Of a stretch of 32,471 nucleotides of DNA, positions 1-32,471 are shown in pieces. The DNA comes from a virus. The translations under genes and the position numbers were made by a program. The stretch is from positions 1 through 32,471 of IMG/VR virus record IMGVR_UViG_3300020156_000462; one strand, given 5' to 3'. The notes under the pieces were generated by a model. The model was not told the DNA's origin. It did not search any database and saw only the letters and a list, made by a program, of their open reading frames with translations. Positions within the stretch are counted from its first letter, which is position 1. Each line of letters opens with the position of its first letter.

Positions 1-2199
1 ATGTCTACCGCGCGTAAACGCTTTGAGCTTGCTCTCAATCGCCTTGAGGGTAGTGATTGGGCGAAGTTTGAGAAGCTGGCTTCAGCATTCTTGGCATCTG
101 AATTGCCCGGGATCCGAACGATGGCTGCCCCTGAAGGTGACGGTGGGCGGGATGCGGAGCTCTTCTTCTCGGATGGAAATCCTTTAGTATCAGTCCAGTA
201 TTCTGTTCAGGAGGACTGGAAATCAAAAATACAGAAGACAGTAGATCGCCTAAAAACCACCTTTCCCGACAGGCGTATACTTATTTATGTAACTAATCAA
301 GAAATCGGTGCACGAGCCGACGAAATAAAAGGCAAATTTGGCTCTGAAGGCTATCATATCGACGTGCGGGATAGGAACTGGTTGGTGGAGCGTCTCCACT
401 CCAATGTCAACGCGGAAAAGGCTGGGGAAGAACTTTCGAGGGATATAGTTGACCGATATCTTGAAAGTGCGGGCGTAATAGAAAAAAAGGCGGTGGCTCT
501 TTCTGCTATAGAGAAGAAGACAGCCTTTGTTTATCTGGAAATGCAGCTGGCAAACGACCAAAGGCAAAAAGGTTTGACAAAGTTATCCTATGAAGCTTTG
601 GTTAAGGCGGCTCTCCGTGGAACCGATTCCCAAAAAAGACTGAAAAAAGGCGAGATTGTCACGAAGATTCAGGGGTTTATGCCGAATCACCCGCCGGATT
701 TTGTCCAGCGCAAGGCCGAATCTGCTTTGCGCGCCCTTCAAAAGAATGGAGTGAACTACCATACAGCCACTGACGACTACTGCTTGTCGCATGATGAGGT
801 TATGAAAGTCCACGAACGTCTAGCTAGCATAGATTTGCTGGATAAGGCATTTTCTAAGGAAATCAAGAGCTCTGTTGAGAGTGATGGGGTGGTGAGCACT
901 AAACAGGTTGAACTATGCTGCTCTGCAATACGTAGGTGCTTGGAATCCTACCTCTTGAAACGAGGTGAGGCTTTTGCGTCAGCTGTGGCGAGAAAAGATA
1001 CAACGCTGATCGGAGATGATGGGCTTTCGTCGATAGTTATGTCGGAATCCCTTGTTTCATCTATTAGGGTGAGTGGGGTCAGCTCGGTAGACTATGTAAC
1101 TGCCAAGATAAAAGGGATTGTTTCTAACCCGACTCCATCGGCGATGCTTTGCATGCGGCAGTTGTCCGACGCCTACACTTTGATGGCGTTTTTGGAGGAG
1201 ACGCCCGACGTGCAGCAGGTTACGACAAAGATGTTCAGCCGTGGCGAAATATGGATGGATACGTCGGTGTTGCTTCCGCTCTTCGCGGAGCAGGTAAGCC
1301 AGAATGAACCTGGGCCATTTTCAGAGATGGTGCGGCAAGCGAGAAATGCCGGCGCCAAGCTATATGTCACGCCAGGGGTGATTGAGGAGGTGGAAAGGCA
1401 TTTTAATCGCTGTATTTCGTATTTGAACCAAAAGACTAACCAAAAGGGACGGTGGGTAGGCACAGTGCCATTCGTGTATGCATCGTATATTCTTGCCGGG
1501 CGCCGCAGTGACTCCTTTGCGTCTTGGCTGGAGAATTTCAGGGGGGAGTTTCGGCCGGAAGATGATATCGCTCAATATCTTCTCGAGAAATTTGGGATAG
1601 AACAAGTCGGGCTTGATGATTATGTCAAGTGTGCGCCAGACGACTTGAGGTCTGCCATGCAAGAAGAATGGCTTTCTGTTCATGAAAGCCGTAGGGGGGC
1701 AAAATCCGATGATTTTGATTTAGCGGCTATGAGGCTGGCCGAGCACGATGTCGAGAGCCACCTTGGTGTGATGATGCTGCGGCAGAAAGAGGCAGGGGCT
1801 TCAAATATGGGATATTCCGCGTGGTGGCTAACAATGGATAGTGCCGCTCCGCAGGTGCATCGAAAAGTGCATGATAAAATTGGTCGAAAACCTCCTCATA
1901 TGCCATTGCTATCAGTTGATTTTTTGCTGGAGTATATAGCCTTCGGTCCGAACAGAGGGCGGATATCGCGTGAAAACTTGGCAGCATTGCCAATCATTGC
2001 GAGTGGTGCGCTATTTGACTCTCTGCCTGAAGAGGTTTTGGAGGTGGCCGCTAAGGTTCGGGAGGATTGTGCGTCTTTGCCCGAGCACGTGATTCAGAGA
2101 CGAATCAGGGATGCTGTTGATAAACAAAAGATGAAAATTGGTCCTATTCATCGAGCAGGGTTGGATTCAATAAAGAAGGACCTTTGGAAGCGCGTGTGA
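1..2199 (+). CDS. REase-like / winged-helix-like / PIN-like three-domain protein (candidate defence effector)
   Basis: The product is 732 aa. Residues about 15-130 resemble a type IV restriction (Mrr-like) fold: a helix with Glu24, then GDGGRDAE at 46-53 and VQYSVQ at 65-70 followed by Trp73-Lys74. This matches the D...(Q/E)xK plan, except that the usual QxK lysine is serine in QYS. Residues about 192-268 are basic and look like a winged helix. Residues about 410-620 carry a PIN-like acidic set: D420 in WMDTS, E462/E463 in IEEVE, D571/D573 in DDFD and D613 in TMDS. I infer a nuclease with two potential active sites, perhaps acting in phage or foreign nucleic acid defence; I do not recognise a named family. 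Codon use is AT-richer than the phage genes. The ATG is the first base of the window, so the upstream region and the true start are unverified. It converges on the lysozyme gene. Confidence 0.6.
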   Translation: MSTARKRFELALNRLEGSDWAKFEKLASAFLASELPGIRTMAAPEGDGGRDAELFFSDGNPLVSVQYSVQEDWKSKIQKTVDRLKTTFPDRRILIYVTNQEIGARADEIKGKFGSEGYHIDVRDRNWLVERLHSNVNAEKAGEELSRDIVDRYLESAGVIEKKAVALSAIEKKTAFVYLEMQLANDQRQKGLTKLSYEALVKAALRGTDSQKRLKKGEIVTKIQGFMPNHPPDFVQRKAESALRALQKNGVNYHTATDDYCLSHDEVMKVHERLASIDLLDKAFSKEIKSSVESDGVVSTKQVELCCSAIRRCLESYLLKRGEAFASAVARKDTTLIGDDGLSSIVMSESLVSSIRVSGVSSVDYVTAKIKGIVSNPTPSAMLCMRQLSDAYTLMAFLEETPDVQQVTTKMFSRGEIWMDTSVLLPLFAEQVSQNEPGPFSEMVRQARNAGAKLYVTPGVIEEVERHFNRCISYLNQKTNQKGRWVGTVPFVYASYILAGRRSDSFASWLENFRGEFRPEDDIAQYLLEKFGIEQVGLDDYVKCAPDDLRSAMQEEWLSVHESRRGAKSDDFDLAAMRLAEHDVESHLGVMMLRQKEAGASNMGYSAWWLTMDSAAPQVHRKVHDKIGRKPPHMPLLSVDFLLEYIAFGPNRGRISRENLAALPIIASGALFDSLPEEVLEVAAKVREDCASLPEHVIQRRIRDAVDKQKMKIGPIHRAGLDSIKKDLWKRV

Positions 2200-2281
2200 A
2201 GTAGCTCTGACGTGGGTCGCTATTTTGTTTTGCTATCGATAAAAACTAAAGATGCGGGGAGGTCATGTCGCTTCACCTTGC

Positions 2282-2305
2282 GTGAGGGCGTATGCGTGCC
2301 CTCAC
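2282..2305. terminator. Inverted repeat between convergent genes (weak bidirectional terminator)
   Basis: A perfect 8-bp inverted repeat (GTGAGGGC / GCCCTCAC) with an 8-nt loop lies 5 bp beyond the lysozyme stop codon and 83 bp beyond the stop of the 732-aa gene. Neither side has a U-tract, so it may slow or stop transcription in both directions or simply mark the edge of the phage module. Confidence 0.35.
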
Positions 2306-2309
2306 ATCA

Positions 2310-2840
2310 TTAGTCCGATGCCTCGGTCACAGTCGCGGGATCGACGACATTAGGCAAGTGGAGCGCGCTCGTGGCGGTGAACAACACGCCCTCGGCAGCC
2401 CGGCGCTTGACGAGCCCCGGCAGCACGCGCCCGCCGCCCTTGGTCCAGCGCGCGAGCTCGGCCGGGACGCTGGCGTAATCGCCACCGTTCAGCTTGCGCA
2501 GCAGGGTCGACTTGCCGAACGCCGCAGCGCCGACGTTGAAGACGAAGGACGACAGTGCGCCCCGTTGCTCGTCGGTTAGCGGCACGCGGACGAGGCGGTC
2601 GACGTCGGCGGCGGCCTTGGCGAGGTCAGCCTCGAGGAGGTCCTCGGCGCGCTCCTCCGTGATGCGGAGGCCGTCCTGCACGTCCGGTCCGGTGTGCCCG
2701 TAGCCGATGGTGAGGACGCCTGCCGGGCAGTGGTAGGCGGTCAGGTACAGGCCCTCGAACTTCTTCACCAGCGCGACGGCGGCATGGTGGATCGGGCGCA
2801 CAGCGGCAGCCGCCGCGCCCTGGGTGGGCGTGGTCGTCAT
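2310..2840 (-). CDS. Phage lysozyme (endolysin), GH24 family
   Basis: The 176-aa muramidase should cleave the N-acetylmuramic acid/N-acetylglucosamine bond of peptidoglycan at the end of the lytic cycle. The GH24 signature is clear: catalytic Glu29 in KKFEG, then CPAGVLTIGYGHT at 38-50 with Thr44. The spacing Glu-(8)-X-(5)-Thr matches the T4 Glu11-Asp20-Thr26 triad, with Cys38 in the Asp position, which is common in this subfamily. The C-terminal PGLVKRRAAE segment is also typical. There is no signal peptide or SAR segment (Ala-rich but not a clean hydrophobic helix), so it probably needs a holin for release. GGAGAA lies about 8 nt before the ATG. It is the last gene of the late operon. Confidence 0.93.
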   Translation of the reverse strand: MTTTPTQGAAAAAVRPIHHAAVALVKKFEGLYLTAYHCPAGVLTIGYGHTGPDVQDGLRITEERAEDLLEADLAKAAADVDRLVRVPLTDEQRGALSSFVFNVGAAAFGKSTLLRKLNGGDYASVPAELARWTKGGGRVLPGLVKRRAAEGVLFTATSALHLPNVVDPATVTEASD

Positions 2841-2892
2841 GAGGGATTCTCCGATGTCAGGGGAGGGGCCGCCGTGACCCGGCGGCGAGGCG

Positions 2893-3252
2893 TCAGGTCC
2901 GGGTGTTCGGGCTGCCGGTCAGCCGGTGGACCTCGGCGCGCAGGTCGCGGACCTCAGCGACCACGGCGCGGACCTCGGCCGTGACATCGCGGACGTCGGC
3001 GGCCAACTGCTGGACCTGCTGGGCGACCTCGGCGATAGCACCGGCGGCGATGCGCAGCGCGTCCGCAGCGCTGTTCGTGTCCGTCGCTTGCGGGCGGCGG
3101 GTCCACACCAGCAGCAGGACGACGGCGGCGACGGCGAGGATGAGCGCCAGCTTGACCGCATCGCTGGCCGTCGCCGCGGTCAGGACGTCAAGGGCGTGGC
3201 CGACCGTGCCAGGGTCGACCTGGGGGACGGCGGGGGGATTCGAATCGGGCAT
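2893..3252 (-). CDS. Single-span membrane protein with coiled coil (holin or spanin candidate)
   Basis: The 119-aa protein has one strongly hydrophobic helix at about residues 33-51, followed by Arg-Arg and then a long heptad-patterned coiled coil (about 62-112, repeated VRxxxAEV units). The arginines after the helix suggest, by the positive-inside rule, that the coil faces the cytoplasm; this differs from the usual inner-membrane spanin layout (N-terminus in). Its place directly upstream of the lysozyme supports a lysis role, most simply a one-helix holin or an accessory lysis protein, but no family motif decides. AGGGG lies 8 nt before the ATG. The stop of the preceding small gene is 12 bp upstream. 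Confidence 0.6.
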   Translation of the reverse strand: MPDSNPPAVPQVDPGTVGHALDVLTAATASDAVKLALILAVAAVVLLLVWTRRPQATDTNSAADALRIAAGAIAEVAQQVQQLAADVRDVTAEVRAVVAEVRDLRAEVHRLTGSPNTRT

Positions 3253-3264
3253 CAGGGACGCCCC

Positions 3265-3513
3265 TTACTCGGCGGGCGGCTGCTCGGCGGGCTGGACCTG
3301 GACGGCGATCCCCGCCGTCTCCAGGGCGGCGACGAGGTGCCGGACCTCGGCCATGGGGCGGCTGAGCAGGTAGGCGCCGACGGCCTCGACGACGGGCAGC
3401 GTGTAGGCGAGGCGGGTCTCGGCCTGGGCGTCGGCGGCGGGCTTGGTGTTCTCGGACATGGGGGAGGCTTTCTGGCGGCGGCGTTCGCGCCGGTTGCGTG
3501 GCGGGGTGGTCAT
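3265..3513 (-). CDS. Small phage protein of unknown function
   Basis: The 82-aa protein begins MTTPPRNRRERRRQKA, a very basic head, followed by an acidic/hydrophobic part (VEAVGAYLLSRPMAEVRHLVAALETAGIAV). I chose the start at 3513 because GGAGG sits 8 nt upstream of that ATG; the alternative ATG at 3459 (MSENTKPAAD, 64 aa) has no Shine-Dalgarno sequence. It lies between the tail genes and the lysis genes. I do not recognise a family. Confidence 0.55.
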   Translation of the reverse strand: MTTPPRNRRERRRQKASPMSENTKPAADAQAETRLAYTLPVVEAVGAYLLSRPMAEVRHLVAALETAGIAVQVQPAEQPPAE

Positions 3514-3541
3514 GCGTGGGGCCTCCAGGCGAGGCTCAGCA

Positions 3542-3566
3542 GCAGCCCAGGCCTGCCCTGGGCTGC
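3542..3566 (-). other. GC-rich hairpin between small late genes
   Basis: A perfect 10-bp inverted repeat (GCAGCCCAGG / CCTGGGCTGC) with a 5-nt loop lies between the 126-aa and 82-aa genes. No U-tract follows on the minus strand, so a transcript-stabilising or processing role is as likely as termination. Confidence 0.35.
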
Positions 3567-3580
3567 CCGTTCTGGTCGTG

Positions 3581-3961
3581 TTAGAGGGCGGCCTGCACCG
3601 CGGCCTTGAAGGCGTCGCGGGCCGTGGCGATGGACTCGGGGATGGTCTCGTCGTCACCGACGCGGACGCTCGCCGGGGTGCTGCTGGGGGCGAAGGTGAT
3701 GTCGACGAGCTCACCCGGCGCCGAGAAGCCGGGCGCGCCGTCGGGGTCGGTGATCGCGGTGTAGACCTGCACCGAGACCACGGCGCCGAAGTCGCCCGCC
3801 TCGGCATCGGCGGCGGCAACGAGCGCGGCGGCTGCGTCGGTTACGGCCGACGGCCAGCCGTCCGACTTGGTGCCGACCTTGGTCGCGCCGAACACGGTGT
3901 AACGGTACGTCGCCTCGACCTTACCGGACTTGGCGATGGCGCCCATGAGGACCTTGGACAT
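3581..3961 (-). CDS. Phage protein of unknown function, downstream of tail fibre
   Basis: The 126-aa protein is soluble and mostly beta/alanine-rich, with no signal peptide or membrane span. GGAG is 8-9 nt before the ATG and directly abuts the U-tract of the upstream terminator-like hairpin. Its position just after the tail fibre suggests a virion or fibre-associated role (an assembly chaperone or small structural protein), but no motif supports this. Confidence 0.6.
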   Translation of the reverse strand: MSKVLMGAIAKSGKVEATYRYTVFGATKVGTKSDGWPSAVTDAAAALVAAADAEAGDFGAVVSVQVYTAITDPDGAPGFSAPGELVDITFAPSSTPASVRVGDDETIPESIATARDAFKAAVQAAL

Positions 3962-3972
3962 GGCTGTTCTCC

Positions 3973-4005
3973 AAAGAAAAAGGGCGCCCGGTGAGGGGCA
4001 CCCTT
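3973..4005 (-). terminator. Rho-independent terminator-like hairpin after tail fibre gene
   Basis: On the minus strand a 10-bp stem (AAGGGTGCCC / GGGCGCCCTT, one G:U pair) with a 6-nt loop is followed by a run reading TTTTTCTTT. It lies between the tail-fibre stop (4037) and the next ATG (3961), and its U-tract runs straight into the Shine-Dalgarno sequence TTGGAG of the next gene. Confidence 0.75.
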
Positions 4006-4036
4006 GGTGGGGGATGGGGTGTGTGGTGGGAGGAGG

Positions 4037-6709
4037 TTACGCGGCGGCCAGGGTGGTGACGGTGCCGCTGCTGCCGCGGTACTTCAGCGCCCCGGCCTCG
4101 ACGTAGAGGTATCCGCCGCCGGTGGGGTCGCTGGTCGGGGCGGTGGCGTTGCGCAGCCAGACGACGGGTCGACCGCCGCCGTAGGTGCCGACGGCGAGCA
4201 GTTGCCCGGAACCGTCGTGGACGTCGAGCCCGCCGGTTCCCTTTCCGGCCGTGCGCAAGGGGATGTTGGCGTCCGTGCCCTGGGCAGACAGCGTCGGGGA
4301 GCCGCCGGTCGCGGCACCAGCGATTTCGGCATAGTTGACACAGCCGGTCGCCTGCTCGCTGACCAGCAGGGACACGCTGGACCCGGTGCCGAGTTTGACG
4401 CCCCGGTTACCCGCGCCGCGGAGGACGGCATAGACGTTCGCGTCCCCACCGTAGGCGCTGAGCGAGACGTCGCCGCCGGTAGCGCTGCCCTGCACGACGA
4501 CTTGGTTGCTGCCGCTGGCGGCGGCGTGGACGCGCAGCGTCTCAACACCGGCGGGGAACACGCGCACGGTTCCCTTGCCGACCAGATGCAGGAATGGCGA
4601 AGCGTCGGACCCCGCCGACGATATGGAGACGTGGCCGCCGGTCGCTGCGCCGGTCGCCTGGGCGTAGTTCACGGCGCCGCTGGCATGCGAGACATAGAGT
4701 TGCAGCGCGGAACCGTTCGTGGAGAACGTGATCCCGCCCGACCCCTTGGTAAGCAGGCCAATGCCGATGTTGGTGTCGCTGCCGGTCATGATGGCGTAGG
4801 GCGACGACGCCGAAGCGTTGCCCGTAACCTGCCAGCAATTCACGGCGCTGGCCGTGTGGGCGATGACGAGTTGACGGTTGGTGTTGCTGCTGCCCGTGGC
4901 GAACGAGTGCCAACCGGCGCCCTTCGTGATGTAGTTTCCGTAAACGTCGGTATCGGCACCGGTCAGCAGCAGCCACGGCACGCCAGCATTCCCAGCCGGT
5001 CCGCCACAAACCGTAAAGTGGTTGGCGGCAGAGGTGCTGTCGGTGATCGCGAACTGGACGGGACCGGCCGGGCTGCCGGTCTGGAAATCGATCGCGCCTG
5101 TCCCCCTCGACGTGAAGCGCAGACGGACGTTGGTGTCCGTCCCGGCCGCGTAGTACAGCGGGATATTGCCCGCCGACGCGCCCGTTACTGCGGGGTAGTT
5201 GACGCTGCTGCCCGTGTCTGTGACGGCAAACTGCCGGACGCCGCCGCTTGTGTAGAAGACGAGCGGCGACGTGCCTTTGGTCACGTAGTCCAGCGTGACG
5301 CCCGCGTCAGACCCCGCGGCGAAGGTGCGGAAGCCGGTCCCCGTGCCGCCGCCGGTGCACTGGCCGTAATTCACGGCGCTGGCCGTGTGCGTCGTCGCAA
5401 ATTGGACGGTGCCAGACGAACCGCCGGTGCAGTAGTAGTGCCCGCCGCTCCCCTTGGCGATGCTGTAAATGTTGACGCCGCTGTCAGACCCGGCGGAATC
5501 CAGCCGCAAGCCGTTCGTCGTCGCCGAACCTGTGTACTGCCAAAAGTTAACGGCGCTGGCCGTGTGGGCGAAAACTGCTTGGTTGACGCTGCCGCCGCCG
5601 GTGGCGAGGTAGATCGCGCCGGTCCCCTTCGAATACACCTGGGTCCAGGGGTTAGCCCCCGCGCCCTGGGTGCCGTGCTGGGAACCGGCGGTGCCGCCCG
5701 TGAATTGCGCGTATTCGGTCGCGCTGGCCGTGTGCACGACGCGGGCCTGGACGAGCCCGGTCCCGTAAGAGCCCGTGCCCAGGTTCAGGTATCCGGCGCC
5801 CTTGGTGAGAATGTTGATGTTGTCGTTCGTGCTGGCGCCCGCGGCGTATAGCGACGGCGTGTCACTCGCCGTCCCGCCGACGACGGACAGGTATTCCGTG
5901 GCGTTGGCGAGATGGGCAACGCGGAACTGCTCCGGTGCTGCGCCCGAACCGTCCGTGATGAACCGAAACGGTGACGTGCCCTTGCTATAAAGCACGAGGG
6001 GGACGCCCGCGTCGGTGCCGGTCGCGAGGATGTACGGGGCTGCGGTCGCCCCCGCCGCGCCACCTGTGATCGATAGGCAGTTCACGGCGTTGACGGTGGC
6101 GGCAACGCGCAACTGCTCGGCGCCGAAGTTGTGGGACCAAAACGAATGCGCGCCCGTCCCGGCCGTCGTGTGCAGCGCATGGACGTTGCTGTCAGAACCC
6201 GTCGCCCAGGACTGCACCCCGTTGCCGGTGGCGCGGCCCGCGAACTGCCAATGGTTCACCGGGTTGGCGGCGTGGGCGATCTGCACCTGTAGGCCGTTGG
6301 CGCCGTCGGTGGCGAGTTTGATACCGCCCAGACCCTTGCCGGTGATGACGGCGTGCGTGTCCGCGTCGGTGCCCTGGACCGACAGCACGGGGTTGGCGCC
6401 CGACAGGTTACCGGTCATCTGCCAGCGGTTGACGGACGAAGGGACGGGGACGATGCGCAGCCCCTCGGCACCGGCCGTGCCGCCCAGGATGACGGTGCCC
6501 GTCGCCAGAAGGTGCCCAACGGCGCCGTTTGCCAGCACTGCTGCCGCGTCCGCGTAATTCGCCGCCGCAGTGACGGCAGCCGCCGAGACGGTAACGGTAT
6601 CGGCCAGCATGGGCAGCAGCCACAGCCGGTGACCGTCGTGCCGCAGATCGCGGGCGGCGCTGCCGTCGTCGCTGTAGGTGTTGCCGTTGGGGAATGTGAC
6701 GGTCGTCAT
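4037..6709 (-). CDS. Phage tail fibre-like protein with about 13 degenerate ~57-aa repeats
   Basis: The 890-aa protein starts [24 protein letters not shown] is 7 nt upstream of this ATG. After an N-terminal region of about 80 aa that probably attaches to the tail, about 13 tandem degenerate repeats follow, each with the pattern Q(F/L)[16 protein letters not shown]...GSDxxV...TKGxGxxxF.TG. The Ser-Ala-Val-Asn core and the (T/S)KG turn recur in most units. The C-terminus ends in [19 protein letters not shown], a short tail common to many phage fibres. It is likely a long trimeric fibre or side-fibre that contacts the host envelope. It follows the distal tail genes, as expected. No separate chaperone gene is recognisable. 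Confidence 0.8.
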
Positions 6710-6813
6710 GGTGAGACCTCGCGTCAAGGCGCGCGCCGTCCTTCCGGGGCTGCGGGGCAACCCAGGCGGTCAGGCGCGGCGGAGTGGTGTTCAGGGGGCC
6801 GAGGAGGGGCGGC

Positions 6814-7674
6814 CTACAGGACTTCCTCGAACGCCAGCGGCAGGCGGCACCGGCCATGCGACGCCAGCCCGATCAGGCCGGGGTCGACGTTGCGGGCGAG
6901 AAAGGACAGACGGGGGAGGTGCAGGGTCGCCGCCGGGTTCGGCAGCCACAGGAAGGGGACGTCGAGGCCCATCTGGCGTTGGTGCTCCCAACCCAGCGCA
7001 ATGGCTTCGTCCTCGGGCAGGTAGTCGATGGACCCGCGGAACACGCGGGGCGAGGGGCGGCGCTCGAAGTACTGCGCGCCGCCGATGGCCTCGACCGACT
7101 GCGTGCGGTGCCGAAAGCCGACCTCGGCGCCGTAGCCGAAGTTGACCGAGACCTGCCAACCCTGGGCGACTTCGAACAACCCGCACTGGACGAAGCCGTC
7201 GGGGTTGGCGGTGTCGACGATGTCGACCTGGATCGCCTGGGTGCGGAAGGGCAGCGGGAAAAAGAAAGGGCGGGTCCAGCGCCCGCCCTTGATCTCGTCA
7301 GCCAGATACTTGCCGTCCCACCATCGTTCGTCCGACCACAACAGCAGGTCGGACGGGTAGACGCTCGCCCAGACGGCAACCGCGCCGGTGTCGTGGGTCA
7401 GGACGGTTTTCGCCGCGTCCTCGTACAGCCGGATCCGGATCGTCGCGTCCTGGGACAGGTTGTGCCCGACGAGGGCGACCGTCTGGACGCCGCGGGGTTT
7501 GTCCAGGGTGGCCGTGAACGTCGTGTTGGCCGTTGCCGCCGAGGCGCTGCGCCAGACCTGGGCGAGGGGCAGCGTCCCCAGGTTCGAGACGCCATAGCCG
7601 GACGCCGCGCTGCCCGTCGTCGAGAACGAGGCAAGCGACGTCCACCGGGGAAACCCGATGACCGCTTTCGTCAT
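6814..7674 (-). CDS. Distal tail / baseplate structural protein
   Basis: The 286-aa protein (start MTKAVIGFPRWT; GAGG about 9 nt before the ATG) is beta-rich with many aromatic residues and a middle region resembling a jelly-roll carbohydrate-binding-like fold (VQTVALVGHNLSQDATIRIRLYED). I do not recognise a precise family. Its position between the hub-like protein and the tail fibre points to the tail tip. A terminator-like hairpin with a U-tract lies inside the gene at 7261-7290. The gene is separated from its upstream neighbour by a 1.3-kb stretch holding the AT-rich membrane protein gene. Confidence 0.6.
   Translation of the reverse strand: MTKAVIGFPRWTSLASFSTTGSAASGYGVSNLGTLPLAQVWRSASAATANTTFTATLDKPRGVQTVALVGHNLSQDATIRIRLYEDAAKTVLTHDTGAVAVWASVYPSDLLLWSDERWWDGKYLADEIKGGRWTRPFFFPLPFRTQAIQVDIVDTANPDGFVQCGLFEVAQGWQVSVNFGYGAEVGFRHRTQSVEAIGGAQYFERRPSPRVFRGSIDYLPEDEAIALGWEHQRQMGLDVPFLWLPNPAATLHLPRLSFLARNVDPGLIGLASHGRCRLPLAFEEVL
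7261..7290 (-). terminator. Terminator-like hairpin inside a coding sequence
   Basis: On the minus strand a perfect 9-bp stem (AAGGGCGGG / CCCGCCCTT) with a 7-nt loop is followed by TCTTTTT. It lies in the middle of the 286-aa tail gene, encoding the stretch GRWTRPFFFPLPF. Whether it terminates transcription is unknown; translating ribosomes would normally mask it. Confidence 0.4.
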
Positions 7675-7697
7675 GTTGGAAAGCCTCAGAGTGAGCA

Positions 7698-7798
7698 GTG
7701 CGCGCCAGACAGATTGTATTGCATTCTTGGCCGCAAGGGGTCTGCGGAAGTCCGCCGCCTCATTGCAAGCACATAGCAAATACCTGTCTGGCGAGCAC
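7698..7798. repeat. 101-bp segment bounded by 15-bp inverted repeats
   Basis: GTGCGCGCCAGACAG at 7698-7712 is matched in inverted orientation at 7784-7798 with one mismatch (at 7794). The segment fills the gap between the tail gene start (7674) and the stop codon of the membrane protein gene (7801). It contains no ORF with a start signal. I see no flanking target-site duplication. It may be a cargo boundary, a long stem-loop terminator or a small mobile remnant. Confidence 0.5.
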
Positions 7799-7800
7799 CA

Positions 7801-8676
7801 TTAGGAAGGTCCGCAGGCGGCAACTATCTCGTCATTTTTCTGGGCCGTGAAGAAATAGGCCTGTTCGTATTCCGAAGAGCACCATCGGCTCTTCAGGCAT
7901 TTTTTCCCACCGCAATCCTTCTGTCCGAATTTTTCAATGATCTGGCGCCCTGCTTGGTAGCAGCTTGCAACCTTGGGGTTCTTCTCAGTTTTGAGAAGGT
8001 CTGCAAAAGCAACGTCCGGCCCGCTCAACTCAATCAGGATATCCGAATCGTCCCACTTCTTTGTATTGAAGCGTTGATTGAGGGTGCGTACGTTAATCTT
8101 GTTCTGGGAAACCTGAGCTTTCGTGTGTTCAACCCACCCTAGTTCCAGGCAACCCCAGCTCTTAAGCATGCGCTCGCTCTTCAAGAAAGCTTCTCGATAA
8201 GCGTCTGCGTATATAAGATAATCCTCGTTTGAGGAAAAATCATATAGATTAGGCCACGTGGCATGGTTTTCATATGTGAACGGGTGGGACGATTTGTAGC
8301 CGTTCGGACTTTTCGCCCGTAGCGCCGCAAGGGCCGCTAGGCGCAGCTGCCCAGATTCCTCAGCGATTGAGCCCTTGAACTCTGCTTCAGCCATTTTTTC
8401 GCGGTACGCGCTTGCAATTTCCTTAGGGGCCTTCTCAGACCAATAAATCACTTGTTCAACTATTTTTACTGCGCCAAATGACGTCCATGAGCATATTAAG
8501 AAGCTCAGCCCCATAGAAGCAGCTATACCAACTTTCCGATTGGATATGTTGTCGAACAGCGGGAAAAATATTCCGACTCCCCCCAGGAGGGTGAACAAAA
8601 GTCCTGTAGACGTGTCCATAAAGATGCCCATGGACAAGCCGAACACCGCTCCGGCGATGCTCATAAAAATCAGCAT
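7801..8676 (-). CDS. Three-span membrane protein with Cys-rich C-terminal domain (cargo gene)
   Basis: The 291-aa protein has hydrophobic helices at about residues 2-20, 24-41 and 48-67, then a soluble region of about 220 aa whose last 60 residues carry five cysteines, four of them close together (KDCGGKKCLKSRWC). I do not recognise the family. AAGGAAA lies upstream of the ATG, and a good sigma70-type promoter lies at 8741-8770. The gene is AT-richer than the tail genes around it and sits between two tail genes without being needed for tail order. This is the profile of a phage moron expressed independently from the prophage; superinfection exclusion or an envelope function is possible but only inferred. 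Confidence 0.65.
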   Translation of the reverse strand: MLIFMSIAGAVFGLSMGIFMDTSTGLLFTLLGGVGIFFPLFDNISNRKVGIAASMGLSFLICSWTSFGAVKIVEQVIYWSEKAPKEIASAYREKMAEAEFKGSIAEESGQLRLAALAALRAKSPNGYKSSHPFTYENHATWPNLYDFSSNEDYLIYADAYREAFLKSERMLKSWGCLELGWVEHTKAQVSQNKINVRTLNQRFNTKKWDDSDILIELSGPDVAFADLLKTEKNPKVASCYQAGRQIIEKFGQKDCGGKKCLKSRWCSSEYEQAYFFTAQKNDEIVAACGPS

Positions 8677-8978
8677 AACGCAGGGTTTCCTTACAGTTAA
8701 GTTGCGGAAAATGCCAGTCAGACACGTCCTGTGGTTGCTATTTATAACAAACGGTTAGGTTGCGTTTCAATGGCGATCAGATGCGCTTGCGGCTCTGGCA
8801 ATCCGAAAATACTGAGTGCGCCGGATAGTCTCTGCCGCACGAGAAAGGAAGGAATACCGCGCGCCGCACACGGTTTGTGCACCTGATGGAGCAATTGGGA
8901 CGCTCATTTCGCTTTCTTGGCGTCGTCAGTGAAGCCCTCGCTGGGGTATCAGCTGGAAGGTTTGCTCGCTGCCAATTT
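8677..8978. other. 302-bp gap between tail gene and cargo gene
   Basis: The part next to 8676 holds the ribosome binding site and promoter of the membrane protein gene. In the rest (about 8771-8978), downstream of the hub-like gene, I see no ORF with start signals, no RNA gene and no clear terminator. Confidence 0.5.
8741..8770 (-). promoter_or_regulatory. Sigma70-type promoter for the 7801-8676 membrane protein gene
   Basis: On the minus strand TTGAAA (8770-8765) and TATAAA (8746-8741) are separated by 18 bp, close to the TTGACA/TATAAT consensus. Transcription would start near 8734, leaving a leader of about 58 nt before the ATG at 8676. No comparable signal precedes the neighbouring tail genes. 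Confidence 0.6.
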
Positions 8979-10628
8979 CTAGAAGTAGAGGCCGAGCTCA
9001 GCGGTCATCGACCGCCAGTCGAGGGCGATGCTCGTCACCAGCGCGAGGCGCCCGGCGGCCATGCCGAAGCGCGGCAGCTGCACCTTGACGACGCTCATCA
9101 GGTCGACGGCCGAGGCGGTCGCCGGGCCGTACTTGACGCGCATCCGGGCGCGGCGCGGGCCGGTGCGCTTGAACATCGCGAGGCGGCGGGCCGCTTCAGT
9201 CGTGGCGTACAACTGAGCGCCGTTCGCCGCGCCCGGCGCGCCCAGGTCGGCGAGGTAGGTTGTCCCCTCGATCTGCCGGGCGAGCGGGCAGGCGGTCAGC
9301 GTGGCGGCGTCGCTGGAGGTAACGCGACGCCATTCCTGCGTGAGCCATTGCAGACCATAGGTGTCCGCCGTCGGCGCCAGACTGGCCGACGCCGCGCCGC
9401 CCAAAGAGTCCTTGGTCGAGACGGCGGGGTTGTTGGCGTAGCTGAGGGTGACCTCGTAGACCGGGTTGGCGTCGCCGTTGCCCGGCAGCACCCATTCGAA
9501 GTCGAGGACGTCGCCATCGGTGGCGAGTGCCGCCGTGTTCCAGGTGTGGACGCTGAACGTCGCCGCCGGGGTGCCGCTGGGAACGTCGGGGCGCTTCATC
9601 CGCCACGTCCCGGCCGCGTCGACGTAGTAGACGCAGCCGATGGTCGCGGCGAGGTTGTCGATGACCTCCCGGCGCTGCGCCGTGTCCCCAGGACCCAGCC
9701 AGTACCCGGCGCGCAGCCCAGGGCCGGACGCCGTTTTGACCGCGGCCAGATCGGCGGTCGAGACGGGGCTGGTGATTCCGGAATCCAGCAGCGCGTAATG
9801 CCAGAGCGCCGCCGCGTGATACTCGCCGAAGCACGCTCCCGAACACGTAATCTGCCCCTGGGGCGTCCAGCCCAGGCGGATGAACGACCCTGCGGCCCCC
9901 GTCGTGTTGCTGGCGCAGTAGTCCCACGTTCCCGCCGCCGGGGCCGTGCTCAGCAGGTCGGCCAGGGTGGCGCGCTGAACGCCCTTGGTGGCGAAGACAC
10001 CCCGGTCGGCGACGTTTTCGAAATACTGGACGTTGCCGAAGACCGAGAGTTGGTAGACCCGCTTGGAGGTGTTGACGCACGGCGCGGGCACGCCGTTGAA
10101 CACGCCTTGCAGGTACGGCTTCGACTGCCCTTTGAGGTCGTCGACGCCCTCGACGCCGTCCGGCAGGACGTTGCTGCCCGCGTACTTGACCGTTTGCAGC
10201 GTCCTGTCGAGCAGGGCGGCGATTTCGTCGCGCCAGCGGAAGACGACGCGATCCCAGGCGAAGGACGCGCCCTCGACGATGCCGGTCGCGATGGCGACGG
10301 CGGACGAATACGAGGCCGATGCGTCGGCGAGCAGCAGCAGGCGGGCGGTCCGGCCGAAGAGGACGCCGTTGGTGACCAGCCAGTCCAGCCAGCCGTCCAG
10401 GTTGGCGACGTCGACGTCGGCGACGTCCAGGCGCCCGGCCCCGTACTCCGTATCACTGTCCCACACGGATCGGGTGATCGTGCCCGTTGCCACACTGTCG
10501 GCGACGATGCGGTCAGCGTAAAAGCCGGGCGCGCTGGGGTGGTTGTAAGCGCCGGTGCCGATGCGGATGGTTTTGGTCGCGGCGTCGACCGGGTCCCAGA
10601 CCTCGCACTCGAACAGGATCAGGCTCAT
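8979..10628 (-). CDS. Tail-tip / baseplate hub-like protein
   Basis: The 549-aa protein follows the tape measure and begins MSLILFECEVWDPVD. It looks like several beta-domains in series, and its C-terminus has the pattern of phage hub proteins (VKVQLPRFG, then GRLALVTSIALDWRSMTAELGL). Order in the operon (tape measure, this gene, distal tail protein, fibre) supports a hub or tip role. I cannot assign a named family. The ATG is preceded by GGGG at 7 nt, joined directly to the U-tract of the terminator-like hairpin at 10641-10677. Confidence 0.6.
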   Translation of the reverse strand: MSLILFECEVWDPVDAATKTIRIGTGAYNHPSAPGFYADRIVADSVATGTITRSVWDSDTEYGAGRLDVADVDVANLDGWLDWLVTNGVLFGRTARLLLLADASASYSSAVAIATGIVEGASFAWDRVVFRWRDEIAALLDRTLQTVKYAGSNVLPDGVEGVDDLKGQSKPYLQGVFNGVPAPCVNTSKRVYQLSVFGNVQYFENVADRGVFATKGVQRATLADLLSTAPAAGTWDYCASNTTGAAGSFIRLGWTPQGQITCSGACFGEYHAAALWHYALLDSGITSPVSTADLAAVKTASGPGLRAGYWLGPGDTAQRREVIDNLAATIGCVYYVDAAGTWRMKRPDVPSGTPAATFSVHTWNTAALATDGDVLDFEWVLPGNGDANPVYEVTLSYANNPAVSTKDSLGGAASASLAPTADTYGLQWLTQEWRRVTSSDAATLTACPLARQIEGTTYLADLGAPGAANGAQLYATTEAARRLAMFKRTGPRRARMRVKYGPATASAVDLMSVVKVQLPRFGMAAGRLALVTSIALDWRSMTAELGLYF

Positions 10629-10640
10629 GCGGCGGCCCCA

Positions 10641-10677
10641 AAGAAAAAGGGGCCGCGCCGTGCTGGCGCAGCCCCTT
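10641..10677 (-). terminator. Terminator-like hairpin between tape measure and hub genes
   Basis: On the minus strand a 12-bp stem (AAGGGGCTGCGC / GCGCGGCCCCTT, one G:U pair) with a 7-nt loop is followed by TTTCTTT. The tape-measure stop is at 10704 and the next ATG at 10628. It is almost identical to the hairpin at 24331-24363. Confidence 0.75.
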
Positions 10678-10703
10678 GGGTTGCGGTGGTCAGGTGTCCG
10701 GCG

Positions 10704-13700
10704 TTACCGGCGGGCCGCCGCTTCGGTGGTCGCACGCAGCACGCCGCGGGTCGCGTCGGCGACGTCGGACAGCCCGCGATGCGTGCCGTCCCCGGCCGCT
10801 GCGGAGATGCGGATCACGGCGTCCAGGCGGTCGCGGATCTCGCGCAGCAGGGCGCGTGTCTCCGGGTCGCCGCTGGCGCGGGGCAGGGGGACGACGTTGC
10901 CGCCGTGCGGGTCGTTTGCGGCCCGCAGCATGCCGACCGTCTGCTCGGCGCTGAAGTACCGGGCAGGCCCCGTCACCTCCAGTTCCGGGCCGCGCTCGCC
11001 GACGAGGCGCAGGCCGCCGGTGTGCAGGCCGCCATCGGCGAAAGCCGGGGTGAACCCGTACAGCCGCGCGAGTTCGCGAGCCGCGATCCGCCGCGGGTCG
11101 TCGGCGGCCATGTTGTGGAACGGGATGCCCCAGGTGCCCTTTCCATCGCCGAACACAGGGTTGGCGCCCAGGGCTACCAACATCGCGTTCAGGTCCGGAT
11201 TGGACCCCAGGGACGCCCCGGCGGGGACCTTCGTTCGCGCCCACGCCTCGAACTCGCCCGCCGCGAACCCGCCGCTATAGCCGGGAAGCGCCGCCGCGAT
11301 CAACCGGTTGACGGCACCCCGCCCGCCGCTGCCGTAGTCCCGGAAATCACCCTTGGCGAGGGTGTCGCGCAGGGCGGCCTCCAGGTCGGACAGGCCGTCG
11401 CTGGTGGTGCCGATGAGCCGGTCGAGCTTGATGACCGTCTCGGCCGCAAGCCGGGCCTGCCGTTCGGCGACGCTCTCGGTCGAGGCCAGGATCCCGCTGA
11501 CCGTCTCGAAGTCGGCGAAGTACTGCGCCGAGGAGACGTAGTAGTCCCGGCTGGCCTCGAGCGCCGCCTGCGACAGCGCGGGCAGCTTCTCCATCGCCTT
11601 GGCCGCCGCAGCGGCGTCCGAGCCCTTGGCGGCGTTGGCGGCCTCGAACAGCTGCCGCATGGCCTCGGTACGGCGGGCCTCGCCCGTCAGCGGCGACAGG
11701 TTCTTGTCGACGAGCAGGGACGCACGGGCGCTGGCAAGGCTTTCCCCGGCGGCCTTGAAGGTGTCGACGAGCGCCTGCGCCGTCTGGCGGGCGTTCTGGA
11801 GGACCTGCGCCCAGGTCTGCGCGATGGACTGCTCGGCCTGCTGCGCCGCCTGGGCGAGGGTGTCGGCGCCGCGGCTGTAGACCTCCACGAGGTATTGCAG
11901 GATCTGGCCGTAGTCCTCGGCCGAGATGCGCCCGTTGCGGAGGCGTTGGTTGATCTCGGCCTGCGCCGCGGTCAGGTCCGCCAGCGTCGCCCGGCCCGCC
12001 TCGGCCTTGCTCAGGAAGGCGTCCAGGCCCTCAACGAACTTCGGGAACTTGGCCGGGTCATACCCCAGGTTCGACAGGACGTCGGAGCCGGTCAGCGTGA
12101 AGTTCGAGTTGGCGGCTTGGTTGATGAGGTTGTTTCCGCGCCGGACGACGTCGGCGACCTGCCGGTCGTACTCCTCGACCGCGTTCCGGGTGACGCGGGT
12201 CAGGAGGTCGGCCTGCTCGGCAGCGGTGTAGCCGAGTTCGGTCAGCACCGGCTTGAAGCTGGCGAAATTCAACTCGACCTGCTTCGTGACCGCCGCCAGC
12301 CCATGCAACGCCTCGGCGTCTTTGCCCAGGCCGAGCATCGCCTCGACGCTGTTCCTCAGCGCCGGGGTCAACTCCTCCTTGGTCGCGATGCCGAGGGCGA
12401 CGATGCGGTCGCGGAACTCGACGACCTGCTCCTTGGCCTGCTTGCCGAGCTCCTCGGCCTCCTTGAACATTTCGCGGACCTGGGACGCGACGGCGTCGCC
12501 GCCCGTCTTCATCGCGTCGAACCACGGGCGGAACGACTTCGCGACGTCCAGGTCCTTGGCGAACTCTTCCGCCGTGGTGGACTTGCTGTTCCGGATGGCG
12601 GTGAGGACGTCGGCGTTGCCGGACAGGCTGCCCGCCTTTTCCAGGTGCTTGAGGACGTCGACCGCGATCTGCTGCGGGTCCTCGGACTTGGAGACCTCGA
12701 CGCGCCCCTTCTCCCAGCCGTTGAGGACGGTCACATGGCCCTTTTCCTCGTGGTACTCGGTGCCGATCCACAGCTCCTTGGGACGGGTCAGACCGGTGGA
12801 CCCGGTGAAGGCGTCGAGCAGCGTCTTGATGTTGTCGACGCGCTGGCGCAGGGCGTTGTCGTCGACGCCGTTCTCGGCCCCTTGGCCGCGGTCGATGACC
12901 TCGCCCTTGTCGTCGAAGCGCACCCAGGCGCCGCCGTACTGCGTGGCCTTCTTCTGGGTGCCGAGCATGCCCGCAATCGCGCCGACGACGGCACCGATGA
13001 CGGTGCCGATGCCGGGCAGCATCATCGTGCCGTAGAGGGCGCCCGCACCGGCGCCATGCAGCGCGCCGACGGCCTTGGAATTGGCCTTGGTGCCCCAGTA
13101 GCCGCCCCAGGCGTAGCCCAGGCCCGCGGACCCCAGACCAACGCCGCCCATGGCGCCCAGCCCAGCACCGCCGCCCGCCGCACCGGCGCCGCTGCCGGAG
13201 GCCGCACCCGCACCGCCGCTCGCGGCGATGCCGCCCGCCTCGCCGCCGACGATGAAGCCGTTGACCGTCTGACCGGCCAAGTACGAACCGCCCGCGCCCA
13301 TGCCGCCGGTGACCGCAGCCGCACCGCTGCCGCCGAGGCCGAGCCAGGACGCTGCCGAGTTCCACAGGGACTCGCCGTAGCTGCCGGTCCAGACCTTGTC
13401 GAGCAGCCACGTCCCGGCCTTGTTGACGGCCCAATTCGACATGTTGCCCATCAGGGAGGAGCCGCCAGCCGGGGCGCCCGCGACGGCGCCGCCGCTGCCG
13501 CCGGTGCCGCCGAAGATGGGCAGGTCGAACAGGGTCGGGCTGTTGGTGCCGAAAAGGACGTTCTTCAGCGGCGCCGCGACCGCCATCTTGAGCAGGTCGG
13601 CGGCGATGGACGAGAGGATCCCCTTGACCACGTTGCCGAAATTGACGGCCTCGCCCTTGCCGGACACGAAGACGTCGACCAGGCTGTCGCCCAGGCGGTC

Positions 13701-15965
13701 GAACGCCTTCTCCAGCGAACCCGTCAGCGTCGCCCAGGCGGATTCCTGCCGCTTGATGTCCTCGGTCCGCTTGGCGTTTTCGCCCGCCGTGCGGACGGCG
13801 AGGTCGTAGCGCGCCTTTTCCGCCTCGCTGAGCTTCTCGTATTCGATGCCCTGGGCGCGCAGGCCCTCGACGATCTCGGCCTGCGCCTCGGCGACGGCGC
13901 GCACGTCCTCCGGGGCGCCGATCAGGGTGGCGCGCTGGCCGAGGCGACGGCGGGCGGCGTCCTGCGTCTCGACGAGCCGGTTGAGGGTGTCCAGCTTGGC
14001 GGCGTCGGACCCGGCCTTGGACAGGTCGTCATAGCGGGCGGCGAGGTCGCGCAGCTGCTTCGCCAGTTCAACGGCACCCTGCGCCTCGGCGGCCTGGGCG
14101 GCGGCAAGCGCGGTCGAGGTCGCCTTGGCGACCTGCGCCTGCCGCTCCGCTTCCAGCCGGGCCGCCGTGCCCTGCGCCGCCGCCTCGGCGATCCGCCGCT
14201 GGGCGGCGACGTCCTGCTCCATCACGGCAACGGACTGCGACAGGGCGGCGGCTTCCTGGGCGGCGCGCTCGGCGACCAGTTGGCGGGTGCGGGCCTGGAC
14301 GTCGACCGCCTGCGTCATCGCCTCGTTGAGCGCCTGCTGGCGGGCCTCGGCCTCGATGGTGGCGGCGGCCGACGTCTGCCACGCCTGGGCGAGCGCCGAG
14401 GCGCCGCGCGTGGCGAGGTCCGTCTGCGCCGCCGACTGCGCGACCGCCGCCGTCTGGCTGGCGATGACGCCCGTCCGGGCCGCCTCAGCCTGGGCGTTCC
14501 GCTCGGCCGTGGTCGTCGCCGTGCCGAGCAGGGAGATGCGCTCAGCCTCGGCGGCCTTCTCGCGCTGCGACGCGGCGTCGAACCGGCCCGCGTACCGCTT
14601 CTCGAGGTCGGCCTGCTGCTGGCGCTTGTACGTCTCCAGGTCGAGCCCGGCCGGGACCTTCCGCAGGTCGTCCAGCCTGTTCTGCAGCCGCTCGACCGCC
14701 TGCTCGCCCGACTTGGCGGCGTCACCCATGCCGGGGCCGAGGCCGCGCCGCAGCTTGGCGAGCTCGGACTCCGTGCCGCGGATGGTGGTGCCCAGGCCGT
14801 CGTACTTGGTGGCGAGGTCGACGGCGGCGCGGCTGGCGGCGTTGTTGGCGGCGGCGATGCCCTGGGTCGCGGCGAAGCGGCTGCGCTCGCGCTGCTCCTC
14901 GCGCAGGGCGACGAGCTCGGCCTCGGCGTTCTCGGCGGCCTTGGTGGACAGGACGCCGCCGAACCGGCGCTGGTCTTTCCGGCGCGCGCGCAGGACCTCC
15001 TCGGCGGCGGCGATCCGCTCCTCCAGGGACGGGCCGTTGACGGCGCGGTTGATGGCCTTGCCGACGGCGTCGGCGGCGTTGCTGGCGCCGCGGGCGACGG
15101 CGTCCCAGGCGCGCGCCCAGATGGACGTCTCCTCGGCCGCACCCTTCACCCGCTGGCCGAGCGCCTCGACGAGGACGCGCTGCGCCTCGGCGGCGCGGCC
15201 CGATTCCGTCAGGCGGCGGATGTGGTCGAGCATCACGCCGGACAGCAGATTGAACCTGCTCGCGAGCTCGTCGGCGCCCTTGGCCGGGTCCTTGAGCAGC
15301 CCGGCCAGTTCCTTGGTCGCCTCGGCCGCGTCCTGCCCGGTGAGGGTCGCGTAGTCCTTGGTGATGGTGACCAGCCGCGACATGGTCTCGGGGCCGACTT
15401 TGGCGACCTTGGCGTATTCGTTCGCCATGGCGCGGGCGGCGGCGACCGACACCCGCCCGGCCTCGGCCGATGCCTCGGCCAGCGCCGACATTTGGCTGGC
15501 CGTCTGGCCGAGCGTGCCGCCCATCAACTTGACGGTGCGGTCGAACTCGCGCACCGACGAGGCGTGCCGCTCGTACAGGGCGAACGCCGCGCCGACGGCG
15601 GCCAGCGGCAGGGCGACGGCCTTGATGCTGGCGGGGATGGCGGCGAACGTCTGCCGCAGGCCACCAAAGATTTGTGTGATTTGAGGGCCCTGCTGCACCA
15701 GCACCGTAAAGACGGACTGGCCGCTCGCAAGCTGGGTGAAGATGTCGTTCAACTGCGGCTGCAACTGCTGGAGTTGCTGCCGCGTGGCGCCGACGGAGTC
15801 CGCGTATTCCCGCTGCGCCGAGGCCGCACCCTTGGCCTTGCGGGCGGCGTCCTCGATCTTCCTGAGGGCCGCCGCCCCCTCCGCGCCGAACGCGCGCAGC
15901 GCTGCCGCCGCCGCGTCGGCGTCCTTGACGCCGAGGCGGATGACGAAGGACTTTTCGGTCGTCAT
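10704..15965 (-). CDS. Tail tape measure protein
   Basis: The 1753-aa protein sets siphovirus tail length and spans the tail lumen. It starts MTTEKSFVIRLGVKDADAAAAALR. The motif LNDIFTQLASGQSVFTVLVQQGPQITQIFGG at about 72-102 is typical of lambda-type tape measures, followed by long Ala/Glu-rich helical stretches, a Gly/Ala-rich hydrophobic segment at about 800-1000, and the usual C-terminal FADGGLHTGGLRLVGERGPE signature near 1640. The start at 15965 overlaps the stop of the chaperone extension by 4 nt (ATGA); AAGGA lies 9 nt upstream. At about 0.15 nm per residue the tail would be about 260 nm if the protein is not trimmed. Confidence 0.92.
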   Translation of the reverse strand: MTTEKSFVIRLGVKDADAAAAALRAFGAEGAAALRKIEDAARKAKGAASAQREYADSVGATRQQLQQLQPQLNDIFTQLASGQSVFTVLVQQGPQITQIFGGLRQTFAAIPASIKAVALPLAAVGAAFALYERHASSVREFDRTVKLMGGTLGQTASQMSALAEASAEAGRVSVAAARAMANEYAKVAKVGPETMSRLVTITKDYATLTGQDAAEATKELAGLLKDPAKGADELASRFNLLSGVMLDHIRRLTESGRAAEAQRVLVEALGQRVKGAAEETSIWARAWDAVARGASNAADAVGKAINRAVNGPSLEERIAAAEEVLRARRKDQRRFGGVLSTKAAENAEAELVALREEQRERSRFAATQGIAAANNAASRAAVDLATKYDGLGTTIRGTESELAKLRRGLGPGMGDAAKSGEQAVERLQNRLDDLRKVPAGLDLETYKRQQQADLEKRYAGRFDAASQREKAAEAERISLLGTATTTAERNAQAEAARTGVIASQTAAVAQSAAQTDLATRGASALAQAWQTSAAATIEAEARQQALNEAMTQAVDVQARTRQLVAERAAQEAAALSQSVAVMEQDVAAQRRIAEAAAQGTAARLEAERQAQVAKATSTALAAAQAAEAQGAVELAKQLRDLAARYDDLSKAGSDAAKLDTLNRLVETQDAARRRLGQRATLIGAPEDVRAVAEAQAEIVEGLRAQGIEYEKLSEAEKARYDLAVRTAGENAKRTEDIKRQESAWATLTGSLEKAFDRLGDSLVDVFVSGKGEAVNFGNVVKGILSSIAADLLKMAVAAPLKNVLFGTNSPTLFDLPIFGGTGGSGGAVAGAPAGGSSLMGNMSNWAVNKAGTWLLDKVWTGSYGESLWNSAASWLGLGGSGAAAVTGGMGAGGSYLAGQTVNGFIVGGEAGGIAASGGAGAASGSGAGAAGGGAGLGAMGGVGLGSAGLGYAWGGYWGTKANSKAVGALHGAGAGALYGTMMLPGIGTVIGAVVGAIAGMLGTQKKATQYGGAWVRFDDKGEVIDRGQGAENGVDDNALRQRVDNIKTLLDAFTGSTGLTRPKELWIGTEYHEEKGHVTVLNGWEKGRVEVSKSEDPQQIAVDVLKHLEKAGSLSGNADVLTAIRNSKSTTAEEFAKDLDVAKSFRPWFDAMKTGGDAVASQVREMFKEAEELGKQAKEQVVEFRDRIVALGIATKEELTPALRNSVEAMLGLGKDAEALHGLAAVTKQVELNFASFKPVLTELGYTAAEQADLLTRVTRNAVEEYDRQVADVVRRGNNLINQAANSNFTLTGSDVLSNLGYDPAKFPKFVEGLDAFLSKAEAGRATLADLTAAQAEINQRLRNGRISAEDYGQILQYLVEVYSRGADTLAQAAQQAEQSIAQTWAQVLQNARQTAQALVDTFKAAGESLASARASLLVDKNLSPLTGEARRTEAMRQLFEAANAAKGSDAAAAAKAMEKLPALSQAALEASRDYYVSSAQYFADFETVSGILASTESVAERQARLAAETVIKLDRLIGTTSDGLSDLEAALRDTLAKGDFRDYGSGGRGAVNRLIAAALPGYSGGFAAGEFEAWARTKVPAGASLGSNPDLNAMLVALGANPVFGDGKGTWGIPFHNMAADDPRRIAARELARLYGFTPAFADGGLHTGGLRLVGERGPELEVTGPARYFSAEQTVGMLRAANDPHGGNVVPLPRASGDPETRALLREIRDRLDAVIRISAAAGDGTHRGLSDVADATRGVLRATTEAAARR

Positions 15966-16294
15966 CGGGGGTCGTCCTTGCGCTTCGGCTGGAGGGCCGA
16001 CCACGCGCTTTCCATAATGCGTAGCGCCGCCATCACGCACGCGGGCTGCTCGGCCGAACCGCCGCCGAACGGCAGGGGGCCGCGCCCCATGCCGCCGCCG
16101 TGCCACTCGGCCCAGATGGAAAGGAGGGCGTGGTCGTCCGCGTCGAGGAGGTGCCTGGGGTGCACGTCCAGGGTCAGTCCGAGTTCCTCGGACTGCCAGA
16201 CGTCGTCGGTCAGCGGGCTTTCCGGGGTCGCGTCCTCGCCGCCGGCGAACGAGGCGCTGCGCTCGCTCCACCAGACGGCGATCCGGAGTTTCCC
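15962..16294 (-). CDS. Tail assembly chaperone -1 frameshift extension (lambda T-like part of G-T)
   Basis: This reading frame is -1 relative to the 242-aa chaperone and stays open upstream of the slippery site, but it becomes protein-like only from it. Read after the slip it gives 108 residues, from LRIAVWWSERSASFAGG through SIWAEWHGGGMGRGPLPFGGG to the stop. Upstream of the heptamer the same frame is an Arg/Pro-rich shadow. The fusion product would be 217 + 108 = 325 aa, against 242 aa without the shift. The extension could also be read as a free-standing 67-aa ORF from a GTG at 16165, but that has no obvious ribosome binding site. Its stop overlaps the tape-measure ATG (ATGA), as the lambda T region abuts H. 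Confidence 0.82.
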   Translation of the reverse strand, partial: GKLRIAVWWSERSASFAGGEDATPESPLTDDVWQSEELGLTLDVHPRHLLDADDHALLSIWAEWHGGGMGRGPLPFGGGSAEQPACVMAALRIMESAWSALQPKRKDDPR

Positions 16295-16938
16295 GCTTCG
16301 GTCTCCGTCGGGCGCAGCAGGCTCTCGACGAACGCGGCGATGCCGGGGAAGGCCTCGCGCGGGATGCGGGCGAGCGTGGCGTCGTCCGCCCCGCGCAGGC
16401 CGCGCCGGACGTCGCCGGGCAGGTTCTCCCAGCCGACCAGGAACAGCCGGGCCGCCTCGATGCCGCGCAGCAGCGGGGCAACCTCGTTGTCCGCCAGCAT
16501 CGCCCGATAGCGCGGGTAGTGCTGGCGGACGATGCCCTCCAGTTCGCCCATGCGCGGGTTGCCCAGCGCCGACGCGAATCGAACAGACCAGTCGGCGAGA
16601 TCCTCGTCGGCGGCGCAGTCCTTGCTCAGGGCGGCGCGCTCGGCGAGCAACTCGGCGAGCGCGGCGCGGTGCGCGTCGATCTCGCCGACGATGGCGTCGC
16701 GCTCCTCGGCGTTCTCGTCGCCCGGCAGGATGGCGCGCACGCCCTCGGCCATGGCGACGAGGAACTCCGGGTAGCTCCAGGACTTCGCCCCGGCGGCGAC
16801 GCAGGCCCGCTCATAGGCCGCCGCGTCGAACACGCTCGGCGTCTTGAGCAGGAAGGCGACGCGCTTGTCCTCCGGGATGTGGTCTTGACCAGGCGGCACG
16901 TAGCGCGCCGCCTCGCCGGGGTGCAGCAGCTTAGCCAT
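16210..16938 (-). CDS. Tail assembly chaperone (lambda gpG-like)
   Basis: The 242-aa protein (MAKLLHPGEAARYVPPGQDH) lies between the tail tube and tape measure, where siphoviruses place the chaperone that coats the tape measure during tail assembly. It is mostly helical, and its last 25 residues are low-complexity Ser/Gly/Pro/Arg, which suggests that the normal stop is a read-through remnant of the frameshift arrangement. The slippery heptamer sits 25 codons before the stop. The gene begins 15 bp after the tail tube stop. Confidence 0.8.
   Translation of the reverse strand: MAKLLHPGEAARYVPPGQDHIPEDKRVAFLLKTPSVFDAAAYERACVAAGAKSWSYPEFLVAMAEGVRAILPGDENAEERDAIVGEIDAHRAALAELLAERAALSKDCAADEDLADWSVRFASALGNPRMGELEGIVRQHYPRYRAMLADNEVAPLLRGIEAARLFLVGWENLPGDVRRGLRGADDATLARIPREAFPGIAAFVESLLRPTETEAGNSGSPSGGASAAPRSPAARTRPRKAR
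16288..16294 (-). promoter_or_regulatory. Programmed -1 ribosomal frameshift site (G GGA AAC)
   Basis: In the frame of the 242-aa gene the codons are GCG GGA AAC, giving the canonical X XXY YYZ heptamer G GGA AAC. The lambda G/G-T site is GGGAAAG, so only the last base differs. A -1 slip enters the 108-codon frame ending at 15962. Sequence just downstream is GC-rich and could fold, but I did not define a specific stimulatory structure. Confidence 0.8.
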
Positions 16939-16953
16939 GCGTGCACCCCCCGA

Positions 16954-18123
16954 TTAGTAGAAGCACACGAAGACGCCGCCGTCGGGCGTCGGGGCCGAGA
17001 ACGGAATCCCCTCGTGGGCGAAACCCTGGACGTCCTCGTTCTCCTGCCCGGTGTAGACGATGGACGGGAAGAAGATGGACACCCGGTTCCCCGCGGTGTT
17101 GCCCCAGCGCAGCCACAGCTTGCGGGACGTGCCGTTCAGGAAGTCGGTCCAGACGTCGCGGACGCTGAGCAGGTCCAGCGGCGGATTGATGCGCCCGGTG
17201 ATCTTGCGCTTGACGATGCCCGCGACGTCGATCCCGTAGGTGTCGGACGGGTCGTCGGCCTGGGCGACTTGGTTCCCCAGGTCAAAGGAGAACTGGTTGA
17301 ACTTGGTCGCCGTGCCGTCGAGCGAGCAGTCCATCGCCATGACGGGGCGGAAGGTCGTCGCGTCCAGGGTCGGCAGGGACGGCTTGGCGACGTCGGACGG
17401 CGTCACGAACTTGCCCTGATAGGTGAACTGCACCGTCGGGCGACCGCGCACCGGCAACGTGAACTGCGCGTTGGCGCAGGCGCCCAGCAGCTTGCGCAGG
17501 CGGGAGTTGCCGCTGTTGCGGTGCTGGTAGTCGTACAGCGACACCGTCTTCAGCGACGAGGACGCGGGGACGTAGAGCGCGTTGGCGTGGATGGTGTAGG
17601 TCGAGGTCGCGTCGGGCGGCGTCGTCCAGGCCGGGAACACGGTCGCGACCTTGGTCGCGCCGACGTAATCGGCGACGAGGCGGGTCTGCCCGGAGCCGGT
17701 GCCGCCGGTGATGGCGATCACCATGCCCGTGTAGGCGTCATTGACCGCGCTCGCGCCCGCGGCCAGCGTCACCGTGGAGGCGGCGCCCGCCTGGGCGGTG
17801 CCGGTGACGTCGGCGGCGGTCAGCGTCTCGGCCAGCCCGGACGCGCGCAGCGACGGGCCGAACTCCGGGGCCTCGCCGCCGGTGCCCGGCCCCTTGATGG
17901 CAACGGAGCAGGTGAAGCCCGCGCCGCCGCCGCCGGGGACGTCCTGCCCCGCGTCGAGAGCGCCGGTGACCTCGTCGTCGTTGGTGATGGCCTGCGGGCC
18001 GCCGTTCCAGGTCGGCGAAATGCACTTCATGGCGTCGGTTGCGACGTCGGGCGCGGCGTCGCTGCCGGGCGTGGTCTCGACCTTGACGAGGAGGGTGCGG
18101 TCCTGGGTGCGGTAGTTGCTCAT
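16954..18123 (-). CDS. Major tail (tube) protein
   Basis: The 389-aa protein (MSNYRTQDRTLLVKVETTPG) matches the general form of siphovirus tail tube proteins: an N-terminal VKVETTPGSDAAP segment that starts the tube domain, Gly-rich loops, and a late region with tube-like beta strands (FDLGNQVAQADDPSDTYGIDVAGIVKRKITGRI). An inserted domain around 100-190 (TLAAGASAVNDAYTGMVIAITGGTGSGQTRLV) resembles a surface-exposed phage decoration-type repeat. It is followed by the chaperone and tape measure genes, as expected. GAGGAG lies about 9 nt before the ATG and contains the end of the previous gene. Confidence 0.83.
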   Translation of the reverse strand: MSNYRTQDRTLLVKVETTPGSDAAPDVATDAMKCISPTWNGGPQAITNDDEVTGALDAGQDVPGGGGAGFTCSVAIKGPGTGGEAPEFGPSLRASGLAETLTAADVTGTAQAGAASTVTLAAGASAVNDAYTGMVIAITGGTGSGQTRLVADYVGATKVATVFPAWTTPPDATSTYTIHANALYVPASSSLKTVSLYDYQHRNSGNSRLRKLLGACANAQFTLPVRGRPTVQFTYQGKFVTPSDVAKPSLPTLDATTFRPVMAMDCSLDGTATKFNQFSFDLGNQVAQADDPSDTYGIDVAGIVKRKITGRINPPLDLLSVRDVWTDFLNGTSRKLWLRWGNTAGNRVSIFFPSIVYTGQENEDVQGFAHEGIPFSAPTPDGGVFVCFY

Positions 18124-18129
18124 GGGCGG

Positions 18130-18330
18130 TTACTCCTCGGCCGGGGTGGCGGGGACAGCCGAGGCCGCGCCGCGACGGGCGGGCTTGACCGGCTCGGAAG
18201 CGGGGGCGGGGATGGGGGCGGGGTCGGACGGCAGGACCTTTGCGGGGGCCGGGTCGGCGGCAGGGTCGAGCGGGGACGCGCCGGAGCGCAGCGCCGGGGC
18301 TGCCCGGCGCCAGGGCTTTTCGTCGTTCAC
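18130..18330 (-). CDS. Small Pro/Ala-rich phage protein
   Basis: The 66-aa protein (MNDEKPWRRAAPALRSG, GTG start) is rich in Pro and Ala with repeats of the type DPAPxxA. GGAG lies 8 nt before the GTG, and the stop codon lies inside the ribosome binding region of the tail tube gene, so the two are probably coupled. No family is recognisable. It is the first minus-strand gene after the antisense cargo block. Confidence 0.55.
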   Translation of the reverse strand: MNDEKPWRRAAPALRSGASPLDPAADPAPAKVLPSDPAPIPAPASEPVKPARRGAASAVPATPAEE

Positions 18331-18481
18331 GGTAGGTTCTCCAGGGCGGGCAGCCGTCTTGCCCAGCGGCGCGGGGGCAGGGTCAAACGGAACGGCTGAT
18401 AGGCTGTGTCACGAATTCATAAATGTTGAGAAGAAGCGGAGCCGGGGCGTGAGGGAGCACCCGTGTGAATAACATGCTTGC

Positions 18482-18510
18482 TTGATGTACAATCTTTCAG
18501 CGCTTAAAGT
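18482..18510 (+). promoter_or_regulatory. Promoter candidate for the exported-protein gene
   Basis: TTGATG and TAAAGT are separated by 17 bp. An overlapping alternative uses TACAAT (18488-18493) as the -10 with a poor -35 (GTGAAT, 17 bp upstream). The region is distinctly AT-richer than the phage genes and precedes the plus-strand gene by about 60 bp. Confidence 0.4.
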
Positions 18511-18568
18511 GCGATTGCCATTCTCAGAGATTGAGTAGAGGAGCGTGACAGTGAGAGGGGTGTCAAGA

Positions 18569-19489
18569 ATGTCGACAAATGCCACCGTGTTGTCCTGTTC
18601 GGTAGCGCAGAGGTTGTCAAATTCTCCTATTGTAAAAGTGCAGATGGGAAAGGCGTTCCCTGTCGTGACGGGTGTATTATTTCTTTGTTCTGGTATTCTT
18701 CTAGCGTTCTCTGCATCAGCTTTTGCGGAGCATTCGCGCGCTGGCCAAGAGGGCCATTCCGTTGCCGAGGTCAGCAATGGCATAGAGCGAATTTATGGTC
18801 GATGGGTAGTAGATCCGAAAGAGGAATGCTACACTGATTACGATGAATATAAGCCGGGGTTTCGGACGGTAGTGTCATTTGAGGATCGTGTTAATGAAAC
18901 GTCACCAGTTAGAATTGAGCAGAAAGGGAATAACGTTATAGTTCACATAAATGGCAACACGTATACCGAATATGAGTTTGTGTCCGAAAATCAGATGCGT
19001 TCTGTTATGTCAGTGAGGAACGGAGAGATAAAAAGAAAATACAGCGACAAGCCGGGAGGTATACTGGTGCGTTGCGATCCAGCGGTTGTCGCGGCAGGAA
19101 AGCAACCAGCCTTCCCGAATGCTAGCCGCAGTACGTCAAGCAATCCATCCACAAGCGCAGCGCAATCAAGCTATCTGGCTCGCTTTACCTGCAAAGTCAG
19201 CGGCCAAACGATGCCGGTTAATCAATGCTTTTACGAGGGCATTAAGTACGCGCCTGGGAGGTTGCGAATCAGAAATCGCGGAACCGTTGAAGCATACACT
19301 GATGTTGACTTTATCAATAAAATGCAAGGCATGAAGTACGAAGTTTCTCTGTCTGGAGAATTCGAAATACAGGCGCAGGCTAACGGCGATTCGTACTCGC
19401 GGCTGCAGCTGGAGATAATGGATAAGGATGGAAAGGTAGTGTTCCAGGATCAGGCCACGCGAGGCAGCATCATTCGTGTGAAGCCGTAG
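18569..19489 (+). CDS. Exported two-domain protein of unknown function (cargo gene)
   Basis: From ATG 18569 the product is 306 aa. A signal peptide is clear: a hydrophobic stretch (VVTGVLFLCSGILLAFSASAFA) ends in an AFA|EH cleavage site. A first domain (about 55-170) contains WVVDPKEECYTDYDEY and a conserved-looking beta pattern; a Ser/Thr-rich linker (NASRSTSSNPSTSAAQ) leads to a second beta-rich domain (about 205-306, FTCKVSGQTMPVNQCF, two Cys). It is likely periplasmic. I chose 18569 because GAGGGG lies 8 nt upstream; ATG 18644 would give a shorter, more standard signal peptide but has weaker initiation signals. It is antisense to the phage late genes and AT-richer. No family is recognised. 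Confidence 0.6.
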   Translation: MSTNATVLSCSVAQRLSNSPIVKVQMGKAFPVVTGVLFLCSGILLAFSASAFAEHSRAGQEGHSVAEVSNGIERIYGRWVVDPKEECYTDYDEYKPGFRTVVSFEDRVNETSPVRIEQKGNNVIVHINGNTYTEYEFVSENQMRSVMSVRNGEIKRKYSDKPGGILVRCDPAVVAAGKQPAFPNASRSTSSNPSTSAAQSSYLARFTCKVSGQTMPVNQCFYEGIKYAPGRLRIRNRGTVEAYTDVDFINKMQGMKYEVSLSGEFEIQAQANGDSYSRLQLEIMDKDGKVVFQDQATRGSIIRVKP

Positions 19490-19507
19490 GGAGTGGCTTG
19501 ATCCGCC

Positions 19508-19533
19508 CGCCAAGCGCAGAAATGCGCTTGGCG
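19508..19533 (+). other. Strong GAAA-capped hairpin
   Basis: A perfect 11-bp stem (CGCCAAGCGCA / TGCGCTTGGCG) is closed by a GAAA tetraloop 18 bp beyond the stop of the exported-protein gene. No U-tract follows. It probably protects the 3' end of that transcript or terminates it with help from Rho. Confidence 0.5.
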
Positions 19534-19681
19534 CAGCGAAGGAGCGCAGCGCCGATACCATCGGGAATCCAATCTGCTCGCTGCGCATAGCGAGCTTCCG
19601 GTGTGGGGGACGGGGAAATTTGATGGAGCGCATTCAATTGGCCCGCCATTTCAGCAGGCTAAGGTTGCGCCATAATTAGTT

Positions 19682-19709
19682 GCAATCCCCGGGTTGCTTG
19701 TTATTTTTT
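19682..19709 (+). terminator. Rho-independent terminator candidate
   Basis: GCAATC / GGTTGC form a 6-bp stem (one T:G wobble) with a 4-nt loop, followed by TTGTTATTTTTT. It would end transcription from the exported-protein gene before the RTX gene, which starts 68 bp further on. Confidence 0.45.
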
Positions 19710-19777
19710 GCGCGATAAGGCGGCGATCAAGCTTCGGAGCTCGTCTGTGGCCGCCGGAACAATACGGGAGAAGGGGC

Positions 19778-20428
19778 GTGCAAACTCTCAATGGAACTGC
19801 TGGAAACGACAGCATTTCATACCAAAACTATAATGAATCCTATGTCATGAACGGCTACGGCGGGAACGACACCCTGCGCAGCGGCTACGGAAACGATACG
19901 CTCTACGGCAATCAAGGAGACGACGACCTTGCGAACGGCGGTGGTTACGACATCATTTTTGGCGGTCAGGGCAACGACCTGATTGCGTCGAATGCGGGCC
20001 GCGACGTGATGTACGGCAACATGGGAAACGACACGATCAAGGCTGCGATGATGTCCTGCACCCTGTATGGCGGGCAGGGCGACGATGTGATTTACGGATA
20101 CCGTAGTGTATCCGATGTCCCAGCGGCGGATCTCATTTTCGGCAATCTCGGGAACGATACGCTCTACGGCTTTGGCGCCGATACCATGCACGGCGGTAGC
20201 GGTGCAGATAGATTTGTGCTGGTGAAAGGTGCAGGCGTTATCCGTGATTTTAATGGAAGCGAGGGTGACCGCCTCAATTTCGGAATAGCAAATACCTCGT
20301 CGATCAGTGTTACGAAAATTTCGTCTGGTGTTAAAATCGAATATTCTCAAGACCTATCGACGAAGGTATCTGTTACTCTGGAAGGTGTTAGCTATGAAAG
20401 CTTCGATAGAAGCTGGATCGTCGGCTGA
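19778..20428 (+). CDS. RTX-type (hemolysin-type) calcium-binding repeat protein, short
   Basis: The 216-aa protein contains about 9 nonapeptide-like repeats (GYGNDTLYG, GQGNDLIAS, NMGNDTIKA, GQGDDVIYG, NLGNDTLYG), which in RTX proteins bind Ca2+ in a parallel beta-roll. After the array comes GGSGADRFVLVKG..VIRDF, the usual end of such arrays, and a C-terminal beta segment ending SWIVG. I chose the GTG at 19778 because GGGAG lies 7 nt upstream and because it places the start 8 residues before the first repeat, as in the second RTX gene at 31530. RTX proteins are normally exported by a type I system; none is in this window. It runs antisense to the late operon and is probably lysogenic cargo. 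Confidence 0.75.
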   Translation: MQTLNGTAGNDSISYQNYNESYVMNGYGGNDTLRSGYGNDTLYGNQGDDDLANGGGYDIIFGGQGNDLIASNAGRDVMYGNMGNDTIKAAMMSCTLYGGQGDDVIYGYRSVSDVPAADLIFGNLGNDTLYGFGADTMHGGSGADRFVLVKGAGVIRDFNGSEGDRLNFGIANTSSISVTKISSGVKIEYSQDLSTKVSVTLEGVSYESFDRSWIVG

Positions 20429-20473
20429 TAGAGTTACGCATTTCTAACTGTGTGTGCGGAGCAATGAGCTTTT

Positions 20474-20510
20474 CCTGTCAGGGCGGCGGCCCGCTGTAAG
20501 CCCTGACAGG
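20474..20510. other. Hairpin between convergent RTX and tail terminator genes
   Basis: CCTGTCAGGG / CCCTGACAGG form a perfect 10-bp stem around a 17-nt loop that can pair further. It lies between the RTX stop (20428) and the stop of the minus-strand tail gene (20564). No clear U-tract follows on either strand, so termination in both directions is possible but not certain. Confidence 0.45.
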
Positions 20511-20563
20511 CGGTTCGCTAAGCTTCCGGACAGGGCGCATTCCCGAAGGTTGGCGCCGCAGCA

Positions 20564-20983
20564 TTAGGCTCCTGTGAGTGTCGAGAAGTCAAACCGCCGC
20601 CACAGACGCGCGCGGGTGAGGTCGAGGGTCTCGAACCCCCGGTATTCCATCGGGGCGTGATCGGCGTCCGGCTGCCAGCCCTTGAGGGCGGAGCGCAGTT
20701 CGGTGCGGACGTCGTCCAGGGTGTCGTCGCCGCCCTGACCGCGGGCGTCGGCCGTGTTGCTGACGCAAACGACGACGCCGAACCACTCCTCCGACGGCTG
20801 CTCGACGGCACCGGCGGTGATGCTCGGCTCAACGTCTTCGACGAGTCGGATCACGAAGGCGTGCGGGACGGCCAGCCGGTCGGCCTCGGCGGCAGCGGCG
20901 GCGAACTCGGCGGCGCCCGCGACCCGGCCCGCGAACGCGGGGCATTCGGCCTTGATGCGGTCGATGAGGATGCGGAGCTTCAC
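20564..20983 (-). CDS. Tail terminator-like protein
   Basis: The 139-aa protein (MKLRILIDRIKAECPAFAGRV, GTG start) has the alpha/beta pattern and position of siphovirus tail terminators (lambda gpU-like), which cap the tail and join it to the head. GGAGG lies 7-10 nt upstream, and the GTG overlaps the stop of the gp10-like gene (GTGA). Family assignment rests mainly on gene order and length. The next phage gene on this strand is more than 2 kb away because of the inserted plus-strand block. Confidence 0.65.
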   Translation of the reverse strand: MKLRILIDRIKAECPAFAGRVAGAAEFAAAAAEADRLAVPHAFVIRLVEDVEPSITAGAVEQPSEEWFGVVVCVSNTADARGQGGDDTLDDVRTELRSALKGWQPDADHAPMEYRGFETLDLTRARLWRRFDFSTLTGA

Positions 20984-21438
20984 ACGCTGACCTCCTCCAG
21001 GACGCGGCCGATGGCCTCGGCGACGCGCTCGACGTACCGCGGTGCCTGCTTACGGCGGGCGATGGTCGCCCACGGGCGGGGCAGCAGCTTCCCGCCCTCG
21101 GCGCCGCGGTTGGCGCCGACCTCCAGGAAGCGGCCATAGAAGACGGTGGCGACGCGCCAATTGATGTCGTCGCGCCGCCTGCGGCCTTTGCGGACGCGGA
21201 CGGAGCGGGCGAGCAGGCCGGTTTGCACGGCGGGCGCGGCGCCCGGTGCGGACGGCTTGGCGGCGCCCTTCGTGCGGCGGCGCCCGGCCGAGCGCAGGAC
21301 GGTGCGTGTCTCGCGGGCGAGGTCGTTCGCCGCCTCCTTGACGGCCTTGTCCAGGTCGGCCGTGAACCTCTTCGGCAGCGTGGCGATGGCCTTGGTGAGG
21401 CGCTCGGCGTTCGCGGTGTCGGCCGTGACCTCAGGCAT
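20980..21438 (-). CDS. HK97-gp10-like tail completion protein
   Basis: The 152-aa protein shows the HK97-gp10 family pattern: a helical N-terminus, a basic stretch, then FYGRFLEVGANRGAEGGKLLPRPWATIA, the hallmark 'F.E.G....PxPW' block. It should help close the tail end before head joining. GGAG lies 7 nt before the ATG, and the gene overlaps the preceding one by 8 bp. Confidence 0.83.
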   Translation of the reverse strand: MPEVTADTANAERLTKAIATLPKRFTADLDKAVKEAANDLARETRTVLRSAGRRRTKGAAKPSAPGAAPAVQTGLLARSVRVRKGRRRRDDINWRVATVFYGRFLEVGANRGAEGGKLLPRPWATIARRKQAPRYVERVAEAIGRVLEEVSV

Positions 21439-21763
21439 CGGTCCGCTCCTCCTCGGCGAGGAACTCGACCCACGTCTTGCGCTGGTCGAGGACGCGGGCC
21501 GAGCGGACGCGCAGGCGGCTGCTGCCGACCTTGATCGTCGCGACCGTGCGCCAGTCTGCCCGGTGGCGGATGGTGACGCGGTGCGTCGCGACGTCCTGCT
21601 GCTGGCGGTCAGCGATGTAGCGCCCGCCCGCGATGGCCTCGACCTTCGCCCAGGCCTCGGCCAGGGTGGCGTAAGTGTCGGCCAGCCCGCCGTCGGCGGT
21701 GGGCGCGGCGGCGACCGTCTCCAGGACGATTCGCGTCTGGAGGTCGTTGACCGTCACCGTCAT
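21431..21763 (-). CDS. Head-tail joining protein
   Basis: The 110-aa protein has the pattern of the SPP1 gp16-like head closure family: DTYATLAEAWAKVEAIAGGRYIADRQQQDVATHRVTIRH and a C-terminal RARVLDQRKTWVEFLAEEE. It would bridge the connector and tail. The ATG overlaps the stop of the connector gene (ATGA) and has no strong ribosome binding site of its own, so translation is probably coupled. Confidence 0.82.
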   Translation of the reverse strand: MTVTVNDLQTRIVLETVAAAPTADGGLADTYATLAEAWAKVEAIAGGRYIADRQQQDVATHRVTIRHRADWRTVATIKVGSSRLRVRSARVLDQRKTWVEFLAEEERTDA

Positions 21764-22311
21764 GGCCGGGCCGTCCGGTATGTCCAGGTCAGAGCTTCGG
21801 CGACGCGCGGCAGCCCGGCGGCGCTGTCCCGGTGGTCGTAGAGGTGTGCTGCGGTCAGCAACACGGCATGCCGCAGCGCGGCGGGGACGTCGGCGGCGGG
21901 GCCATACCCGGCCGAGTAGCGCACCCGGACGGCGGCGATCTCGTCGCGGCAGTCCGGCCAGGACAGGCCGTAGGCGGAGACGATGCGGCCCGGCTCCGTC
22001 ACGGTGTCGACCTTGTAGGCTGCGGGGGCGAGCGTCCGCTCGGCGCCGTTGGGGTCCGTGTACGTGATGGACAGGACGGAGACGAGGGGCGGGCGGGGGA
22101 GACGGATGACGCACGGCCAGCCGTCAAGCTGGAGTTCCCAGGTCTGGCTTACCAGGGCGCGGCTGGTGTGCTCCTCGACGAGGTTTCGGGCCGTCGTGAT
22201 GAGCGCCGAGACGACGGCGTCGTCGGCCGTGTCGTCGATGCGCAGATGCGCCTTGGCCTCGGCGAGCGACACCGGCTCGACGGCGGGCGGCGTGACCAGG
22301 ACGAGGGACAT
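21760..22311 (-). CDS. Head-tail connector protein (gp6-like)
   Basis: The 183-aa protein begins MSLVLVTPPAVEPVSLAEAKAHLRID; PVSLAEAKxHLRID, VEEHTSRAL and VRYSAGYG..ADVPxALRHAVLL are the recognisable blocks of the gp6-like connector (phiE125 gp8-type) family. It forms a ring under the portal. It starts 2 bp after the stop of the 77-aa gene. Confidence 0.88.
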   Translation of the reverse strand: MSLVLVTPPAVEPVSLAEAKAHLRIDDTADDAVVSALITTARNLVEEHTSRALVSQTWELQLDGWPCVIRLPRPPLVSVLSITYTDPNGAERTLAPAAYKVDTVTEPGRIVSAYGLSWPDCRDEIAAVRVRYSAGYGPAADVPAALRHAVLLTAAHLYDHRDSAAGLPRVAEALTWTYRTARP

Positions 22312-22313
22312 GG

Positions 22314-22547
22314 TCAGCGCCTGCGGCCCTTGCCGCGCGTCTCCACGGGGGCGACGGCGGCGACCTCGTGGGAGGGGGCGGCGGCGACTTCGGCGGGGAG
22401 GACGGCGGCGGTCTCGACGTCGTCGACCTGCTCTGCGTACCCGCCCTCGACGAGAGCGTAAGCCTCGGCGCGGGGGACGTCACGGACGGTACCCGGCTGA
22501 TAGACGCCGTCGGGTCCGGCCATGACGGAGAGGAGGCGAATGCGCAT
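22314..22547 (-). CDS. Small phage protein of unknown function, in head-tail region
   Basis: The 77-aa protein (MRIRLLSVMAGPDGVYQPGTVRDVPRAEAYALVEGGYAEQ) starts with a short beta-domain typical of small phage head-region proteins and ends in an Ala/Val-rich, then basic (RGKGRRR) tail. GGAG lies 7 nt before the ATG. Function unknown. Confidence 0.65.
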   Translation of the reverse strand: MRIRLLSVMAGPDGVYQPGTVRDVPRAEAYALVEGGYAEQVDDVETAAVLPAEVAAAPSHEVAAVAPVETRGKGRRR

Positions 22548-22570
22548 CGGCGTGCTCCGGTGCGGGAAGC

Positions 22571-22598
22571 GAAAAGGGCGGCCCGGAGGCCGCCCCTT
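22571..22598 (-). terminator. Terminator-like hairpin before the 77-aa gene
   Basis: On the minus strand an 11-bp stem (AAGGGGCGGCC / GGCCGCCCTTT, one G:U pair) with a 4-nt loop ends in TTTT. It lies between the decoration-like gene (stop 22629) and the next ATG (22547). Confidence 0.65.
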
Positions 22599-22628
22599 GC
22601 GTTCAGGTCGTTAGCGGGTCCGGCGGGC

Positions 22629-23075
22629 TTACGCCGTGCCCTCGGCCGGGCTGACATGGAGTTCCGCCGCCGCGATGGTGGCGGCGTCGTGCGTGGTCGG
22701 CGCCTTGGTGCCGCAGTACTGGACCGCGATCACGTCATCGACGACGGCGTTCGCGGTGCCGCGGTCGACCACGGCGCGCACGTAGCGCTTGCCCGGCCGG
22801 AACAGATCCAGGACCAGGCACTTGCCGCCGTCCCCGTCGGCGAGCGGGCCGACCTTGCTGCCCTCCAGGTCGGCCATGTCCGAACCGTCGGACTGGCTGC
22901 CCTGCTGCGCCTTGAGGCTGGTGACCTGGGTCGCGGTCAGCGTGCCGAACGACGCGATGAACAGCACGCCGTCGAATCCCTGCATGTCCAGGACGGAACC
23001 GGTGACGTCCGAGGTGCCCGCGGCGGCCGAGGCCGACACGCGGGTGATCTTGATGCTCTTGCTGAGGTTCTGCAT
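22629..23075 (-). CDS. Head decoration-like protein
   Basis: The 148-aa protein (MQNLSKSIKITRVSASAAAG) is soluble, Ala/Val/Asp-rich and beta-like, and lies 12 bp after the major capsid gene, where decoration or head-stabilising proteins are often found. No diagnostic motif is visible; the assignment is from context. AAGGGAAGGA lies just before the ATG. Confidence 0.6.
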   Translation of the reverse strand: MQNLSKSIKITRVSASAAAGTSDVTGSVLDMQGFDGVLFIASFGTLTATQVTSLKAQQGSQSDGSDMADLEGSKVGPLADGDGGKCLVLDLFRPGKRYVRAVVDRGTANAVVDDVIAVQYCGTKAPTTHDAATIAAAELHVSPAEGTA

Positions 23076-23087
23076 GGGGTCCTTCCC

Positions 23088-24314
23088 TTAACCCAGCTTC
23101 ACGCGGGCGAACGCCTCGGCGAGGACCGGCTGGCCGTCGGTCTTCAGGCGCCCGATGAGGCCGACCTGATTGGTCGCCGCGTAGAGCTCGTTGAGGCGCT
23201 GGATCTCCAGGTCGTAGGCGTCGGCGATCCAGTAGAACGAGAAGTCGCCGAGCAGGCCGACATACTGGCCGGTGGTGAAGGTGTTCGGCGTGTACTCGGA
23301 CTCGTCGAACGGCAGGCCGAGGATGGTGTCCGGCTCGCCCTCGCGCACCGACTGCTTCCAGATGTACTGCCCGTCGCTGTCCTTGATCTTGGCGATCTGC
23401 TTGATGGCGTCGCGGTGGAAGTTCCAGCGGGCGCGCTGGCGGTACTGCGTCTTGAGGCTGTACTTCGCCTCGATCAGCCCGTCGAACGTGATGGCCGTCG
23501 CCGTGTTGCCGGTGCTGACGTCGCGGCTCGTCGGAATGCCCGAGGCCGAGGCGACGTAGACGCCGAGGGGCTTCTGCGCGCCGTCGCCGAGAAGGAAGTT
23601 CTTCTCCTGGGCGATGCCGAACTTGTAGCCCAGGCGGTCGCGGACAAGCGCCTCCACACCGGGCACCATGCGCAGCAGTTCGCGGCTGACCTTGATGCGC
23701 TTCGCCAGCGGGTGCGGGTGCAGCTTGCGCGCCCCGAAGCCCATGGCGTTGTCCTCGTTGCCGGTGGCGAGCTCGGACGTCCAGTCGGCGTCGTCCGGAT
23801 CCGTCTCCAGCGTCGGCACGCCCAGGCTGGCCGCCGTCGGCACGCTGTGCTTGGTGGCGTAGCGGCGGATCCACACGGCGTTGTCGACCGCCTTCAGCAG
23901 GTCGGCGACCATCTGCGTCGGGCTGACCAGGAAGCCGCCGCCGGTGTCGCTGTCGGCCTGGAGGGCGCGCAGTTCCTCGCCGGTGAGGGACTGCACGCCG
24001 CCGCGCAGGAAGCGCTCGAACGAGGCGCGGTATTCCTCGGACGCCCGCGGGTTGCCGCGGGTTTCGGGGTCGCGGCTGCCGCGCTGCTCCGGGGCGGCGT
24101 CGCGGGCGGCGGCGGCGCGGTCGGCCTCGATCTGGCGCTCCTCGGCCTCGATCTGCTGGCCGACCTTGCGCTGCTCGTCGAACAGCGTGCCATGCTGGGC
24201 GAGTTCCTCATTCGACAGGTCGCGGGCCTCGGCCTGCGCCGCGTCGGTGATGGCGCGCATGTCGGCGACGATCTTCCCCCGCTTCTCGCGGAGGGTCTTC
24301 AGACGCTCACTCAT
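23088..24314 (-). CDS. Major capsid protein, HK97 family
   Basis: The 408-aa protein has the HK97 organisation: an N-terminal helical/coiled-coil delta-like region (about 1-105) that the prohead protease would remove, then a shell domain with GGGFLVSPTQM, DWTSELATGNED, HPHPLAKRIKVSRELL and GDGAQKPLGV. GGAGA lies about 10 nt before the ATG, immediately after the U-tract of the hairpin at 24331-24363. Confidence 0.94.
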   Translation of the reverse strand: MSERLKTLREKRGKIVADMRAITDAAQAEARDLSNEELAQHGTLFDEQRKVGQQIEAEERQIEADRAAAARDAAPEQRGSRDPETRGNPRASEEYRASFERFLRGGVQSLTGEELRALQADSDTGGGFLVSPTQMVADLLKAVDNAVWIRRYATKHSVPTAASLGVPTLETDPDDADWTSELATGNEDNAMGFGARKLHPHPLAKRIKVSRELLRMVPGVEALVRDRLGYKFGIAQEKNFLLGDGAQKPLGVYVASASGIPTSRDVSTGNTATAITFDGLIEAKYSLKTQYRQRARWNFHRDAIKQIAKIKDSDGQYIWKQSVREGEPDTILGLPFDESEYTPNTFTTGQYVGLLGDFSFYWIADAYDLEIQRLNELYAATNQVGLIGRLKTDGQPVLAEAFARVKLG

Positions 24315-24330
24315 AAGGGCGTGTCTCCAA

Positions 24331-24363
24331 TGAAAAAGGGGCCGCGCCTGCGCGCAGCCCCTT
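24331..24363 (-). terminator. Terminator-like hairpin before the major capsid gene
   Basis: On the minus strand a 12-bp stem (AAGGGGCTGCGC / GCGCGGCCCCTT, one G:U pair) with a 4-nt loop is followed by TTTCATT. It lies 17 nt upstream of the capsid ATG. The stem and flank are nearly the same as at 10641-10677. Confidence 0.75.
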
Positions 24364-24426
24364 CGGGTGGTCCGCCCTCCGCGGGCGGGGTTCGGTGTGG
24401 ACGCCTGGAGGGCGCCCGTGTTCGGG

Positions 24427-25014
24427 TCAGAGGGCCTCGGCCTGGGCGGCGAGGGCCTTGGTCAGGTTGCCGCGCCGCGGTGCCCGCTCGGCGGCCTGCC
24501 ACGCGCGCAGCGAGCGCACGGCGACGTCGGTCGCGTGATAGGCCGGGTAGGTCACGGGGGAGACGTCGAACAGCCGCACCCGCTTCAGCGTGCGGATGGT
24601 CCGGCCCTCGTCGTCCTTGGCCCAATCCTGCCCGCCAGGGCGGACGGAGAAGCCGAAGGACATCTGCGACACGTCCCCGCGCTCGATGGGGGCGACGACG
24701 AGGTCGCGCACCGTCTGCGTGTCCGGCAGGTCGATCTCGATAAGCAGGCCGCGGGCGTCCTCGGACAGGCGCAGCGTCTTGGACGCCGTGCGGCCAAGGA
24801 CGAAGTTGGGGTCGTGGTTGAACAGCGCCCGGACGTCGTCCTTGTCGATGGCCTCGGCGAAGGCACCGGGGGCGATCTGCTCGCGGAAGCCGCCGAGGTC
24901 CTCGGACAGGCTGTTGAACACGGCGGCGTGACCGACGAGGCGGCGCTTGCCGTCGTCGGCGGCGCGCAGTTCGAGGCCATTGACCGCGAACGCGCGGCGT
25001 TCGACGTCAGACAT
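24427..25014 (-). CDS. Prohead protease (HK97-type)
   Basis: The 195-aa serine protease should cleave the capsid delta domain and itself during head maturation. His67 in RALFNHD, Ser119 in QMSFGF and Asp150 in LFDVSPVTYPAY fit the His-Ser-acid set of this family (HK97 uses Glu in the last position). VGHAAVFN and GAFAEAI are also typical blocks. The gene overlaps the portal stop by 8 bp. Confidence 0.92.
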   Translation of the reverse strand: MSDVERRAFAVNGLELRAADDGKRRLVGHAAVFNSLSEDLGGFREQIAPGAFAEAIDKDDVRALFNHDPNFVLGRTASKTLRLSEDARGLLIEIDLPDTQTVRDLVVAPIERGDVSQMSFGFSVRPGGQDWAKDDEGRTIRTLKRVRLFDVSPVTYPAYHATDVAVRSLRAWQAAERAPRRGNLTKALAAQAEAL

Positions 25015-26317
25015 GGGCGGGCTCCAGGTCGGGGGTGGTGTCGAGGCCCTGCATCGCGCGCAGCAGACGCGCGGCGGACGCCTGGGGCTTCAACAGGACG
25101 TCCAGGACGGCCTCGGCGGGGGCCATGTTGAGGGGCTGCAGACGGCTGTCGCCGCCCTCCAGGGCGGGCAGGTTGAGCAGGCGGCGGGCCTCGTTCGGCG
25201 TCATCAGGCCCCATTGCACGGCCATCGCCATCCCCTCCATGCGCGTCTTGAAGTCGCCGCGCAGCAGGCCGTCGACGTTGAACTCGAAGAAGTGCGAGCG
25301 GCGTCCGTCCGGGGTGAGCAGGGCGGCATCGAGGGCCTGCTCCCACTCCTCGAGGATGGGCTGCACCACGTGCACGACGTAGCCGATGGACTGCTGCTCG
25401 ATGCCGCTGCCCCAGCTGGTGCTTTTCTCGGTGTCGCCGACGAGGTGCGGCGGCACGCCGAATACCTTGGAGGCGACCTCGGACGAAACGTGCCGGTACG
25501 ATTCGAGGAACTGTGCGTCGGCATTCGACATGCCGAGCTCATGGAACTTCATGCCGCCGTCGAGGATGGCGAGGCGGTGGGCGTTCTCCAGGCCTTGGTG
25601 TCGGCGTTCCCAGGATGCGCGCAGCGCCTCGGCGGCCTTGTCCGACAGCGCGGCGGGGACTTCGATCGCGCCCTTCGGCACGGCGCTGTTGCCGAAGAAG
25701 CGGGCGAGGTAGGCGGTCGCCGCCATGGCGAGGCCGATGGTCTCGCGGTGCAGTTCGATGGGCGACAGGGTGTCGAGGCCCTCGTCGTCCTCGGCCGGGC
25801 CATAGCGCAGATGCAGCACCTCGTGCGCGGCGAGCGTCTCGGCGGGGCCATCCTTGGGGGTGTGGCGATACCACAGCGCGCCGCGGCGGTCGCGGAAGGG
25901 CTTCACGCGAGCCGGGTGCATCGGTTCGAGGGCCGCCGGCAGGCCGGGGTTGCGGATGCGGGCGTAGGCCTTGCCGTAGCCGAGCATGCGTTCGGTCATC
26001 AGGCGGCGGAACTGCGCTGAGGTCTGCCAGGGGTTCGGCTTGCTGTGGACGAGGTCGTGGAGCGGGTTGGCGGTGTCGCGCTCGCGCGTGTCCGCGCCGG
26101 TGCGGCGGAAGACGTCGAGGGGCAGGATGGAGACGGTGCCGGACAGCAGGCGGATAGGGGCGTAGACGGCGGGGCAGCGCAGCGCCTCGGTGGGCGTGAC
26201 GCGCAGGCCGGTTGCCGTGTTCGGCGTCGCCAGCCAGTCCGCCAGCACCGGGTCGCGCGGGTGCGCGACCTGGGCGCCGCGCGCCTCCAGGCCGACAAGG
26301 CGTTTCAGGAAGCCCAT
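25007..26317 (-). CDS. Portal protein, HK97 family
   Basis: The 436-aa protein (MGFLKRLVGLEARGAQVA; AAGGA 9 nt upstream) forms the DNA entry ring. Recognisable blocks are TEALRCPAVYAPIRLLS, NPWQTSAQFRRLM, YGKAYARI, VFGVPPHLVGDTEKSTSWGSG and GLMTPNEARRLLNLP. It is followed by the prohead protease with an overlap. Upstream of it lies the small exported protein gene, which interrupts the usual terminase-portal order. Confidence 0.93.
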   Translation of the reverse strand: MGFLKRLVGLEARGAQVAHPRDPVLADWLATPNTATGLRVTPTEALRCPAVYAPIRLLSGTVSILPLDVFRRTGADTRERDTANPLHDLVHSKPNPWQTSAQFRRLMTERMLGYGKAYARIRNPGLPAALEPMHPARVKPFRDRRGALWYRHTPKDGPAETLAAHEVLHLRYGPAEDDEGLDTLSPIELHRETIGLAMAATAYLARFFGNSAVPKGAIEVPAALSDKAAEALRASWERRHQGLENAHRLAILDGGMKFHELGMSNADAQFLESYRHVSSEVASKVFGVPPHLVGDTEKSTSWGSGIEQQSIGYVVHVVQPILEEWEQALDAALLTPDGRRSHFFEFNVDGLLRGDFKTRMEGMAMAVQWGLMTPNEARRLLNLPALEGGDSRLQPLNMAPAEAVLDVLLKPQASAARLLRAMQGLDTTPDLEPAHV

Positions 26318-26371
26318 AGCGCCCGTTCCTTTTGGAACTGATTTAGATGTGCGATAACGCAGGGGGAATAC

Positions 26372-26389
26372 TGGCAAGCGTGCTTGCCA
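26372..26389. promoter_or_regulatory. Palindromic operator-like site upstream of the portal gene
   Basis: TGGCAAGC and GCTTGCCA form a perfect 8-bp dyad around a 2-bp centre, 55-72 bp upstream of the portal ATG. The size fits a dimeric regulator site. No promoter with good spacing is evident, so function is open. Confidence 0.35.
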
Positions 26390-26495
26390 TACGGACCCGT
26401 TCGGCGGGCGGGCCTGCGCCAACTACATTTGGTTTTCTGGGAAGTTTATGCTAGCGCGTTTTGGTGAGGCGTCTTGTCTGTCGCAAGCTACAGGG

Positions 26496-26894
26496 CTAGA
26501 ACGCCTTTGCTGATCGGGCGCATGACCCAATCATTTTGTAAGAGATTCCGTCAGAGAATGTTTCGGTCCAGCGAAAATCCCCTGATACTCTATTTATTTC
26601 AAACCTTTGCTTTAGCTCGCCGCCTGAATTTCTCCATTTCCATACAATCTCGTGGGCTATAAATTTATCAGTGAATTCGACAGTTTTCTGCCGCGCATCT
26701 TCTATATTTGTTCCTGGGCGTGCCCGTGGATCGTCGATTTTCTTTCTTTTCGTATCTATTGAAAAATGAACCTCCCGAGTGATCGGGTTCTTGCCATACA
26801 GTACGCCTTCGCAGCGGATAACAAGTTCCTCAGCATTTGCGGTGTTGATGCTCAAGGCGATAACTGCCGCAAGTGTGAAGCTGCCGAGGCGCAT
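26496..26894 (-). CDS. Small exported protein of unknown function (cargo gene)
   Basis: The 132-aa protein (MRLGSFTLAAVIALSINTANA|EELVIRCEG) has a clean signal peptide of about 21 residues and a mature beta-rich domain with two Cys (IRCEGV and IGSCARS). AGGA lies 8 nt before this ATG; a longer reading from 26930 (MGENELFRR) lacks a good ribosome binding site. It is AT-richer than its neighbours and separates the terminase from the portal gene. I do not recognise a family; a periplasmic envelope or moron role is inferred from context. Confidence 0.65.
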   Translation of the reverse strand: MRLGSFTLAAVIALSINTANAEELVIRCEGVLYGKNPITREVHFSIDTKRKKIDDPRARPGTNIEDARQKTVEFTDKFIAHEIVWKWRNSGGELKQRFEINRVSGDFRWTETFSDGISYKMIGSCARSAKAF

Positions 26895-26928
26895 CACTTT
26901 GGTCCTACGAAAAAGTTCATTTTCCCCC

Positions 26929-26956
26929 ATTCTACTGAATGGGCTGTGTTAGTCGA
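26929..26956 (-). promoter_or_regulatory. Promoter candidate for the small exported protein gene
   Basis: On the minus strand TCGACT (26956-26951) and TAGAAT (26934-26929) are separated by 16 bp. The -10 is good, the -35 partial. The -10 overlaps a 7-bp hairpin (CCCATTC / GAATGGG, 26926-26943). Confidence 0.4.
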
Positions 26957-27025
26957 GAGAATTGGAATGCCTGCTCGCGGGCAGTTACGGTATTTTCGCT
27001 TCGCGCCCTATGGTGCATTCATCGG

Positions 27026-28792
27026 CTATAGCAAGCCGTCGCGCGCCTCAATCAGCGCCGAGAGGTCTCTGCCAGCGCGCCCGCTTCCCGTCACGATGGG
27101 GGCGAGCGCGTTAATGACGGCGTCGATGCCGTCGATCTTGTTCGGCGACATGGGCGATTCCTTCTTCGGGATGATGGACCCGTTGACGTGCCGTGTGACG
27201 CAGGCGTTCGAGGCCATCCACGCCAGCACCGGACTGCCGTCGTGCCGCAGGCGCTTCGGCCCCGCCTTTACGCGGGCCTCCAGGTCCTTGGCCGGGTCGG
27301 TCACGTTCGGCGCCGACTTGTGCAGGATGGACGCGACCGGCGCGTCCGGGCTGCCGTAATCCTCGTTGAGCCGGGCCGCCATCTGCTGCCCCGCCGCGAA
27401 CTGGTCAAAGACGACCTGCCGGACGCTGAAGCGGTCGAGCCACTCGCGGATCAGGGCCTCGACCTCGCCGTGGTCGACCCAGTCCCCAGGCGTCAGCCGC
27501 AAGTGCCCTTGGCCGACCCACGTCCGGTAGGGCGCGGGGCCGCTGCCCTCGGCGTGGTCCGGCTGCTCCAGGACGGCCGAGGGCAGGAAGAACACCGGCT
27601 TGACCAGCAGGCGGCCCGCGGTGTCGACGGCGCACAGCGCGAGGGCCGTGATGTCGTCCTTGTCCGCGAGGTCGGCGCCGACGTAGCAGTCGAGCCCCTC
27701 GAAATCCTCCCAGGCCAGCGACGGGTCGGCGCAGGCCTTCCACTGCGCCATGTTCAACCACGCCGACGCGGCACCGAGCCAGACGTTCAGGCGCTTGGTC
27801 TTGAACTCGCCCTCGCTGGCGGGGGACGCCTTGGCCTCGGCGGCGAAACCGCGCAGTTCGTCGACCTGGACCGACACGCCCAGCAGGGGATTTGCCTTAC
27901 CCCAGACCCGTTCGTCGTAAGGGTCGTCGCCCTCGTCGACGGTGTAGATGATGCCGAAGTAATGGTCGGCCTGGAGGACGCCATCCAACACCTTGGCGAC
28001 CATCTGGCGTTGTTCGTGGCAGACACCGACGACGTTGTAACCAGCCGTCGTGATCTTCCAGAACAGCGGGCTTTTCCGGGCGCCGAAGGCCGAGCGCATG
28101 ACGTCGTGCAGCGCCCGGTCCTTGTGGGCGTGGAGCTCGTCCAGCACCGCGACGTGTGGGTTATGGCCGTCCTGGGTGCTGGCCTTGCTGTTGATGGTTT
28201 TGATGTAGCCGCCGCCGGGCTCCGTGATCGACTTCGACCAGACCTGCAGACCGAACGCCTCGCACAGCGCGGGCGTCTTCAACGCCATCATGCGGGCCGG
28301 GTGAAAGACCTTCTGTGCCTGTTCGCCGGTGCTGGCGCCGATGAACACGTATGGCGCGGGCTCGTCCTCGCAGCAGAAGCAGTAGAGGACGACACCGGCG
28401 GTCAGCGTCGACTTGGCGTTCTTGCGCGCGACCTCGATGTAGACGTTGGTGAACCGGCGCCGCCCGTCGGCGACGCGGCGCCAGCCGAACACGACGGCCA
28501 GCCAGAAGACTTGCGCCGGTTCCAGCGTGATCGTGCTGGTGTCCCAGGCCCCTTCGACGTGCGGCAGCTTCTCGATGAAGTCGCAGACGTCGGCGGCGTG
28601 CCAGGGATCGAACCGATAGCCCCAGGCCTTGTCGCGCTTCGCCCGCTTCAGGTCGTCCAGGTGCCGTTTCGCGGCCAGCCGGACCCATTTGCAGAACCGC
28701 CGTCCCTTGCGGTCGGCGACGGCCTCCTTGGCGTAGGCGAGCGCGGTCGCGGCGTAGTCGCGGGCGTGCCCGGCGCCTGTCGTCGTCTGCAT
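27026..28792 (-). CDS. terL: Terminase large subunit
   Basis: The 588-aa protein packages DNA into the prohead. The ATPase domain has a Walker A-type VARKNAKST at 121-129 (preceded by VYIE) and Walker B VAVLDE at 214-219. The nuclease domain shows GADLADKDD at 372-380, with Asp374 as a likely metal ligand, and a C-terminal KIDGIDAVINAL block. I chose ATG 28792 (MQTTTGAGHARDY) because GGAGG lies 5 nt upstream. It starts 13 bp after the stop of the phosphoribosyltransferase-like gene. Confidence 0.94.
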   Translation of the reverse strand: MQTTTGAGHARDYAATALAYAKEAVADRKGRRFCKWVRLAAKRHLDDLKRAKRDKAWGYRFDPWHAADVCDFIEKLPHVEGAWDTSTITLEPAQVFWLAVVFGWRRVADGRRRFTNVYIEVARKNAKSTLTAGVVLYCFCCEDEPAPYVFIGASTGEQAQKVFHPARMMALKTPALCEAFGLQVWSKSITEPGGGYIKTINSKASTQDGHNPHVAVLDELHAHKDRALHDVMRSAFGARKSPLFWKITTAGYNVVGVCHEQRQMVAKVLDGVLQADHYFGIIYTVDEGDDPYDERVWGKANPLLGVSVQVDELRGFAAEAKASPASEGEFKTKRLNVWLGAASAWLNMAQWKACADPSLAWEDFEGLDCYVGADLADKDDITALALCAVDTAGRLLVKPVFFLPSAVLEQPDHAEGSGPAPYRTWVGQGHLRLTPGDWVDHGEVEALIREWLDRFSVRQVVFDQFAAGQQMAARLNEDYGSPDAPVASILHKSAPNVTDPAKDLEARVKAGPKRLRHDGSPVLAWMASNACVTRHVNGSIIPKKESPMSPNKIDGIDAVINALAPIVTGSGRAGRDLSALIEARDGLL

Positions 28793-28805
28793 GCGCCCTC
28801 CGGGC

Positions 28806-29429
28806 TTAGCGCCCTGGGCGCCACACACTGCGCCCGAACGGCGAGGGCGGGCCGTCGCTGAGGTCCGCCTCGTCCGCTTGACTGTCGCCGTCGCTCTGGA
28901 CCTCGCCGCCGATCCACGCGACGCCGAGGGCCGGGAGGCCGTGCGCGCGCAACGCGCCGACGGCCTCCTCCAGGTGCCATCCCGACGTTGCGACGTCATC
29001 GACGACGAGCGTGTACCCCGGCGGCATCGCCAGCCATTCGAGCGGCGGCAGCTTCGCGAACTCCTTGGGGTGCGAGACCCCGGAACAGTAGCGGTCCGCC
29101 CAGACCTGGACGAACGGCAGGTCGAGGAGCGCGGCGACGCCCTCGGCGAGACGGCGGGCGAACGAGTCGGGCCGTCGGGAGTGCCCGCACGGGACGCAGG
29201 TCACGACGGCGCCCGCGGGCGGCGGCGTGAACTTGGCGAGCAAGGCCGCCACGTCAACGGCGGCGACCTCGGCGAGCGGCATGTCGTCGCCGCGCTTCTC
29301 GGCTTTCAGCGCCGCGATCTGCTCGCGCCGGGCCTCGGCACGCCACGCCCGCGCCGTCAGGTAACCGACGGCGTTGCGGGACCGCAGCGCCGGGCGGCGA
29401 ACGAGCTCGGCGGCGAGGTCAACCGCCAC
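28806..29429 (-). CDS. ComF-like phosphoribosyltransferase domain protein
   Basis: From the GTG at 29429 the product is 207 aa. A helical N-terminus (about 1-70) precedes a PRTase fold with CVPCGHSRRPDSFARRLAEGVA at 78-99 and the PRPP-binding loop VVDDVATSG at 142-150. ComF-type enzymes or nucleotide-salvage PRTases use such loops with PRPP; the substrate here is unknown. It sits between the two terminase genes. The GTG overlaps the P27 stop by 11 bp, suggesting coupling; an alternative ATG at 29282 would remove the first 49 residues but keep the PRTase fold. Neither start has a strong ribosome binding site. Confidence 0.7.
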   Translation of the reverse strand: MAVDLAAELVRRPALRSRNAVGYLTARAWRAEARREQIAALKAEKRGDDMPLAEVAAVDVAALLAKFTPPPAGAVVTCVPCGHSRRPDSFARRLAEGVAALLDLPFVQVWADRYCSGVSHPKEFAKLPPLEWLAMPPGYTLVVDDVATSGWHLEEAVGALRAHGLPALGVAWIGGEVQSDGDSQADEADLSDGPPSPFGRSVWRPGR

Positions 29430-29832
29430 GGCGACCGTTGCGGGCGAATGGGTTGCTCGCCCCGCTGTCGCTGCCCGCCGCCAGCATCCTGGACCGGGCG
29501 CCGAACAGGCCGAATTGCTCGGCCATCTTGCGGGCCTCGGCAAGGTATGCCGCAGGTGGGACCTGCCCGGCGCGCCACGCCTGGACAATGGCGCCTTGCA
29601 GGTTGCAGAAATTGGCGAACATCGTCGAATCGCGCTCGCTGGCGAGACGCCCGGCGGCGACGCGGCCGAGGTCGTCGAGCCAGACCTCATCGCCCGATGC
29701 CGTCAGCCAGTCCGGGCGCGTCGGCAGCGCGTCGGGTTCGATGACCTCGACCTTGACGGCGTCCCGGCAGGGCTGGAACGTGCCGCGAACTTCCTTTGTG
29801 CTCGGCAACTCCGGCTTGCGTCCGCGCTTCAT
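29419..29832 (-). CDS. terS: Terminase small subunit, P27 family
   Basis: The 137-aa protein begins MKRGRKPELPSTKEVRGT, matching the P27-family start (M.RGRKP...). PDWLTASGDEVWLDDL and the helical block RDSTMFANFCNLQGAIVQAW..AARKMAEQFGL are also typical. It recognises the packaging site. I prefer ATG 29832 over 29850 because of the family start and the GGGG nearby. It is flanked by the HNH gene upstream and the PRTase gene downstream. Confidence 0.86.
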   Translation of the reverse strand: MKRGRKPELPSTKEVRGTFQPCRDAVKVEVIEPDALPTRPDWLTASGDEVWLDDLGRVAAGRLASERDSTMFANFCNLQGAIVQAWRAGQVPPAAYLAEARKMAEQFGLFGARSRMLAAGSDSGASNPFARNGRRGG

Positions 29833-29850
29833 CGGAGACCCCGATTTCAT

Positions 29851-29965
29851 GGGTGCGCAAATTTAATTCGCACGCGGAAAAATTTGAGGAGGCGCGCGGT
29901 GCCCCGGCCGACGCCCCTGGACTTTCGAGCCCCCATCCCCTGCCGCGCAAGAATGTTGCGCGATG
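29851..29965. other. Candidate packaging (cos) region between HNH and small terminase genes
   Basis: This non-coding stretch contains an AT-rich near-palindrome flanked by GTGCG/CGCAC (29853-29873) and a 7-bp inverted repeat CGCGCAA / TTGCGCG (29944-29962) just beyond the HNH stop. In HNH/P27-type phages the cos site is often next to these genes; that this region is cos is inference. Confidence 0.35.
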
Positions 29966-30328
29966 TTACGGGTCGGTGGGTCGGCGCCGCCCCGGTGCCG
30001 CGAACCCCTGCTCGCGCGCCGTCCGGGCGTCGTGGCAGGGCTTGCACAGCGGGCGCAGGTTGCCGGGGTCGAGCCGCAGGTCCGGCCGGTCGGCGATGGT
30101 CTCTATGTGGTCGACCACGGTCGCCGCTGTGATGCGACCGGCCTCCAGGCACAGGCGGCACAGAGGCTCGGCGGCTAGAACGGCGGCCCGGACGCGGCGC
30201 CAAGCGGTATCGTACCCGCGCTCGGCCGGGCTGCCCCGGCGGCGGTCGACGGCGCGCTTGCGCTGCTGCTCGGCGACCGCGCGCGTCGACTGCCAGGGGG
30301 CGCGCAGGCGCGGCGGTCGGGTCGTCAT
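29966..30328 (-). CDS. HNH endonuclease, terminase-associated
   Basis: The 120-aa protein has an HNH fold with zinc cysteines Cys57/Cys60 and Cys95/Cys98, the catalytic DH pair Asp73-His74, Asn90 and His99 (NLRPLCKPCHD). In HK97-like phages such an HNH protein next to terminase assists cos cleavage and packaging. The ATG overlaps the methyltransferase stop (ATGA) and lacks its own strong ribosome binding site. Confidence 0.88.
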   Translation of the reverse strand: MTTRPPRLRAPWQSTRAVAEQQRKRAVDRRRGSPAERGYDTAWRRVRAAVLAAEPLCRLCLEAGRITAATVVDHIETIADRPDLRLDPGNLRPLCKPCHDARTAREQGFAAPGRRRPTDP

Positions 30329-31089
30329 GGGTGCACCGCTTCGGCCTCGTCGGCGTCAGCCTGGGCGGGGAACACGCCGAGCAGTCGGCCGATGCGCTGG
30401 ACGCCCAGGGCATGGAAGCCCTCGTCCCGCTCGATGCCGATGAACCGGCGGCCTGTGCCGACCGCGGCGGCGCCCGTCGCGGCCGACCCGAAGAACGGGT
30501 CGAGGACGGTTCCGCCTTCCGGGCAGACGACCGACAGCAGGGTTTCCAGCAGAGCGACGGGCTTCTCGGTCGGATGGCTGCCCTTGCGGACCGGGCGGCA
30601 CGCGATGACGTTGCCGACGTCGCGGCGCAGGGGCTTGCGGCCGACGCCCTTCGTGAAGTGCAGGATCAGCTCGTGTTGGTTCCGGAACCCACGGCCGAGG
30701 CCGATCACCTGCTTGTCCCACACCAGCAGCCCGGCCCGGCGCAGGTCGGCGGATTCGATGGCATCGCCCAGGTGCGCAGCCATGCGCCAGTCGATAAAGA
30801 CGAGGCAGTGACCGCCTGCGACGAGGACGCGCTGCCACTCCAGGGCGCACAGCCGGAGGAGGTGGAGGAATCCCGCCGTGCTCAAACTGTCGGACCCGAA
30901 CCATCGGTCCCGGCCCTCGGCTTTGGTCGAGCGGGTCATCGTCTTGTTGAAACCGGTTTTCCCGGCCTCGCGGGTGGCACCGCTGCTGAACGGCGGGTCG
31001 GTCAGCACGACGTCGACGCTGGCGTCCGGCAGCCTGCGCATGGCCTCGACGCAGTCGCCGAGGAGGAGGGTAGCGGGACCGATCTGCAT
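30325..31089 (-). CDS. DNA adenine-N6 methyltransferase, beta-class (orphan)
   Basis: The 254-aa protein carries DPPF (31-34), the catalytic motif IV, early, and the SAM-binding FGSAATG (DPFFGSAATG 197-206) with IGIERD (217-222) late, the beta-class order. HPTEKP at 172-177 is the usual motif preceding it. DPPF favours N6-adenine over N4-cytosine. No restriction enzyme of the same unit is present, so it is probably a solitary phage methylase that protects or marks phage DNA. GGAAG lies 7 nt before the ATG. Confidence 0.88.
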   Translation of the reverse strand: MQIGPATLLLGDCVEAMRRLPDASVDVVLTDPPFSSGATREAGKTGFNKTMTRSTKAEGRDRWFGSDSLSTAGFLHLLRLCALEWQRVLVAGGHCLVFIDWRMAAHLGDAIESADLRRAGLLVWDKQVIGLGRGFRNQHELILHFTKGVGRKPLRRDVGNVIACRPVRKGSHPTEKPVALLETLLSVVCPEGGTVLDPFFGSAATGAAAVGTGRRFIGIERDEGFHALGVQRIGRLLGVFPAQADADEAEAVHP

Positions 31090-31529
31090 GGTCAGGCTTC
31101 CACGACGCTCAGGACGCTGATCTGGCGCCGCAGGTCCGGCAGGCCATGTAGAGATAAGCGCATCTCGACTAGGTGGCGGATCGCGATAGAGATGCGCGTC
31201 GGGCTTCTGTTATTAGTCGAGCCATTATTCTGGCCGATGTCTAGTGCCGCTCTAGGAAATTACTCGCTGACTCGATCCGAGCAAAAGGCAGTTCCTACAG
31301 CCATGTAGAGGACGAATTTCGCGATCGTTCACAGCAGCTGCATACGCAATATCTTTCCTGTGCTGACCACTCAACCGCTTAATGGGCGCAAGCGGTAAGC
31401 AGCAATTTTAGAATCTGTGCAGGATTCCAAGTGTATGGCTTCCCAATGGAGAGCGAGTGCAGTACCGTGGGTTAAGCGGTTTATCGGATCACCCGTTTTG
31501 GTTTCACTCAATCCAGGGGAAATGCTCTC
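31090..31529. other. 440-bp intergenic region with inverted repeats
   Basis: The methyltransferase leader contains GCGCATCTC (31158-31166) and its inverse GAGATGCGC (31189-31197), and CTCGACTA (31164-31171) with its inverse TAGTCGAG (31214-31221). A short hairpin CCGCTT / AAGCGG (31375-31395) lies nearer the RTX gene. I see no ORF with start signals, no tRNA and no confident promoter. It could hold divergent control elements for the methylase and RTX genes. Confidence 0.4.
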
Positions 31530-32471
31530 ATGCCGACAATTTTTGGAACGAATTCAAATGAAACCATTTTTGGTGGAGCGACTGCTGACGAAATACTTGG
31601 ATATCTTGGGAGGGATTCCATTTCTGGAGCGGAAGGGAACGACACAATTTATGGCAACCAGGATGCCGACACTCTTTTTGGCGGGCTCGGGGCAGATGTT
31701 CTCTTCGGAGGGCAGGGTGACGATATACTTGGCGGTTACTGGTTAGAGCCAATGCAAATTTCATATGAGGTGGGAGTTGCAACAATTTATGTGTCTGCAA
31801 AGGAAGTGGCGCAGAATACGTTATACGGCAACATGGGGAATGACCTGATTTATGGTAGCATGGACAATGATACCATATTTGGCGGTCAGGGTGACGACAG
31901 AATTTATGATGACAGGGGGTATTCTTACTGGACTGACACCATATACGGCGGTGAGCTTAGGGATGACAATTTCGGTAGAGGGAATGTCATTCATGGCAAC
32001 ATGGGGAACGACACTATCAACGCCTGGGGAGGGGTCGTTTACGGCGACAGCGGGAACGATTCAATTTTTGGAAGCGGGCATTACATCGAGGATAGTGCCA
32101 CCAGTCCAAGAGATTTGGGGCGCACAACGATTTACGGTGGCGATGGCGACGATACACTTGCAGGTGCTACGGCAATGTATGGCGGCGCGGGATCTGATCT
32201 CTTCCTAAGCACGAGCTCTGGTTATGGAAAAGTCATGGATTTTGAACTGAGTGACAAAATCCAAGTTAACAAGCTTACTCAATATGATGCCAGCGGGTCC
32301 GCGATTACCCGGAGCGTTTCTGACTATGTTCGTGTCAAAACCGTCGGCAATGATGCTGTCATACAGACCACGCTCTGGCCGGGCAGCGGAGACAACAATT
32401 GGGCAGACTGCATCACACTGGTTGGGAAGGCGGGCATCAGCCTTCAGGACATCAATTGGGTAGTGGTGTAG
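31530..32471 (+). CDS. RTX-type (hemolysin-type) calcium-binding repeat protein, long
   Basis: The 313-aa protein (MPTIFGTNSNETIFGG) carries RTX nonapeptides in several blocks (GAEGNDTIYG, GGLGADVLFG, GGQGDDILGG, GNMGNDLIYG, GGQGDDRIYD, GNMGNDTINA, GDSGNDSIFG, GGDGDDTLAG) and ends with GGAGSDLFLS..YGKVMDFE and a beta C-terminus (TLVGKAGISLQDINWVVV). It shares repeat words and the C-terminal SLQDINW / ESFDRSW form with the RTX protein at 19778-20428, so the two are likely paralogues. AGGGGA lies 9 nt before the ATG. Secretion by a type I exporter is expected for the family but no exporter is in the window. The stop codon ends exactly at the window edge. Confidence 0.85.
   Translation: MPTIFGTNSNETIFGGATADEILGYLGRDSISGAEGNDTIYGNQDADTLFGGLGADVLFGGQGDDILGGYWLEPMQISYEVGVATIYVSAKEVAQNTLYGNMGNDLIYGSMDNDTIFGGQGDDRIYDDRGYSYWTDTIYGGELRDDNFGRGNVIHGNMGNDTINAWGGVVYGDSGNDSIFGSGHYIEDSATSPRDLGRTTIYGGDGDDTLAGATAMYGGAGSDLFLSTSSGYGKVMDFELSDKIQVNKLTQYDASGSAITRSVSDYVRVKTVGNDAVIQTTLWPGSGDNNWADCITLVGKAGISLQDINWVVV

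Follow-up and report, generated by a model that had tools for sequence, protein, structure and literature searches.

Long-tailed phages have widely kept a -1 frameshift in their g and t genes, although the sequences themselves show little similarity (PMC5009743). Reported slip sites include G_GGA_AAC in HCTV-1 and A_AAA_AAC in HCTV-2, and in E. coli A_AAA_AAG is shiftier than A_AAA_AAC (PMC5009743). The Caulobacter phages phiCbK and Colossus use AAAAAAC and GGGAAAC, respectively (PMC3556154), and in gp18/gp19 of Burkholderia phage KL1, GGGAAAC is followed within 35 bases by a predicted stem-loop (PMC3483164).

The window, by which we mean the whole stretch of 32,471 nucleotides that was analysed, is a virus record of 32 kb and may be a fragment. 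Its terminase, portal and major head genes match PHROGs, and the best match of the terminase to a known phage has 42% identity. It holds a gene in two frames which, judged from its sequence, is very probably a tail assembly chaperone with a lambda G/GT-type -1 programmed frameshift. On that likeness, an abundant short product and a rare long product would be expected (PMC5009743). As in KL1 (PMC3483164), GGGAAAC is followed by a stem-loop, but in KL1 the 0-frame stop comes right after the heptamer and an extra gene lies ahead of the tape measure, whereas in the window the 0 frame continues for 25 codons and the T stop overlaps the tape-measure ATG. PhiCbK and Colossus show the same two heptamers in chaperones of related phages (PMC3556154) as are found in the family described below; however, these phages are larger, and the phage collection that we searched (tblastn of both parts of the gene, from the window and from its relative L002) gave no match and thus no homologue of the window chaperone. 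HCTV-1 and HCTV-2 have the same site pair in their g-t genes (PMC5009743) but archaeal hosts.

Anatomy of the two-frame gene

The features of the locus, in the order in which they are read on the minus strand, are as follows.

16954..18123, minus strand: upstream gene in the position of the major tail (tube) protein, 389 aa; matches PHROG 290 (tail, 'minor tail protein'), E 5.5e-16
16210..16938, minus strand: 0-frame ORF of the putative G-like tail assembly chaperone, 242 aa (217 aa to the slip and a 25-aa 0-frame tail)
16303..16306, minus strand: GGAG, a suggestive internal Shine-Dalgarno-like motif, 8 nt upstream of the heptamer
16288..16294, minus strand: slippery heptamer G GGA AAC, aligned with GGGAAAC or AAAAAAC in relatives
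15962..16288, minus strand: -1-frame T-like extension, 108 codons and a stop, which would be read only after a frameshift
16236..16281, minus strand: predicted stimulatory stem-loop, MFE -30.6 kcal/mol, starting 6 nt 3' of the heptamer
10704..15965, minus strand: tape measure protein, 1753 aa; matches PHROG 24 (tail length tape measure protein), E 1.6e-48

The sequence-only reading had described a two-frame gene with a slippery heptamer, and this observation is confirmed. The 242-aa ORF (16938-16210, minus strand) has G GGA AAC in frame at 16294-16288, where the codon just before the heptamer is GCG. The -1 frame is open, as had been claimed, for 108 codons (LRIAVWW...KDDPR) to a TGA at 15964-15962, which lies inside ATGA and overlaps the tape-measure ATG (15965-15963). 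The predicted products of 242 aa and 325 aa (217 + 108 codons) also stand. Relative to lambda, whose slippery site is GGGAAAG and whose G part is about 140 aa long, the window has GGGAAAC and a longer G part (217 aa to the slip), and none of the chaperone families in the libraries searched matches its chaperone.

Before the slip, the 0 frame has a GC content of 0.76/0.49/0.94 at the three codon positions. Beyond the slip, the values are 0.72/0.54/0.91 for the -1 frame and 0.68/0.96/0.64 for the 0-frame tail; the coding phase thus switches at the heptamer. The third-position periodicity bears out the claim that the change of frame is located at the slippery site, and reading the -1 frame upstream of it showed the Arg/Pro-rich sequence that had been described there. 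Beyond the slip, the 0-frame tail is rich in Ser, Pro and Ala and is predicted to be disordered.

Shuffles give a probability of 0.11-0.18 that such an ORF contains an in-frame X XXY YYZ (Y = A/T) by chance, and the 19 candidate ORFs (7,677 codons) contain four. As chance supplies one in 11-18% of such ORFs, we rejected the heptamer alone as proof of frameshifting. It goes beyond chance in the window because it coincides with the phase switch and is conserved in relatives; GGGAAAC occurs once on this strand of the window. Two other in-frame sites on the minus strand, GGGAAAG at 11746 in the tape measure gene and GGGTTTC at 17026 in the tail protein gene, are probably due to chance.

Relatives and RNA signals

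Profile and neighbour-based scans found four relatives of the chaperone beyond the window: L002 (on the same contig as L003, L005, L006 and L023), L007 (on the same contig as L022), L021 and L024. The last is a locus in an alphaproteobacterial MAG and was the one such locus from the second genome scan; the first genome scan, with a two-row profile, found no match, and a search of six genomes of the order of this MAG found no copy besides that of the MAG itself. In this MAG the chaperone is divided between two contig ends, with the N-terminal half on one contig and the C-terminal half on the other (L028:1398-1742 and L024:1-339), consistent with a contig break inside the gene.

In the alignment, a slippery heptamer occupies one and the same place in all five members of the family. 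The window and L002 have GGGAAAC there; L007, L021 and L024 have AAAAAAC. The residue before Asn is accordingly Gly in the first group and Lys in the second, and the wobble base of the codon preceding the heptamer matches the triplet (GCG versus GCA or GTA). With the Gly-to-Lys swap accompanied by the matching wobble change, slipperiness is therefore preserved. The codons involved are otherwise rare in these GC-rich genes: AAA is one of 19 Lys codons in L021 and GCA is two of 91 Ala codons in L007, yet these are the codons used in and before the heptamer, respectively. The -1 extensions are homologous from their first residue, starting LRIA or LRLA in all five members, and are 38-63% identical at the residue level over aligned codons; most changes fall at codon position 3 in most pairs. 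The T extension therefore evolves as a -1-frame coding sequence. Loss of the heptamer from relatives with both frames intact, against which the sequence-only reading had set its proposal, was looked for and not found in these five, and the interpretation of a -1 frameshift joining a tail chaperone to a T-like extension is supported by relatives that keep both the heptamer and the homologous extension.

The RNA around the slip was scanned in 50-nt segments from -235 to +335 of the heptamer (39 positions) in eight loci: the five family members, two loci of the L009 type and L004. The segment at +5 is the most structured of the 39 positions (mean z -2.53, mean MFE -25.7 kcal/mol), and no other scanned position has a mean z below -1.7. 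In the window, L002, L007 and L021 the stem begins exactly 6 nt past the heptamer; in the other loci this distance is 4-8 nt. Against synonymous-codon shuffles, which leave the T protein unchanged, the combined Fisher p is 8e-5 over all eight loci and 0.002 within the family, values that are approximate because the loci are related; taken individually, the hairpin is not unusual against these shuffles in L007 (P 0.19), L018 (P about 0.5) or L024 (P 0.52). The covariation score of the hairpin over five rows was reached by none of 500 shuffles and by no slid version, which we regard as support rather than proof. Rfam hits in the region are far below the gathering scores.

About 8 nt upstream of the heptamer, all five members have GAGG, GGAG or GGAGG. 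In the window the anti-Shine-Dalgarno energy of GGAG is -6.6 kcal/mol and 6.8% of control positions are equally strong; among the positions of its gene the motif ranks in the top 6.8% (window), 11% (L007), 0.5% (L002), under 0.2% (L021) and 21% (L024). As part of the signal this motif is suggestive only, because it follows in part from the conserved peptide. Neither the hairpin nor the motif had been mentioned in the sequence-only reading.

Further structures lie near the end of T. In the window, the tape-measure start codon is within an 8-bp hairpin (GATGACGA/TCGTCATC; 15939-15966, minus strand; z -2.85 for the 42-nt fold) that overlaps the T stop. Ribosomes finishing T could open this hairpin, thereby linking synthesis of the tape measure to the frameshift; the idea of a conserved device of this kind was rejected, since the hairpin is absent from the relatives. 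L021 has a strong GC-rich hairpin immediately past the T stop (L021:4322-4355), and its tape measure begins about 500 nt further on, unlike in the window. L007 has a repeat-like stretch (CCGCCCCCACCCCAGCCCTC...) between the T stop and the tape measure (L007:4570-4640), and a stretch similar to this repeat is also found ahead of its chaperone gene.

Predicted protein products and gene neighbourhood

Neither part of the chaperone matches Pfam, PHROGs or NCBIfam, with one insignificant hit in NCBIfam. AlphaFold2 predicts the G ORF (pLDDT 82) as mostly confident and mostly helical to residue 215, whereas all residues from 216 onwards have pLDDT <50; G is thus predicted to become disordered at the slip. 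T is modelled as a separate confident domain (pLDDT 84.9). Fold searches with G in the PDB and BFVD and with T in the PDB gave no significant match; there was a weak match to the tail assembly chaperone of Arthrobacter phage Molivia (E 0.39). A second look at the T model with VIA-align against 46 chains returned only 7qfz_C (Z 2.3, r.m.s.d. 3.8, 51 residues aligned), which we do not regard as meaningful. The T protein of L009 matches DUF1799 (PF08809; E 4.7e-17), and the window T has no match to this family in the Pfam search; hhalign of the T family against the L009 T aligned only 18 C-terminal columns (E 0.042). The window chaperone family, as far as its sequence allows it to be placed, is thus one unlisted in Pfam, PHROGs and NCBIfam that appears to use a known mechanism.

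The gene order is that of lambda: tail protein, two-frame gene and tape measure follow one another in the window, L007, L009-L015, L018 and L019, and homologues of the upstream gene (16954..18123) sit ahead of the chaperone in L007-L019. The gene after the tail protein gene in L009-L015 and L017-L019 encodes a short chaperone that ends GCGGGAAAC-stop and has a -1 extension. At L009 this place is occupied by recognised chaperone-type proteins (PHROG 313, with DUF1799 as T), which shows it to be the chaperone slot. The name 'chaperone' for the window protein is given on gene order, position and architecture rather than on a family match.

The chaperone of L004 belongs to an unrelated family, ends KPTETEAGN-stop and has the same GGGAAAC. 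The peptide (T/A)E(T/A)EAGN recurs directly before GGGAAAC in several unrelated-looking chaperones (L004:1304-1329, L030, L042, L047; L032-L079; L038, L045, L051), a recurrence that was found by searching for the peptide and is not an unbiased count; EAEAGN precedes GGGAAAC in further families. The junction might be a portable recoding module, in which the (P)TETEAGN coding sequence, GGGAAAC and the hairpin, common to the otherwise unrelated window and L004 families, move or re-evolve as one unit of which the nascent peptide or its mRNA is a part, but we consider this a speculative and rather unlikely idea.

Alternative explanations and the proposed frameshift

The window is a single virus record, so an assembly or sequencing error, by which one continuous gene is broken by a missing or extra base, has to be considered. 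It is extremely unlikely given that five independent contigs share the two-frame layout and break at the same aligned place, and that the layout also occurs in other chaperone families (L009-L019 and L004). Two separate genes, with T translated from its own start and no frameshift, might be suggested by the 67-aa ORF with a GTG start (16165-15962) in the ORF list. This is very improbable: upstream of the slip, the -1 frame of the window is open for 174 codons with no ATG, GTG or TTG among them, and downstream the first start codon is T codon 42, which has no strong ribosome binding site, whereas conservation runs from T residue 1. The corresponding start codons in the relatives are at T codons 95 (L007), 60 (L002), 67 (L021) and 42 (L024). 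The -1 extension is thus coding and does not start itself, and no -1-frame start codon near the slip could yield the T part alone. Because conservation begins at T residue 1 and there is no usable start codon, entry to T by frameshift is required. Slippage of RNA polymerase in place of the ribosome would find its run of six A in three relatives, but in the window and L002 the heptamer is GGGAAAC, where no homopolymer exceeds three bases, and the spacing of the hairpin is typical of ribosomal stimulators; we hold it to be highly improbable.

Both frames could also be read into proteins that are not tail assembly chaperones, which would agree with the missing sequence-family and fold matches. 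Against this stand the location of the gene, with a tail protein on one side and the tape measure on the other, its two-product layout and the recognised proteins in the same place at L009, and we consider this alternative improbable.

For the programmed ribosomal frameshift in a tail assembly chaperone, we infer slippage, its frequency and the partners of both proteins as follows. Most ribosomes would read G GGA AAC in frame and make the 242-aa protein, the last 25 residues of which would be disordered. A minority would be delayed by the hairpin 6 nt downstream, and perhaps also by the Shine-Dalgarno-like GGAG that lies 8 nt before the heptamer. On GGGAAAC these ribosomes would move back by one base and go on to translate a further 108 codons, giving a G-T fusion of 325 aa. 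If the proteins act as in lambda, the tape measure protein would be coated by the G part, and the T domain would bring in the tail tube protein. The efficiency may be low, since AAC as the second codon makes a weaker -1 site than AAG in E. coli (PMC5009743).

The mechanism is nothing new, and GGGAAAC/AAAAAAC swaps between phages and 3' stem-loops have already been described. What is well documented here is the full signal with a heptamer swap inside one family, the proteins of which are unlisted: a complete conserved recoding signal (heptamer, spaced hairpin and possibly an internal Shine-Dalgarno-like motif) for a family absent from Pfam, PHROGs and NCBIfam. The 325-aa product is likely to be missed by automatic annotation. 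Within one homologous family, selection keeps the slipperiness and not the amino acid.
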